Below are positions 1 to 64,000 of a DNA stretch of 64,000 nt, in pieces. The DNA is taken from assembly GCF_019711415.1 (NCBI RefSeq), contig NZ_JAIGNJ010000001.1, forward strand, positions 613,001 to 677,000. Direction: 5' to 3'. Each line of letters opens with the position of its first letter. Position 1 is the first letter of the stretch. The DNA comes from Qipengyuania vesicularis (GTDB taxonomy: Bacteria; Pseudomonadota; Alphaproteobacteria; Sphingomonadales; Sphingomonadaceae). A program made the translations under genes and the position numbers. Under the pieces are notes generated by a model, which had not been told where the DNA came from, ran no database searches, and worked only from the letters and a program-made list of their open reading frames with translations.

Positions 1-1860
1 CAGGGGGCTATCAACATAGTAGTAATCGTTTCCGCCGCCGCCGACCGCGGTATCGAGCGCTTCCATCGACCGGAAATGGTTTGTGCCCTCGTTGCCGACG
101 ATCGTCTGAGCAACCCCATAAGCTTCAAAGGTGATGTCGAAAATTCCAAGTGGCGCCTCGAAATAGGGCGCGGCCACGAAGAGATAGTTGGTCGGGTTTC
201 CGGAGTAGGATTGCGTACCGGTTCCGGGGATTACGATGTCGTTGACGTCGTCCACGTAAAAATAGGTGTACCCGGTGGTTCCGCTGCCATCGAGGACGTC
301 GGCACCTGCTCCACCGTCGAGAATGTTCGAGCCGTTGCCGGTGGCAAAAAGCTGATCGGCATCGTCGCCGCCATAAAGCGCGTTATTGCCGTTCACATTG
401 CCGACGAGAGTGTCCGAGCCTTCGTTGCCGTTCAGCGTTATCGTCCAAGTTGGGCTATAGACGTTGAAGCTCAGCAGGCCGCTGACATCGATCGTATCGT
501 CACCGGCGAGCCCCGAAGCAGTGAATACTGACCCATAAACGGCCGAAATATCCATGATGTTGTCGAGTGCATTGCCGGTGAGCGCCATAGTATCGGCATC
601 GCCGGTCACATCGACGTTCTCGACATTGTCAGGCAGGGTGTAGCTTGCCAGGCTGGTGATGACGGTATCGTCACCTTCATCGAGCCCTTCAATTACGCGA
701 TCGCCGAAGTTGTCGACGTAGTAGGTATCGTCACCAAGAAGACCGGTCATGACATCGGCACCGTCGCCACCGTCAAGAATATCGTTACCCGAGGTGCCGA
801 CCAAGTCGTCGCTGTTTGCAGGGTCCCCACCGCCGCCTCCAAGGTCAATCGAGACGATGCCCATCGTCGTATTGAGCAGTGCCTGGGTCCCATCGGGCGA
901 GATCGCCATCTCGATCCCATACGGCAGGATATCGATGACCAACTCATTGAGCGCAATGCTGCCGTTCTCGACGATCTGCGGGCCTTCGAATTCGTCAATG
1001 GAAATGGCGTAGGTCGTGATGGTGCCGGCAAGATTATCCAGCGCGTAGAGCGTGGAACCGTCTGCACCGAAGGCGAGGGCTGCAATCTCACCACTTATGC
1101 CGTCATAGCTAACCACGGTGCCCAGAAGGTAGAACTCCTTGTCGAAGACCTTGAGCTGTCCATCGGCGAAAACGGCGATGTAGCCATCGTATGTGCTGCC
1201 GGAAACGGCATCCACGCCAGAGGAGAAGTCCAATTCTCCGGGTGCCCAAATGCTGTTGTCGGAGAAGGTAAAGCCATCGGGAGTGACAAGGCTGAACTGG
1301 CTGTCTTCCTGGCCCAGCTCGCCCACCAGCGCGATGCCGTCATTACTCGTCGGTGTAAGCGACAGCGCCGTACCATCGCCAGCCACATCGCCCAGGTCGT
1401 TCAGCGTCATGCTGCCCAGATCGAAGCTGAAAAGCGAGGCCGATGTCTCGCTGACGCTGTGGAGCGACAACAGCACTTCGCCATAATCGGAAATGGCAAG
1501 ATCCGCGATACCCCGATCTTCTCCGGAAACGGCGACATCAAATGTGCCGAAGTAATATTCGCCGGTGATAATGTCGGGGCTCGTCAGGTCGAGCAGGGCG
1601 ATCTGCGCGGTGGCGGTGTATCCGGCACCGGTGCCGCTTTCATTGGTCAAACCTGCGAAAGATACGACCAGAGTTGAGCCGTCAGGGGAAACCGCGATGG
1701 CGTCCAGGTCACCGCCGAGAAAGGTCTCACCAATGAGCTTGCCGGTTTCAGCTTCGTAGCTGCGGACGTAACCATCATTGCACGCCATGTGGATTGTCGA
1801 GCCATCGGGACTCAAAACCCAATTCTCGTCTGCTTCTTTCTCAATCAAAAATTCGGCCAT
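1..1860 (-). CDS. RTX-type calcium-binding secreted protein, propeller-like N-terminus (3' end outside window)
   Basis: The frame is open for 620 codons from an ATG at 1860 to the window edge, so the C-terminus is missing. A GAGGGA ribosome site lies 6 bases before the ATG. There is no signal peptide; the first residues are MAEFLIEKEADENW. Residues about 1-345 hold repeated SPDGST/ADGST motifs, as in WD40/YVTN-type beta-propellers. From about residue 355 the protein turns into glycine-aspartate RTX repeats (GNDILDGGDGADVMTG, LGDDTYYVDN, GGAGADVLDG), which bind calcium after type I secretion in known families. The missing signal peptide fits type I export, whose signal would be at the absent C-terminus. 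The propeller part could be an adhesin or enzyme; no catalytic motif is recognised. Confidence 0.85.
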   Translation of the reverse strand, partial: MAEFLIEKEADENWVLSPDGSTIHMACNDGYVRSYEAETGKLIGETFLGGDLDAIAVSPDGSTLVVSFAGLTNESGTGAGYTATAQIALLDLTSPDIITGEYYFGTFDVAVSGEDRGIADLAISDYGEVLLSLHSVSETSASLFSFDLGSMTLNDLGDVAGDGTALSLTPTSNDGIALVGELGQEDSQFSLVTPDGFTFSDNSIWAPGELDFSSGVDAVSGSTYDGYIAVFADGQLKVFDKEFYLLGTVVSYDGISGEIAALAFGADGSTLYALDNLAGTITTYAISIDEFEGPQIVENGSIALNELVIDILPYGIEMAISPDGTQALLNTTMGIVSIDLGGGGGDPANSDDLVGTSGNDILDGGDGADVMTGLLGDDTYYVDNFGDRVIEGLDEGDDTVITSLASYTLPDNVENVDVTGDADTMALTGNALDNIMDISAVYGSVFTASGLAGDDTIDVSGLLSFNVYSPTWTITLNGNEGSDTLVGNVNGNNALYGGDDADQLFATGNGSNILDGGAGADVLDGSGTTGYTYFYVDDVNDIVIPGTGTQSYSGNPTNYLFVAAPYFEAPLGIFDITFEAYGVAQTIVGNEGTNHFRSMEALDTAVGGGGNDYYYVDSPL

Positions 1861-2103
1861 TCTGCGTCCCTCAAGCCAAGTATAAATACGTGTTTGTCGA
1901 GGGAGTTACTGCTGAATTCTTTAAGAATGATCACCAGATTAGATGGCAAACGCAACGGGAAAGTCAGCGAAGAAGACCACACGAAAGTCTCATGGCTGAA
2001 TCAATGCGCAGGACGGTCGGGCCCCCATTGGCATTCAGCGAGCGAATTCCCACTTAGTCGGCACACCTTGCCGCCACGACTGTTGGAGTGGCAGGGCCCT
2101 CGC

Positions 2104-2129
2104 TTGACACCAAAGAACATTTGCGGAAC
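2104..2129 (+). promoter_or_regulatory. LexA (SOS) box and -35-like hexamer upstream of uvrA
   Basis: GAAC-ATTTGCG-GAAC at 2115-2129 is an exact GAAC-N7-GAAC, the direct-repeat LexA site of Alphaproteobacteria. It sits 11 bases before the uvrA ATG and just downstream of a TTGACA at 2104-2109, so bound LexA would cover the promoter. No clear -10 hexamer or Shine-Dalgarno is visible before the ATG. Confidence 0.85.
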
Positions 2130-2140
2130 ACGCTTCCTCC

Positions 2141-5056
<2,916 letters not shown>

Positions 5057-5081
5057 GGCCAGTTTGGTCCCGACTTCCACC

Positions 5082-5990
5082 TCAATTGAGTCCGATTGAG
5101 GTCACGATCAAGAAGGCCTGCCCCAAAGCTTCGTCCAAGTTGCCTTCTTCGATGTTCGCCACAAAGAGAGGCAGATCGTTCACGTCGTTCGATGCGCACA
5201 GAAGCCTTTGTTCCGGTTCGTTCTCAAAAACTGCAAGCGAGCGTTTATCGCCCGAGATGCTAACACTCAAGGCAGTCTTCGATCCCCCGATTTGGAGGTG
5301 GCCCAGCTTCCGGTAGATCTCCAGCCGAGCGAGCATGAACATCAAGGCCGCCACGCGACAGACCTTATCGGGACGCTTGGCGTTGGCCGGATAGATGCGG
5401 AAAAAATACTGGATGGAATAGAACAATGCGCGCTGATATGCGTCATGGAATTCAGCCGACGACGTGCTTTTGGCTTTCGTGGCAGCAAGTGCCACTGCAG
5501 CATCCCTATCGGCCTGGATATCGAAGGTCGCAATCCTTGCACGGCCATCAATCGCTTTCAGCAGCTGAACGGTCGAGAACTCCTGGACTCCCTGCGTTCG
5601 GTGGCGCAGCTCGTGAAGGGCAAAAAGGGAAACGGCCTCTTCGAGCGTTTCCCTTACGTCATCCTTCGTGATGCAGATCAGATTGTCGCCCAGTTGGGAT
5701 TTCATGTCGTCGAGCACGTACGCGATCAATCTCGCCACCTCGACTTCGTTCAGCCGGACTTCGCCTTCAGCGATGCTGAAGGCGCCGAATTCCTCATCAA
5801 TCGGCGCGATTTCGATCCTAACAAGATCGGAGAGGGCCGGTTCAAACTTCCGGCCGAGTTCAGCCTTGATGGCATCGTCTGTCGAGATGAGGTCTAGAAG
5901 GATGCTGCATGTCTCAGCAACAGCCTGGGACAGCGCTAAATCCCTTATTACGCGCTCTGCAACACCGGCTTGATTATCGTATTCGCTCAC
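5082..5990 (-). CDS. Putative zincin metallopeptidase (HELRH), unknown family
   Basis: This 302-residue cytoplasmic protein has no recognised full-length family. An HExxH zinc motif, HELRH, lies at residues 126-130. About 27 residues later DIQADRDAAVAL (157-168) resembles the ExxADxxA third-ligand motif of M48 and ImmA/IrrE-type peptidases, with Asp in place of Glu. The GTG start is supported by AAGGGGGG just upstream. It is transcribed divergently from the RHH-like gene at 6252, and two identical inverted repeats lie between them. ImmA/IrrE-type peptidases cleave partner repressors, so a similar role against the neighbour is possible; this is inference. The HExxH could also occur by chance in a non-enzymatic protein. 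Confidence 0.65.
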   Translation of the reverse strand: MSEYDNQAGVAERVIRDLALSQAVAETCSILLDLISTDDAIKAELGRKFEPALSDLVRIEIAPIDEEFGAFSIAEGEVRLNEVEVARLIAYVLDDMKSQLGDNLICITKDDVRETLEEAVSLFALHELRHRTQGVQEFSTVQLLKAIDGRARIATFDIQADRDAAVALAATKAKSTSSAEFHDAYQRALFYSIQYFFRIYPANAKRPDKVCRVAALMFMLARLEIYRKLGHLQIGGSKTALSVSISGDKRSLAVFENEPEQRLLCASNDVNDLPLFVANIEEGNLDEALGQAFLIVTSIGLN

Positions 5991-6077
5991 GACGCCCCCC
6001 TTTTCTGAGGCATTGAACCAGTCCCTTTCCCCCGTCCAAAGGAAGTTTCGCAGGATGGGGTTAGCACCCCTAATGGG

Positions 6078-6092
6078 GTCCTACAACAGGAC
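6078..6092. promoter_or_regulatory. Operator candidate O1, GTCCT-N5-AGGAC
   Basis: Perfect inverted repeat GTCCT-ACAAC-AGGAC in the divergent intergenic region 5991-6251. A second copy with identical arms and spacing lies 74 bp away. This suggests a binding site for a dimeric regulator, possibly the RHH-like protein encoded at 6252. Confidence 0.6.
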
Positions 6093-6151
6093 GAACTTTC
6101 TGTTCGTCGCAAAAAAAGCACCAATTATCGCAAGGAGGGCTTGCCAAGGTG

Positions 6152-6166
6152 GTCCTATAGGAGGAC
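6152..6166. promoter_or_regulatory. Operator candidate O2, GTCCT-N5-AGGAC
   Basis: Perfect inverted repeat GTCCT-ATAGG-AGGAC, with arms identical to the site at 6078-6092. The centre-to-centre distance of 74 bp is close to seven helical turns, so both sites face the same side of the DNA and a loop or cooperative binding is possible. It lies about 86 bases before the 6252 start. Confidence 0.6.
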
Positions 6167-6251
6167 TAAAGAAATACAATGACTCGTTTAAGGGGTCCGT
6201 CAAGCCTTTTTATATGTTGAATTTTATGTCCGTAAAAGTGGGTGCGTCTCT

Positions 6252-6671
6252 ATGAGCAATATTACAGAACGAGGGAGTGAGGGCGCTGTACAAAATAACG
6301 CAAAAGGAAGCGCGAATCGAAAAGGTGAACGGCGCCAATATACTTTAAAAGGTGTCGAGCAGGAGGCTGTTGATTTAATGCGGCTGGCTGCTGATGCCAA
6401 GGGAATGAAAATCGGGCATTGGGTGTCCGATCGAATTAAGGATGCTGCTAAAAAGGCTCTTACTGAAAATGAAAAGCAGCGAGAACTGCTTCAAGGAGTT
6501 GTCGGGGAGGAGCGTGATACGTCTTGTCTCCGGACGCTAAGTTTTTCGGAATCCGGGATGTCTCCGGCCGAAATGGAGGAGCGACTTCGTCGTGTTGAAC
6601 TTGAGATTCAAGATTTGCTCAAACAGCAACGTGATATCTTTGCGCTGATGGCTCAAAAAGCGATGAGTTAG
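6252..6671 (+). CDS. Small ribbon-helix-helix-like protein with C-terminal coiled coil
   Basis: This 139-residue protein has a lower-GC composition than its surroundings. Residues about 27-70 (RRQYTLKGVEQEAVDLM...GMKIGHWVSDRI) have the strand-helix-helix pattern of RHH DNA-binding proteins, with a basic segment before the strand. Residues about 100-130 (PAEMEERLRRVELEIQDLLKQQ) form a predicted coiled coil. It is divergent from the zincin gene and downstream of two inverted-repeat operators, so autoregulation is likely. No good Shine-Dalgarno precedes the ATG. A strong hairpin follows at 6726. Function unknown; a plasmid-type mobilisation or partition accessory RHH protein is an alternative. 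Confidence 0.65.
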   Translation: MSNITERGSEGAVQNNAKGSANRKGERRQYTLKGVEQEAVDLMRLAADAKGMKIGHWVSDRIKDAAKKALTENEKQRELLQGVVGEERDTSCLRTLSFSESGMSPAEMEERLRRVELEIQDLLKQQRDIFALMAQKAMS

Positions 6672-7022
6672 AATTTTGACTGGCGCTTTGGGTAGAAGCG
6701 CGAGTTATTTCGCTCTGTTTGTTGGCCTTCTGGACTTCTTTGTCGGGTCCAGAAGGTCTCTCATTCCTAAATCATAGGCATCGGATGATTTCTCCGGATT
6801 ACTCAGACCCACGAGGCGAACTATGAACTCGGGTTTGTTTAAGCCGACAAGCTCCGGGCGTCATACGCACGTGCGCATTGTCTCCCTCCCGGAAGCCCAA
6901 GTTGCCGGTCGGCCTTTCGTTGGCCGCGCCTCAGTACATTTGGCCAGCCAGCCGTGCGGCAGGTGCTGTACAGAAAGGCTCTTACCGGTCTAGCAGCTTG
7001 ATCAATTGTAACTGCGTCGGCG
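6672..7022. other. Non-coding, lower-GC spacer with degenerate leader copy
   Basis: I see no convincing gene here. The stretch holds the terminator at 6726-6756. Around 6797-6835 it has a degraded version of the leader found before the genes at 7450 and 8288 (ACTCAGACCCACGAGGCGAA followed by an ATGAAC, versus AAACCCATGAGGTGAACC plus ATGAAC). The rest looks like decayed repeat sequence. Confidence 0.5.
6726..6756 (+). terminator. Hairpin terminator after the RHH-like gene
   Basis: Perfect 10-bp stem CCTTCTGGAC / GTCCAGAAGG (6726-6735 and 6747-6756) with an 11-base loop, followed by TCTCTCATT. The T tract is broken, so termination strength is uncertain. Confidence 0.6.
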
Positions 7023-7370
7023 CTAGTTATGGGCTGTGCCATATTCCTTCTCGATCAAGTCTTGGCTTCGTTCAATCAGGCCCCAAATCTCGATACCCTG
7101 TCCGTCTGTGAAACGGATTGCTCCAGATTGGATAAGCATCTTCCGAAGCTCGTTGTCTTCAAAGCCTCCCAAATGGTGCTGAAGGGTCTTAAATGTGCGT
7201 TGCTTCCACTTCGGGTGTTCCAAGAATTTTCGAATGACTGCTTCGGTTTGAAACTGAAGCTTAAATTCCCGCTCCATACGTTTCCTCGCTAGATGAAGAC
7301 CCGTCAGCAGCGTCAAAAATGATGTCACCAACGCTGTGACAATCGTCGTAACGAACTCTCCAAACTCCAA
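7023..7370 (-). CDS. Small membrane-anchored protein of unknown function
   Basis: A 115-residue protein with one N-terminal transmembrane helix (residues about 5-27, FVTTIVTALVTSFLTLLTGLHLA). A positively charged segment and a soluble C-terminal part follow (FEDNELRKMLIQSGAIRFTDG...EIWGLIE), which looks like a compact helical domain of about 60 residues. No family recognised. Lower GC than the core genes, so probably part of the accessory region. Confidence 0.55.
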   Translation of the reverse strand: MEFGEFVTTIVTALVTSFLTLLTGLHLARKRMEREFKLQFQTEAVIRKFLEHPKWKQRTFKTLQHHLGGFEDNELRKMLIQSGAIRFTDGQGIEIWGLIERSQDLIEKEYGTAHN

Positions 7371-7387
7371 AGTTCATCCTTTCGCCT

Positions 7388-7586
7388 CTGTCCTACTTGG
7401 AAGTCACCTTATAGTTGGCTCGGTTTACTGCAACTTCTTAAGGTGAACCATGAACGCTCTCGTCACTATCGAAGCCGCCCCCACCGCCGGTCCTCACGGG
7501 GAGGGGCACACCGTCTTCTCGGCCCGGCGGCAGGCCGAGTTTCTCCAGAACCTCCAACTGTTCGGCAACGTCCGGCTCGCCTGCCA
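7388..7586 (+). pseudogene. Truncated duplicate (leader plus 5' end) of the terminase-small-subunit-like gene at 8288
   Basis: From the ATG at 7450 the first 45 or so codons match the gene at 8288 almost residue for residue (MNALVTIEAAPTAGPHGEGH versus MNALVTVEQAPTAGPHGEGH, then FLQNLQLFGNVRLAC). Homology stops abruptly after the codon for the last Cys, near 7586, and unrelated sequence follows. The upstream leader (CTGTCCTACTTG...TATAGTTGG...GGTGAACC before ATGAACGC) is also shared with 8075-8144. This is a broken tandem copy that lost the HTH and everything after it. Confidence 0.8.
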
Positions 7587-8287
7587 CACGCCACTAACCT
7601 ACGCCCCCTTTCCCCTACATCAAATGATAGCGCGCCATTCTGCCAGCCTGCTACAACCCGCCCATCTCCGGACCCTGTTGTGGCTTTCCGGCGACTGAGA
7701 GAAGCTTCGGCATTGCTCCCGCCCAAGTGCATTGGAGCTGTTTCTTGCCTGACTGGCTGTTTGTAATCCTGGCCGTTTTCACAACGCTGGTGGTCGTCTC
7801 GATCTTCGGCGAGTGGCTGGTGAGCCGCCTGCGCCGCTGAGCGCGCGGCATTTCCCTCTTCCTGGCGCGCGGTGGGTCCGCGCTGTCCTACAGGGACTTT
7901 CCCGAATACATGGTCCGGTTCACTCGTTTTCTGGGCGCTCAAACGCCGCGCGGCGCACCTCCGTGCGCCTTGGGTTGGCACTTCGTGCCTACTCCGCCTT
8001 CGGCTCCGAATCCCTCGCATGTGCTCGGGCGGCCGCTTGGCCTTGCCGTCCGCTGGTCGCGGACGGAAATTGCGCTGTCCTACTTGATTGGCGCCCTATA
8101 GTTGGATCGGTTCACTCAAACCCATGAGGTGAACCATGAACGCCGTATTTTGTTTACGCCCTCAAATGCCGGGTGGCGCACGTCCGTGCGCCTTGGCTTT
8201 CGGCCTAACCGGCCGACGGGCGGTCGCCCTTGCGGTGCGCTGGTCGCGCACCGGAATTTCGCCAATCGCCGGCGTGGGAGGTGTCGT
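7587..8287. repeat. Spacer with tandem repeat of about 192 bp (7881-8072 and 8073-8270)
   Basis: Two head-to-tail units begin at CGCTGTCCTAC (7881 and 8073). Each contains GGTTCACTC, then CTCAAA(C/T)GCCG...GGCGCAC(C/G)TCCGTGCGCCTTGG, and ends with CGCTGGTCGCG(G/C)AC(G/C)GAA. The second unit also carries the gene leader with GGTGAACC before an ATGAACGCC at 8136, which is then interrupted, so that start leads nowhere. The only plausible gene here is the 31-codon frame at 7745. Confidence 0.65.
7745..7840 (+). CDS. 31-residue single-helix membrane miniprotein (candidate)
   Basis: A TTG start is preceded by GGAG at the ideal distance (7734-7737, 7-base spacer). The peptide starts MPDWLFVILAVFTTLVVVSI and ends FGEWLVSRLRR. 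It is one hydrophobic helix with a basic C-terminal end, the layout of small inner-membrane peptides or type I toxins. It lies between repeats in the accessory region. Chance occurrence cannot be excluded in such a short frame. Confidence 0.4.
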   Translation: MPDWLFVILAVFTTLVVVSIFGEWLVSRLRR

Positions 8288-9136
8288 ATGAATGCGCTTG
8301 TGACTGTGGAGCAGGCCCCCACCGCCGGTCCGCACGGGGAGGGGCATACGCTCTTCTCGCCGCGGCGGCAGGGCGAGTTTCTCCAGAACCTCCAGCTGTT
8401 CGGCAATGTCCGGCTCGCCTGCCGGGCGGCGCGGGTTTCGGCGCAGACGGCCTATCGCCAGCGGCGGGCCTCTCCCGCCCTGCGCCAGGCGTGGGATGCG
8501 GCGTTGCTCGCGGCGCGGGACCATGCCGAGCAGGTGCTCGCCGAGCGCGCGCTCGAGGGGTGGGAGGAGGCGGTGTTCTACCATGGCGAGGAGGTGGCGC
8601 GCCGGCGCCGCTATTCCGACCGCCTGCTGCTCGCCCACCTCGCGCGGCTCGACCGCTTGGAGGAGCGCGGGGAGGTGGCGGAGGCGCTCACGCGGCTCGA
8701 TGCGGTGATCGACGGGTTGCGGGAGGGGGAGGCGATCGAGACGTGCTTCCCCGCGCAGGCGGGGACCTCAGTCGGAAGTACCGGACGGCCTGAGGCCCCC
8801 GCCTGCGCGGGGGATCACGAATTACCCCAGGACCGTGTTCCATCCGTTCCATCCTGTAGGGACTGCGGAGGGCAATGCGACGATCCGCGCGCCGATCTGG
8901 GGCCCGAGGATTGCCAATGGCTCGGCAACCGGCTTGCGCGCAGGGAGGCCACGCGGCCTCTGCATGCGCTTTCGCCCGCGAAGCAATGCGATGGCTCGGC
9001 AGAGGAGCGCGACATGATTGACGCGTGGCAGCTCGAGGCGTTCGAGGCGGGAGTGGAGGAGTGGTGGCTCGTCACCAGCGAGGAGGAGCTGGTGGATGCT
9101 GCGGCGGCGGCCTACGAGCGCGATACGCGATCTTAA
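8288..9136 (+). CDS. Terminase-small-subunit-like HTH protein interrupted by an in-frame palindromic element
   Basis: 282 residues; the start is chosen at ATG 8288 because GGAGG lies just upstream and the truncated paralogue begins at the same residue. Residues about 30-70 (NLQLFGNVRLACRAARVSAQTAYRQR) are a homeodomain-like HTH as in phage terminase small subunits and related orphan proteins. Residues 70-140 are helical and charged. Residues about 153-200 are translated from an inserted palindrome (8747-8814) and a GTTCCATCC-type repeat (8831-8857). The frame then continues to an acidic, Trp-rich tail (DAWQLEAFEAGVEEWWLVTSEEELVDAA). No other phage genes are present, so a domesticated DNA-binding protein is more likely than a prophage. 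Confidence 0.65.
   Translation: MNALVTVEQAPTAGPHGEGHTLFSPRRQGEFLQNLQLFGNVRLACRAARVSAQTAYRQRRASPALRQAWDAALLAARDHAEQVLAERALEGWEEAVFYHGEEVARRRRYSDRLLLAHLARLDRLEERGEVAEALTRLDAVIDGLREGEAIETCFPAQAGTSVGSTGRPEAPACAGDHELPQDRVPSVPSCRDCGGQCDDPRADLGPEDCQWLGNRLARREATRPLHALSPAKQCDGSAEERDMIDAWQLEAFEAGVEEWWLVTSEEELVDAAAAAYERDTRS
8747..8814. repeat. Palindromic element inside the 8288 reading frame
   Basis: 25-base arms at 8747-8771 and 8790-8814 are inverted copies with two differences, separated by 18 bases. The core is CCCCGCCTGCGCGGGG flanked by CTGAGG. It is translated in frame without a stop, like the palindromic elements known inside Rickettsia genes. Confidence 0.8.
8831..8857 (+). repeat. Dispersed repeat, copy 1 (GACCGTGTTCCATCC type)
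   Basis: 27-base unit containing the internal direct repeat GTTCCATCCGTTCCATCC. Other copies are at 15320-15346 (same strand) and 21264-21290 (opposite strand). This copy is inside a coding sequence. Confidence 0.8.
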
Positions 9137-9180
9137 CCGTATCGCGCTATGCCGAGACCCGCAAACTGGAGGGTTTGGCA

Positions 9181-9474
9181 ATGAAGGTACTGGTATTCAT
9201 CGCGGCGGGGTTCGTCGGCTTCATGGTGGCCTTCGGCTTCAGCGCGAGCGACGAGATCGGCGCAGAGGTCGACCGCAAGCTGGACGAGGATTTCGTGCCG
9301 CAATGCGTCGCGCGGGCCCAGTTTCCGGCCGAACTGTCCGACAGCAAGCACGAGATCTGCGGCTGCATGAAGCGCGAATTCGACAATCGCGGGCTGAAGC
9401 TGACCGACGCCTTCGGCGCCAAGCGCAGTGAGATGCAGGAAATCACGCAGGACTGCGCGATGGTCTATCGCTAG
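9181..9474 (+). CDS. Small exported protein of unknown function
   Basis: 97 residues from an ATG with GGAGG 8 bases upstream. The N-terminus [20 protein letters not shown] is a signal peptide or membrane anchor. The mature part carries four cysteines ([25 protein letters not shown]) that could form two disulphides in the periplasm. Its stop overlaps the stop of convergent rlpA by four bases. A TTAACCGT half-site resembling CtrA sites lies about 45 bases before the start. Confidence 0.7.
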
Positions 9475-9983
9475 TCCAGGAGGGCGAGTTCCACCGTACC
9501 GTGACCGCGGCGGACCAGGCCGATTTCCTCGGCCGCGGCGCGCGATAGGTCGATGGTGCGGCCGGGCGTGAAGGGGCCGCGGTCGTTGATGCGCACGATG
9601 ACGCTCTTGCCGGTGCGCGGATTGGTCACGCGGACCCTGCTGCCGAAGGGCAGCGTCTTGTGGGCGGCGGTCATGGCATGCATGTCGAACCGCTCGCCGC
9701 TGGCGGTGCGGCGGCCGTGGAAGCGCTTGCCGTAGTAGGAAGCGACGCCGCTGCCGAGATCGGTGCCCGTGGCCTCGGGTTCGATCGGCGGGTCGAAAGT
9801 TTCGAGATCGACGACTTCCGGCCCCGGCTCGGGCGTGTCGGGAAGCTCGCGGAAAGGCGCGAATTCGGACTGGAATGTTGCTTCGGTGGCAGCGGCGCCA
9901 TCACTCTCTTCGGTGTGCCCGGCGGTTCCGGGCAGCGCCAGGACGGCGATGAAAATCAAGCTGCGTAACGCGCGTTTGGCCAT
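9471..9983 (-). CDS. rlpA: RlpA-like septal ring lytic transglycosylase
   Basis: 170 residues with a signal peptide ([24 protein letters not shown]). The C-terminal part is a double-psi beta-barrel: [23 protein letters not shown], then [26 protein letters not shown] and [14 protein letters not shown]. The family cleaves denuded peptidoglycan glycan strands, often at septa. There is no lipobox and no SPOR domain, so it is a short soluble periplasmic form. The start at 9983 is supported by GGGAGG upstream; longer in-frame starts have no support. It lies downstream of a long non-coding gap after argG on the same strand. Confidence 0.88.
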
Positions 9984-10853
9984 GGATGGACCTCCCGTTC
10001 GGATCGCCAGCATATAAAGCAAGCAATTGCGGGAGTCCTTAACGCGAACAGCAATTGCCCCATTTCGGGCACGACTGGACGCGGATCGAAGGGCCGCCGC
10101 GATGGTAACTGTGGGGGAGGGTGCCGACGAGCAAATGGGGCCGGCATCGCTGCCGACCCCACTCTCACCGATGCGTGGCCGTGTTCCTTTCACCGAAGTT
10201 CCAGGGACGCAGACTTGGCATCCGATGTTTTCCCTTCCGCTCCGTCCGAAGACTTTGCTTCCGGTTCTGTCACCGGCGCTCGCACCGGCATCCGGATCTA
10301 CCCTCCACTCGGCCCGGTGTCGGTCGCGTCGCGATCCGAAGATCGTTCGCTTACCTTGCCCAGCCGCGCTTCAACGGGCGGTTCCGCAGCCTGACCTTCC
10401 GTTTGTGGTCGGGGCCTCGAACGGTCACATCGCCTTCCGGTCCGAAGACCTTTATACGACGCCACCTTCGGCATCCGACCGGGCTGGCCCGGCTCACAAT
10501 GAGAAACCTTCGTACCTCTGTCATCGACCCGCCTTGCGTCCGGCAGAAGCCTTCGGCACGAGGGTCTCGAGATGCACGTGGACAGATCCCACTGCGTCTT
10601 TCCGGTTCCGAATTTCCGTTGTCTTTCAGGTCGTTAGACCGTCTGGACTGGAAGGTTTCTTCGCCGTTCCGATGAATTGAAGCTGCGCCTGATCGGGTGA
10701 TTCTTCAAGCTTGCAAGAGGCGAGTTATCCACTTTCCACCCAATTCGCTGTGGAGGGGGGTGGATAAGTCAACGGTTCGTCGCATAATTCGGAACGCCAT
10801 TTCCGTGGCCGCGTAATTTTCAGCCTCCGAAGCGAATTCCGCGCGACATTTTC
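9984..10853 (-). ncRNA. Candidate structured RNA region between argG and rlpA
   Basis: About 870 bases without a convincing gene. Read on the minus strand, about 10137-10700 is purine-rich and contains hairpins closed by UUCG tetraloops: CGATC-TTCG-GATCG (10332-10345), GGTC-TTCG-GACC (10439-10450) and GTC-TTCG-GAC (10244-10253). There is also a CCGGG stem near 10479-10492. A 9-bp stem with a GGGG/CCCC base at 10137-10160 could end it. UUCG with a C-G closing pair is typical only on the minus strand. Two open frames on the plus strand are explained by the pyrimidine bias. I do not recognise RNase P, tmRNA, SRP or 6S signatures. It could also be decayed sequence. Confidence 0.4.
10725..10767. 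promoter_or_regulatory. Pair of inverted DnaA-box-like sites
   Basis: TTATCCACT at 10725-10733 (plus) and TTATCCACC on the minus strand at 10759-10767 each match the DnaA box TTATCCACA at eight of nine positions. They face each other in a quasi-palindrome with TCCACC/GGAGG extensions. They lie about 90 bases after the argG stop and before the candidate RNA region. Confidence 0.5.
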
Positions 10854-12080
<1,227 letters not shown>

Positions 12081-12236
12081 GGGATGCACCTTCGCTAGCT
12101 TGGCCGCGCGGCTAGCAGCAGCGCGACGCTGTAGGCAATCAAGAAGCGCTAGGCCGGGGGAAAGTCCCTCCCTTTACTGGTTGTTGGGAGGACGCGTGCC
12201 TACATCTGTGCCGTAACCGCATGGGGGAGGGCGCAT

Positions 12237-13559
12237 ATGGGGCTGTGGAACAAGGCTAGATCGCTGGCGGACCAGGCGCCGCCCGAGCGCAACCGCTATG
12301 TCGATTTCCTGCGCGCGCTGTCGATCATGGCGGTGGTGGTGGGACACTGGCTGGTCGCCGCGCCTTATATCGGCAGCGACGGCGAGGTGGTCGGCGGGCA
12401 TCTGCTCGGCATCCTGCCGTGGACGCAGTGGCTCACCTGGGGTTTCCAGGTCATGCCGATCTTCTTTCTAGTCGGCGGTTATTCGAATGGGGTGAGCTGG
12501 GCCTCGACCCGCGCCAAGGGCGGCCACTACTCGGACTGGTTTGCGAGCCGCATCCAGCGCCTGATCAATCCCGTGTTTCCAGTGCTGCTGGTGTGGGCGG
12601 CGTTCGCATTCATCGCCACGCAAGTGGGGATGGACCGCGAGACGGTGCGCATGGCGGTGTTCCTCGCGCTGATCCCTGTGTGGTTCCTTGCAGTGTATCT
12701 GCTGGTGACTGCGCTTGCGCCGATTACGCTGAAGCTTTGGGAGAAAACGGGCGGGTGGAGCACTGCGATACTTTTGGTCGGCGCAGCGTTTGTCGACTGG
12801 CTGACATTCGAGCGCGGCGTTCCCTACGTCAACTTCCTGAATTTCTTGTTTGTTTGGCTCTTTATCCACGATTTGGGCTACTCTTGGCAACGAGGACAGC
12901 TAACCCCCGGCCGCGGCCTGTGGATGTTCGCGGTTATGGGGGCGACGCTGGTCCACATGACAGTATTCGGCCCCTATCCTACCGCCATGATCGGGGTGCC
13001 GGGAGCCGAGTTCAGCAACTCCATGCCTCCGACATTCGCCTTGCTTGCTCTGGGCATGATGCAAACAGGACTGGTGCTGGCGCTGGAGCCGTGGGGCAGG
13101 AAGCTGCTCGACAACCTCTCGGTCTGGACCGCGACGGTGCTGATGAACGGCATGATCATGACCGTCTATCTCTGGCACCTGACGGCCTACGTGCTGGTGA
13201 TGGTCGCCGCATGGCTCGCCGGAGGGATCGGCCTGCGCGTTTTTCCGGGATCAGCCGAGTGGTGGTGGAGCCGACCCTTGTGGTTCGTGCTCTGGATCGC
13301 CGCGCTGCTGCCGCTGATCGCCGTCTTCGCCCGCCACGAGCGAGGAAGCGGCCCCGCCGATCGCGAGCGCCCCGTCCCGCGCCTGCGCCTCGTAATCGGC
13401 ATGATCGCGATCTGCGTAGGGCTCGCCATGACCGCCGCCATCAGCATCGCCAGCCCCGAGGGCGTGACCGGCGTGCGCCTTTGGGTCGTGGCACTGCCCT
13501 TCGTGGGAGCCGCGCTGGTGGGTTTCGGGCCGGTCTATCGCTGGGTGAAAGAGCGATGA
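12237..13559 (+). CDS. Acyltransferase 3 family membrane protein
   Basis: 440 residues with about ten membrane helices. The N-terminal NRYVDFLRALSIMAVVVGHW with its conserved R and H fits the acyltransferase-3 family, which O-acylates envelope sugars or lipids. The start has GGGGGAGG just upstream. Its stop overlaps the next start by ATGA, so the lipoprotein gene is translationally coupled. The last 130 bases, coding for the final helix (MTAAISIASPEGVTGVRLWV...), recur downstream at 14277 and in part at 15088. The acceptor substrate cannot be told from sequence. Confidence 0.88.
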   Translation: MGLWNKARSLADQAPPERNRYVDFLRALSIMAVVVGHWLVAAPYIGSDGEVVGGHLLGILPWTQWLTWGFQVMPIFFLVGGYSNGVSWASTRAKGGHYSDWFASRIQRLINPVFPVLLVWAAFAFIATQVGMDRETVRMAVFLALIPVWFLAVYLLVTALAPITLKLWEKTGGWSTAILLVGAAFVDWLTFERGVPYVNFLNFLFVWLFIHDLGYSWQRGQLTPGRGLWMFAVMGATLVHMTVFGPYPTAMIGVPGAEFSNSMPPTFALLALGMMQTGLVLALEPWGRKLLDNLSVWTATVLMNGMIMTVYLWHLTAYVLVMVAAWLAGGIGLRVFPGSAEWWWSRPLWFVLWIAALLPLIAVFARHERGSGPADRERPVPRLRLVIGMIAICVGLAMTAAISIASPEGVTGVRLWVVALPFVGAALVGFGPVYRWVKER

Positions 13560-14266
13560 GCAGAATGCGCACTTGGGTTGGTATGGCGATAGTTGGAGCC
13601 ATGCTAGCCTCGACCGGGTGCTCATCGAACGAACATCCACCGACCTATCGTTATCGCCTGACGGTGGAAGTCGACACGCCAGAGGGCCTCAAGACCGGAT
13701 CGAGCGTGATCGAGGTCGAGCAGCGATTGGGAAGGGCGGGAGGTAGCCCCGCACATAGTGCAATCCGACGGCGGGCGCGCGGAGAAGCGGTCGCTATCGA
13801 GCTGCCGGGCGATCGCACGCTGTTCGCTCTGTTGCGCTCAGAGGACAGCGCAGATTGGGCTGCATATGTGGTGCAGGCCGTATCGCCCACAATCCGCGGT
13901 GAGCCTTGGGAGGAGCAGTTCGACAACATGCTTCAGTTGCGGGGCGAAAGGATCGTGCCCCGTTACTTCAAGCGAATGGTGCGTGGTCGCAGCTCCGGTT
14001 ACCCCCTGCTCGTGACCTTCACCGATCTAGATGAGCCGAGCAGTCTTCAATTGGTCGATCCCGACGATCTGGCCACCACGTTTGGGGAGGACACCTCGAT
14101 AAGCCGCGTAACGGTGCAGATGACGGAGGATCCCGTCACGACCGGCATCGAACAACGATTACGCTGGCTTCCCAAAGTATATGAGTTGGGTTTGGTCAAA
14201 GAAGATTTCCCGGACGGGTTCCCGGTGGGCGATTTCAAGGGTCTATTTGAGAGAGACTTTGATTGA
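13556..14266 (+). CDS. Putative lipoprotein of unknown function
   Basis: 236 residues, start ATG overlapping the acyltransferase stop. The signal peptide ends in a lipobox-like STGC at about residue 21 (AMLASTGCSS). The mature protein (TYRYRLTVEVDTPEGLKTGSSVIEV...) is a mostly beta-strand type that I have seen in sphingomonads, with no known activity. It lies between two copies of the acyltransferase 3' end, so it may have arrived as a cassette or by collapse of tandem paralogues. Longer frames extending back into the acyltransferase are shadows. Confidence 0.75.
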   Translation: MSRMRTWVGMAIVGAMLASTGCSSNEHPPTYRYRLTVEVDTPEGLKTGSSVIEVEQRLGRAGGSPAHSAIRRRARGEAVAIELPGDRTLFALLRSEDSADWAAYVVQAVSPTIRGEPWEEQFDNMLQLRGERIVPRYFKRMVRGRSSGYPLLVTFTDLDEPSSLQLVDPDDLATTFGEDTSISRVTVQMTEDPVTTGIEQRLRWLPKVYELGLVKEDFPDGFPVGDFKGLFERDFD

Positions 14267-14276
14267 AGGCCCAGCC

Positions 14277-14405
14277 ATGACCGCCGCCATCAGCATCGCC
14301 AGCCCCGATGGCGTGACCGGCGTGCGCCTATGGGTCGTGGCACTGCTGTTTGTCGGAGCCGCGCTAGTGGGCTTCGGGCCGGTCTATCGGTGGGTGCGGT
14401 CGTAG
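14277..14405 (+). pseudogene. Second copy of the acyltransferase 3' end (42-codon open frame)
   Basis: From ATG 14277 the sequence repeats the last 43 codons of the acyltransferase gene (13428 onward) with nine differences in the first 120 bases. Six of the eight changed codons are synonymous, which means this copy evolved as coding sequence before or after the duplication. The reading frame is intact to TAG and encodes one hydrophobic helix with a YRWVRS end. It may be a remnant of a second acyltransferase gene or, less likely, a functional miniprotein. Confidence 0.75.
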
Positions 14406-14499
14406 GGGGAGGAGGTGTCCGTGAAACAGTGTTCGTTCTTCACGAGATTATAAATCAGCCATCGTAGGATTGTGTCGGTCATGTTCTAGGGGCACCAAT

Positions 14500-15078
14500 T
14501 TGTTCTTCCAAAGCAATCCGATATCAGGTGGCGAAAAGTGGGCGGAGATTTGCTGGCTTAGTGACGAGCTTTGCGACTGGCTCACGGAAGTCCTTCAAGA
14601 TCTTGAGGTCGAGGGTAAAATCGGCACCGTATGGTATCGTCCACTTTGCTTGCCAAAGGAATTTTCCCATTTCGAGGAGTACTTCGGGGTTCGGGAAGGC
14701 GGTACCGTACTGACTATCTCCCCGAAGGTAGATTACGATAAATTCAGTTGCGATGACCGAGCCTCGGCCTCACGGTTGCTTCTCGCAGGACTTACGGACG
14801 GACTGCGAAAGTTCCTTGAGAGGGGTCGGTACAAGAAGCCATTGGCGGCGATGATCTCTCAAATTGAACAGGTGAGGATCGAAGACTTCGTCGCCTCCAT
14901 ACGCACAAAGAAAATGGACCGGCCCAGGCCGAAGGACAAAGATCCGCTGACAGTGGAGAAACTTGAGGCAGTTCTCGCCGACTGGCCGGATCATAGGACC
15001 AAGGCCGAACGAAAGCTGATCGAGCGACATCTGGTAAGGCTGAAAGAAGAGGAAGCTCGTACAGAAGACCAAGGTTAG
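14500..15078 (+). CDS. Hypothetical protein in variable region
   Basis: 192 residues from a TTG start chosen because AGGGG lies 7 bases upstream (14488-14492); a TTG at 14470 is possible but lacks a site. The protein is soluble and has no recognised motif. It has a GVREGGTVLTISPKVDYDKFS segment and a charged, coiled C-terminus (TKAERKLIERHLVRLKEEEA). GC is clearly lower than in core genes. It is flanked by the second and third copies of the acyltransferase 3' end, so horizontal arrival is likely. Confidence 0.55.
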   Translation: MFFQSNPISGGEKWAEICWLSDELCDWLTEVLQDLEVEGKIGTVWYRPLCLPKEFSHFEEYFGVREGGTVLTISPKVDYDKFSCDDRASASRLLLAGLTDGLRKFLERGRYKKPLAAMISQIEQVRIEDFVASIRTKKMDRPRPKDKDPLTVEKLEAVLADWPDHRTKAERKLIERHLVRLKEEEARTEDQG

Positions 15079-15391
15079 CGAGTGATGGTGCCATCAGCAT
15101 CGCCAGTGCCGACGGCGTGACCGGCTGCGCCCACGGGTCTTAGCGGTGCCCCATCTAGGGCATTACTGCCAGACGGTGCGCCACTTTCCCGAAGAAGAGA
15201 AAGAGATTTCCTACCCCAACCGGAGCATGCAAGTTGCCGGCTAGCTCTTTCCTAGTGTCCAACCCCTCATTGTACGAGGCTGCGCGGATCAATCCGCGCC
15301 CCGAAGGAATCTTCTCTAAGACCGTGTTCCATGTGTTCCATCCTGTCGGGATCCGCGGGTACAAACCCATCTCGGGACCCGCACCCCGCTG
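15079..15391. repeat. Spacer with third partial acyltransferase 3'-end copy and dispersed repeat copy 2
   Basis: 15088-15130 matches about 43 bases of the acyltransferase 3' end (GCCATCAGCATCGCCAG...GGCGTGACCGGC), now with a one-base deletion and no open frame. 15320-15346 is a second copy of the GACCGTGTTCCATCC repeat. No gene is seen here. Confidence 0.7.
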
Positions 15392-16012
15392 TCATTCCAT
15401 TAAGCTCGGGCCAGCACCACCTGAGGAACGCGTCTGACGGCTCAATTTGGGTGCATTCTCACCGTAGAATCGCGAGTTGTCCGCCGGGAAGAAGTGGCTG
15501 TCGTTGTCGCCGTGATCGAACCAGCGAATGATCTCGACGGCCTCCTTCTCGAGGTTTTTGATGGAAGATTCGACTGCCATATCGCCACGCTTGGACGGAT
15601 TCAGCCTGAAGTAACCGATCCAGTGCGCGTCGGGGCACCAGGCTGGATCGAAATCGCTTTGCTGGACCGGCTCCTGGTTTTCCCAGAATCTGTGTCCTCC
15701 CGGAGGAGCATTGCCGATCGTGATATGGAACTCGGGGCTCCCGTACTTTTCGAACTGGAAGGTCAGAAGTTGCGACCAGTCTCCGTACGGCCTTTCCAGC
15801 AGACCGAAGGGATACATCGCTCGATGACTGTAGTTCTTGCTGTCCGATCGGGAGAACCCGGCTTTCTCGAAGATGGGAATCATCTCTGATCGGATTGCCT
15901 CGACAAGTCGCGACCTCAGATCCTTCCGTCGCGCGTTGTTAAAGCAGAAATAGAGCTTGTTGAGGGTTCCTGCCAAAGTGTCAGTTACCGGCGGACCGAT
16001 CCGCTCCCTCAC
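15392..16012 (-). CDS. DUF4304-like protein coupled to cfa
   Basis: 206 residues if it starts at the GTG whose bases overlap the cfa stop (GTGA, 16012-16009), which implies translational coupling. Residues about 30-130 (LVEAIRSEMIPIFEKAGFSRS, then SQLLTFQFEKYGSPEFHITIG) resemble DUF4304-type proteins of unknown function, found in many accessory loci. The tail contains RWFDHGDNDSHFFPADNSRF. GC is lower than in cfa, and its 3' end runs into the repeat-rich spacer, so it probably belongs to the variable region and took over cfa transcription. Confidence 0.6.
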   Translation of the reverse strand: MRERIGPPVTDTLAGTLNKLYFCFNNARRKDLRSRLVEAIRSEMIPIFEKAGFSRSDSKNYSHRAMYPFGLLERPYGDWSQLLTFQFEKYGSPEFHITIGNAPPGGHRFWENQEPVQQSDFDPAWCPDAHWIGYFRLNPSKRGDMAVESSIKNLEKEAVEIIRWFDHGDNDSHFFPADNSRFYGENAPKLSRQTRSSGGAGPSLME

Positions 16013-17298
16013 TCCGCCGCTTCCCGCTGGGCAAAGCGCCACTCGGGCACCTTGTCGGCGTCGGCGGCGCGCAGGCGGGCGCTCTCTTCCATGATCCACT
16101 CGCGGGTCATCGGGATGGCATTGCGGTCCTTCACGTAGATCAGCTGCCAGTTGACCATGTCGCCATGTCGGAAGCTCTGTTCGGCGCCAGCGAGGTAGTA
16201 GAGCCACATGCGGTAGAATGTCTCGTCGTACATATCGACGATCTCGGCGCGGTGCTGGACCGTGCGGTTGTACCATTCCTCCAGCGTGTGGCTGTAGTGG
16301 AAGCGCATCGCCTCCACGTCCATCACCTGCCAGCCGTATTGCTCGGACTGGCTGACCAGTTCGGAGAGCGCCGGGATGTAGCCGCCGGGGAAGATGTAGG
16401 TGCGCGTCCAGGCGTCGGTAAAGCCGGGAGGGCCGGCGCGCCCGCAGCAATGGCTCATCATCACGCCGTCGGGTTTGAGCAGGCGGGCGGTGTGCTCGTA
16501 GAACTGCGGGTAATGCGGCGTGCCCACGTGTTCGAGCAGGCCGACCGAGCTGATGCGGTCGAACTGACCGGTGACGTCGCGGTAATCGGTGAGGCTGAAC
16601 TTGACCCTGTCCGCCACGCCCGCTTCCTCCGCGCGCTCCTTGCAGAAGGCGATCTGGTCGGGGGCGAGGGCGACGCCGTGGACCTCCACGTCGTAATGGC
16701 GGGCAAGGTAGAGCGCGAAGCCACCCCAGCCGCAGCCGATATCGAGGATGCGCTGACCGGGCTTGATGTGCATTTTGGCGGCAAGGTGCGCCTTCTTGTC
16801 GAGCTGCGCCTTCTCGAGCGAGGTCGTTTCCGGGTCCTCGCGGTAATAGGCCATGGTGTACTGGCGGTCCTCGTCGAGGAAACGCTCGTAGAGTTCGCGC
16901 GTGAGGTTGTAGGTATGCTCGGCGTTCTTCTTCGCCTTGCCGCGCAAATTGATGCTGTCGGCCTTGGCGATGAGTTTCTGGGCGGCGGTGCGCAGCTTGC
17001 CCTTGGGTTTCAGCGCCTTGTCGCCCGGCTTGCCTGCCTGCTCGGTGACGAAGAGGATGAGGTCGCGGATATCGTGGGGCTCTTCCACCCTGAGCCAGCC
17101 CCACATGAACGCCTCGCCCGCGCCCATTTGCGGATAGCGGGCGATGTGGTTGGCGGCCTTCTTGTGGGTCAGCGTGATGTGGATCGGCGGGTGGGCGGCG
17201 TCGCCCGTGCCGTAGTCATAGGTCTTGCCGTCATGATCGGTGACGGTGAGGCGTCCATGCTTCACCGCAGCCTTCAGGAACTTGTCGAGCAACCACAT
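16009..17298 (-). CDS. cfa: Cyclopropane-fatty-acyl-phospholipid synthase family methyltransferase
   Basis: 429 residues. It transfers a methylene from S-adenosylmethionine to unsaturated membrane phospholipid chains. The SAM site is RILDIGCGWGGFALYLAR around residue 180; downstream are GLLEHVG and the family region FTDAWTRTYIFPGGYIP. The N-terminal lipid-binding domain is present. ATG 17298 is chosen for the GGGGAG ten bases upstream; a longer frame start at 17394 is unsupported. A close paralogue with another alkyl-group specificity cannot be excluded. Confidence 0.93.
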   Translation of the reverse strand: MWLLDKFLKAAVKHGRLTVTDHDGKTYDYGTGDAAHPPIHITLTHKKAANHIARYPQMGAGEAFMWGWLRVEEPHDIRDLILFVTEQAGKPGDKALKPKGKLRTAAQKLIAKADSINLRGKAKKNAEHTYNLTRELYERFLDEDRQYTMAYYREDPETTSLEKAQLDKKAHLAAKMHIKPGQRILDIGCGWGGFALYLARHYDVEVHGVALAPDQIAFCKERAEEAGVADRVKFSLTDYRDVTGQFDRISSVGLLEHVGTPHYPQFYEHTARLLKPDGVMMSHCCGRAGPPGFTDAWTRTYIFPGGYIPALSELVSQSEQYGWQVMDVEAMRFHYSHTLEEWYNRTVQHRAEIVDMYDETFYRMWLYYLAGAEQSFRHGDMVNWQLIYVKDRNAIPMTREWIMEESARLRAADADKVPEWRFAQREAAE

Positions 17299-17375
17299 AC
17301 ACTTGTTCTCCCCCGTGGAAGGCCGGAGAATGGCATGCGTTGGCGGCGAGTCAATCGAGTGGTAGGATTGCCCAC

Positions 17376-17813
17376 ATGGCAGAGGCGAAAACACAGATCA
17401 CCAAGGTCGACCCGAAGGACTTCATCGCCGGGGTCGAGCCGGAGAAGAAGCGCGAGGAAGCGAAGGTGCTAGACGCGCTGTTCCGCAAGGTGACGGGCGA
17501 AAACCCGCAGATGTGGGGGGCCAGCATTATAGGTTATGGCGAATACCGCACGACCTATGAAAGCGGGCGCGACGTCCACTGGATGCGGAGCGGTTTCAGC
17601 CCCCGAAAAGCCAAGCACTCGCTCTACCTGATGGGTGGCTATTGCGATGAAGTGGCGGGCAAGCGGCGCGATGCCCTGTTGGAGAAGCTGGGGAAGTACA
17701 AGACCGGCAAGAGCTGTCTCTACATCAACAAGCTCGACGATGTGGACATGGATGTGTTGGCGGAACTGCTCCGCAACGACTGGGAAGCGATGGCGCGCAA
17801 GTATCCGGAATAG
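17376..17813 (+). CDS. DUF1801 domain protein
   Basis: 145 residues, start at ATG 17376 (MAEAKTQITKVDPKDF). The segment MWGASIIGYGEYRTTYESGRDVHW and GFSPRKAKHSLYL are typical of the DUF1801 (YdhG-like) family, a small alpha/beta fold with no proven biochemical role. It is divergent from cfa with only 77 bases between the starts, so the promoters probably overlap. Confidence 0.85.
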   Translation: MAEAKTQITKVDPKDFIAGVEPEKKREEAKVLDALFRKVTGENPQMWGASIIGYGEYRTTYESGRDVHWMRSGFSPRKAKHSLYLMGGYCDEVAGKRRDALLEKLGKYKTGKSCLYINKLDDVDMDVLAELLRNDWEAMARKYPE

Positions 17814-17816
17814 CGC

Positions 17817-18557
17817 CTAAATACCCGCATACCACTGGTATCCGGCACGGTCCTCCCAATAGCCGCCTTGCCCGCCGCCGATGTCCTCGAGGCTGGCCAC
17901 CGCTTCGATGGCGGTGAGGTATTTGGGATGTTTGTAACCCAGCTGCCGCTCGACCCGCATGCGCAAGGGCGCGCCGTTCTTGATTGGCAGGGGTTCGCCA
18001 TTGAGAAGGTGGGCGACGATCGTCTGAGGGTGATAGGCGTCGATGAGGTCGATACTTTCGTAATAATCCTGCCCGTTCAGATTGTCGGCGCAGCGGAAAA
18101 CGATGAACTTTGCCTCCGGCTTCAATTCAGCCGCATCAAGAAGAAGCGATAGTTGCGGTCCGGTCCACTCGCCGATCGCGCTCCATCCCTCCACGCAATC
18201 GTGACGCGTGACCTGCGTGCGTTGGGGGAGCTTGCGGATGTTGTCGAGGCTGAGGCTCATCGGGTTCTCGACCAGCCCCCGCACTTCGAGCCGCCAGTTG
18301 GCGAAGCTTTCCGCCGCCTGCTGCTGGTAATCGCCGTTCTGGGGATCGATCGAGCCATTGCCGCGGAAATAGGGAGAGATTGCGCTGCGCGGATATTCGG
18401 GCGCAAGTGCCTCGCGATCGGTAAGCAACCGGTGCGCGCCCTGGTGCCATTTCTCCGCGGCGCCCAGCAATTTCGAGCCGGCATTGCTCTCCGCGACCTT
18501 GTTGCAGCCCGCTACGAAGGCCGCACTCGCAACTGCGAGGAAACCCCTACGCTTCAT
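17817..18557 (-). CDS. Sulfite-oxidase-type molybdopterin-dependent oxidoreductase
   Basis: 246 residues. The N-terminus MKRRGFLAVASAAFVAGC has a twin-arginine-like pair and a lipobox, so export with cofactor and lipid anchoring are likely. The core shows the molybdenum ligand Cys in VTRHDCVEGWSAIGEW and the ending LGYKHPKYLTAIEAV seen in the MsrP/YedY group. The gene overlaps the cytochrome b gene upstream by 11 bases, so the pair probably forms a membrane-linked reductase. The substrate (a sulfoxide, such as oxidised methionine, or another) is not shown by sequence. Confidence 0.88.
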   Translation of the reverse strand: MKRRGFLAVASAAFVAGCNKVAESNAGSKLLGAAEKWHQGAHRLLTDREALAPEYPRSAISPYFRGNGSIDPQNGDYQQQAAESFANWRLEVRGLVENPMSLSLDNIRKLPQRTQVTRHDCVEGWSAIGEWTGPQLSLLLDAAELKPEAKFIVFRCADNLNGQDYYESIDLIDAYHPQTIVAHLLNGEPLPIKNGAPLRMRVERQLGYKHPKYLTAIEAVASLEDIGGGQGGYWEDRAGYQWYAGI

Positions 18558-19218
18558 CGCTCTTGCCTCCCGTGATCATGTCGCGGATTTGCCCGATCGG
18601 CCCGGCCAGAAGCACCAGCACGACGTGCACCACGAAGAAGCCAAAGATCGCAAAAGCGAAGATGAAGTGCAGGCTGCGCGCAGATTGCCGTCCGCCGAGC
18701 AGGTCGAGCAGCCATCCGAATGTCGGCTCCATCCCGGGGCTGATTGCAATGCCGGAGAAGATCATCATCGGCAGGATAACGCCCAGCACCAGTCCATAGG
18801 CCAGCTTCTGGAGGAAATTGAACTTGCCGCCCTCGTGATCGAAGTTGAGTTTCAGATGCTCCACAATGTCGTGCCAGATCGCCTTGGGTTGCCATTCCTT
18901 CCGAGTGGTCACGAGATCGCGCTGGAAATGCCTGTTCACGAGCATCGCCACCCACATGAAGAGCAGCAGGAGGGCAAAGGGCCAGGCCATCAGGATATGC
19001 CAGTCTCGCGCTACGGCGAGGCTGTAGTAGCCCGGGATCGTCATCCAGTCGGGGAAGCGTGGCACGACAAGCCATGCTTGTTCAGGTGCGAAGCCCCAGT
19101 CGCCCCAGTATAGGCGCCGGTGCGCGTTCGAAATTGTCAGGCCGGACATGAAGAGGACGACCACGCAGACGAGGTTCAGCCAGTGCCAGATCCTCGTGCT
19201 CAGTGCGTGGCGCTTCAT
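18547..19218 (-). CDS. Cytochrome b561-type membrane subunit
   Basis: 223 residues with four or five membrane helices. Haem-ligand histidines are suggested by STRIWHWLNL at residues 8-15, RDWHILMAW in mid-protein and SARSLHFIFAF near the end. It would carry electrons from quinol to the periplasmic molybdopterin protein encoded just downstream. Start ATG at 19218 overlaps the SDR stop (ATGA). Confidence 0.88.
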   Translation of the reverse strand: MKRHALSTRIWHWLNLVCVVVLFMSGLTISNAHRRLYWGDWGFAPEQAWLVVPRFPDWMTIPGYYSLAVARDWHILMAWPFALLLLFMWVAMLVNRHFQRDLVTTRKEWQPKAIWHDIVEHLKLNFDHEGGKFNFLQKLAYGLVLGVILPMMIFSGIAISPGMEPTFGWLLDLLGGRQSARSLHFIFAFAIFGFFVVHVVLVLLAGPIGQIRDMITGGKSDEA

Positions 19219-19985
19219 GCCGTTCTCCCCTCGCGCGCAAGGTAAATCACATCGCGCGACTGGCGCAAGAGATGCTGGCCGCTGTCGCAATAGAGTGTTT
19301 GCCCGCTGGCGAGCTGTCCCTTCGCCAGGAACAGTGCGGCATCAGCGATCTCCTTGGCTTCGGTCCGGCGTTCGAGCAGGTTCAAGCGGTGCGAGACTTC
19401 GGCCTCTTCGCTGGTCTGGTCATGGCTCGGCAGGATGGCGCCCGGCGCAAGGCCGTAAACGCGGTCTTCGGCACGTGCGACGCCCGTCGACAACATGGCG
19501 ATAGTGGAGTGCAGCGCGTGCTTGCTCATCGTATAGCTGAAGAAGTCGGGATTTGGGTTCCTGAGCTTCTGGTCGCTTACCTGGATCACGCGCCTGCCGA
19601 CCGGCGTTCGGGCGTGGGCAAGATAGGCCTGAGCCATGCGGGCAGGGGTGCGAGCGTTGATCTCCATCGCCTTCCGGTTCGTTGCCGGATCGAGCGCGGT
19701 TACATCATCGGGTTCGAAAACCGCGGCGCTGTTCACCAAGGCGCGCCAGTCCGGCAGGCGTTCGGCGAGCGACTGGACCATGGCAACCGCGGCGTCGCCG
19801 TCGGCAAGGTCGCACTGGATCGTCTCGGCGCTCGGCAGGGTTGTTGCGAGCGCCTCCGCAGCACTTGCGGAACTGCGATAATGGATAACGATATGCCAGC
19901 CGGCTTCCGCAAATCCGCGCACGATGGCTGCGCCGATGCGCTTCGCGCCGCCGCTCACGAGTATGGAAGGTCTGGTCTCGGTCAT
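19215..19985 (-). CDS. SDR-family oxidoreductase, pteridine-reductase-like
   Basis: 256 residues. The NAD(P) motif is VSGGAKRIGAAIVRGFAEAG, the active-site motif is YTMSKHAL, and NSAAVF replaces NNAG. GGAKRIGAAI plus YRSSASAAE is reminiscent of FolM/PTR1 pteridine reductases. It is the first gene of a three-gene overlapping operon with a cytochrome b561 and a molybdopterin oxidoreductase, which makes a pterin substrate attractive but unproven. Confidence 0.8.
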   Translation of the reverse strand: MTETRPSILVSGGAKRIGAAIVRGFAEAGWHIVIHYRSSASAAEALATTLPSAETIQCDLADGDAAVAMVQSLAERLPDWRALVNSAAVFEPDDVTALDPATNRKAMEINARTPARMAQAYLAHARTPVGRRVIQVSDQKLRNPNPDFFSYTMSKHALHSTIAMLSTGVARAEDRVYGLAPGAILPSHDQTSEEAEVSHRLNLLERRTEAKEIADAALFLAKGQLASGQTLYCDSGQHLLRQSRDVIYLAREGRTA

Positions 19986-20095
19986 CCGTCCGCGACCATA
20001 TCAAGGCCATGACCGTAGGAAAGGCCTAATCGAAAACGGCGCCGCCACCGCTTGGGTGACGACGCCGCCGGGTTCGAAGGTGCGACCCTTGAGAC

Positions 20096-20479
20096 TTAGC
20101 GACAGCTCAGGCTGCCGCGATCGATTTCCCGTCCGATGATGGCGCCGACGGCACCGCCGAGGACTGCGCCGAGAACCTTGTCGCCGCGGCCTGCCAATTC
20201 ATGGCCGGCAAGGGCACCGACGCCTGCGCCGATCACGAGGCCGGTCGTGCCATTGTCGCGCTTGCAGTAGTAGCGACCGTCACGGCCACGCCACATGTAG
20301 CTGTTGCGAGTGATGCGACGCGGTTCGATGTAGTGGCCGCGGTCGTTGTACATGCGATCCTTGGCGCGTTTGCCATGAGCGGGAGCCCATGACGGCGGAT
20401 CGGCGGCAGCAGGAGCCGAGGTGCCGATGCCGGTCAGAGCCAGCGCGCCCGCAGCAAAAGCGATTGCAAACTTCTTCAT
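20096..20479 (-). CDS. Glycine-zipper exported protein
   Basis: 127 residues with a signal peptide ending at about residue 26 (SAPAAADP). The C-terminal half has a glycine zipper (GLVIGAGVGALAGHELAG, then GAVLGGAVGAIIGREIDRG), as in 17 kDa surface-antigen-like proteins. A basic segment WRGRDGRYYCKRDNG precedes it. Probably periplasmic or outer-membrane associated. A TTAA-N7-TTAG sequence at 20554-20568 lies about 75 bases upstream. Confidence 0.8.
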   Translation of the reverse strand: MKKFAIAFAAGALALTGIGTSAPAAADPPSWAPAHGKRAKDRMYNDRGHYIEPRRITRNSYMWRGRDGRYYCKRDNGTTGLVIGAGVGALAGHELAGRGDKVLGAVLGGAVGAIIGREIDRGSLSCR

Positions 20480-20553
20480 TCCGAGTCCCCTCTGAGAAGT
20501 GGATTGCGGGCGAGAATGCGCTCAAGAATACAACCGTGGCTGAACGAACTGCC

Positions 20554-20568
20554 TTAACTGGAAATTAG
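20554..20568. promoter_or_regulatory. CtrA-like site (one mismatch) upstream of the glycine-zipper gene
   Basis: TTAA-CTGGAAA-TTAG differs from TTAA-N7-TTAA by one base and lies in the promoter region of the gene starting at 20479. With one mismatch it may be chance. Confidence 0.3.
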
Positions 20569-20600
20569 CGATAAACCGAGGTGCTGTGTGCGACGAATTG

Positions 20601-21245
20601 TCACGAATTCAGTGCTTTTCGTGCTTTCTCGCGCCAGGTGCCGCTGAGCCTGTCGAGACTCGCGAGCTCTTCGAGTTCCTGACGTGACGCGCGACTACTG
20701 GGATCGTAGAGCTTGGCGAATGTGCGGGACACCGACCAGTCGCCATGTCCCGTCTCGACTTTCTCGAGCGTATCGCCGGGGCTTGCCGCGCCTTCCTCGA
20801 TCACGCGGTAGTACCAACCGCAATTGTGCTGCTCGATAATCCGCGCAACCATGCCCTTGTGGCCGAAGCGGTGCTCGATCTTCCAGCAGGGCTGGCGGGC
20901 CTGGCTGACTTCGAGCAGTGCGGTGCCGAGCCGGAAACGGTCGCCGATATGGACTGCGTCCTCGGTAAGACTGGAAACCATCAGGTTCTCGCCGAAGGCT
21001 GCAGGGCCGCCGAGCAATTCATGTCCGCCAAGCCAGTGGTCCCAGCCGGCATAATGATCGCGAGGGTATTGGTGCACGGCCATATCGACGCCGCCATGAT
21101 GCTTGGTATCCGCAACCATGTCGCCTTCGATCCCGAAGCTGCGAATGGTGACCGGGCCTTCTACCGGCTTCTTGTCGATGGCGCTGAGTTCGGCCCCGTT
21201 AAAGGGCTTGGGAAGGCCGATGCAGATGGCTGTCACCGTGTGCAT
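20601..21245 (-). CDS. MOSC-domain protein (YiiM-like)
   Basis: 214 residues from ATG 21245. The motifs GIEGDMVADTKHHGGVDMAVHQYP, FGENLMVS and the Cys in ARQPCWKIEHRF are those of the MOSC fold. A C-terminal three-helix part (WSVSRTFAKLYDP...LSGTWREKA) matches YiiM. YiiM proteins reduce N-hydroxylated substrates with molybdenum cofactor. The frame is open further upstream, but those codons are translated from a dispersed repeat, so the later start is correct. Confidence 0.87.
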   Translation of the reverse strand: MHTVTAICIGLPKPFNGAELSAIDKKPVEGPVTIRSFGIEGDMVADTKHHGGVDMAVHQYPRDHYAGWDHWLGGHELLGGPAAFGENLMVSSLTEDAVHIGDRFRLGTALLEVSQARQPCWKIEHRFGHKGMVARIIEQHNCGWYYRVIEEGAASPGDTLEKVETGHGDWSVSRTFAKLYDPSSRASRQELEELASLDRLSGTWREKARKALNS

Positions 21246-21263
21246 CGCGCAATTGCCTTTCCA

Positions 21264-21290
21264 ACAGGATGGAACGGATGGAACACGGTC
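21264..21290 (-). repeat. Dispersed repeat, copy 3 (inverted)
   Basis: Reverse complement of the 27-base unit at 8831-8857, identical over the GTTCCATCCGTTCCATCC core. It lies directly upstream of the MOSC gene start. Confidence 0.8.
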
Positions 21291-21410
21291 CAGGGCGAAA
21301 AAGCCGATCCGCACGAAAACCGCGGGATCACATGGGCTAGAGGGCGGTTGCAATGCGTCATCCGGCCCTTTCAGCACAGGGTGCAAATGTAGGAAAGTGT
21401 CATCGCCGCG

Positions 21411-22010
21411 TCAGGCGCGCGGGCGCTGCACCGTAAGGGCAAGCCAATCGCGCATAACGCCGTCGGCCCCTTCGCCCGGATACTCTTGTGTCTCGATTAT
21501 CGCGAAGCCGCACGAGGCATAGACCTCCTCCAGCCAGTCTGCGTTCGGCAAATTGGTCAATCGGCCGAGCGGATCGCGACCCTCTGCAGCACCCAGCTTG
21601 TAGTTGGCGAAATGCCATCCGCCGGGCCGGAGCGCACGCAGGATCGCGGTCAGAACTCCGGGCAAGTAGTCCCGCGCCACATGGAGCAGGCAGGCGTGGG
21701 CCCAGACCGCGTCATAGTCGCTGTCCGCGTCGAGCTGATGGAATTTGAGCACGCGCGCGCCGACATCGAACCGCTCGTTCGCCTTGTGCACCATGGCCGG
21801 GGTTCCATCGGTCGCGTCGAGATCGAAGCCGCGTTCGACAATCCGCGCAGAATCGCGTCCTCCCCCGCAGCCGAGTTCGAGAATGCGCGAGCCGGGTACC
21901 AGCCGGTCGAGAAATCGATCGAGATGGCGGCTCGGAGCCTGCCCGAAACTCAGCGTGTAGCGCGGCGCGTTTGCCTGGTAAAAGGCAATCGTCGCCGGGT
22001 CCTCACTCAC
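21411..22010 (-). CDS. Class I SAM-dependent methyltransferase
   Basis: 199 residues. SAM motif I is [16 protein letters not shown], the acidic loop is [12 protein letters not shown], and motif IV/post is [13 protein letters not shown]. It is a small-molecule methyltransferase type resembling tellurite-resistance TehB-like proteins. The GTG start overlaps the rlmN stop (GTGA), so it is coupled to rlmN. The substrate is unknown. Confidence 0.85.
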
Positions 22011-23248
22011 GCGGAGGCGGCCTCGGCGGCTTCTCGATCCCGCTGGGCGCGGCTCTTCTTCTCGGCCGCCGTCTTGAGCTGGCCGCAGGCTGCGTCGATG
22101 TCACGGCCACGCGGTGTGCGTACGGGTGCGGAGATTCCGCCTTCGAACACGATGTCGGAGAAGCGCTTCACCCGCTCGGGCGTCGAGGTTTCGTATTCCG
22201 CGCCGGGCCAGGGATTGAACGGTATCAGGTTCACCTTGGCGGGAAGCTTGTAGTGCTTGAGCAGCCGGACGAGTTCATGTGCGTGCTCGTCGGTATCGTT
22301 TTTGTCCTTCAGCATCACATATTCGAACGTGATGCGGCGGGCGTTGCTTGCGCCGGGATAGGCAGCGCAGGCCTCGAGCAATTCCTCGATGCCGTATTTC
22401 TTGTTGAGCGGCACGATCTCGTCGCGGATTTCCTTGGTCACAGCGTGGAGCGAGACGGCAAGGTTCACACCGATCTCTTCGCCGCACTTGTCCATCATCG
22501 GGACCACACCGCTGGTCGAGAGCGTGATGCGGCGCTTCGACAGGGCGAGGCCGTCGCCGTCCATGACCAGCTTGAGCGCGCCCTTGACGTTGTCGAAATT
22601 GTAGAGCGGTTCGCCCATACCCATCATCACGATATTGGTGAGCAGGCGACCGTCAGAGGTGTAATGACCTTCGTCCTCGGCATCGTCGAGGCCGGCCATC
22701 GAACCCTTGGGCCATTCGCCCAGCGCATCGCGCGCCAGCATGACCTGTCCGACGATCTCGCCCGGCGTGAGGTTGCGCACCAGTTTCATCGTGCCCGTGT
22801 GGCAGAAGCGGCAGTTCAGCGTGCAGCCGACCTGGCTGGATACGCACAGCGTTCCGCGATCCGCATCGGGGATGAAGACCATCTCGAACTCGTGTCCGTC
22901 GGCGGTCTTGAGCAGCCACTTGCGCGTGCCGTCGGTCGAATGCTGGGCCTCGACAACTTCGGGGCGGCCAATGACGAAGCGTTCCGCCAGCCATGGGCGC
23001 ATGGTCTTGGCGATATCGGTCATCGCCTCGAAGTCGGTGACGCCGCGGTGGTAGAGCCAGTGGAACACCTGCTTGGAGCGCAGCTTCGCCTGCTTGGGCT
23101 CCAGCCCGGCAGTTTCGAACAGTTCGCGGATGCGGTCCTTGGGAAGGCCGATCAGGTCTACGCGACCGTCTTCGCGCGGCGTGATGTCACGCGCGACAGG
23201 AACCGGGTCCACTTGCCCGGGAATGCTCATCAAATTCGTATCTGCCAT
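22007..23248 (-). CDS. rlmN: Dual-specificity rRNA/tRNA m2A methyltransferase RlmN
   Basis: 413 residues. It is a radical-SAM enzyme that methylates C2 of A2503 in 23S rRNA and A37 in some tRNAs. The radical-SAM cluster motif is [11 protein letters not shown] (CxxxCxxC). [27 protein letters not shown] and the C-terminal catalytic cysteine region (DIDAACGQL) are present. Start MADTNLM at 23248 is preferred to an upstream ATG in non-conserved sequence. Confidence 0.97.
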
Positions 23249-23546
23249 GGGAGCGGCGCATATAGGCGCAAGCTTGCTCAAAGGGAAGCCCGTGCGCGGG
23301 CGCGTAATAATCCGTCGCATCGCGTTCGGTTCCTTTCAATCATCGAGAACTTGCAACCGTTCGTCGACGGATCGCAGTTCCCGCTTTTCGTCGCAACAAT
23401 TTGGCGGCTCGCCGCAGATTATGTGTCTAAAAAACAACGGTTTTTTGTTGTGAAAGGTTCAGGAAACCGGATCGGCTCATGCCCCGTTTGGGAGGTCCAC
23501 GCGGTCGCCAATCGCGACTGCGGACAACAAGAACGGAGCAACAAAG

Positions 23547-24203
23547 ATGAAAACCACCGCAACCCTTCTCGTCGCAGGTTCCATGCTTGCGATTGCCAGC
23601 CCCGCAATGGCGCAGGACGCCGAAGAGTTCGACGGCTTCCGTGTCGAGGCCCTTGCCGGTTACGACGTGACCCAGGCCGGCAGCAGCGTCGACACCGAGG
23701 GCGAAAACGACGAGTCAATCGAAGGCCTCAGCTATGGTGTCGGCCTCGGCTATGATTTCGACGCTGGAGGTGTCGTCATCGGCCTTGAAGGCGAATACGT
23801 CGGATCGACCGCTGAAGTGGAGGTCGACGAAGGCGACATCGAAGCTTTCGGCATCGGCAACGTCAAGGCTGGCCGCGATCTGTATCTCGGCGCGCGCGTC
23901 GGTGTGAAGGCGAATGACGACCTGCTCGTCTATGCCAAGGGCGGCTACACCAATGCCACCTTCGACATCCGCACGACTGACGGAACAACCGAGTTCGAGG
24001 CCGACATCGACACCGATGGCTGGCGCGCCGGTGCGGGCATCGAATATGCGCTCGCGAGCAACACCTTCGCCAAGGTCGAATATCGCTATTCGAACTACAG
24101 CAGCGCGGAGATCGATTACGAGGGCGACACGCCCGACACCGACCTCGGCGAGATCGATCTCGATCGTCACCAGGTCATGGTCGGCTTCGGCATGCGCTTC
24201 TAA
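23547..24203 (+). CDS. Outer-membrane beta-barrel protein
   Basis: 218 residues. The signal peptide is cleaved after AMAQDA. The mature part alternates hydrophobic strands and acidic loops (GLSYGVGLGYDFD, VVIGLEGEYVG, DLYLGARVGVKAN, TFAKVEYRYSNY) and ends in a strand with C-terminal Phe (HQVMVGFGMRF), the BAM recognition signature. This fits an eight-strand OmpA/OmpW-like porin without a peptidoglycan domain. The 298 bases upstream contain no gene. A terminator follows. Confidence 0.88.
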   Translation: MKTTATLLVAGSMLAIASPAMAQDAEEFDGFRVEALAGYDVTQAGSSVDTEGENDESIEGLSYGVGLGYDFDAGGVVIGLEGEYVGSTAEVEVDEGDIEAFGIGNVKAGRDLYLGARVGVKANDDLLVYAKGGYTNATFDIRTTDGTTEFEADIDTDGWRAGAGIEYALASNTFAKVEYRYSNYSSAEIDYEGDTPDTDLGEIDLDRHQVMVGFGMRF

Positions 24204-24233
24204 GCCGGGACGCCAATAACAGTGGAGAGGGTC

Positions 24234-24260
24234 GGGGGCCGCTTGGCCTCCGGCCCTTTT
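24234..24260 (+). terminator. Intrinsic terminator of the barrel gene
   Basis: GGGCCG / CGGCCC stem (24236-24241 and 24251-24256) with a nine-base loop followed by TTTT. It lies 30 bases after the stop. Confidence 0.75.
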
Positions 24261-24261
24261 C

Positions 24262-24747
24262 CTATCTGCGCATGGGGCAGCCGAGCGTCGCCGCGTCCAT
24301 CGCGCTGGCTGCCCCGGCCAAGGCGTATGTGTCCGAGAAACGCCGCCCGCGCGTATCGGTGGCGAAGACGCGCATGGTATCGGCGGATCTCATGGCCGCC
24401 ACGATGGCCGCATCGGTCGTCGTATCGCGAGCCCAGGCATCGGCCTTGCCGCCGGTCATCGGGAAGTTCCGCCGTCCAATGCGCAGGACCACGCTGGTGG
24501 CTTCGCGCCTTTCGCGCGAGAGCCGGAAATGGACCTGCCCCCTGATGCGGCGCGCGGGCCAGGTCGCCACGGTGGCATAGGGTTCGAAAGAACGGGATGC
24601 GGCGCTCGGCTGAGCCTGGGCAATGGCATAGCACCGCGGCACGGACGCATCGCGGAATGCCCCCCAGCCGGAGAAGATCCCGAGGCTGTCCTTGGCGACG
24701 GCCGGTGCAGCGAGGGCGAGCAGGGCAAGGGCGGCGAATTTACGCAT
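24262..24747 (-). CDS. Exported protein of IalB-like type
   Basis: 161 residues with signal peptide (ALLALAAPAVAKDS). GIFSGWGAFRD, a cysteine in PRCYAIAQAQPSAA and a last cysteine in LGCPMRR resemble the periplasmic invasion-associated-locus-B fold, which has a conserved disulphide. It overlaps greB by eight bases, so it is co-transcribed behind it. No enzymatic role is evident. Confidence 0.7.
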   Translation of the reverse strand: MRKFAALALLALAAPAVAKDSLGIFSGWGAFRDASVPRCYAIAQAQPSAASRSFEPYATVATWPARRIRGQVHFRLSRERREATSVVLRIGRRNFPMTGGKADAWARDTTTDAAIVAAMRSADTMRVFATDTRGRRFSDTYALAGAASAMDAATLGCPMRR

Positions 24748-25219
24748 AGTCGATTGCCATCACCTCCCATTCCTTGTCGCCGGAGGGAAGGCGGACGACA
24801 CGCAAATCCCCGATGGATGCTCCCTTCAGCGCGCGGGCGAGGGGGCTCGACCAGCCGATCATGCCGGAGCTCGCATCCTGCTCGTCATCGCCGACGATGG
24901 TTACTGTCTTGCGCACATCGTCCTCGTCGGCGAGCTCGACGCTCGCTCCGAAGAAAACGCGCGATTTATCGGGCTGTTCTGCGGGCGAGATGACGCGTGC
25001 CGCTTTCATCCGGCGGGCGAGGTGACCCAGCTCCCGGTCGATCTCGCGCATGCGCTTGCGGCCATAGAGATAGTCGCCATTCTCGCTGCGGTCGCCGTTT
25101 CCGGCCGCCCAGCTGACGATCTCCACGATCTCCGGCCGCTGTGTGCCGAGCAGATGGTCGTAGCGCGCCTTGAGCGCGGCATAGCCGGCCGGCGTTATCG
25201 GATTGGTCTTGCCCTGCAT
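24740..25219 (-). CDS. greB: Transcription elongation factor GreB-type
   Basis: 159 residues. It stimulates transcript cleavage in backtracked RNA polymerase. The N-terminal coiled coil carries the acidic tip region GNGDRSENGDYLYGRKRMREID, characteristic of GreB, and the C-terminal FKBP-like domain ends with PSGDKEWEVMAIDY. Upstream is the lytic transglycosylase on the same strand. Confidence 0.92.
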   Translation of the reverse strand: MQGKTNPITPAGYAALKARYDHLLGTQRPEIVEIVSWAAGNGDRSENGDYLYGRKRMREIDRELGHLARRMKAARVISPAEQPDKSRVFFGASVELADEDDVRKTVTIVGDDEQDASSGMIGWSSPLARALKGASIGDLRVVRLPSGDKEWEVMAIDYA

Positions 25220-25242
25220 TGCCGGGTAGCGCCTAGCAGGCG

Positions 25243-27207
25243 TTACGGGCTGACGTAATGGCGAATGTCGCGCTGGTAGCTGGCCGATTTGTCAGGGTGC
25301 ATATTGGCATAGGTCACCGCATTGCCGATCACCCGCATCACGTAGTAGCGGGTCTCGAAATTGGCGGGGATCTGCTCCACCCAGGTGACCCAGTCGACCG
25401 CGCCGGTGCGCGGATCGCCGTTGAGCCGCAGCCACTCGTTCACCCGGCCAGGTCCCGCGTTGTAGGCGGCAATCGCCAACGGGTACGCCCCGCCATAGCG
25501 GTTCATCAGGCGAGCGAAATGCTGATCGCCGAGGCGGATGTTGTAAGCCGGATCGCCGGTCAGGCTGGCCGACATGTACTGGATACCCGCCTTGCCCGCT
25601 TCTTCGCGCGCAGTGCCGGGCATCAGCTGCATCATGCCACGCGCGCCTGCATGGCTTACGCGCGTACGGTCGAATTCGCTTTCCTGCCGCGCAATCGCAT
25701 GGACCATGGTCCAGTTCGCGCCCGAGTGGGTGGGGACGGTGGGGAAGCCCAGCCGCTCGAACCCTTCGACCCCGATCTCGCCCGCCACCATGCCTGCAAC
25801 AACGGCCATCTCGTCGAGACCGGTCTCACGCGCGAGTTCGGCGACCAGCGCCATCTCTTCCGGCGTTTCGGCATGTTCGGCCAGCGTTTCGAAGAAAGCG
25901 CGCTCGGTGCGCCAGTCGCGCCGGTTCTTCGCCATGTCGCGCAGGGCTTCGGTAAGCGGTTCGGCGTTGAACTTGCGCCGGACCTCGCCATCGATCCCGG
26001 CGGTCAGCAGCGGCGCGAAGGTCGGCATGGACTTGCCAAGTTCGCTCAGCGCAAGCTGGCCGTAGTAATAGTCGGGATGGGCGGCTGCCATCTCCCAATA
26101 GCGCTGCGCCTCGGCACGATCGCCCGCGCGTGCGGCAGCGCGGCCTGCCCAATAGAACCCCTTGGACCGTGTCAGCGGAGTCCGGCCGGCGGCGCCGTAT
26201 CGATAGAACAGCGGCGCGGCGCGTTCGCCATCGCTCAGCGACCACAGCGCCTTGGTCCCGCCAAGCCACATCAGGTCGGTGTATTTGTCGCGCAGGGTGA
26301 AAGAACCCTCGGAAATGTCCGCATCGGGCGCGAACAAATCGTCGACCCGCGAAGCAATATTGACCGCGCTTCGTGCATCGGCACCCTGCGCGACGCGCAG
26401 TGCCTCGGTGACGAAATTTGTGCCGTCGAATGCCGGCGAGGCGGCCTTGGCCCTGTTTGCGAGCAGGTTGATCGCCGAGGACAGTTGCCCGCTGCTGCGA
26501 TAATGGCGCGCGAGGTTGAAAACATAGCCGCTGTCCGCGAGCGCGCCCTGCGGAACTGTCAGCCCTGCATCGCTTGGTGTGTCGCCACGCAGCAGGGCGA
26601 GGCGGGCCTGCGCCATGGGCCTGTAGGAGGCCGAAACATTGACCATCTGGCGGGTCGCTGCCTCCAGATCGCCCTGCCACAGCAAGGCATCCATGCGCGC
26701 GTCATGGTCCTCGGGCGCGAAATTCTGGCCGAAAAGCCCCTGCATGTAAGCTTCTGCCGGACCGCTCATCGAGCCGCCACGCCAGGCCTTGCGCGCTACA
26801 TCGGCCGCTTCCGGCCGGTTCATCGAGGCGAGGGCGAGCGCATAACGTGCACGGGCGCTGTTGGTGATCGGTGCGTTCGTGTCGAAGAACTCCACCAGCG
26901 CCTGCGGCGTCACCGCATCGCGGTCAAGCGCGGCTTCGGCTCGGCGCTGCAGGAGGTCTTTCTTCGGGAAAGTCGGATAGTCGGTGACGAAACCGGCATA
27001 TTCCGCAAAGCCCCGGTCATCCGCCTTGGTAAGATATTCCCAGCGCGAAATCGCCTGCGCGATGCGCGAGGGCTGCTGGGCCACCATAGTGGCGTTGCCA
27101 TCGGGCCAGCTGGTGGGCGTTTGCGCCTGTGCCGAAAGGGAAATAGCCAGCGCGGTGCCGGTCATAAGTGCAAGCGAGAAAACTGTTTTTCGGCCCATAC
27201 TGGACAT
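25243..27207 (-). CDS. slt: Soluble lytic murein transglycosylase (Slt70-like)
   Basis: 654 residues with a signal peptide (ISLSAQAQTP). Residues about 40-480 are the superhelical U-shaped domain. The C-terminal catalytic part has AIARQESEFDRTRVSHAGARGMMQLMPGTA with the catalytic Glu near residue 505, then DPAYNIRLGDQHF and IAAYNAGPGRVNEW. It cuts glycan strands to anhydromuropeptides in the periplasm. It is divergent from dapA. Confidence 0.93.
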   Translation of the reverse strand: MSSMGRKTVFSLALMTGTALAISLSAQAQTPTSWPDGNATMVAQQPSRIAQAISRWEYLTKADDRGFAEYAGFVTDYPTFPKKDLLQRRAEAALDRDAVTPQALVEFFDTNAPITNSARARYALALASMNRPEAADVARKAWRGGSMSGPAEAYMQGLFGQNFAPEDHDARMDALLWQGDLEAATRQMVNVSASYRPMAQARLALLRGDTPSDAGLTVPQGALADSGYVFNLARHYRSSGQLSSAINLLANRAKAASPAFDGTNFVTEALRVAQGADARSAVNIASRVDDLFAPDADISEGSFTLRDKYTDLMWLGGTKALWSLSDGERAAPLFYRYGAAGRTPLTRSKGFYWAGRAAARAGDRAEAQRYWEMAAAHPDYYYGQLALSELGKSMPTFAPLLTAGIDGEVRRKFNAEPLTEALRDMAKNRRDWRTERAFFETLAEHAETPEEMALVAELARETGLDEMAVVAGMVAGEIGVEGFERLGFPTVPTHSGANWTMVHAIARQESEFDRTRVSHAGARGMMQLMPGTAREEAGKAGIQYMSASLTGDPAYNIRLGDQHFARLMNRYGGAYPLAIAAYNAGPGRVNEWLRLNGDPRTGAVDWVTWVEQIPANFETRYYVMRVIGNAVTYANMHPDKSASYQRDIRHYVSP

Positions 27208-27302
27208 TATGCCCGGCCCCTCCTTATCAGGCGGTGAATGAATTGTGTCGGCGGGTGCCCAAATTCCCCGCTTTTCATACCTCTAACGCAGGACTGACGT
27301 AA

Positions 27303-28184
27303 ATGTTCTCAGGCTCGATTCCGGCTCTGGCGACTCCTTTTCGCGACGGATCGTTTGACGAGGCTGCTTTCCGCAAGCTGGTCGACTGGCAGATCGAGAA
27401 TGGCAGCAAGGGCCTGGTACCCTGCGGGACGACCGGTGAGGCATCGACACTGTCGAATGCCGAGCACCATCGCGTCATCGAAGTCTGCATCGAGCAGGCC
27501 GCCGGCCGCGTGCCCGTGATCGCCGGTTGCGGGTCCAACGACACGCGCAATGCGCTGCTGCACATGCAGTTTTCGAAGAAGGCAGGGGCGGCTGCAGGGC
27601 TGTGCGTCGCGCCCTATTACAACCGGCCGAGCCAGACGGGTCTGATCGCGCACTTCAGTTTCCTTGCGGAAAACAGCGACCTTCCGATCGTTCTTTACAA
27701 CGTCCCGAGCCGTACCGTGACCGATATCGAGGACGAGACGGTCGTCGAACTGGTCCGCAAGTACCCCGATCGGATCGTGGCCATCAAGGACGCCAGCGGT
27801 GACTTGTCGCGCGTGGCCGACCACCGGATGGGTCTCGACCACGAATTCTGCCAGCTATCGGGCAATGACGAGTTGTGGCTCCCGCATTCGGCAGCCGGCG
27901 GGGCGGGATGCATCTCGGTCACCGCCAATGTCGCGCCTGCGCTGTGCGCCGAATTCCACGAAGCGATTGCGGCAAACGACCTCGTGAAAGCGCGCAAGCT
28001 GAACGACCGCCTCTTCCCGTTGCATTACGCCATGTTCTCCGACGCCAGCCCCGCGCCGGTGAAATACGCCCTCAGCCGCGTCCACGACTGGTTCGCCTGC
28101 GACGTCCGCCTGCCGCTGGTCAATGCGAGCGAATCCAGCCGCAAGGCGGTCGACGAGGCGCTGGAGCATGCAGGGTTGGTCTGA
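27303..28184 (+). CDS. dapA: 4-hydroxy-tetrahydrodipicolinate synthase
   Basis: 293 residues, normal length. It condenses pyruvate with aspartate semialdehyde in lysine and diaminopimelate synthesis. PCGTTGEASTL, the catalytic Tyr in VLYNVPSRT (about residue 133) and the Schiff-base Lys in IVAIKDASGD (about 162) are present. Between it and smpB two S9 peptidase genes lie on the opposite strand. Confidence 0.97.
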   Translation: MFSGSIPALATPFRDGSFDEAAFRKLVDWQIENGSKGLVPCGTTGEASTLSNAEHHRVIEVCIEQAAGRVPVIAGCGSNDTRNALLHMQFSKKAGAAAGLCVAPYYNRPSQTGLIAHFSFLAENSDLPIVLYNVPSRTVTDIEDETVVELVRKYPDRIVAIKDASGDLSRVADHRMGLDHEFCQLSGNDELWLPHSAAGGAGCISVTANVAPALCAEFHEAIAANDLVKARKLNDRLFPLHYAMFSDASPAPVKYALSRVHDWFACDVRLPLVNASESSRKAVDEALEHAGLV

Positions 28185-28204
28185 CCCTGCATTGTCGCGC
28201 CGAC

Positions 28205-30148
28205 CTAGTCGGCTGGGTTGTGTTTCTCGACAAAGCCGACTGCGGCTTCGAGCATTTGCAGGCGTGTGCTGGAAAGCGAAAGCCAGTGATCTTCGTCCTC
28301 GAGCTCCACGAATTCGAAGGGCTTGCCGTGGTCTTTCAGCCGGTCGGCCATCTCGGTGGAGTGTGAATAGCGGACCACAGTGTCGTCCCGGCCGTGGATC
28401 AACATGATCGGCGCATCAGCTCGTGAGGCGAGCCTGCGCGGAGAGACCTCCGCCCATCGATCTTTCGGGCCGAACCGGTCGAGGAGGGCGGCCTTGGTGA
28501 TCCGACTGCGATAAGACCTTTCTTCGTACCCTTCCTCGAACAGGGCGTGCAGATCGCTCACGGGCGCTACCGCGACCGCGCAGCGATACAGACCGTTCTG
28601 CACCGTCACCCCGGCAAGTGCGGCGTAGCCGCCATAGCTTGCTCCCGTGATGCAAGCGCGCTCGGGATCGACAATGCCTTTGGCGGCAAGTGCAGCGAGG
28701 CCGTCGGAGATATCGGTCTGCATTTTCCCGCCCCATTCGCCATACCCGGCCAGCATGAACGCCTCGTCGCGGTTGGTGGAGCCACGGAAATTGGGCTGGA
28801 AGACGGCGTATCCGCGCGAAGCGAAGGCCTGCGCCCACCAGTCGAATTGTTCCCGGTCATGCGCGTGGGGGCCCCCGTGCGGCAATAGGATAACGGGAAG
28901 GTCCACCGGCTCCTTATGCGGCGGCAGGGTAAGGATGCCGTCGAGATCGAGCCCATCGGATGCCTTGTAGGCGAATGTCGAAACGGGACCGACCTTATCC
29001 GCCTTGATCTGACGTCTCTCAAAGGCAATCGCCGACGCGCGCTTGCTCTCCGGCTCGAAGATGTACCAGGTGCCGCTGTCGCCATTCCCGCTCGTTCTAA
29101 TGAGGATTTTGGTAAAGTCGGCGCTCCAGTCGACGAGGGTAACGTGGTAGCGTGCAAATGCCCTTGCCGCCATGTCGACCGCTTTCTGGTGCGCCGGGTC
29201 GGCGAAATGCGCGCGCCCACCAAGATCGCGGTGGCCGATCAGTCGACCGCTGGACTCGTCGAAGTACAAGCGATCGACGTCGACATCGTCGAGAAATGGC
29301 TGCGGCTCGCCCCCCGAGAGGGGAACCTCGAACCAGCGTGAATACCCGTCCTCTCCGCGTTCCGAGTAGATAACGGTATTCCCGGAATAGCCGAGGCCGA
29401 GGATGGCGGCAGCGCCGTCGGCCTGCTTGCCTTCGGCGATGCGGTCTGCGGAATCGTTCGTGATCGACCACTTGCCGCTATTCCTGTCGAGATCGAAGGT
29501 GGCAGCGATCGTTCCGTTGGGGGCTATCAGCCAGTTGCGGTGGTCTTCCCTGTTGCCCTTGAGCGCAATCCGCCTTGACGAGCCGGTTTGGACATCGACT
29601 TCGTAGAGGTAGATCCCGCGCCATGGGAAACCCTGGACCTGGTCCCTTTCGCGCTCCCACGCGCCGAAATAGGCCTTCCATTGACCGCCCACCTTGCGCG
29701 TCCCGAAATTGCCGAACACGCCATCGAAGAGCCCGCTTTCCTTGTCGAAGACCGTGATGAGTTCGCCATCGAAGGTCGCAGGCACGATATGCGCGTTGTA
29801 AATCTCTGTTCGCGGGATGTTGAAGCCCCACAGATCCTCGGTCACGCTGGTGCGCAGCAGGATGCGGTCGTTTCCGATCCAGTCCATGCTTCGGACCTTC
29901 ACATCGCCGAGTTCCATCTTGCGCATCAGCTGCATGTCGGGACCGACGAACAGGATCAGCCGCTCGTCACCGATCGTTGTAATGAGCGCAAAATTGTTGC
30001 CATCCGGCGATATCGCGGCGTCTTCGACATCCGGCAGGGCGCCGTAGGCGGAGAGGGGAGGGTGCCCCTCTTCCGCCAGCACCGGCATGGCGGGTAGGCA
30101 CAGCAGCAAGGCTGCGAGGAGCGATAGGATGGTTCGGGCGTGGCGCAT
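28205..30148 (-). CDS. S9-family (prolyl oligopeptidase-type) peptidase, copy 1
   Basis: 647 residues with signal peptide (LLLCLPAMPVLAEEG), so probably periplasmic. An N-terminal propeller (VEDAAISPDGNNFAL...) precedes an alpha/beta hydrolase domain: nucleophile Ser 504 in GASYGGYAAL, Asp in LIHGRDDTVV, His in EDEDHWLS. It cleaves short peptides by family analogy. The gene at 30215 is a close tandem paralogue with the same start (LSAYGALPDVEDAAISPDG) and the same last residues (GFVEKHNPAD). Confidence 0.93.
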   Translation of the reverse strand: MRHARTILSLLAALLLCLPAMPVLAEEGHPPLSAYGALPDVEDAAISPDGNNFALITTIGDERLILFVGPDMQLMRKMELGDVKVRSMDWIGNDRILLRTSVTEDLWGFNIPRTEIYNAHIVPATFDGELITVFDKESGLFDGVFGNFGTRKVGGQWKAYFGAWERERDQVQGFPWRGIYLYEVDVQTGSSRRIALKGNREDHRNWLIAPNGTIAATFDLDRNSGKWSITNDSADRIAEGKQADGAAAILGLGYSGNTVIYSERGEDGYSRWFEVPLSGGEPQPFLDDVDVDRLYFDESSGRLIGHRDLGGRAHFADPAHQKAVDMAARAFARYHVTLVDWSADFTKILIRTSGNGDSGTWYIFEPESKRASAIAFERRQIKADKVGPVSTFAYKASDGLDLDGILTLPPHKEPVDLPVILLPHGGPHAHDREQFDWWAQAFASRGYAVFQPNFRGSTNRDEAFMLAGYGEWGGKMQTDISDGLAALAAKGIVDPERACITGASYGGYAALAGVTVQNGLYRCAVAVAPVSDLHALFEEGYEERSYRSRITKAALLDRFGPKDRWAEVSPRRLASRADAPIMLIHGRDDTVVRYSHSTEMADRLKDHGKPFEFVELEDEDHWLSLSSTRLQMLEAAVGFVEKHNPAD

Positions 30149-30214
30149 TTGATCCTGCCGGTCAGATAGGCTTGCAGCAGTGGGCGGAAAGCTCGCGGAG
30201 TGAGAAAATATCCA

Positions 30215-32164
30215 TCAATCCGCCGGGTTGTGCTTCTCGACGAAACCGACAGCCGCCTCGAGCATCCGAAGTCGGGTTTTGGAAAGGGAGAGCCAGTGAT
30301 CTTCACCTTCGAGCTCGACCAACTCGTACGGCTTGCCGTTGTCCTTCAGCTTGTCCGCCATCTGGGTCGAATGAGAATAGGGCACTACGGTATCGTCGCG
30401 GCCGTGGATGAGCATGATCGGTGCATCGGCCCGGTCGGCCAGACGGCGCGGTGACACGTCGTCCCAGCGATCTTTGGGACCGAGCTGGTCGAGAAGTGCC
30501 TCCTTGGTCATTCGTTCGCGTCCGGATGCCCGGTAATCTTCGTTGAACATCGCTCGAATGTCGCTGACAGGGGCGACGGCCACTGCACAACGATAGATGC
30601 CTTGCTGGATGGTGACGCCTGCCAATGCTGCATAGCCGCCATAGCTTGCACCAACTATGCAGACACGAGCCGGATCGACGATGCCCTTCTCGGCGAGCGC
30701 TGTCAGGCCATCGGAAATATCGGTCTGCATCGCACGGCCCCATTCACCAAATCCGGCCAGCTTGAAGGCTTGGGTCTTGTTGGTCGATCCACGAAAATTC
30801 GGTTGGAACACAGCATATCCGCGCGAGGCGAAGGCCTGGGCCCACCAGTCGAACTTTTCCCTGTCGTAGGAATGGGGGCCGCCATGCGGCAGCATAACTA
30901 GGGGAAGGTCCTTCGCTTCGCGGCCAGGCGGTAGAGTCAATATGCCGTCGATGTCGAGACCATCACCTGCCTTATAGGCAAAGGTCGAAACCGGGCCGAC
31001 CCTTTCCGGCCCGATGGCTGCTCGTTCATAAGCAATTGCGTCGGCCTTTCCCTGCTCGAGATCGACCACGAACCATGTCCCGCTATCCAGCTTGCCGCTG
31101 GTGCGCACCAGCACCTTCGTGAAGTCGGGAGTCCAGTCTACCATCCTGAAGTCGTAGCCGTCGAATGCCTTGCGGATTCCGGCGGCTGCTTTCTGGTCAT
31201 CCTGATCGAAGAATACGGGCCCCTTGTCCGCATCGAGATATCCCATCAGGTAGCCGGAGACCTTGTGGAAGTAGAGCCGATCGACATCTGTGTCGGCGAG
31301 GAAAGGCCGGGGGGTGCCGCCGGCAAGCGGGATTTCGAACCATTCGTTGATCCCGTCTTGCCTTCGCGCAGCATACAAGAGCGTGCTGCCGTCGCTGCCA
31401 AGGCCGATCAGGCCGATCGAAGCGCCGAGCGCAGTACCGCTCGCAATCCGCTTGCCGGTCGGTCCTTCGATCTTCCAGTCGCCATCAGCACCACTGGCAT
31501 CGAGCGTTGCGGCAATCCGGCCTTCGGCATCGACCACCCAATCTCGATCGTATCCCTGCCGCGCTGAATCCGACATCTTGCTCGCGCGATTGGTGTTCAC
31601 ATCAATGGAGTAGAGGAAGGGGCGACCATGATCGAAGACATATCTCGAACGGCTTTGGGCGGAGCGCTGCAGTCTAAGGCCACCGAAATGTGCAACCCAA
31701 CGACCGTCGATCTGGCGTAGCCCGTAATTGCCATACAAGGCATTGAGGACGTCCTTCGAATCGCCGAAGATGGTTTCCACAGGCAGGCTGTTGTCGATGG
31801 GCAAGAGGTGGCCGACGTTGACTTCGATCTTGTCGGTGGTGAAGCCCCATACTTCTTCGGTTTGTCCGGTCACCAGCAAGATGCGCTCGTTCCCGAGCCA
31901 TTGCATGTAGCGTACCTTGGCATCTCCGACCTGGAGGCGATTGACCGGCTTCAGGTTGGAGTCGACGATCAGCAGTATTCGCTGTCCGCTGGAGGACAAC
32001 AGCATCGAAATCATCTCGCCATCCGGCGATATCGCGGCGTCTTCGACATCGGGTAGCGCGCCATATGCCGACAAAGGCGCCATTTCTTCAGCGAGAGCAG
32101 GCTGACCAATAGTCGCCAGAAACAGCGCGAGCAGAATAGTTCTAGATCTTGTGAAAAGCGACAT
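30215..32164 (-). CDS. S9-family peptidase, copy 2
   Basis: 649 residues with signal peptide (IGQPALAEEM). Same architecture as the downstream copy: propeller and C-terminal hydrolase with Ser 507 in GASYGGYAAL, LIHGRDDTVVPYSHS and GEDHWLSLS. The two genes are 66 bases apart on one strand and could be one transcript. The hydrolase halves are much more alike than the propellers, which suggests divergence in substrate gating (inference). Confidence 0.93.
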   Translation of the reverse strand: MSLFTRSRTILLALFLATIGQPALAEEMAPLSAYGALPDVEDAAISPDGEMISMLLSSSGQRILLIVDSNLKPVNRLQVGDAKVRYMQWLGNERILLVTGQTEEVWGFTTDKIEVNVGHLLPIDNSLPVETIFGDSKDVLNALYGNYGLRQIDGRWVAHFGGLRLQRSAQSRSRYVFDHGRPFLYSIDVNTNRASKMSDSARQGYDRDWVVDAEGRIAATLDASGADGDWKIEGPTGKRIASGTALGASIGLIGLGSDGSTLLYAARRQDGINEWFEIPLAGGTPRPFLADTDVDRLYFHKVSGYLMGYLDADKGPVFFDQDDQKAAAGIRKAFDGYDFRMVDWTPDFTKVLVRTSGKLDSGTWFVVDLEQGKADAIAYERAAIGPERVGPVSTFAYKAGDGLDIDGILTLPPGREAKDLPLVMLPHGGPHSYDREKFDWWAQAFASRGYAVFQPNFRGSTNKTQAFKLAGFGEWGRAMQTDISDGLTALAEKGIVDPARVCIVGASYGGYAALAGVTIQQGIYRCAVAVAPVSDIRAMFNEDYRASGRERMTKEALLDQLGPKDRWDDVSPRRLADRADAPIMLIHGRDDTVVPYSHSTQMADKLKDNGKPYELVELEGEDHWLSLSKTRLRMLEAAVGFVEKHNPAD

Positions 32165-32272
32165 GCGACCCCAAAATATTCAAGCCAATCCTAGCCTGTT
32201 GCGCCGCCAGTACAATATGATCGGTTAAAGCCTTGGCGAATTTGTCCCCATGCCCTAGAGGCGCGCACCGTC

Positions 32273-32755
32273 ATGGCACGTCCCAAACCCGCCACCTTCG
32301 ACAAGCAGAATACCGTCGCCGACAACCGGCGTGTGCGGTTCGATTACCATGTGGAAGAAACCTTCGAGGCGGGGCTGGCCCTGCAGGGGACCGAGGTGAA
32401 GGCGCTGCGTGCGGGCGAGGCTTCGATCAAGGAAAGCTATGCCGAGGTGCGTGACGGGCAGGTGTGGCTGATCAACGCCAATATCCCGGAATATTCGCAC
32501 GGCAACCGGCTCAACCATGAGCCGCGACGGCCGCGCAAGCTGCTGCTCCATGCGCGCGAAATCGACAAGCTCTTCGGCGCGGTGGAACGCAAGGGCATGA
32601 CGCTGGTGCCGCTGTCGATCTACTTCAACTCGACCGGACGGGCCAAGGTCGAGCTGGCGTTGGCCAAGGGCAAGCAGGCGCATGACAAGCGCCAGACGAT
32701 CAAGGATCGCGACTGGAAGCGCGACAAGGCCCGGCTAATGCGCGAGAAGGGATAA
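32273..32755 (+). CDS. smpB: SsrA-binding protein SmpB
   Basis: 160 residues. It delivers tmRNA to stalled ribosomes. [50 protein letters not shown] and the basic tail [26 protein letters not shown] are diagnostic. Located downstream of dapA in the same direction. Confidence 0.97.
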
Positions 32756-32884
32756 ATTCCCGCGTTACCCCTTTCGCAAGGTGCATCGGCTAACCACATC
32801 GGCTGACATGCCCGCATCGCCGCCAAATATTCTCATCGTCCGCTTGCAACGCACGCCTGTGCGGAGCATGGCAGGGGCGTGGCG

Positions 32885-33469
32885 ATGACTAGTTTTCGAT
32901 CAAAGACTTTCCTGGCGGATTTCCTTCGCAAGCATATGCCCACGCGCGAGGAAATGGCGAAGAACCGCTTCCTCAAGCCAATCGCGCACCGGTTCCTTTC
33001 GCCCGAGTTGTGGCGCTTTACCCGGCGTAGCGTACCGCGCGGTGTTGCTCTCGGCCTGTTCGCAGCCTTCATCGTGCCGATCGGACAGATATTCCTTGCT
33101 GCATTCATGGCCCTGCCGGCGCGCGCCAACGTTCCGCTCGCGGCGCTGGTCACCTTTGTCACCAATCCATTCACGCTGCCGTTCTGGCTGGTCATCGCCA
33201 ACCGCACGGGCAAGATCGTCCTTAATATCGATGCCGCTATGGGTGCAGGTGCAGGCCAACTGGCCGAGGACAGCGGTGCGCTCGCACGGTGGCTCGAAGT
33301 GGGCGGGGTGACCGCTTTCGGCTTCCTCGTCCTCGCAATCGTGACGTCTGCGGTGGGATATCTCGCGGCGAGCTTCACCTGGCGCTTCGTGGTTGCGCGC
33401 AAGCGTGAGCGCCGCCTTTCGCGGATGGAAAAGCGGCTCGACGAACGGCTCGGTGGAGGGGCTTCGTGA
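32885..33469 (+). CDS. DUF2062 membrane protein
   Basis: 194 residues. ATG 32885 is chosen because AGGGG is at correct distance; a GTG six bases earlier is less likely. FTRRSVPRGVALGLFAAFIVPIGQ and VTFVTNPFTLPFW are the DUF2062 signature; about three membrane helices and a basic C-terminus. Its stop overlaps the cckA start (GTGA), so the two are co-translated. No known function. Confidence 0.88.
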   Translation: MTSFRSKTFLADFLRKHMPTREEMAKNRFLKPIAHRFLSPELWRFTRRSVPRGVALGLFAAFIVPIGQIFLAAFMALPARANVPLAALVTFVTNPFTLPFWLVIANRTGKIVLNIDAAMGAGAGQLAEDSGALARWLEVGGVTAFGFLVLAIVTSAVGYLAASFTWRFVVARKRERRLSRMEKRLDERLGGGAS

Positions 33470-35943
33470 GCGTACCTGGCGATCGGGAGGCAGACGGCCT
33501 GCCGCCAATTCCGCTGATCTTCGGTATCGTCCTTGCTTTTGCCGTATCGGTCGGGCTTGTGTGGCTGGCGGCGGGAACAAGCCTTGCGGCTGTTGCCTAT
33601 GGCGGCGCCTTGGTCGCGGTGATCCTCGCGCTATTGCTCGCCCCACGCTTCGCTCCGAAGTCGAGCGAGGAAGTTCTCGCCCAACCGGACTGGAGTGTGA
33701 CCGCTGCCGCGATTGAGAACCGCCGCCGCGGGGTCGCTGTGGTCGATCGCGCCAACCGGCTGACATGCTCCAACGCCACCTATGAAAAATGGTTCGGCGC
33801 CGATCTAGCCCCGCACCAGCTTCCCTTCGATGAGGACGCCCAGACCCGGATAGCCGAGGCGGCCCGGCAGGCTTGGCGCGATGGCTACGCCAAATGCGGC
33901 GAGCTGGCGATGGAAGTGGGCGGAAGCTCCTACAAGCTGAAGATCGAACGGGTCGGGCGCGGCGAAGACTACCTCGTCTGGCGCTTCGGCGAGATCGTCA
34001 AGGAGCGCAGCTATGACGGGATGCAGGAGCGCATCACCGGCTCGCTCGGGCAGATCCTCTCGCGTTCGGGTATCGAACTGGCTTTGGTGGCGCCCGACGG
34101 AATCGTTCAGGCGGCCACTCCCGGGCTTGCCGAACGGGCAACGGGTTCGCGCGGCGAGACCCTGGCGGGACAGGAATTCGTGCAACTCCTGCGCTCGGAC
34201 GACCGCGACCGGATATTCTTCGCCAACGAGGGGCAGCAGGGCTCGCCGCAGACACTGGTGCATGTCCCCCTCGATCCGCCTGCAGGACGCGAGGGCGAGC
34301 AGGCTCCCAATCTGATGCTTCTCGTCGACAGCACAGTCGGCATAGGTGGCGGCTGGCAAGGGAGCGGCAAGGCAGCGATCCCGCAGCTCGAGGCGCTGTT
34401 GTCCGCCCTTCCTCTCGGACTTGCACTGACCGACCGCGACGGGCGTTTTCTGTTCGCGAACAAGGCATTCCTTCGCGCCGTGGAGCGGGAGGAACAGGGC
34501 CTGCCGCAGTTCCCGTCGGACCTGGTCGTACGCGAGGACAAGGCCGCGATTGCCGATACCGTCCGGCGCTTTGCCAAGGGCGCCACCGCGAGCGGCGACA
34601 TGGCCGTGCGTCTCGCCAACGACAAGGAGGAGCCGGTTTCGATCGGCCTTGCCGGAGTACGCGGGCTGGGCGATGCGGCGGTCCTCCTTTCGATCAGTGA
34701 TTCTACCGAGGAAAAGCGTCTGCGCCGCCAGGTTGCGCAGGCGACCAAGATGCAGGCCGTCGGCCAGCTCGCCGGGGGTGTCGCGCACGATTTCAACAAC
34801 GTGCTGACAGCGATCATCGGCTATTGCGACCTCATGCTGCTGCGCCACACGCCGGGCGACAGCGACTATGACGATATTCAGCAGATCAAGGCGAATTCGA
34901 ACCGCGCCGCCAGCCTGACGCGGCAACTGCTTGCCTTCTCGCGCCAGCAGACGCTGCGCCCGGTCGTGCTCCAGATGCCCGACGTGGTGAGCGAGGTCAG
35001 CCAGCTGCTGAAGCGCCTGATGGGCGAGAAGATCGAATTCTCGGTCCGCCACGACCGCGAGCTCGGCCCGGTGCGCGCCGACCCTCAGCAGCTCGAGCAG
35101 GTCATCATCAATCTCGCCGTGAATGCGCGCGACGCGATGCAGAGCCACGCCAACAAGCTCGGCAAGCAGGACTGGAAGGGGCGGCTTACGCTGGCAACCC
35201 GGCGCGTGTCGGCCCGCGATGTGCGCAAGATGGGCATCGATATCATGCCCGCCGACGACTACACTGTGCTCATCGTGCAGGACACCGGCGGCGGCATCCC
35301 GGTCGAGCATCTCAACAAGATCTTCGAGCCGTTCTTCACGACCAAGGAGCAGGGCAAGGGCACCGGCCTCGGCCTGTCGACCGTCTACGGTATCGTGAAG
35401 CAGTCGAACGGTTTCATCTTCGCCGATAACGTTACCGATGCCAGCGGCCAGGCTGCGGGTGCGCGCTTCACCGTCTATCTCCCCGTCCACAAGGGCGAGA
35501 TGCCGATATACCTCAAGGGCGAAGACGGCGGAGAGGAGCCCAAGGCCAGCGAATGGTCGGGCGGCGGCAAGCTGCTGCTGGTCGAGGACGAGGACATGGT
35601 CCGTGCCGTTGCCGAGAGGGCGCTCACCCGTGCAGGCTATGCCGTCACCACCGCCTCCGACGGGGAAGAGGGGCTTGCCGCGATTGCCAATGGCGATGTC
35701 GAATTCGACCTGATCGTATCCGACGTCGTGATGCCTGCAATGGACGGGCCAGCTATGGCGCGCGCCGTGCGCAGGGTGAAACCAAAAATCCCGATCCTGT
35801 TCATGTCGGGCTATGCCGAAGAGCAGTTGCGCAACGAGATCGATATCGACAACATGCATTTCATACCTAAGCCCTTCAGCGTCCAGCAGATTAATGCCAA
35901 GGTGTCTGAAGTCTTGGGAGAACAAGCCAAGGTCGACGCCTGA
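33466..35943 (+). CDS. cckA: Hybrid sensor histidine kinase CckA
   Basis: 825 residues. Two membrane helices at about 17-58, then PAS-like domains, one beginning at about residue 310 ([25 protein letters not shown]). The H box is [13 protein letters not shown] with phospho-His 441; ATPase boxes are [19 protein letters not shown] and [13 protein letters not shown]. The C-terminal receiver begins [12 protein letters not shown], with phospho-Asp 753 in [10 protein letters not shown]. In Alphaproteobacteria CckA phosphorylates ChpT, which passes phosphate to CtrA and CpdR. CpdR is encoded at 62031 in this window. Confidence 0.95.
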
Positions 35944-35986
35944 ATTTTCGGCAGCGACCTGCGCCACTGACTAGGGGAGCTGCATC

Positions 35987-37483
35987 ATGGGTCGTTTCGT
36001 TTCCGGTCTTGCCATCTCGGCCGCGGTCCTGGCCGCACCACTAGGCGCGCAATCTCAGGCCGATGCGCTGGCCGATCCCGATGCCACGGCGCAGGGCGAT
36101 GTCTCGATCACCATCTACAACGGCGACAGGAGCCTGGTGCAGGATGTGCGCCAATTGTCCATTCCTGCCGGACAGAGCACGGTGTCCTTCCCCGATGTTT
36201 CTGCACGGATACAGCCCGAAACCCTGAGCTTCTCCGCCGACGGGACGGCAATCGTCGAACAGAATTTCGACTTCGACCTGCTGACTCCGACCAAGCTGAT
36301 GGAGAAAGCCATCGGCCAGACCATCACGCTGATCCGCACCAATCCTGCCACGGGCGCGGAAACTCGCGAGCGCGCGACCGTGCTCTCGACCGCCGGGGGC
36401 GTGGTGGTGAAGATCGGAGACCGGATCGAGGTCCTGCGCGACGATGGCCTTCCGGTCCGCGCGATCTTCGATCGGGTACCTTCCAACCTGCGGGCGAGGC
36501 CGACGCTTTCGGTGACGCTCGATTCGACGCGTTCGGGGGCGCGTGCCGCCGCGATCCGCTACCTCACGAGCGGTCTGGGCTGGACATCGGACTATGTCGC
36601 GCTGTTCGACGAGGCTGATAATACGGTCGACATGCAGGGTTGGGTCACGCTTACCAACCAGACCGGCACGACATTTCATGATGCGGACCTTCTATTGGTC
36701 GCTGGCGATCCAACCGGCGGGAACGGGCGTGGCACGCGCTCGAGGTCGATGGTCACCCCCGGAACCGAGGCCGCCGATCGCGAATCGCTGGGTGATTTCT
36801 ACCTCTACCCTCTCGAGGAGCGCACCACGGTCGCCAACGCGCAGACCAAGCAGGTCAGCTTCCTCGACGTGCAGGGCGTGCCCGCGCGCCGCCGCTACGA
36901 ACGGCGGGTTGGCTGGCTCGCGCGCGACAACCAGCCGGTTGCTGTGAGCAGCGCCATTTCGTTCAACACCTCGCGCTCTCAAGGTCTAGGCGATGCGCTC
37001 CCTGCAGGCACGGTCCGCTTCTACCAGCGTGACAGTCAGGGCACTCCGCAATTCATCGGCGAGGCGCGGATCGGCCACACGCCGATGGGCAGCGAGTTGT
37101 TCCTCCGCACGGGCGACGCTTTCGACGTCTATGTCCAGGCAGAGGTGGAGAAGCGCGAGCAGATCGACAGCGGCGAGTGGCGAAGCACCGCCCGCTACCG
37201 CGTGGTGACGGACGACGAGGTCGTCCAGACCATCGAGCAGGAGCGCGAGATCAAATACTACCGCACGACGATGCGGTATACTTTCTACAACGCCAAATCC
37301 GTGCCGGTCGATGTCGAGTTCTACCAGGACGGGCTCTATCGCGGATGGTGGTCGCGGGATTACCGGGTGATATCGGAGGACGTCGAGGGGGAGCAGCAAA
37401 ACCCATCTACCCGCAAATGGATCGTGCGCGTGCCTGCCGAAAGCGAGCGTATTGTCCGGGTGACCTACGAAACCAAGTACTGA
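35987..37483 (+). CDS. DUF4139 exported protein, copy 1
   Basis: 498 residues with signal peptide (AAVLAAPLGAQSQ). Sequence from VSITIYNGDRSLVQDVRQLSIPAGQSTVSFPDVSARIQPETL is the DUF4139 N-terminal pattern. AAIRYLTSGLGWTSDYVALFDE and the C-terminal IVRVPAESERIVRVTYETKY complete it. No enzyme activity is known for the family. Five bases separate it from a second, diverged DUF4139 gene; probably one operon. Confidence 0.88.
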   Translation: MGRFVSGLAISAAVLAAPLGAQSQADALADPDATAQGDVSITIYNGDRSLVQDVRQLSIPAGQSTVSFPDVSARIQPETLSFSADGTAIVEQNFDFDLLTPTKLMEKAIGQTITLIRTNPATGAETRERATVLSTAGGVVVKIGDRIEVLRDDGLPVRAIFDRVPSNLRARPTLSVTLDSTRSGARAAAIRYLTSGLGWTSDYVALFDEADNTVDMQGWVTLTNQTGTTFHDADLLLVAGDPTGGNGRGTRSRSMVTPGTEAADRESLGDFYLYPLEERTTVANAQTKQVSFLDVQGVPARRRYERRVGWLARDNQPVAVSSAISFNTSRSQGLGDALPAGTVRFYQRDSQGTPQFIGEARIGHTPMGSELFLRTGDAFDVYVQAEVEKREQIDSGEWRSTARYRVVTDDEVVQTIEQEREIKYYRTTMRYTFYNAKSVPVDVEFYQDGLYRGWWSRDYRVISEDVEGEQQNPSTRKWIVRVPAESERIVRVTYETKY

Positions 37484-37487
37484 TCGG

Positions 37488-39173
37488 GTGACGTCGGCCA
37501 TGCGCCCGCCAGCAACCTGGATCGCCCTTCTGACCCTGTTCACTGCCGGTCCGCTGGCGGCGCAGGAAGAGCGTGAGCGCGTCTTCGCATCCGAACCGAC
37601 CCATTATGCCGTCACCGTCTATCGCGACCCGGAACGCGTCCCCGGTGAGCGGATGGAGCGCGACTGGCCGCAAGGCTATGCCATGATCAGCGAGACGCGC
37701 ACGGTTACCCTGCCGCCCGGCCGCTCGACCATTCTGTTCGAAGGCGTGGCGGAAGGCATGGTGGCTGTCAGCGCCATCGTTACCGGGCTGCCAGGCGGCA
37801 CGATCGAGAAAAACCGCAACGCAGACCTGTTGTCACCCGCCGCGCTCGTCGACCGTACGCTCGGCAACCGGGTGACGATCACGCGGACCAATCCGGCCAC
37901 GGGTGAGGGGCGCAGCGAAGAGGCGATCGTGCGCACGCGCGCCGATGGCGGCCTCGTTCTCCAGACGCGCGACGGCTTCGAGGCTGTGCGCTGTTCCGGC
38001 CTGCCCGAGAAACTCACCTTCCCTTCGGTCCCTCGCGAGCTGTCGTCGAGGCCCATCTTCAACATCGATACCCATGATGAGACGGGCGGCACTTACGAAG
38101 TGACCCTGACTTACCTGTCCTGGGGCTTCGACTGGGAGGCGAACTATGTTGCGCAGCTGGGCGAGGGCAGGGGAGACGGCACTTTCGAGATGGGGCTGAT
38201 GAGCTGGCTCACCGTGCTCAACGACAACGGCCAGTCCTTTCCCGATGCGCAATTGATGGTCGTCGCCGGCGAAATCGCGATCGAGAGCGATTTCGAGGAA
38301 CTCGCCGAAGCGCCCCTGGCAAGGGGGTTGTCTCTCACCTGCTATCCCTTCGGCAGCACGGCGCGCGGTTCTCCCACCTATGGCTATGGAGTGCCGCCGG
38401 CACCTCCACCGCCTCCCACGATGTCCGATGGGTTCAACGGGGATGCGATCGTCGTGACCGGAGCGCGGAGGCGGGTGTCGGAACTCGCCGAAGTCGCCCC
38501 GGCAATGACAGTTTCCGAGGGAGCGATGGCGTCCGAGGAACAGCTCGCAGACCTCAAGCTTTACCGCGTCCCGCGTGAAGTGACCGTCTCGGCCAAGGGT
38601 CTGAAGCAGATCGCATTTCTCGCGCGCGATGCCGTGCGCACCCGCTGGCTCTATCGCGCGGAATGCGACGCGACGCAGCGTTGGTACAAGGTCGAAGACG
38701 AAATCGATCTCGATGAAGCCTCGATCAAGCTGTTCACTCAGAACAAGGAAGAATTCGGCCTGGGTGCCTCGCTGCCCATGGGCACGCTCAATGCCTTCGA
38801 GGCCACGTCTCTCGGTCCCCAGCTGGTCGCACAGGTTGAGCTGCGCGATTACCCCGTCGGGCAGGAAGTAGAGCTCGATCTGGGTGAGAGCGCGCGTGTC
38901 TACGCCTCGTGCGGATATGCAGGCAATCAAGAGCCCGACGCCAGGGGGCGCCGCTGGACCAGGATCAACGCGGTGCTCTGGAATGCCAATGACACGCCCG
39001 CAAAGGTCCGGCTCGTCCTCGGCTATCCCGATTATTGGGAAGTGCGCAGCTGGGGCCCCGATCCATATGTCAAGAATGGCGAGCTGGTGATCGACGTCGA
39101 AATCCCCGCCAATGGGCGGCTCGACAAGACCTTCCGGATGCGCCGTTCGGAGCTGTTTTTCAGCCGGCGATAG
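37488..39173 (+). CDS. DUF4139 exported protein, copy 2, with TonB-receptor-like insert
   Basis: 561 residues. Signal peptide LLTLFTAGPLAAQEE. The core repeats the family pattern (ARTVTLPPGRSTILFEGV-type segment, VTLTYLSWGFDWEANYVAQLGEG). Around residues 298-330 there is an insert absent from the first copy: a proline run (PPAPPPPPT) followed by DAIVVTGARRRVSELAEV, which looks like the IVVTG(S/T)R segment that opens TonB-dependent receptor plugs in sphingomonads. It might contact TonB or outer-membrane partners; this is inference. Confidence 0.85.
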   Translation: MTSAMRPPATWIALLTLFTAGPLAAQEERERVFASEPTHYAVTVYRDPERVPGERMERDWPQGYAMISETRTVTLPPGRSTILFEGVAEGMVAVSAIVTGLPGGTIEKNRNADLLSPAALVDRTLGNRVTITRTNPATGEGRSEEAIVRTRADGGLVLQTRDGFEAVRCSGLPEKLTFPSVPRELSSRPIFNIDTHDETGGTYEVTLTYLSWGFDWEANYVAQLGEGRGDGTFEMGLMSWLTVLNDNGQSFPDAQLMVVAGEIAIESDFEELAEAPLARGLSLTCYPFGSTARGSPTYGYGVPPAPPPPPTMSDGFNGDAIVVTGARRRVSELAEVAPAMTVSEGAMASEEQLADLKLYRVPREVTVSAKGLKQIAFLARDAVRTRWLYRAECDATQRWYKVEDEIDLDEASIKLFTQNKEEFGLGASLPMGTLNAFEATSLGPQLVAQVELRDYPVGQEVELDLGESARVYASCGYAGNQEPDARGRRWTRINAVLWNANDTPAKVRLVLGYPDYWEVRSWGPDPYVKNGELVIDVEIPANGRLDKTFRMRRSELFFSRR

Positions 39174-39192
39174 GAAAGTTGGAAAAAAATTC

Positions 39193-39216
39193 GTTCCACT
39201 CTTGTTCTATTGGAAC
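39193..39216 (+). promoter_or_regulatory. LexA (SOS) box upstream of recA
   Basis: GTTC-CACTCTT-GTTC at 39193-39207 is an exact GTTC-N7-GTTC. Its second half overlaps a palindrome TTGTTC-TATT-GGAACAA ending just past 39216. The site is 79 bases before the recA ATG. Confidence 0.88.
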
Positions 39217-39285
39217 AAACACGGTACATGCCTTCGCAGTTGATGAGTTGGAAACGGCTCTGGATATGCGAAAGGGGAATATGTC

Positions 39286-40347
39286 ATGGCGGCCAGTCTG
39301 AAGCTTGTAGAGGATAAGAAAGTGGACGCAGACCGCCAGAAGGCATTGGACGCCGCACTTGCGCAGATCGATCGCGCATTCGGCAAGGGCTCGGCTATGA
39401 AGCTGGGCCAGAAGGAAGCGATGAATGTGGAGGCGATCTCCACCGGCTCGCTCGGCCTCGATATCGCACTTGGCATCGGCGGCCTGCCCAAGGGCCGCGT
39501 GATCGAAGTTTATGGTCCGGAAAGCTCGGGCAAGACCACGCTGGCGCTGCATGTGATTGCCGAAGCGCAGAAGGCTGGCGGTACGGCCGCCTTCGTCGAT
39601 GCGGAACATGCGCTCGATCCGGTCTATGCCAAGAAGCTGGGCGTCGATGTGGATGAACTGATCGTCTCGCAGCCCGATACCGGCGAACAGGCACTCGAAA
39701 TCACCGATACGCTGGTGCGCTCGAATGCGATCGACGTTCTCGTGGTCGACTCGGTGGCCGCGCTTGTGCCGCGCGCCGAAATCGAAGGCGAGATGGGTGA
39801 CAGCCACGTCGGCCTGCAGGCTCGCCTGATGTCGCAGTCGCTGCGCAAGCTGACCGGCTCGATCAACCGTTCGAAGTGCATGGTGATCTTCATCAACCAG
39901 CTGCGCATGAAGATCGGCGTGATGTACGGCAATCCCGAAACCACGACCGGTGGCAACGCGCTCAAGTTCTATGCCTCGGTCCGCCTCGACATTCGCCGCA
40001 CGGGCCAAATCAAGGACCGCGACGAGGTGATCGGCAACTCGACCCGCGTGAAGGTCGTCAAGAACAAGGTCGCCCCGCCGTTCAAGCAGGTCGAATTCGA
40101 CATCATGTATGGCGAAGGTATCTCCAAGATCGGCGAAATTCTCGATCTCGGCGTGAAGGCCGGCGTGGTGGAGAAGTCGGGCAGCTGGTTCAGCTATGAC
40201 AGCGTCCGCATCGGCCAGGGCCGCGAGAATGCGAAGACCTTCCTCAAGGAAAATCCCGAAATGTGCGCCAAGTTGGAAGCTGCGATCCGCGGCAAAACCG
40301 ACGAGGTCGCCGAAGAGATGATGACTGGTCCGGACGCGGAAGACTGA
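39286..40347 (+). CDS. recA: Recombinase RecA
   Basis: 353 residues. It forms filaments on single-stranded DNA, drives strand exchange and triggers LexA self-cleavage. Walker A is GPESSGKTT at residues 77-85; MKLG near the start, [11 protein letters not shown]-like Walker B and [28 protein letters not shown] are intact. Ribosome site AAAGGGG upstream of the ATG. It is SOS-controlled via the box at 39193 and ends at a strong hairpin. Confidence 0.99.
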
Positions 40348-40440
40348 TCACGCCTCTTCAAGCGGGAGCGCGTGCGGCACTCTCCATTCCCCGCCGCACG
40401 TCATAGCCGGACTGTCCCCCGGCGCTCCCGGAAACACGGA

Positions 40441-40485
40441 AAGCCGGTGCGCGCGCTCTCTCCCATTGCCGCCGCACCGGCTTTT
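40441..40485 (+). terminator. Intrinsic terminator of recA
   Basis: Perfect 11-bp stem AAGCCGGTGCG / CGCACCGGCTT (40441-40451 and 40473-40483) with TTTT at the end. The rest of the 40348-40570 spacer has a weaker GGGAGCG/CGCTCCC pairing and no gene. Confidence 0.8.
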
Positions 40486-40570
40486 CGCGTCTGGTTGCGG
40501 GATTGGGTGAAATCTCGCTGGCTTCCAGCGCGTGCGATGCCTAGGCAGGTTCGCAAAGAGGAGATCCTGC

Positions 40571-41197
40571 ATGACCATCACCGTCCACCATCTCAACAAC
40601 AGCCGCTCGCAGCGCATCCTCTGGTTGCTCGAAGAACTGGGCGCGGATTACGAGATCGTCTCCTACCAGCGTGACGGTGAAACCAACCTCGCACCGCCCG
40701 AACTCAAGCAGGCCCATCCGCTCGGCAAATCTCCCGTGATCGAGGACAATGGCCGTCGCGTCGCCGAAAGCGGCGCGATTATCGAATATCTGTGCGAGCG
40801 TCACGGCGGTAAGAGCTGGCTCCCCGACCGCGCCAGCGATGCCTGGATCGATCACCTCGAATGGATGCAGTTCGGCGAGAGCTCCTTCTTCGTACCTGTC
40901 ATGCTCAAGATCATGGCCGGTCGCCTGGGCGCCGCTGCAGCCCCGATGATGCCCCGCGTCGAAGAGCAGCTCGAGGCACACATCCTCTTCGCGGAAGAAA
41001 ACATCTCCGACGATCTCCATTTCGTCGGCACCGACTGGAGTGCCTCCGACGTCATGATGAGCTTCCCCGCGGAGATCGCAGTCATGCAAGGCTATGGCGA
41101 GAAGGCCCCCAAGCTGGCGCGTTTCGTCGAGGCCATTCACGCGCGCCCGGCGTGGCAGCGTGCCCGCGAGCGTGGTGGGCCATACTTCGTCTGGTGA
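40571..41197 (+). CDS. Glutathione S-transferase
   Basis: 208 residues from ATG 40571, with GAGGAG upstream. The thioredoxin-like N-terminal domain begins ITVHHLNNSRSQRILWLLEELG, with the Ser in NNSRSQR at the glutathione-activating position, and contains the SPVIEDNG cis-Pro and ESGAIIEYL motifs. The helical C-terminal domain has DLHFVGTDWSASDVMM. Conjugates or reduces electrophiles; the substrate is not predictable. Confidence 0.92.
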   Translation: MTITVHHLNNSRSQRILWLLEELGADYEIVSYQRDGETNLAPPELKQAHPLGKSPVIEDNGRRVAESGAIIEYLCERHGGKSWLPDRASDAWIDHLEWMQFGESSFFVPVMLKIMAGRLGAAAAPMMPRVEEQLEAHILFAEENISDDLHFVGTDWSASDVMMSFPAEIAVMQGYGEKAPKLARFVEAIHARPAWQRARERGGPYFVW

Positions 41198-41207
41198 CCG
41201 CGCGCTC

Positions 41208-42680
41208 CTAGAATCCGTTCGCAACGTTTTCGAGCGCGGCATCGAGCTGCGCCCGCGAATAGCGGCGCCCATCGACAAAAACTGCCGCAATCCGGGTCGA
41301 GTTGGCGATATCGACGCTGGGGTCGGCATCGAGCAGGATAAGGTCAGCCTCCAGACCTGATACGACCCGCCCGATCCTTGCCTCGAGCCCAAGGAGCCGG
41401 GCCGCTCCGCTGGTGGCCCAGCGCAAGGCGTCCATCTCGCTCAATCCGGCCGTGACATAGTGTTCGAGTTCTTCATGCATGGAGAATCCGAAGAGGACAT
41501 AGGGATTACGCGCATCGGTCCCGGTCGGGATCTCGACCCCGGCGGCGAAAAGGTCGGCGAGGATCCGGTAATCCTCATCGTGCTGCAGGTCGAACAGCTC
41601 CAGTTGCTCGTCGGTATAGCGGGCAAAGAAGGCATCGGCAGCGGCCGCCCATTCGGCGCGAACCGAGGGATGGATAAAGCGCATCTCGGGTCGTGCCTTC
41701 TGCGCCGTCACCTCGGCGCGGGTAAGGTAGCGCTGCTGCCAGAAACTGAGGGTCGGCACATGCGCGGTGTCAGCCGCGAGGCTGACCTGGGCGAGCCGCG
41801 CCCTTTCGCTTGGCGAATAGAGGTCCGATGCAGGTCGTAATCCATCGCGGATGTCGCGCAGGATGGCGAAAAGGTCCTCGATGCTCGAGCTTCCCGGCAC
41901 GTATCCCGATGCCGGGTTGACGATGGCGCTCAGATAGCCGTCGAGATGCTCGACCGACCAGATTTCCGATCCATAGACTTCCTCGACACCGAACGCTCGC
42001 GGAGCGTGCCCGGCATAGCGCAAGCCCTGCTGCCCGGCTTCGTCCGCGATTGCTGCGAAAGTGTTGGCATCGAGGCCGAAGTAGACCTTGATGAAATCGT
42101 AGCCGGCTGCCTTGTGCGCCTGCACCAGGGCGCGCCCCTCGGCAGGCGAGGTCGCCACGTCAGAAGTTGCCCAGAATTGCGGGTTTCCGTCGATAATCGG
42201 CCCGGAGGTTACAATCTCCGGACCCAGAAGCGACCCGCTCCTTATCCGCTGGCGCAGCGTGAGCAGTTGCGGCGTCCCCCACATGTTGCGGACTGTCGTC
42301 ACTCCATTCGCAGGGAAGAGCGGCATCTCGTAATCGTCGTAGACATGCACATGCGCATCGATCAGCCCAGGCATCAGGACCTTGCCGGAGCCGTCGATCA
42401 CCGTCGTCGCGTCGGCGGGGGTCGAAGCGGTGGTTGCCACTTCCAGGATCAATCCGTCCTTGATCCGCACGGTCATTCCGTCGGACGCTCCGCTGCCGTC
42501 CATCGGCAATACGCGAACATTCGTGATGGCGATGTCCGCACCGGCGGCGGGAGGAGGGGTAGGCGTGGGTGTGGGACCTCCGCCGCCCCCTGACGAATTG
42601 CTACCGCCTCCGCAGCTCGACAGTCCGAGGAACAGCGCGCCCGCCAGGGCGATTGGCGAAAGCATGCGACCGGGCTTCAT
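41208..42680 (-). CDS. Amidohydrolase-family lipoprotein
   Basis: 490 residues. The signal peptide ends in a lipobox (FLGLSSCGGG), followed by a flexible Gly/Ser and TPTPTPPP linker. The catalytic part has the metal-binding HVHV in MPGLIDAHVHVYDD, a Lys in FIKVYFG, His in YAGHAPRAFG and WSVEHLDG, and Asp in PTGTDARNPY. It resembles imidazolonepropionase or Xaa-Pro dipeptidase-type amidohydrolases found in sphingomonads. ATG 42680 gives the signal peptide; the longer frame start does not. Confidence 0.9.
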   Translation of the reverse strand: MKPGRMLSPIALAGALFLGLSSCGGGSNSSGGGGGPTPTPTPPPAAGADIAITNVRVLPMDGSGASDGMTVRIKDGLILEVATTASTPADATTVIDGSGKVLMPGLIDAHVHVYDDYEMPLFPANGVTTVRNMWGTPQLLTLRQRIRSGSLLGPEIVTSGPIIDGNPQFWATSDVATSPAEGRALVQAHKAAGYDFIKVYFGLDANTFAAIADEAGQQGLRYAGHAPRAFGVEEVYGSEIWSVEHLDGYLSAIVNPASGYVPGSSSIEDLFAILRDIRDGLRPASDLYSPSERARLAQVSLAADTAHVPTLSFWQQRYLTRAEVTAQKARPEMRFIHPSVRAEWAAAADAFFARYTDEQLELFDLQHDEDYRILADLFAAGVEIPTGTDARNPYVLFGFSMHEELEHYVTAGLSEMDALRWATSGAARLLGLEARIGRVVSGLEADLILLDADPSVDIANSTRIAAVFVDGRRYSRAQLDAALENVANGF

Positions 42681-42792
42681 GGTCGTGGCATAGCATCGCT
42701 GCAGTCGCGCGGGCAATCGGGATTGGAAATCGGCGGCTGCGAAGCGTCATTGAAGCTTGTCGCGCGCGTGCCGATTGCCTAACTGCGCCCGC

Positions 42793-45456
42793 ATGACGTC
42801 GACCAATGAAATACGCCGCTCCTTCCTCGACTATTTCGGGAGCAACGACCACGCCGAGGTGCCGAGCGCACCATTGGTGCCGTTCAGCGATCCCACGCTG
42901 ATGTTCGTTAATGCGGGAATGGTCCCGTTCAAGAACGCCTTCACCGGTCTTGAAACCCCGCCCGCACCGCGCGCCGCGAGCTCGCAGAAATGCGTTCGGG
43001 CCGGTGGCAAGCACAACGATCTCGACAATGTGGGCTACACTGCACGGCATCACACTTTCTTCGAGATGCTCGGCAATTTCAGCTTTGGCGACTATTTCAA
43101 GGAACAGGCGATCGACCACGCCTGGACCCTGCTGACCAAGGAATGGGGCCTCGACAAGGACCGCTTGCTGGTTACCGTCTATCACACCGACGACGAAGCC
43201 TTCGACCTGTGGAAGAAGCGCACCGGCTTTGCCGACGAGCGCATTATCCGCATCCCGACCAAGGACAATTTCTGGGCCATGGGCTCCGACGGCCCATGCG
43301 GACCCTGTTCGGAAATCTTCTACGACCACGGCGACCACATCTGGGGCGGACCTCCGGGAAGTCCGGAAGAGGACGGCGACCGTTTCGTCGAGATCTGGAA
43401 CCTCGTCTTCATGCAGTTCACGCAGGAAGCGGACGAAATCGTCGGCGATTTGCCCAAGCCGAGCATCGACACCGGCATGGGCATCGAGCGCGTCGCTGCA
43501 GTCATGCAGGGCGTGCACGACAACTATGACACCGATACCTTCAAAGCCTTGATTGGTGCCAGCGAGGCGCTCACCGGCGTCAAGGCTGAAGGCGACCAGA
43601 CCGCTAGCCATCGCGTCATTGCCGACCACCTGCGCTCGACCAGTTTCCTTCTCGCCGACGGTGTTCTGCCAAGCAACGAGGGCCGCGGCTATGTGCTGCG
43701 CCGCATCATGCGCCGCGCCATGCGTCACGCGCATTTGCTTGGCGCGAGCGAGCCGCTGATGCACCGTCTCGTGCCTGCACTTGTCACTGAAATGGGTGCC
43801 GCCTATCCCGAACTCGTCCGTGGTCAGCCGCTCATCCAGGAAGTGCTCGAGCGCGAGGAGACGCAGTTCCGCCGCACGCTCGACAAGGGATTGAAGCTGC
43901 TCGACGAAGCCACAGGCGACATGGGCGAGGGCGGCACGCTCGACGGCGAGACTGCCTTCAAACTCTACGACACCTACGGCTTCCCATATGACCTCACCGA
44001 GGATGCGCTGCGCAACCGCGGAATCGGCGTCGACAAGGACGGTTTCGATGCGGCTATGGCACAGCAGAAAGCTGCTGCTCGCGCTGCGTGGAAGGGCTCG
44101 GGAGAGGCGGCCAGCGAGGAAGTCTGGTTCGACATCGCCGAGCGCGAAGGCTCGACCGAGTTTACCGGCTACACCTCCGACACGGGCGAGGCCGAGGTGG
44201 TCGCGCTGGTGAAGGATGGCAAGGAAGTCGACAGCGCAGGTGAGGGCGATGACGTTATCATTCTCACCAACCAGACGCCCTTCTATGGCGAAAGCGGCGG
44301 CCAAACGGGCGATGCCGGACGCATCTGGACGCCCGAGGGGTTCGAGGCATCGGTCTCGACCACCAACAAGCCGCTCGGCCGCCTGCACACGCATATTGCG
44401 AAGATCGCCAAGGGTAGCGTGAAGGTGGGTGATGCCGTCCATCTCGAAATCGACGCTGAACGCCGCGACCGCATTCGTGCCAACCACTCGGCCACGCACC
44501 TCGTCCATGCCGCGCTACGCAACCGGCTCGGCGGCCACGTGACGCAGAAGGGCTCGCTGGTTTCCGACGATCGCTTCCGCTTCGACTTCTCGCACCCCAA
44601 GCCGCTGGGCGATGACGACATCGCCGCGATCGAGGCAGAGGTGAACGAGGAGATCCGCGCCAACGAAACAGTCGGCACGCGCCTGATGACGCCCGACGAT
44701 GCCGTGGCTGCCGGCGCGCTCGCGCTGTTCGGGGAGAAGTATGGCGATGAGGTTCGCGTGCTCTCGATGGGTCGCAAGGGCGGTGAGGGCAAGAACTACT
44801 CGGTCGAACTATGCGGCGGCACCCACGTCGAGGCGACCGGCGATATCGGCCTGTTCAAGATTGTCAGCGAAAGCGCGGTCAGCTCGGGCGTGCGCCGTAT
44901 CGAGGCGCTCACCGGAGAAGCGGCCCGCCAGTGGTTGCTCGCTCGTGATGAAACCGTCCGTGCCATTGCCGGAGCGCTGAAGACCTCGCCGGACGAGGCG
45001 GCGGCCCGTGTGTCTGCGCTGGTCGACGAGCGCAAGCGGCTCGAAAAGGCATTGGCCGAGGCCAAGCGCGCATTGGCGCTGGGCGGCGGTGGTTCCGGCG
45101 ACGAGGCGAGCGCCGATGAAGATGTCGGCGGCGTGACTTTCTCCGGACAGGTGATCGATGGCCTCAATCCCAAAGAATTGCGTCCGCTGCTCGACGAAGC
45201 CAAGACACGCATGGGTTCGGGCATAGCCGCGATCTGCGCCGTGAATGACGGCAAGGGCGCCTTTGCCGTGGCGGTGACCGACGATCTCACCGACCGCTTC
45301 AGCGCGGTAGACCTCGTGCGTGCCGGCGTGGAAGCGCTGGGGGGCAAAGGAGGCGGCGGCCGTGCGGACATGGCGCAGGGCGGCGGGCCTGACGGATCGA
45401 AAGCCGATGATGCGATTGCCGCCGTGCGTGGGGCTCTGGCCAAAGAAAACGCCTGA
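42793..45456 (+). CDS. alaS: Alanyl-tRNA synthetase
   Basis: 887 residues. Class II aminoacylation core at the N-terminus ([33 protein letters not shown]), editing domain with [12 protein letters not shown] and [13 protein letters not shown] metal ligands, then the C-terminal coiled region. Start [11 protein letters not shown] at 42793. It follows recA in the common alphaproteobacterial order, here with two inserted genes. The stop lies within the hairpin at 45451. Confidence 0.98.
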
Positions 45457-45477
45457 CCGGCACGAAGCTGGTCAGGC
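45451..45477 (+). terminator. Hairpin at the alaS stop
   Basis: GCCTGACC / GGTCAGGC stem (45451-45458 and 45470-45477) with an 11-base loop. It contains the alaS stop codon itself. Pyrimidine-rich CTGCTTCTCCTCTCT follows, without a clean T run. Confidence 0.6.
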
Positions 45478-45503
45478 GCTGCTTCTCCTCTCTCAGGAGA
45501 TAA

Positions 45504-45683
45504 TCAGGCGTTGGGCGTGCTTTTGGTTACGCCGCTCGAGCCCTGCTCGATATCGTAGCCCTCGGTGTCGCCGGGCGCGCCGCGCTGGTCGGTCGGTGCC
45601 TGGTCCATCTGCGGCTCAGCCACATTCTGCGGCTTGAACTTCTCGTCGTTGGGTGTCGGCTTTGTCGGATCGATGTCACTCAT
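45504..45683 (-). CDS. Small hydrophilic protein of unknown function
   Basis: 59 residues, start ATG 45683 with AAAAGGAG upstream. The sequence (MSDIDPTKPTPNDEKFKPQN...) is proline- and acid-rich with no hydrophobic core, so it is probably disordered. Such small stress-type proteins are common in sphingomonads, but no role is known. It is convergent with alaS and follows the antiporter gene's end region on the opposite side. Confidence 0.6.
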   Translation of the reverse strand: MSDIDPTKPTPNDEKFKPQNVAEPQMDQAPTDQRGAPGDTEGYDIEQGSSGVTKSTPNA

Positions 45684-45728
45684 TTTACTCTCCTTTTGCC
45701 TTACCAACGCATGGGGAGAGGCAAAGGT

Positions 45729-47489
45729 TCAACCATCCGCCGCGCTCGAGCGTAGCTTCGGCTTGTAGTCGAGCGCGCCGCGTTCCTCGATCTGCGCGCG
45801 GAACTCGTCGCGCTTCTCGTGGATCGACGCGATAACAGGGCCCATCGCGACGCCGATATCGACCAGCACCGCCTCGGTCAGCTGGAGCGTGGCCTCAAGC
45901 GTTTCGGGCACGGCATGGCTCGCCCCGGCCCGGTAGAGTTCCGCCGCATGGCCTACATCGCGCGCACGTGCGACGATCAGCAGGTCGGGGTATTCCTGTC
46001 GCAGTTTGGCGACGAGGCGCTGGACCAGCACGGGTTCGTCCATGGTCAGCACCACGGCGAGAGCCTGCTCTATGCCCAACCGGTGAAGGGCGTCACCGCG
46101 AGAGGCATCTCCGAAGACGGCGCGATAGCCCTTGCGCTTGGCGCTTTCGATCATGTCGGCGTCGGCATCGAGCGCAACATAGGGCTTATCATGCACGGTA
46201 AGCATCTGCGCGATCAGCCGTCCCACGCGTCCAGCGCCGATGATGATGACCTTGCGCTCGCCTTCATCTTCCTCGGGCAACTCGGGCGCGGGCTCGACCC
46301 GGCGGGCCACGATCCGACCGAGACGGGCGAGCAGCGGTGTGATGGTTAGGCCGATGGCGGTCACGATCTGCCAGAACTGCGCCGTGCCGGGCTGGATCAG
46401 GAGCGCGGAACTCGCTGCGGCGAGCACGATCAGCGTGGTTTCCGAAGGGCTCGCCATCAGTATGCCCGTCTCGGCCGCCGTGCTGCGGCGAGCACCCATC
46501 AGACGTAGCAGGACGCCTGTCAGCACCGCCTTGAACACCAGCACGCCGACCACGGCGACGGCGATCGACCCGAGATATTCCCAGATAGTGGCGAGATCGA
46601 TGCTCATGCCCACGGTGATCAGGAAGATACCGAGAGCGAGGCCCTTGAAGGGCTCCATGATGCTTTCGACCTCGGTGTGATATTCGGTTTCGGCGATGAG
46701 AAGGCCAGCGATCAGCGCGCCGACGATGGGCGAAAGGCCGACCGCGGCAGTCGCAAGGCTGGCACCGATCACGACGAGCATTGCGGCGGCAAGGAATAGC
46801 TCGGGGCTCTTGGTCCGTGCGGCCTGGGCGAAGAGGCGGGGAAGGGCAAAACGCCCGACGATCATCATGACCGCAATGACGAGCGCGCCCTGCCACATGG
46901 TCGTGAGCAAGCCGTCCCACCCCTCCGACGCGGCATTGGGGGCCATGGCGCCGAGAATGAAGACGATCGGTACGATCATGATGTCTTCGAACAGCAGCAT
47001 GGAGAGCGCCGCGCGCCCGACCGGGCTGGTGCTGCCCGAAATCGGCAACACGATGGCGGTGGAGGAGAAGGCGAGCGCAAAGCCGAGCGCCAGCGCACCG
47101 ATCCAGTACTGCCCCATCATCGACAGCACGACCGCGAGGCACAGCCCGCCAATCAGGAGTTCCGCCGCACCCAGCCCAAAGACGAGCCGCCTGAGCTGCC
47201 ACAGGCGCTTGAAGGAAAGTTCCAGCCCGATGGCGAACAGCAGCAGGATGATCCCGAACTCGGCGAACAAGTCGAGCGCGTCCGGGTCCGATATGGTTAT
47301 GTGTTCAAGCCATGGTCGTTCGAACACCAGCTGGCCGAGACCATATGGCCCGACGAGGATGCCGATCAGGATGAACCCGATCACCGGCGTGATGCGGAAG
47401 CGGGTGAAAACGGGAATGACGAGCCCCGCGGCGCCCAAAATGACGAGCGCGTCGGAGAGTGCCGGAGATGCAAGTTCGCCCGATGCCAT
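45729..47489 (-). CDS. CPA2-family cation/proton antiporter with RCK domain
   Basis: 586 residues. About 12 membrane helices from residues 10-390 (FGIILLLFAIGLELS, FSSTAIVLPIS, GLSPIVGALIAGLLIAETEY) as in KefB/YbaL. A TrkA-N/RCK domain from about residue 415 binds nucleotide through VIIIGAGRVGRLIAQML. It exchanges K+ or Na+ for protons at the inner membrane. No glutathione-specific KefF partner gene is adjacent, so gating ligand is unknown. Confidence 0.93.
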   Translation of the reverse strand: MASGELASPALSDALVILGAAGLVIPVFTRFRITPVIGFILIGILVGPYGLGQLVFERPWLEHITISDPDALDLFAEFGIILLLFAIGLELSFKRLWQLRRLVFGLGAAELLIGGLCLAVVLSMMGQYWIGALALGFALAFSSTAIVLPISGSTSPVGRAALSMLLFEDIMIVPIVFILGAMAPNAASEGWDGLLTTMWQGALVIAVMMIVGRFALPRLFAQAARTKSPELFLAAAMLVVIGASLATAAVGLSPIVGALIAGLLIAETEYHTEVESIMEPFKGLALGIFLITVGMSIDLATIWEYLGSIAVAVVGVLVFKAVLTGVLLRLMGARRSTAAETGILMASPSETTLIVLAAASSALLIQPGTAQFWQIVTAIGLTITPLLARLGRIVARRVEPAPELPEEDEGERKVIIIGAGRVGRLIAQMLTVHDKPYVALDADADMIESAKRKGYRAVFGDASRGDALHRLGIEQALAVVLTMDEPVLVQRLVAKLRQEYPDLLIVARARDVGHAAELYRAGASHAVPETLEATLQLTEAVLVDIGVAMGPVIASIHEKRDEFRAQIEERGALDYKPKLRSSAADG

Positions 47490-47538
47490 GGTTTGGGTCT
47501 AGCCAGCCGATATTACGAAGTCACGGCGCTTGTTCGGC

Positions 47539-49194
47539 TTAGCCACCGCCTGGTCCGGTCGGCCCCAATGGTTCGCGGCGCGGGCGCGGCTTTCCGGGGT
47601 GTTTCCCGTCTTCGTCCCACTCGATGCGGTAAAGGTCGAAGCGGCGGTCTGCGAGATTGCGCACCGTGCCTTCCGCGCGCGCCCATTGGAGGTCGGCAAG
47701 GTTGATGTCGCTGATGGTCAGCGTCTCGACATTCTCGCTGGCTTCGGCAGCGATGCCGTCGCGCGCGAAGGGGAAGTCGCAGGGCGTCAGGATGCAGCTT
47801 TGCGCATACTGGATGTCCATATTGGCGACATTCGGGAGGTTGCCGACATTGCCGGACAGCACCACGAAACACTGGTTCTCGATCGCCCGCGCCTGCCCGC
47901 AATAGCGCACGCGCAGGTATCCTTGCCGGCTATCGGTGCAGAAGGGCACGAAGATGATACGCGCGCCCTCGTCGGCGAGGCGGCGGGAGAGTTCGGGGAA
48001 TTCGCTGTCGTAGCAAATCTGGACGCCGATAGGGCCGCAGTCGGTTTGGATCACTTCGACCTTGTCGCCGCCCTTGATGTTCCACCAGTACCGCTCGTTC
48101 GGGGTGGGGTGGATCTTCTCCTGCGCATGGACCGAGCCATCGCGAAGGCAGACATAGGCGATGTTGTGGATGTCCCCGTCGTCCATGCGGGTGGGATGGC
48201 TGCCGGCGATGATGTTGATGTTGTATCGCATCGCCATCTCGGAAATGTCGTCGCGCAGGCGGGGTGTGTATTCCGACAGGCGCTCGATCGCCTCGACGGG
48301 AGAGAGCTCCTTCGGCTCGAAGCTCAGCAGCATCAGCGTGAAGAGTTCGGGAAAGACGATGAAGTCTGCTTCGTAATCGCTTGCAACATCGACGAAATAT
48401 TCGATGGCTCGCATGAACTCATCATAGTCCGCCACCTGGCGCGCCTGCAGTTGGCAAGTGGCCACGCGAACCGATTCCACGCCCCGGGGCAGGCGTTTCT
48501 TCACCGGCTGGTCGCGCTCCACATAGGGGTTGCGCCAGACCATCATAACGGCATTCGCCATGCTGGCCTTGTCCTCGGGCAGATAGCCCTCGATGATCCG
48601 CTCTGGTTCGAACCCGTTGGCCATCTGGAAGCGCAGGACGGGGTCGTGCAGCTTCTTTTCCAGTACCTGCTCGAGATAATCCTTCGGCCCCGTCACACGG
48701 CGGCGGTAACGACGATAATTCGGCATGCGGCCGGCAAAGACGATGCCGGTGAGGTCCTTTTCCTCGGCCAGCGCACGCCGTTCTTCGTAGAGACGACGGC
48801 CGATGCGGACACCGCGCACCTTGGGATCGACGCACATCTCGTAGCCATAGAGCCAGTCGCCGGTTGGATCGTGGCGGCTGCCGTAGCCATTGCCGGTGAT
48901 CTCGTCCCAATCATGGTCCTGGAAGGCGAGCGCCTCGGCGACCTGCATGGTCGCGCAATATCCGACCACCTCGTCATCGAGCAGCGCGACGAAGCAGCCT
49001 TCCTTGAAGTTGTTGATCTGCCCGCGGATTTCGCCGTGGGTATAGGCGGGCATATCCTCGTAAACCCGGCGCACCAGGTTGGCGATGCCCGGGATGTCCT
49101 TGATCATCGCGTTGCGAACGTCGAGCCGCTTCTGGCCGAACTTTTCGCTGCCCTTGCGGCGGACACTACGCTTTGCTGCTGGCTGCTTGGCCAT
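47539..49194 (-). CDS. GNAT acetyltransferase fused to carbon-nitrogen hydrolase
   Basis: 551 residues. Residues about 25-220 are a GNAT domain (MCVDPKVRGVRIGRRLYEERRAL is the acetyl-CoA loop). Residues about 240-530 are a nitrilase-fold amidase with the triad Glu in FIVFPELF (about 285), Lys in AQEKIHPTPNE (about 360) and Cys in GVQICYDSEFPE (about 393). The fusion is a known type (YafV/Nit plus GNAT) whose natural substrate is unclear. The basic N-terminus (MAKQPAAKRSVRRKGSEK) is unusual for a metabolic enzyme and may bind nucleic acid or be disordered. Confidence 0.93.
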   Translation of the reverse strand: MAKQPAAKRSVRRKGSEKFGQKRLDVRNAMIKDIPGIANLVRRVYEDMPAYTHGEIRGQINNFKEGCFVALLDDEVVGYCATMQVAEALAFQDHDWDEITGNGYGSRHDPTGDWLYGYEMCVDPKVRGVRIGRRLYEERRALAEEKDLTGIVFAGRMPNYRRYRRRVTGPKDYLEQVLEKKLHDPVLRFQMANGFEPERIIEGYLPEDKASMANAVMMVWRNPYVERDQPVKKRLPRGVESVRVATCQLQARQVADYDEFMRAIEYFVDVASDYEADFIVFPELFTLMLLSFEPKELSPVEAIERLSEYTPRLRDDISEMAMRYNINIIAGSHPTRMDDGDIHNIAYVCLRDGSVHAQEKIHPTPNERYWWNIKGGDKVEVIQTDCGPIGVQICYDSEFPELSRRLADEGARIIFVPFCTDSRQGYLRVRYCGQARAIENQCFVVLSGNVGNLPNVANMDIQYAQSCILTPCDFPFARDGIAAEASENVETLTISDINLADLQWARAEGTVRNLADRRFDLYRIEWDEDGKHPGKPRPRREPLGPTGPGGG

Positions 49195-49232
49195 TCAAAC
49201 CCCGTCTAAATTCTGGCGACCCCAAACGAAAA

Positions 49233-49257
49233 CGGGGTCGGCTTCACGCCGACCCCG
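49233..49257 (-). terminator. Intrinsic terminator of icd
   Basis: Ten-bp stem CGGGGTCGGC / GCCGACCCCG with loop TTCAC. On the minus strand it is followed by TTTTCGTTT, so it ends the icd transcript before the GNAT-nitrilase gene. Confidence 0.85.
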
Positions 49258-49300
49258 ATGATCTGGCTTATCCGGGTAATGCCCCAGATGCGCTGAAGTT

Positions 49301-50521
49301 TCAGCCCCAGTTCGCCATTTCGGCTTCGAGGTTCTCGACGATCGCCTCGAAGAACTGTTCGGTGGTCATCCAGCTCTGTTTCGGACCGATCAGCAGCGCG
49401 AGGTCCTTGGTCATCTTGCCGCTTTCGACGGTCTTGATGCAGACCTGCTCGAGAGTCTCGGCGAACTTCACCACGTCGGGCGTGTTGTCGAACTTGCCGC
49501 GATACATGAGGCCGCGCGTCCAGGCGAAGATGCTAGCGATCGGATTGGTCGAGGTAGCCTTGCCCTGCTGGTGCTGGCGATAATGGCGCGTGACGGTGCC
49601 GTGGGCGGCTTCCGCTTCCACGGTCTTGCCGTCGGGTGTCATCAGGACCGAGGTCATCAGGCCGAGCGAGCCGAAGCCCTGAGCGACGATGTCCGACTGC
49701 ACGTCGCCGTCGTAGTTCTTGCAGGCCCAGACGAACTTGCCGTTCCACTTGAGGGCGGCGGCGACCATATCGTCGATCAGACGATGTTCGTAGGTGAGGC
49801 CGTGCTTCTCAAAGTCGGCCTTGTATTCGGCGTCGAAGACTTCCTGGAACAGGTCCTTGAAGCGGCCATCGTACTTCTTGAGGATGGTGTTCTTGGTCGA
49901 CAGGTAGACCGGCCACTTGCGGTCGAGACCGTAGGCGAAGCTGGCGCGCGCGAAGTCGCGGATGCTGTCGTCGAGGTTGTACATCGCCATGGCGACGCCG
50001 GGGCTCTGGAATTCGAACACGTCGAGGTCGATGTTCTCGCCGTTCTCGCCTTCGAAGACGAGGCGCAGCTTGCCGGCGCCCGGGATCAGAGTGTCGGTGG
50101 CGCGATACTGGTCACCGAATGCGTGACGGCCGACAACGATGGGGTCGGTCCAGCCGGGGACGAGGCGCGGTACGTTGTCGATCACGATCGGCTCACGGAA
50201 GACCACGCCGCCAAGGATGTTGCGGATCGTGCCGTTGGGCGAGCGCCACATCTTCTTGAGGTCGAACTCTTCAACGCGCGCTTCATCGGGCGTGATGGTG
50301 GCGCATTTCACGCCGACGCCATGTTCCTTGATCGCATTGGCCGCATCGACGGTGATCTGGTCGTCGGTCTCGTCGCGCTTCTCGATCGAAAGGTCGTAAT
50401 ATTTCAGGTCGACGTCGAGGTAAGGAAGGATCAGCCGCTCGCGGATCCACTTCCAGATGATCTTCGTCATTTCGTCGCCGTCGAGTTCGACGACCGGGTT
50501 GGCTACCTTGATCTTGGCCAT
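49301..50521 (-). CDS. icd: NADP-dependent isocitrate dehydrogenase
   Basis: 406 residues, the dimeric eukaryote-like form common in Alphaproteobacteria (about 405). Oxidatively decarboxylates isocitrate in the TCA cycle. [22 protein letters not shown], the substrate-loop [19 protein letters not shown] and [29 protein letters not shown] are diagnostic. Monocistronic, with terminator directly after. Confidence 0.98.
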
Positions 50522-50616
50522 GCTTGTCCTGTTGGTTCGAATGAAGTTGGGCGCGCTTTAGCAGAGACGCGGGCGAGGGCAAGGTGGGCGGAAGGCACGC
50601 CGGAAACGTCCTATCC

Positions 50617-50635
50617 TTAAATGCTTGTTAACCAT
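50617..50635 (+). promoter_or_regulatory. Perfect CtrA-type box before the polysaccharide locus
   Basis: TTAA-ATGCTTG-TTAACCAT matches the full CtrA recognition site TTAA-N7-TTAACCAT at every defined base. It lies 49 bases before the first possible start (50666) of the priming transferase gene and about 100 bases from icd, which is divergent. Confidence 0.8.
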
Positions 50636-50665
50636 AAACCCCTATCGCGATCATCATTGCTTTGA

Positions 50666-52141
50666 ATGGGGGCTTTGGACTATGCGCAGCAGCAACCGGC
50701 AGGCCAGTGCCGCCCGATCCGTTTACAATTCGAACAACGAGTAACTAGCGCTAGCGCGTCGGCCAATAAATCCATGCCCTTGAAGGATTATCTCGAGAAC
50801 AGCCTGCGGCAGCCGATGGAGCATCGGCGCATCCAGCTATATGCCATGCTGTTCCTGTTCGACATCGCGATCCTGTTCGGCAGCTTCTGGCTGGCCGCAT
50901 CCCTATACCTTGAGCAGGCACCATCGCTGCGCTCGATCCAGGTGATGCAGTTCACGGTGCCGATCTTCGCCGTGATCGCCATCTATAACAAGGTTTACTC
51001 GGTCGAGGCGCTGGAGAACCTCAAATACTCCGTCTTCCGGATGGTCCTCTCGGTGCTGATTGCGGCGATGGTCTTCCTTGTGATGACTTTCTACGCTCGC
51101 TCGAGCGCCGATTTCGCCCGTGTCACCTTTTCGCTCGCCATCGGAATCTCGTTGGCCGGAATGGTCCTGCTGCGGGTTTTGACCTATTTCAGTGTGCGGT
51201 CGCGTTTTGGCGGTAAGGTCAGGAACGTGTTGCTGATTGACGACGGCGGTCCGAAGGTAGATCTGCCCGGCGCCGATCTTGTTGCCGCCGACGCAGACCT
51301 GGTCGAACAGGCCGGTTCCGATCCTGAAAAGCTCGACATTCTTGGCCGGACCATGCGCAACATGGACCGGGTGATCGTGAGCTGCCCGGTAGAACGACGC
51401 GTGTTCTGGACGCGCATCATGCGTGCGGCCGGGGTGCATGGCGAAGTGATTTCCGAAAGCCTGCAGGAACTCGGCGCGATCGCGCTGGAGCGGGAGTACG
51501 GCTGGAGTTTCCTGGTTGTGTCCGCCGGCCCCCTGGGCTTGCGCGACCGTTTGACCAAGCGGGTGATCGATCTTGCCGTCACCATTCCTGCGCTGATCCT
51601 CCTTTCGCCGGTAATTGCGATCGTGGCCTTGCTGATCAAGCTCGAGGACGGCGGGCCGATCTTTTTCGTTCAGCCGCGCATGGGGCAGGGCAACTGCATG
51701 TTCGACATGCTCAAGTTCCGCTCGATGAAGGTCGCCAAGCTCGATACGGACGGCGCGCGCTCGACCTCTCGCAACGATGATCGCGTAACCCGTATCGGCA
51801 GTTTCATCCGCAAGACGAGTATCGACGAGATACCGCAGCTCATCAATGTGCTGCGTTCCGAGATGAGCCTCGTGGGTCCGCGGCCGCATGCCCTCGGATC
51901 GCTCGCAAACGAGAAACTGTTCTGGGAAGTCGACAGCGATTACTGGCAGCGCCATTCGCTCAAGCCCGGCCTGACCGGCCTCGCGCAGGTGCGAGGCTTC
52001 AGGGGCGCAACCGAGACCGAGGGGCACCTCACCGACCGGCTGCGGGCCGATCTGGAGTATATTCGCAACTGGTCGCCATGGGGCGACTTGAAGATACTGT
52101 TTGCAACGGTTCGGGTGCTAATTCATCCCAACGCATATTGA
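50666..52141 (+). CDS. Polyprenyl-phosphate sugar-1-phosphate transferase (priming transferase)
   Basis: Up to 491 residues. Transfers the first sugar phosphate to undecaprenyl phosphate to start exopolysaccharide repeat synthesis. N-terminal membrane helices (FLFDIAILFGSFWLAASLY onward), a CoA-binding-like middle domain and the C-terminal catalytic part with a helix (LAVTIPALILLSPVIAIVALLIKL), KFRSMKV, RKTSIDEIPQLINVLRSEMSLVGPRPHA and KPGLTGLAQVRG. The true start is uncertain: ATG 50666 and ATG 50774 both lack a ribosome site, and a 20-codon frame with one lies between. First gene of the locus under the CtrA box. Confidence 0.92.
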   Translation: MGALDYAQQQPAGQCRPIRLQFEQRVTSASASANKSMPLKDYLENSLRQPMEHRRIQLYAMLFLFDIAILFGSFWLAASLYLEQAPSLRSIQVMQFTVPIFAVIAIYNKVYSVEALENLKYSVFRMVLSVLIAAMVFLVMTFYARSSADFARVTFSLAIGISLAGMVLLRVLTYFSVRSRFGGKVRNVLLIDDGGPKVDLPGADLVAADADLVEQAGSDPEKLDILGRTMRNMDRVIVSCPVERRVFWTRIMRAAGVHGEVISESLQELGAIALEREYGWSFLVVSAGPLGLRDRLTKRVIDLAVTIPALILLSPVIAIVALLIKLEDGGPIFFVQPRMGQGNCMFDMLKFRSMKVAKLDTDGARSTSRNDDRVTRIGSFIRKTSIDEIPQLINVLRSEMSLVGPRPHALGSLANEKLFWEVDSDYWQRHSLKPGLTGLAQVRGFRGATETEGHLTDRLRADLEYIRNWSPWGDLKILFATVRVLIHPNAY

Positions 52142-52337
52142 GCACGCTTCAACGTTGTCAGGAGCGACTTAGTCCATATTTCAAAAACTTAGGAACCAAG
52201 GGGGAATAGCATCATTGGCCACTTGTGCACCCGCGAAGGAATTGTGTTCATCCACATTTAACCGGTTGCAAGTAGGTCGAATCGTTGCTAGCCAGAGTTT
52301 CGAATTCTCGCCAAAGAAGAATATCAGGAGATTACTT
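52142..52337 (+). other. Leader of the exported miniprotein gene
   Basis: 196 bases without a gene. An AGGAG at 52326-52330 serves the next start. An AT-rich stretch (52175-52200) could be a separate promoter for the miniprotein. No clear hairpin is seen. Confidence 0.4.
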
Positions 52338-52598
52338 ATGAAGACCAGCCGCCTTCTTATGGGCCTCGGTGCAGCTGCCATGGCAGTGGCTCCTGTTGCC
52401 GCACAGGCCGGTACGCGTGCTGCTGACGCTGGTGCCATCGCTGTTCAGCCGGTCAAGATGTCGGCCGTTGAGCGTGGTACCGAAGGTGTCACCACCAAGA
52501 GCGAAATCGGCGGCACTTCGGCTGTCATCGCGGTTCTCGCAGCTATTGCTGTGATCGTCGGCATCATCATCGCAACGGATGACGACACCACCGACTAA
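52338..52598 (+). CDS. 86-residue exported miniprotein with C-terminal helix and acidic tail
   Basis: Start ATG 52338 with AGGAG eight bases upstream. Signal peptide cleaved after VAAQA. The mature peptide (about 62 residues) has a hydrophilic part and a glycine-rich hydrophobic helix (SAVIAVLAAIAVIVGIIIAT) ending in DDDTTD. It sits between the priming transferase and the polymerase and has its own strong terminator, so it is probably expressed at a different, possibly high, level. I recall similar small proteins in other Erythrobacteraceae but no function. Confidence 0.75.
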   Translation: MKTSRLLMGLGAAAMAVAPVAAQAGTRAADAGAIAVQPVKMSAVERGTEGVTTKSEIGGTSAVIAVLAAIAVIVGIIIATDDDTTD

Positions 52599-52624
52599 GA
52601 TTGTAAAATCTTACGGAAAAATGG

Positions 52625-52652
52625 CCCCGCCGGGTATACCGGCGGGGTTTTT
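52625..52652 (+). terminator. Strong intrinsic terminator after the miniprotein
   Basis: Perfect nine-bp stem CCCCGCCGG / CCGGCGGGG (52625-52633 and 52639-52647), loop GTATA, then TTTTT. Confidence 0.92.
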
Positions 52653-52688
52653 CGTGTCAGCAGCGCAGTTCACGGCTAGGGGTTATGC

Positions 52689-54044
52689 GTGGCTAAGCAT
52701 TCGAAATTGGCGATCGGCCGCCAGGCGCAGGACGCGTTTCGCGAGTTGGGATGGCCGTCCTTGTTGCTTCTGGTGGTCGCTCTCATTCTCGGGGGCGGGG
52801 GTGTCCGGCACGGATTGACCAACCTCGTCGTGCAGGGCGTTGCGCTGGGCGTCATCCTGATCCAGCCCGGTTTGGTGAGGGATTTCCTGTCCCGCGCTCC
52901 AAGGGTCCTCGTTGCCCTCGTCGTTCTCACGCTCCTGCTGCCCCTTGTTCAGCTCATCCCCCTTCCGTCGGGCGTCTGGCAGGCATTGCCCGGACGCGAG
53001 ATGGCCGTGGAGGCGCGCGACATGCTGGGAGAGGCAGAAGGCTGGTTCCCGATCACGCTCGACAGGGCGCGCACCGCCGTCGCGCTGTTCGCACTGCTCG
53101 GGCCACTGACCGCTATCCTTTGCTTCTCCTCCAAGCCCGAAGCCACCTTGCGACACGGCCTGCTGCTGCTCATCGGCCTCGCGCTCGTCCAGTTCGCATT
53201 CGGCGTCCTGCAGTTCGGCGCAGGCGATGCACTCAAATTCTACACAACCAACGAAACGGGTCGTTTCTACGGTTTCTTTGTTGGGCACATTTCAAGCGGG
53301 CTGTTCATGGTGCTGGGGCTCTGCGCCCTGGTCGGCCACTACGTCGGATCGAAGCGCGACACCATTACTGACTTGCTCTATGTCTTGTGCGGCGCCCTGC
53401 TCGTGATCGGTATTATCCTCACCAATTCGCGATCCGCCGTCGCACTGGCGCTGATCCCGCTCGCCTGGGCAGGGCTTATCGCCCTGCGGAGCTTGCGCAA
53501 CCAATCGCGCAAGGTGAAACTGGGCTTTGCCATCGGTGCGGTCGTCGCGTTGCTGGGGATCGGTGCGATTGCAGCTACCAACGAACGACTGGCCACGACC
53601 TGGGAGCGCTTCAACGATCTGGAGGACTCGCGCCCCGATATCTGGAATGACACCATGTCGGGCATCGATCGATACTGGCCGATCGGCAGCGGCATGGGCA
53701 CATTCGACGAAGTGTTCCAGGTCGAGGAATCGCTCGAGACACTGTCGGTCAAGAAGGCTGCGCGCGCGCACAATGAATACCTCGAGATTGCGCTCGAGGC
53801 GGGCCTTGCCGGCTTGCTGCTGGTCGGTGGCTGGATCGCCTTCCTTCTCTACGCCTTCATTCGCGGCATCAGGAGCGTTCACGCCCCGGCCATACTGGCT
53901 GCGGCATTGGCTTTGCTCTGCATCGGACTCCAGGCCCTGATATATTTTCCGCTGCGAAATATGGCGGTCTTATGCGTTGCAGGACTGCTCGTGGCTCTGC
54001 TAACGGCACCCATCACGATCAAGAGGGACAGGGTCATTGATTAG
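52689..54044 (+). CDS. O-antigen ligase/polymerase-like membrane protein (Wzy-type)
   Basis: 451 residues with about 11 membrane helices and the large periplasmic loop typical of the family: GIILTNSRSAVALALIPLAWAG and, near the end, KKAARAHNEYLEIALEAGLAGLLLVGGW, whose HNEYLE(I/V)..E.G segment is a hallmark. It would polymerise the repeat units. GTG start. It directly follows the terminator, so it needs its own promoter in 52600-52688 or read-through. Overlaps the Wza gene by eight bases. Confidence 0.87.
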   Translation: MAKHSKLAIGRQAQDAFRELGWPSLLLLVVALILGGGGVRHGLTNLVVQGVALGVILIQPGLVRDFLSRAPRVLVALVVLTLLLPLVQLIPLPSGVWQALPGREMAVEARDMLGEAEGWFPITLDRARTAVALFALLGPLTAILCFSSKPEATLRHGLLLLIGLALVQFAFGVLQFGAGDALKFYTTNETGRFYGFFVGHISSGLFMVLGLCALVGHYVGSKRDTITDLLYVLCGALLVIGIILTNSRSAVALALIPLAWAGLIALRSLRNQSRKVKLGFAIGAVVALLGIGAIAATNERLATTWERFNDLEDSRPDIWNDTMSGIDRYWPIGSGMGTFDEVFQVEESLETLSVKKAARAHNEYLEIALEAGLAGLLLVGGWIAFLLYAFIRGIRSVHAPAILAAALALLCIGLQALIYFPLRNMAVLCVAGLLVALLTAPITIKRDRVID

Positions 54045-54726
54045 GTACTGCGCAGCCATGCTTTCGGCTGCAACTCTTCTGCTTGCCGGTTGCTTCAGCC
54101 CGTCCGACGGCCTACCCAAGGGTGAGGATGCCTACCGCATCGTCCCTGCGGTGGATGCGAATACCACGGCTGCCGAATACCGGATTGGCGTGCTGGACGT
54201 GATCTCGATCCGCGTGTTCCAGGAACCGGAGCTGACCTTCGAGGAACTGTCGGTCAATTCTGCCGGGACGATCAACTTCCCCTTCATCGGCGAAATGACC
54301 GCGATCGGGAAAACCCCGATCGAATTCAGCCGCGAAATCGAGGAGGGCCTTGGCACCCGCTACATCCGCAACCCGCAGGTGGTTGTCGGCGTGGTCAGCT
54401 CGGCGGGTCAACGTGTGACGGTCGACGGCGAAGTCGAGCAACCGGGCGTCTATGAAATCGCCGGAACCTCCTCGCTCGTGGAATCGATTGCGCGCGCCCG
54501 CGGTCTCAAGTTCACAGCTGTCGATGACGAAGTGATCGTATTCCGCATGATCGACGGCCAGCGCTACGGTGCCGTGTTCGACCTCCGCGCCATCCGTGAA
54601 GGCCGCGCCCCCGATCCTCAAATACTTGGCGGCGACCGGATTGTCGTCGGCTATTCCACCCTCCGCGGTGCATGGGAAGACTTCAAGGAAGCTGCTCCCA
54701 TCTTCAATGTTTTCAGAAGGTTCTAA
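54037..54726 (+). CDS. Polysaccharide export outer-membrane lipoprotein (Wza/GumB-like)
   Basis: 229 residues from a TTG start supported by AGAGGGA upstream. Lipobox ATLLLAGCFS. The poly-export domain is YRIGVLDVISIRVFQEPELTFEELSVNSAGTINFPFIGEMTAIG, followed by an SLBB-type region (VTVDGEVEQPGVYEIAG). Forms the outer-membrane channel for the polymer. Only one SLBB repeat, the short GumB-like form. Followed after three bases by the co-polymerase gene. Confidence 0.92.
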   Translation: MIRYCAAMLSAATLLLAGCFSPSDGLPKGEDAYRIVPAVDANTTAAEYRIGVLDVISIRVFQEPELTFEELSVNSAGTINFPFIGEMTAIGKTPIEFSREIEEGLGTRYIRNPQVVVGVVSSAGQRVTVDGEVEQPGVYEIAGTSSLVESIARARGLKFTAVDDEVIVFRMIDGQRYGAVFDLRAIREGRAPDPQILGGDRIVVGYSTLRGAWEDFKEAAPIFNVFRRF

Positions 54727-54729
54727 TCA

Positions 54730-56973
54730 GTGTCGAGTGGCTTTCCCGATCGCGGATCATACGAAATCTCCCAGCCCGGGAGACCGCATGACAATGGCGA
54801 CCGGTCCTATCCCAATGGCGACAACGACGGTTTCCTGGATATCGACCTGCGCCGTGTAGAAGCGGCGATACGGCGCAACCTCCTCGGCATTCTAGCCATC
54901 CTCGTGGTTGCACTGGGCGCAGGCGTCCTGGTGACCTTGCTCATGCGTCCCCAGTTCGAGGCGACGTCGCAGCTGCTGATCGAGCAGCAGGCCGATGCGA
55001 TCATCGAAGGCGCCGAAACACAGGCCTATACCCCGCCGCAGGAAACCGAGAGGTTCCTGCAGACGCAGGTCGACGTCATCGAGAGTCGCAGCCTTGCCGA
55101 ACGCGTCGTAGAATCCGAGAACTTGGTCGATCGCGAGGACTTCTTCCTCGCTCAGGGTGCCGAACTTCCGCAGCTGGACTCGCTCGAAGGTGGCGAGGTT
55201 ACCGGCCCCGACGCTCTGACGAGGATCCGCCGCGAAGCCGCGATCGAATTGGTGATGGGTGCGCTCTCTGTCGACTTGCCGGTCGACAGTCGACTGGTTT
55301 CGATAACTTTCTCGAGCGGCGACCCGCAGATCGCTGCGGAGCTTTCGAACTCGATCGCGCAGAACTTCCTTGAGAGCAATCTTGCGCGCAAGTTCGACAG
55401 CAGCGCCTATGCGCGCGAATTCCTCGCGCAGCAGCTCGAGGATGCGCGGACCAAGCTCGAACAGAGCGAGAAGGACCTCAACGCCTTCTCGCGCGCCGCA
55501 GGTCTCATCCGCGTTTCGGGGCAGGGGCAGAATGCCGACCAGGAGACGACGCTCTCGGTTACGAACGAGATGCTCCAGCAGCTCAACGAAGCGGCGTCGA
55601 TCGCCACTGCCGAGCGCATCCTTGCCGAAAACACCTGGAAGAACATCGCCAACGAGCCGATTTCCTCGGTACCGCAGGTCCTCAATAATTCCGCCTATAG
55701 CCAACTCGTCCGCGAACGCGCGGTGATCGAGGCCAATCTGGCGCAGGAGCGCGCCCGTCACCTCGACGAACATCCCAATGTGCAGGCGCTGCAGGCGCAG
55801 GCCGATCGGGTCGAGGCGCAGATGCAGCAAGTGGGCAATTCGATCAAGAACTCGGTGCGCCTCACCTTTGAAGCCACGCGCGACCGCGAGCAGGATATCC
55901 GCCAGCAGGTCGACCAGGTCCGCGAAGCCGCGCTCGACGAGCAGGATCGCGGCGTCCAGTACGCCGTGCTCAAGCGCGTCGCGGAGACCGACCGTGCGCT
56001 CTACAATACGTTGCTGACGCGGTTCAACGAACTCAATGCCACTGCCGGTGCGACTTCGAACAATGTCTCGCTCGTCGATATCGCGCAGGTGCCGCGCAAG
56101 CCCGCATCGCCCAACCTCGGGATTAATCTGATCGTCGCGCTGATGGGCGGTTTCCTCGTGGCTGGCGGCTTCGTGTTCCTCCGCGAGCAGTTCGACGATG
56201 TCCTGCGCACACCGGAAGATGTCGAGCGCAAGCTGCAGATACCGCTGCTCGGCCTGGTCCCGCTCACGCAGGGCGAAAACCCGACCGAGGACCTTGAAGA
56301 TCCCAAGTCGCCTGTCAGCGAAGCCTACCAGTCGCTCGTCACAAACCTGCGCTACAGCACGGGCGAGGGCATTCCGCGCACGCTCACGGTTACCTCTGCG
56401 CAGGCAGGCGAGGGTAAGACCACGACCGCGGGCAAGCTGGCGCTGGAATTTGCCGAACTCGGCCGCAAGACGCTGCTGATCGATGCCGACCTGAGGCGCC
56501 CGACGCTGCACCGCAGGTTGTCGCAGAAGAACCAGGAAGGTTTCACCACCGTTCTCGCCGGCGAGCGGACGATCGACGAGGTCCTCGTTGTCTCGGGCGT
56601 GCCGAACCTGACCTATATGACCGCGCTGCCGATCCCGCCCGATCCGGCGGCTCTCCTTGGCACGACGCGGTTCGACGAGCTGATCGCGGACCTCCTGACA
56701 CGCTTCGACACGGTGGTCTTCGATGCCCCGCCGGTGCTCGGGCTCTCGGACGCTCCGACGCTTGCCGCTCACACCGATTCCGCGCTGATGGTGATCGATG
56801 CGGTCAAGGGACACCGCGGTGCGGTCAAGGCTGCGCTGCGCAGGCTCGGGATGGTCAAGGCGAACGTCATCGGTGCCGTTCTCACCAAGTTCAACCCGAA
56901 GAGCGTGAGCGGAGAGTACAGCTATTACGGCTCCGACTATTATACCTACGATCCGTCGGATGAGACGCGGTGA
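54730..56973 (+). CDS. Wzc-type polysaccharide co-polymerase with BY-kinase domain
   Basis: 747 residues from GTG 54730. A Wzz domain lies between helices at about 49-72 and 462-485, with a long coiled coil in the periplasm (residues about 220-430). The cytoplasmic kinase has Walker A SAQAGEGKTTTAGKLALEFA at about 555, Walker A' LLIDADLRRPT at about 585, and a tyrosine-rich tail (GEYSYYGSDYYTYD) in the last 20 residues, the autophosphorylation cluster. Controls chain length and export with the Wza protein upstream. Confidence 0.94.
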   Translation: MSSGFPDRGSYEISQPGRPHDNGDRSYPNGDNDGFLDIDLRRVEAAIRRNLLGILAILVVALGAGVLVTLLMRPQFEATSQLLIEQQADAIIEGAETQAYTPPQETERFLQTQVDVIESRSLAERVVESENLVDREDFFLAQGAELPQLDSLEGGEVTGPDALTRIRREAAIELVMGALSVDLPVDSRLVSITFSSGDPQIAAELSNSIAQNFLESNLARKFDSSAYAREFLAQQLEDARTKLEQSEKDLNAFSRAAGLIRVSGQGQNADQETTLSVTNEMLQQLNEAASIATAERILAENTWKNIANEPISSVPQVLNNSAYSQLVRERAVIEANLAQERARHLDEHPNVQALQAQADRVEAQMQQVGNSIKNSVRLTFEATRDREQDIRQQVDQVREAALDEQDRGVQYAVLKRVAETDRALYNTLLTRFNELNATAGATSNNVSLVDIAQVPRKPASPNLGINLIVALMGGFLVAGGFVFLREQFDDVLRTPEDVERKLQIPLLGLVPLTQGENPTEDLEDPKSPVSEAYQSLVTNLRYSTGEGIPRTLTVTSAQAGEGKTTTAGKLALEFAELGRKTLLIDADLRRPTLHRRLSQKNQEGFTTVLAGERTIDEVLVVSGVPNLTYMTALPIPPDPAALLGTTRFDELIADLLTRFDTVVFDAPPVLGLSDAPTLAAHTDSALMVIDAVKGHRGAVKAALRRLGMVKANVIGAVLTKFNPKSVSGEYSYYGSDYYTYDPSDETR

Positions 56974-58127
56974 CGCTGGGCAAGACGTCGATCTTGGGCT
57001 GGGTCGTCCGGTTCATTGTTTTCCTTGCGCTGTTCGCGCTCGCTGCCGTTTTCCAGCTTGATCGCCATGCGCGAACGCAAACCCGGCTGATACCTTATGT
57101 GCCTGCCGGGGTCGGGGGTTTCGCCGATGCGAATGTAGCTCGCCTGCTTGCAATCGCTGCTCCGCAGACAGCGATGGACCGCGCTGCCGCTTCGCTCAGG
57201 CATCGCCCCGTAGATGGTGGCAATCTGTCCGCCTTTGCACTTGCCGCAGCGGAAGCCGATGAGCTCGACATTGCGGGCGAGGCGCTGACACTCGCCGCCC
57301 AGCGCGGATGGCGCGATACATATACCCAGGTAATGGTGATCGGCAGTGCCATGACGGGGGGAAACTACGAGGTTGCAGCGCAGCGGGTCGATGCGCTGGC
57401 TCGTCTCCGGCGCGAGGAAGAGGCGGTGTATGGCACGCTCAGCCTGCTGCTGGTTGAAGAGCAGGGCCGCGAAGAACTCGCCAAGCGACTGTCGCACAGC
57501 ATTCCGCTAGCCAGCGAGATCCACGAGTTCCTGCGCGCCTACCCCGATTACGGGCCCGAAGTGGCGCAGACATTCTCTCTCGCGCTGAGTGATCGCGGCA
57601 TCCTCGAATGCGAGCTTTTGGCACCTGTGGCTTCGGCCTTGCTGCTCAACGAGATGGGCGCAGATGCGTTGCGGATGTGGCCTGAAGATTGCCAGCGCCA
57701 GGAAACTGGAAGCTATGCTTTCGCACCTGCGAGCGCCGAGCGCGATCCGTTCGCCTGGACATATCCGTCGGCAGCTGCGGTGTCCGTTCGGACGGGTTCG
57801 GAACCTAATCTGGTCGAAGTGCGCAACCGCGATCCCCTCCGGCGTCCCTTCGCCTCGCGCTACGTCGTGCTGGACGAGGGCGTGCACAGGCTGACCCTCG
57901 ATGCGAAGGTCAGGGAGACGCGCCCGGGAAGCCTGCGCGCACGACAGGCCGAAATTACCGTCCTGCTGCGGTGCGATCGCAAGGGAGGCAGGTCCGCAGG
58001 CGCACTTATCTCGCAAACCTATGAATCGCAGATCGAATTCACCGTGCCGGAGGATTGCCCGACGCAGTATCTTGCACTGTCACTGGGACAGGGACGGGTC
58101 GAGGACCTGTCGATTACCATCGATTGA
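56970..58127 (+). CDS. Membrane-anchored protein of the polysaccharide locus, unknown function
   Basis: 385 residues from a GTG overlapping the Wzc stop (GTGA). One N-terminal helix (GWVVRFIVFLALFALAAVFQL), then a largely helical TPR-like periplasmic part (LSAFALAAAEADELDIAGEALTLAAQ...) to about residue 190, and a C-terminal beta-rich part with cysteines (ILECEL, PEDCQRQ, LLRCDRKG, PEDCPTQY). It could be a scaffold or assembly factor. No family recognised. Confidence 0.7.
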   Translation: MTLGKTSILGWVVRFIVFLALFALAAVFQLDRHARTQTRLIPYVPAGVGGFADANVARLLAIAAPQTAMDRAAASLRHRPVDGGNLSAFALAAAEADELDIAGEALTLAAQRGWRDTYTQVMVIGSAMTGGNYEVAAQRVDALARLRREEEAVYGTLSLLLVEEQGREELAKRLSHSIPLASEIHEFLRAYPDYGPEVAQTFSLALSDRGILECELLAPVASALLLNEMGADALRMWPEDCQRQETGSYAFAPASAERDPFAWTYPSAAAVSVRTGSEPNLVEVRNRDPLRRPFASRYVVLDEGVHRLTLDAKVRETRPGSLRARQAEITVLLRCDRKGGRSAGALISQTYESQIEFTVPEDCPTQYLALSLGQGRVEDLSITID

Positions 58128-58258
58128 CCTTCGGCAAACCACACTGGATTGGCCATAAGGTCACCTCCGGATTATAGCATTGAGGCCCCGCCGCGACGAT
58201 TGGCGATCTGCAGAGACACCGATTGAGAATCCCGACAGCCATTCCATTTGCCCTCGCG

Positions 58259-59509
58259 ATGAGCATTCCGCGTACGGCCGCAAGCTATGCGGCCTATGTC
58301 GCCACGCCCGTGCTGATGGTGAATTGGCTGGCCTCGCGATCCTATACCAAGGCGCTTGCCCTCGTCGTGTTCTTTGCAATCGCTGCCGGTCTCAACTGGG
58401 GACTTGGGCTGTTGATTTCGCCGACTGCATGGGTGCTCGAACTGGCACTGGTACTACCATTCCTTGCTGCAGCACTGGGTTTCGTCCCGGCGAGCTATTT
58501 CAATGGCCGGATGCTGATCCGCACACTGAACGTCGTGTTGTTCGCAACCAGCCTGATCAGCCTGACCGAAGAAGGCTTTCCCTTCCTCCTGCCCTACATC
58601 CACTTCCTGCCCGATCTTTATAACGGCGGCTTCGGCGACGGGGGCGCAAAGATCGTTACGGTCGTCGGTTTCTTCGGCCTGGCAGAAGCACTTTCGCGGG
58701 AAGGGCGGCCGACGCTGTGGAACCGGGCGATCGTCACCATTGCCGGGCTGAACTTCCTGATGCCCAACTTCATCCTCGGCATCGCGGCCGGGGCCTTCGC
58801 GCTGGCGATTTTTGCACGCCGCAACCGGGCTTTGATCTTTGCCGCAGCTGCGGCGGCGATGGTGGTCGTGCCCTATCTCCAGTATCGCGCGGAAACCATC
58901 GATAACGCCTTCACCGAGTATTACGGGGCCCACCCCAAGCTCTATGCCGTGGGGCTGGTCGGGCAGGTCTATTACAACGAACCCCATGCCATCTTGGTCG
59001 GAACGGGTATCGGGCAGTTTTCCAGCCAGCCCGCGCTCTGGGCCAGCCCGATCAACAACTGGGTGAATACGCACAAGCCGCCGTTGCTACCAGGCCTGTT
59101 CTCGTCGGAGGCGCATAGCGAGTATCTCGCGCCGCTGCTCTTGCGCTTTCGCGACCGTCGTTTTGCGATCGAGTCCTCAGCCAACAAGCCCTACAGCGGC
59201 GTTACGCAGCTCCTGATAGAGATGGGCCTGCCGCTGACCGTGCTGATCCTCTATTCGGCCTATGTCCTGTTCTGGCGGCGCGGCGGGGGCGATCTCGGGC
59301 GCTCTGTGTTCCTTTTCCTGATCGCCATCAACATGCTCGATCCGCAGGTCGATTCACCATGGTTCGGGGTGATGCTCTTCGCAACGCTGGAGGCCATCCG
59401 GCGCGATGCCAGAATCAGACTGACACGGCGGCGCGAAGCGGATGACGACGGCGGCGCCTTCCTGCCACGTCCGCCCGATCCACATGCTCGCCCGATCCCT
59501 GCCGAATAG
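58259..59509 (+). CDS. Second polymerase/ligase-like membrane protein
   Basis: 416 residues from ATG 58259 (a TTG at 58223 is also open). About ten helices, with a periplasmic loop containing VGTGIGQFSSQPALWASPINNWVNTH and SGVTQLLIEMGLPLTVLILYSAYVLFW, the G.GQF and L.E.G arrangement of Wzy/O-antigen ligase proteins. A second such gene in the locus (the other is at 52689) means one may polymerise and one ligate, or act on different chains. Confidence 0.8.
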   Translation: MSIPRTAASYAAYVATPVLMVNWLASRSYTKALALVVFFAIAAGLNWGLGLLISPTAWVLELALVLPFLAAALGFVPASYFNGRMLIRTLNVVLFATSLISLTEEGFPFLLPYIHFLPDLYNGGFGDGGAKIVTVVGFFGLAEALSREGRPTLWNRAIVTIAGLNFLMPNFILGIAAGAFALAIFARRNRALIFAAAAAAMVVVPYLQYRAETIDNAFTEYYGAHPKLYAVGLVGQVYYNEPHAILVGTGIGQFSSQPALWASPINNWVNTHKPPLLPGLFSSEAHSEYLAPLLLRFRDRRFAIESSANKPYSGVTQLLIEMGLPLTVLILYSAYVLFWRRGGGDLGRSVFLFLIAINMLDPQVDSPWFGVMLFATLEAIRRDARIRLTRRREADDDGGAFLPRPPDPHARPIPAE

Positions 59510-59522
59510 ATCCAGCCCGATC

Positions 59523-60443
59523 GTGACCAACTCGCGCTATCCGGACTTCTTCATCGTCGGTGCCGCCAAGGCCGGCACGACCTCGCTCGTCGAGATGCTC
59601 CGGGGCCATCCCCAGGTGTTCTTCCCGCATGAGAAAGAACCGCACCATTTCTTCCTGCGTGAGGATGACCGGGAATGGACCATCCGCGACGGGAAGCGCG
59701 AACTCAGGCTGCAGGACAGCCTGCCCTACGGCGAAGAGCGCCGCTATCTGTCACTGTTCGACACGGCACCTGCAGATGCTCTCGCCGGCGACGCCAGCAC
59801 ACAGTATCTGGTGAACGAGACGGTACCGAGCGCGATTCATGCGCTGCGGCCCGATGCGAAGATCATCGTAGCACTCCGCAATCCCTCGGAGAGAGCCTAT
59901 TCGGCCTATCTGCATGCCCGTGCTCGTGGAGAGGAGCCATGCGAGAGTTTTTCGCAAGCGCTCGACGAATGCGAGGCAGGCAAGCGCAGGCTGTCCTTTG
60001 CAACGAATTACCTCGAGGAAGGCCTCTACGGCCGCCATCTCGAGCATTGGAAGGCGCATTTCGCCGAGCGCCTGCACGTGGTCCTTTTCGAGGAACTGGT
60101 GGACCAACCCCAAGGCACTTTCGATCTGATCGCCGATTTCCTCGCCATCGATAAAAGGCCGCTTCCCCGCGAAGAGGCATCGCACAAGAATGCCAGCATC
60201 GAACTGACAAATCCGCTCGCACGCGCCTTCCGGCTAGGTGCGAAGCGATTGCGGCGTTGGGCACCGGCGGTATTCGAGAACGGCCTCATCAGGCGTCCGT
60301 ATGAGTGGTTGCTCGGCAAGTTGGGGAACAAGCCTGCCAGCCTTTCCGAAGCTGACCGGGCGCGGCTCGACGCCTATTACGCGCCGCATATCGCGGCCAT
60401 CGAGTCCGTGACAGGTCGCAATCTTCCGGCGTGGCGACCATGA
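59523..60443 (+). CDS. PAPS-dependent sulfotransferase
   Basis: 306 residues from GTG 59523; earlier ATGs at 59442 and 59484 are in frame, but the family begins at RYPDFFIVGAAKAGTTSLVEMLRGHP. That segment is the 5'-phosphosulfate loop; KIIVALRNPSERAYSAYLHARARGEE is the 3'-phosphate motif. It would sulfate the polysaccharide or another envelope acceptor. Overlaps the flippase start. Sulfation would make the polymer anionic, common in marine bacteria (inference). Confidence 0.88.
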   Translation: MTNSRYPDFFIVGAAKAGTTSLVEMLRGHPQVFFPHEKEPHHFFLREDDREWTIRDGKRELRLQDSLPYGEERRYLSLFDTAPADALAGDASTQYLVNETVPSAIHALRPDAKIIVALRNPSERAYSAYLHARARGEEPCESFSQALDECEAGKRRLSFATNYLEEGLYGRHLEHWKAHFAERLHVVLFEELVDQPQGTFDLIADFLAIDKRPLPREEASHKNASIELTNPLARAFRLGAKRLRRWAPAVFENGLIRRPYEWLLGKLGNKPASLSEADRARLDAYYAPHIAAIESVTGRNLPAWRP

Positions 60444-61816
60444 ACGAGCGGCAGAAGGACAGGCGCCAGGTACTTAGCGCCATCACGGCCGTGGCAGCGA
60501 GCAGGGCGCTCGGCTTCCCGCTGGCACTGGCCGTAAACATCTGGCTGGCGCGCACGCTGGAACGCGAAGACTTTGCCTTCTTCGGCGTGCTGACGACATT
60601 CTCATTGCTGTTCGCCCTGTTTGCGCAGGCCGGTTTCCAGACCGGGGTTGTCCGGATGCTGGGCGAAGCGGAGGCCGGCGTGGAGAGGTTCGGCAAGGCA
60701 GCGATATTCTACAGCTCCCTGCTCGTCACCTTGGCGGTGGGGGGATTGCTGGCTTGCGGGTTCTTTTTCGTCGGCCCTGTAATCCTGCCGGACATCTCCT
60801 CCGCCACTCCCTGGCTGTTTTTTCTCGCCGCCGTCCTCCTTGTCGCCAGGTCGACGAATACCGTGACCGCCCAGGCCCTGCGCGGGGTCGGCAAGGTGGG
60901 TGCCTCAGCCAATCTGAGCGGGCAGGGCGACCAAGGCGGATTGATCCGTTGCATCCTGATGATCGCAGGGATCTTCTTCGTCTCGAGTTACGGCGCTCTC
61001 GACCTTGAGGCAGCGCTTGTCGTTTCCATCGTCGCATCGCTCTTGTGCACGATCTGGGCATCGATCCTGGTCCTCAGGCATACCGGCTTGTCGAGTTCGA
61101 TGAGCGGGATAGGGCGGACTGTCCGGGACGGTCGGCACGACAATTTCAACATGCTGATCAGCGAAGCGCTGCTGTACTGGTCGTGGTCGACGGCCGCGGT
61201 CGTGATCGGCGGTGTCCTGATCGATGCCTCGGCCATGGCCGGCGTGGTGGCTGCATTCCAGGTAAGCTACATTCTGACCAGCCCGATCACGATGATTGCC
61301 GGATCGGTCCCGCGGATACTCATCCGCCTGCAGAAGGCAGGGGAGCAGGAAGAACTGGAGGCTGTCCTGAGAGGCACGGCGTCTGCCGCATTCCTGTTCT
61401 GCCTTGTCGCATGCGCTTTCCTGCTCGCCATCGGTCCGGCAGGCTTCCAGGCGGTATTCGGCCCGAGCTATTCGGATGCCTACTATCACATTGCGATCCT
61501 GAGCGTGGGGATTCTTTTCTTCGTTTATTGCGGGCTGTCAGGGCAGGCCCTGCTTCTGATGGGCGACACCCGGGTGCACCGTCAGGTCATGCTGCGCACG
61601 GTTCTGGTGACCACACCTGCCTACGTGCTCCTGGCGCTCTATTTCGGGCCCTATGGCCTCTCGATCGGACTGGCGTTGTCGATGATCCTGCAGAAGATCC
61701 TTCTGATCCGTGCTGTGAAGCAGGACCTCGGACTGAATACGCAGGCCTATCTCGATCCGCGCGAATATCTGAAGCTCTTCCGGTTCATGAAGCGCCTGAT
61801 CGCGCAGCGGGGCTAA
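60440..61816 (+). CDS. Polysaccharide flippase (Wzx-like)
   Basis: 458 residues from ATG 60440, which overlaps the sulfotransferase stop (ATGA). About 12-14 helices in the MATE-like pattern, beginning AVAASRALGFPLALAVNIWLARTLEREDFAFFGVLTTFSLLFALFAQAGFQTGVVRMLGE. Moves lipid-linked repeat units across the inner membrane. Last gene of the locus; a bidirectional hairpin follows. Confidence 0.9.
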   Translation: MNERQKDRRQVLSAITAVAASRALGFPLALAVNIWLARTLEREDFAFFGVLTTFSLLFALFAQAGFQTGVVRMLGEAEAGVERFGKAAIFYSSLLVTLAVGGLLACGFFFVGPVILPDISSATPWLFFLAAVLLVARSTNTVTAQALRGVGKVGASANLSGQGDQGGLIRCILMIAGIFFVSSYGALDLEAALVVSIVASLLCTIWASILVLRHTGLSSSMSGIGRTVRDGRHDNFNMLISEALLYWSWSTAAVVIGGVLIDASAMAGVVAAFQVSYILTSPITMIAGSVPRILIRLQKAGEQEELEAVLRGTASAAFLFCLVACAFLLAIGPAGFQAVFGPSYSDAYYHIAILSVGILFFVYCGLSGQALLLMGDTRVHRQVMLRTVLVTTPAYVLLALYFGPYGLSIGLALSMILQKILLIRAVKQDLGLNTQAYLDPREYLKLFRFMKRLIAQRG

Positions 61817-61837
61817 GCCGTTCTCGAAAAAGAAAAA

Positions 61838-61855
61838 CCCGCCACTAGGGGCGGG
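61838..61855. terminator. Bidirectional terminator between flippase and tRNA genes
   Basis: CCCGCC / GGCGGG stem (61838-61843 and 61850-61855). On the minus strand it is followed by TTTTTCTTTTTC, so it ends the tRNA transcript; on the plus strand by TCTTC, so it can also stop the flippase transcript. Confidence 0.8.
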
Positions 61856-61867
61856 TCTTCGGTTCGA

Positions 61868-61942
61868 TGGTGGGCGTACCAAGGTTCGAACTTGGGACCC
61901 CTACGATGTCAACATAGTGCTCTACCACTGAGCTATACGCCC
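61868..61942 (-). tRNA. tRNA-Val (anticodon GAC)
   Basis: On the minus strand the 75-base sequence starts GGGCGTATAGCTCAGTGG and ends with an encoded CCA. Acceptor stem GGGCGTA / TACGCCC pairs perfectly. The anticodon stem-loop reads CTATGTTGACATCGTAG with GAC, which decodes valine GUC/GUU. T arm GGTTCGAACC-like (AAGTTCGAACCTT) is present. Confidence 0.97.
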
Positions 61943-62030
61943 ACGCTATCGAACGGGCCGCTTGTGCGGCAGGCGCGCCATGTAGCGAGGCGAATCGCGG
62001 CGCGCAAGGGGGCAATCGCTGCCAATCGAA

Positions 62031-62420
62031 TTAAAGCTGCGCGCTGATCTTTTCTTCGAGGGCGCGCTGCACCTCGAGCACGAGATCGCGCAGGTGGAAC
62101 GGCTTCGAAAGTACCTTGGCCTGCGGCTGTTCGCGGCTGGCCTTGAGGGTCACGGCGGCAAAGCCCGTGATGAACATGACCTTCGTGCCGGGGCTGATCT
62201 CGTTGCAGCGTTGTGCAAGCTCGATCCCGTCCATTTCGGGCATGACGATGTCCGAAAGGAGGAGGTCGTAATCAGCGCTTTCGAGAAGCGGGACAGCCTC
62301 GGTCCCGCGATCGACCGCGTCCACTGCATAACCCGCCTGCTGGAGCGCCCGTACGAGGTAGGTGCGCATCGCTTCATCGTCTTCGGCGAGCAGGATTCGT
62401 TTCTGGGACAAGTCGGTCAT
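62031..62420 (-). CDS. cpdR: Single-domain response regulator CpdR
   Basis: 129 residues, a receiver with no output domain. RILLAEDDEAMRTYLVRALQQAG holds the acidic pocket; the phospho-acceptor is Asp 57 in LLLSDIVMPEMDG; the switch Thr is in MFITGFAA, and Lys in LSKPFHLRDL. In Alphaproteobacteria CpdR, when unphosphorylated, is the ClpXP adaptor for cell-cycle proteolysis. Its phosphate comes from CckA (33466) via ChpT. The neighbouring N-formylglutamate amidohydrolase gene is the usual cpdR partner in this class. Confidence 0.92.
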   Translation of the reverse strand: MTDLSQKRILLAEDDEAMRTYLVRALQQAGYAVDAVDRGTEAVPLLESADYDLLLSDIVMPEMDGIELAQRCNEISPGTKVMFITGFAAVTLKASREQPQAKVLSKPFHLRDLVLEVQRALEEKISAQL

Positions 62421-62586
62421 GCCTTCCTCTATAAGCGAAATCGCTTAAGAATTCTTCCGTTCCATCTCGCGATGTCTCTTATTGATACGACGGGCCTTTG
62501 ACTTGTCGATAGCAAACCGACAGAATCGGGCGATGTCGCTTGCCGATTCCTCTAGAAAACGCGCCGATTCGGTTTAGTTTCGAAGC

Positions 62587-63468
62587 ATGGTTAATCCTTC
62601 CTTCGAGTTGCTGCTGGATGCCGACCCGCAACTGCCGGTGCTTATTGCCGCGCCACATGGCGGGCGGGAGTATTCGGAGGATGTGCTCGGCTCGCTTCGC
62701 GATCGCGACGCGACCATGCGGCTTGAAGACCGGCACGTCGACACGCTGGCCCGCGAGGTTGCGAGGCTGAGCGACAGTGCCCTGCTGGTGGCCAATGCGC
62801 CGCGGGCGGTTGTCGATCTCAACCGAGCGCCCGATGACGTGGACTGGAGCATGGTGACGGGCAAAAAGCCCCGCAAGCAACGTCACTCGCTCGCCAACCG
62901 GCGCGCGAGAAGCGGCCTCGGACTGGTGCCGCGCCGCCTGCCCGGTTCCGGTGAATTGTGGAAGGCACCTATCTCGCGCGGCGAACTCGATCGCCGGCTC
63001 GAAACCGTTCACCGGCCGTACCACCAGGCGCTTGGCTCCACACTCGAGACGCTACGCGACCATTGGGGGGCGGCGCTATTGATCGACCTCCATTCCATGC
63101 CCCCTCTCCGCAGGCGTTTCCCGGGTGAAAGCGCGCCCGAGTACGTCATCGGTGACCGTTTCGGCGCGAGCTGCGATGCCGGGATCGTGGCCACAACGCT
63201 CCGGCATTTCGGCGAAGCCGCCAGGCCGGTATCGCATAATCGCCCCTATTCGGGGGGATATGTACTCGACCGGCATGGCGCTCCGCGGCGAGGCATCCAT
63301 GCGATCCAGATCGAGGTCTGCCGCTCAAGTTATCTCGACAGCCGGCTCGAACTTCCCTGCGCCCGCTTGCCCGCAGTGGCGCGGCTTCTGGCTGAGCTTG
63401 TACGCAAGCTTTCCGCGCAGGTGGCAGAGCTTGGCCAGGGCGGGCAATTACCCCAGGCTGCCGAATAA
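62587..63468 (+). CDS. N-formylglutamate amidohydrolase-family protein
   Basis: 293 residues. Zinc-binding motifs HGGREYS near the start and IDLHSMPPL in the middle, with the tail HNRPYSGGYVLDRHGAPRRGIHAIQIEVCRSSYLD, match the HutG-like family. The enzyme hydrolyses N-formyl-L-glutamate at the end of histidine breakdown. No other hut gene is adjacent, so the substrate may differ. Divergent from cpdR. Confidence 0.9.
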   Translation: MVNPSFELLLDADPQLPVLIAAPHGGREYSEDVLGSLRDRDATMRLEDRHVDTLAREVARLSDSALLVANAPRAVVDLNRAPDDVDWSMVTGKKPRKQRHSLANRRARSGLGLVPRRLPGSGELWKAPISRGELDRRLETVHRPYHQALGSTLETLRDHWGAALLIDLHSMPPLRRRFPGESAPEYVIGDRFGASCDAGIVATTLRHFGEAARPVSHNRPYSGGYVLDRHGAPRRGIHAIQIEVCRSSYLDSRLELPCARLPAVARLLAELVRKLSAQVAELGQGGQLPQAAE

Positions 63469-63472
63469 AAAA

Positions 63473-63500
63473 CCACCTCGTGCAGGATCGCACGAGGTGG
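63473..63500 (-). terminator. Strong hairpin terminator downstream of the SapC-like gene
   Basis: Perfect 11-bp stem CCACCTCGTGC / GCACGAGGTGG with a six-base loop. On the minus strand it is followed by TTTTTT, so it ends the transcript coming from 63694. It also stands directly after the plus-strand gene's stop. Confidence 0.85.
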
Positions 63501-63693
63501 CCAAGGTTCAGGGAGGAGATGCACTTTCGTGCATCTGGTCGACGAGCCATGAGGGGAGCGTCGCCGACCCCTCATAAATGGGCATCTGCTGTGCGTCTTT
63601 CAAGCATACAAAAAGTGGCGGAACCCGCCGTACTGGCGCGATTCCACCACGATTTGTCTCACGTCGATCCGCCTCGGGGGCGGAACGCAGGGA

Positions 63694-64000
63694 TTAGGCA
63701 GCCGGCGTCGGCTTCGGCGCGGTACCCTGCTGGACCTGGCGCGCGAAAACGTTGCGCATGAGGTCGAGCGAATAGGTGTGGGCGTGGATCAGCATGAGGA
63801 GGCCGTTCTTGTTCCATGCTTCGAGCTTGGCACCATCGACTTCACGCAGCTTGTCCTGGTTGATCATCTGGAACCCGCGATAGACGAAGGGCTTGTCCTC
63901 GCCGTCGCGCTGGATGGCGACTTCGCCGTCCATGAGCAGGTCGGCATCCTTGAGTTCCTTGATGAAAGCCTGAGTGCGCTGGGCAGCCTGTTCGAAATGT
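63694..64000 (-). CDS. SapC-family protein (5' end outside window)
   Basis: 102 C-terminal residues. KPFVYRGFQMINQDKLREVDGAKLEAWNKNGLLMLIHAHTYSLDLMRNVFARQ matches the conserved end of SapC (PF07277) proteins. Named after a Campylobacter surface-layer secretion gene, but the function in Alphaproteobacteria is not settled. The frame continues to the window edge. The 194-base 3' region ends in the strong hairpin at 63473. Confidence 0.88.
   Translation of the reverse strand, partial: HFEQAAQRTQAFIKELKDADLLMDGEVAIQRDGEDKPFVYRGFQMINQDKLREVDGAKLEAWNKNGLLMLIHAHTYSLDLMRNVFARQVQQGTAPKPTPAA

Follow-up and report, generated by a model that had tools for sequence, protein, structure and literature searches.

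A divergent gene pair for a zincin-like and an RHH-like protein in a low-GC slot beside uvrA of Qipengyuania vesicularis

Analysis of a 64,000-nucleotide stretch of Qipengyuania vesicularis DNA (the window) located a divergent pair of genes, coding for a zincin-like protein and an RHH-like protein, in a slot between uvrA and an HTH-type gene. This location is the new finding; an initial annotation had noticed the two proteins and suggested that they form a proteolytic switch. The pair is also carried by two other genomes, G043 of the same genus and G423 of another genus of the family. We estimate at roughly 45 % the probability that it is a self-contained two-gene defence or conflict cargo in which an RHH autorepressor, perhaps an antitoxin, would restrain a zinc-protease effector. 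A literature search by title, with most subscription papers beyond its reach, found no paper on the pair or on the uvrA site.

The gene pair

The zincin-like protein (302 amino acids, GTG start; hereafter the protease) is encoded at 5082..5990 on the minus strand and the RHH-like protein (139 amino acids) at 6252..6671 on the plus strand. Both ORFs are present where the initial annotation had placed them, and a gap of 261 bp separates them. Relatives of the protease occur in G043 and G423, with a relative of the RHH-like protein encoded beside each. Comparison of the two genes between G043 and G423 gave pN values of 0.27 and 0.33 and pS values of 0.83 and 0.87 (saturated). Since amino-acid-changing differences are far below silent ones, both ORFs are real genes, and purifying selection appears to act on both. 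The same slot also harbours a 115-aa ORF (7023..7370, minus strand) that is not conserved with the pair: an ORF with 50 % identity is located next to an AriA-like gene in locus L061, and no relative was found in the loci of G423 (L006) and G043 (L007).

The protease-like protein

The HELRH motif is located at residues 126-130 (5601..5615, minus strand), and the downstream DxxADRDAA motif reported in the initial annotation is present as DIQADRDAA at residues 157-165 (5496..5522, minus strand), a candidate for the third metal ligand. H126, E127, R129 and H130 are constant in all three protease sequences, as are D157, A160, D161, R162, D163 and A164, and both relatives keep HExRH and DxxADRDA. 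Residues 116-175 form the region that best matches the relatives, with 23/60 and 27/60 identical positions. A non-helical HELRH region would have spoken against the initial annotation; in the structure model, which is weak (mean pLDDT 64), the motif lies within a predicted helix (109-132), and D157, D161 and D163 lie within another (150-172).

Searches of Pfam, NCBIfam, PHROGs and PADLOC yielded no convincing family for either protein of the pair, which bears out the earlier impression that neither matches the ImmA/ImmR families. PF06114 (peptidase M78) did not match the protease at E<=10, while this family is present elsewhere in the same genome (G000:C2:30433-30804); membership of the ImmA/IrrE group of M78 was therefore rejected. 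Most M78 relatives from the sampled genomes, inspected by eye, do not contain HExxH. The best Pfam hint for the protease was DUF6782 (PF20573), a family of putative metallopeptidases that resembles it in having HE[LF]RHxxQ followed by a later [I/M]EADA or ADRDA motif. The protease reached 13.1 of the required 27 bits and profile comparison gave 31 % probability over 16 columns. The two relatives' proteases were not matched up to E 1, leaving one matching member out of three. As the score is below the curated cut-off, membership of DUF6782 was rejected as well. A literature search on DUF6782, to which most subscription papers were inaccessible, found nothing. Comparison of the protease with solved structures gave no convincing sequence match, and a fold search with the weak model gave nothing significant.

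The RHH-like protein

A putative RHH core was assigned to residues 28-70 (6333..6461, plus strand) of the partner protein, which contains an RQYTLK stretch. Two helices (32-49 and 54-85) are predicted, in a block with pLDDT values mostly between 75 and 92; the single-chain model shows no strand. They are followed by a low-confidence stretch (residues 84-98) and a predicted C-terminal helix at residues 105-138 (6564..6665, plus strand). A Foldseek search against the PDB returned 24 matches, all with E-values of 1.1 or worse, and the nine best of these 24 are RHH proteins (Arc six times, TacA2, NikA and AtaR2). Five Arc chains superpose on the model at 0.4-0.6 Å over 32-33 columns. With its two helices and Arc-like matches the protein looks RHH-like, as in the initial annotation; the tail, described there as a coiled coil, is a predicted helix. 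No Pfam RHH family and no HTH family matched the protein, and the weak partial matches obtained include YdiH (E 0.007) and phrog_34863 (E 0.002, unknown function). Matches of the RHH profile to polyubiquitin were discarded as an artefact of weak repeats being summed.

The intergenic region

The gap between the genes contains two palindromes of the type GTCCT-N5-AGGAC, regarded as putative operators, at 6078..6092 (centre 95 bp from the protease start) and 6152..6166 (centre 93 bp from the RHH start). The two operators had been annotated as identical; this holds for their arms, but the centres differ and the 24-nt registers are 75 % alike. Two copies of GTCCT-N5-AGGAC occurred in none of 100 shuffles of the window, a test for which the pattern was chosen after the fact. 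When twin perfect inverted repeats of any sequence were counted in the gap of 261 bp, 51 of 5000 shuffles (about 1 %) had one as well, so the twin palindromes are suggestive, not decisive. The 2.71-Mb genome contains six GTCCT-N5-AGGAC sites, two of them in this gap, compared to four for the reversed control pattern.

GTCCT-N5-AGGAC is absent from the gaps of G043 and G423, and no other twin perfect palindrome is present there. These two gaps have the blocks GGAAGACTTTTGGGGT and ACCCTTGAAGTAGG in common, at a distance of 97 bp, start to start, in both genomes. By eye, one block resembles the other when it is read on the opposite strand (ACTT-N3-GGGT). The twin palindromes of the window, together with two blocks at fixed spacing in the relatives, make it likely that the gap is a control region with two sites, the sequence of which would vary between lineages. 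A scan for sigma-70-type promoters detected nothing promoter-like in the gap; its one site lies within the RHH gene, and the number is no higher than in shuffles.

Relatives and distribution

It had been proposed to look for the same pair in other sphingomonads, its absence being named as a refuting result; G043 and G423 harbour it, divergent and beside uvrA. All three genomes with the protease have a divergent RHH gene next to it, and in all three loci the protease gene and uvrA are convergent, separated by at most one gene. The pair is rare. Counting the window's own genome, and with genome sets that overlap, the protease was found in 3/396 genomes of the order and 2/60 of the genus; the remaining counts were 2/99 and 1/385 (class genomes). 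It was found in one of 40 genomes of the genus of G423. The RHH sequence was found in 1/61 genomes and its profile in three of 397 family genomes, a sample in which G423 is perhaps not included. These three are the window's own genome, G043 and G988, the last with a weak match (E 1e-6, 43 residues) and no such protease in its 3.1-kb locus. A scan of genome contigs for exact motif patterns, which would miss members not having these patterns, yielded a single relative among 187 pattern stretches, taken to be the same genome as G423.

The proteins of G043 and G423 are 61 % (protease) and 56 % (RHH protein) identical, while those of the window are 27-30 % and 34-36 % identical to these relatives. 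The G043 protease thus shares 61 % identity with its counterpart in another genus and 27 % with that of the window, from its own genus. A G043 pair that is nearer to that of G423 than to that of the window, from its own genus, suggests that the pair was exchanged between lineages and not simply inherited. The protease had no match in plasmids or phage records, and neither the RHH protein nor the slot DNA had one in plasmids. Profile scans of viral contigs for both proteins gave 18 and 19 pattern stretches and zero relatives. With plasmid, phage-record and viral-contig searches all empty, an origin from a mobile element was rejected.

The slot beside uvrA

The left border of the slot is uvrA (2141..5056, plus strand; an ORF of 971 aa), with DNA homology to 42 other loci ending at or before 5059. 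The low-GC accessory slot itself, which holds the pair, spans 5057..about 7440, and its right neighbour is the HTH-type gene (8288..9136, plus strand, open from ATG 8288), to which ORFs with a similar start (MNALV or MNAIV) correspond in position in other loci. The right flank was defined by DNA comparison and ORF reading. At this border (7477..7585, plus strand) the start of the HTH gene is present as a partial copy, 109 bp long and 92 % identical to 8315-8423. To the right of uvrA, homology to the window DNA returns at 7380-7449 in 20 of the 42 loci, at 7493-7510 in four, later in 15 and never in three. Loci L061 and L062 each match one short piece inside the slot of the window. G+C content is 51.6 % for 5057-7387 and 64.8 and 65.6 % on either side.

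The 43 loci compared are those of the window, G423 and G043 and of 40 further genomes of the genus, picked roughly by uvrA similarity; with the window and G043, 42 of 60 genomes of the genus are covered. In 40 of the 43 loci rlpA is located downstream of uvrA, at a distance of 108 to 6794 bp, and the other three reach a contig end. Low-GC stretches were defined as 900 bp with at most 54 % G+C within 3.2 kb of uvrA, and two loci were left out of the slot counts (L074, a contig end, and L079, with a 108-bp interval). Such a stretch is present in 40 of 41 assessable loci, including the window, L066 being the exception. Within the window 2.4 % of the positions (30) satisfy the length and G+C limits, and 29 of them start at 5351-6751. 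The only other 900-bp stretch of the window with at most 54 % G+C is located at about 14151-15050. Among ORFs of at least 80 aa, the pair is the sole low-GC cargo in the slots of G043 and G423, except for one antisense-looking ORF in the latter. In this genus the interval from uvrA to rlpA is an accessory hotspot of one slot, with cargo that is low in G+C and often looks defence-like.

Cargo of the slot and its exchange

The cargo of the slot varies between loci and species, although some kinds recur. Slots L053-L068 were judged from names, first residues and family matches. For each of the 38 loci other than the three with the pair, one main protein, mostly the largest low-GC ORF, was chosen by eye and compared to PADLOC 2.0.0 (2023) at E<=1e-8. 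The main protein matched in 18/38 loci, compared to at most 3/34 for the other genes of the window, a control consisting mostly of conserved genes, with uvrA among the three (one-sided Fisher p 0.0003). By this comparison the slot is a defence-rich site. The matches are to TIR (L042), beta (L043, L048), type II methyltransferase (L046), DndC (L047), PDC-M55C (L052), dCTPase (L054), AbiLi (L055), HEC-06/Orf5 (L056), AriA- or AriAB-like (L061, L073, L077), Old/GajA-like (L063), defence reverse transcriptases (L064, L065), PDC-M66A (L067), part of PsyrT (L068) and AbiU (L071), several of the 18 being candidate families or generic ATPase models. Beside the PADLOC beta protein of L048, an ImmA/IrrE-like ORF of 159 aa with HEIAH (by eye) is present at 7707-8183 (plus strand).

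Pfam families detected among 94 slot ORFs include AIPR (2), GmrSD (2), reverse transcriptase (2), OLD-like TOPRIM (2) and BglII endonuclease (1). The commonest among the 25 families listed of 60 is GerE (LuxR type), with 9 of the 94 ORFs. The main protein had no PADLOC match in 20/38 slots, four of which were scanned via LuxR-type or similar genes. In view of these slots and the LuxR-type regulators, the slot does not serve defence alone. The pair and its relatives did not match PADLOC either, apart from a single hit of one relative at chance level (E 0.008). A possible phage-related role of the pair, raised in the initial annotation, gains indirect support from the slot. Large proteins of other slots had no PADLOC match at E<=1e-8, namely those of L070 (7173-9698, plus strand, 842 aa), L057 (6518-8617, minus strand, 700 aa) and L044 (1419-2876, plus strand, 486 aa), and these are candidates for unknown systems.

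Downstream of the intact uvrA, additional partial copies of its 3' end were detected by DNA comparison in 10 of the 42 loci (L047, L053, L054, L056, L057, L063, L068, L073, L075 and L076) and in three more by protein comparison (L055, L062 and L074). Extra 3' copies are what recombination in the end of uvrA would leave, and they are likely footprints of recombination events that swapped the cargo.

Comparison with known systems

Several known systems resemble the pair. IrrE/DdrO is a pair with a peptidase of the M78 type (COG2856), to be set alongside ImmA/ImmR. Both have an HExxH peptidase-like protein beside a repressor, as found here, but their partner is of the Xre type and encoded in the same operon, whereas here the genes are divergent and PF06114 is not matched. 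ImmA is required for proteolytic inactivation of ImmR (PMC2701414). For CapP, a DNA-damage-activated protease, ssDNA acts as activator and CapH, an HTH repressor of immune operons, is the substrate, both being encoded next to such operons (PMC13373217). CapP/CapH likewise combines a peptidase with a DNA-binding repressor in a defence setting; it differs in having HTH instead of RHH and a neighbouring immune operon, and M78 is unmatched here. Membership of ImmA/ImmR or CapP/CapH was rejected as the partner has RHH-type helices and Arc-like fold matches and no HTH family match; for CapP/CapH, the slots of G043 and G423 moreover contain no adjacent immune operon among ORFs of at least 80 aa.

Lit of prophage e14 is a peptidase that is activated by a phage peptide and cuts EF-Tu (PMC9712102). 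The protease shares with Lit a length of about 300 aa, HExxH and a possible role as anti-phage effector, but lit has no annotated RHH partner gene. A BLASTP comparison with Lit gave nothing beyond chance and the profile match was 0.3 %; in view of this lack of sequence similarity, Lit membership was rejected. The RHH core, helical C-terminal tail and two-gene unit are reminiscent of type II RHH antitoxins (TacA2, AtaR2), but here the partner is peptidase-like and the genes are divergent. A co-directed type II toxin-antitoxin operon was rejected, the genes being divergent in all three loci. Divergent genes are unusual for a toxin-antitoxin pair, a point against the defence-cargo reading given below.

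Possible roles of the pair

As a defence or conflict cargo, the pair may function as follows. The RHH protein would dimerise and bind the two sites in the common promoter region, thereby repressing its own gene and the divergent protease gene; its C-terminal helix may in addition serve to bind the protease, in the way that an RHH antitoxin binds its toxin. Infection or DNA damage would relieve the block, and the freed zinc protease would act as effector, cleaving proteins of the host or the phage much like Lit. This proposal draws on the PADLOC enrichment and low G+C content of the slot, and on the recurrence of the pair beside uvrA with constant motifs and apparent purifying selection on both genes. 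It is also in line with the pair being the sole low-GC cargo in G043 and G423, with a cross-genus identity as expected of exchanged cargo, and with the twin palindromes of the window and the two blocks at 97 bp in the relatives. Lit provides a recorded precedent of a phage-triggered peptidase that cuts EF-Tu (PMC9712102). Against it stand the missing PADLOC match of the pair, shared with 20/38 slots, the generic or candidate nature of several PADLOC matches and the mostly conserved control genes. The protease moreover has a weak model and no fold or sequence match, the palindromes are missing in the relatives and the gap has no promoter-like site.

The proteolytic switch of the initial annotation, in which a signal such as ssDNA would make the protease cut the RHH repressor, derepressing itself and perhaps distant genes, is rather unlikely. 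A recurring unit with a HELRH region predicted to be helical and a peptidase-like protein paired with a DNA-binding repressor agrees with such a switch, and cleavage of CapH by CapP (PMC13373217) and the action of ImmA on ImmR (PMC2701414) are precedents. However, the partner is RHH, not HTH, the genes are divergent and M78 is not matched. Furthermore, among ORFs of at least 80 aa no other low-GC gene was seen as controlled output in two of the three loci (G043 and G423), which leaves the switch less supported. Since a switch without a target gene would be odd cargo, the protease is likelier to be an effector that the RHH protein represses, perhaps also as its antitoxin.

Still less probable is an accessory pair of other use, for instance a stress or metabolic regulator, that by chance occupies a defence-taking slot; this would fit the 20/38 slots not matched by PADLOC, some with LuxR-type regulators, but not the defence-type enrichment of the slot, nor a rare, patchy and fast-diverging pair, which is typical of conflict genes. 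A 302-aa protein without zinc-peptidase function, in which HELRH would be a relic or a structural motif, seems improbable: solved or curated relatives are absent, the third ligand is a candidate and the model is weak, but H126, E127, R129, H130, D157, D161, R162 and D163 are constant in three sequences, two of which share 27-30 % identity with that of the window, and similarity among the proteases peaks at residues 116-175.

The defence-cargo proposal can be extended, more tentatively, to an as yet unnamed class of anti-phage systems. Its protease would belong to a new family of zinc proteases in which an aspartate of DxxADRDA serves as third ligand, and would be silenced by a divergent RHH repressor or antitoxin; the two genes would reside in a one-slot defence hotspot at the uvrA 3' end, the cargo of which is exchanged by recombination in uvrA. 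If true, the known peptidase-repressor pairs would be joined by one in which the protease is the effector and the repressor has a different fold. In sphingomonads, the region at the 3' end of uvrA would then be an easily found place in which the unmatched 20/38 slots may hide further defence genes.
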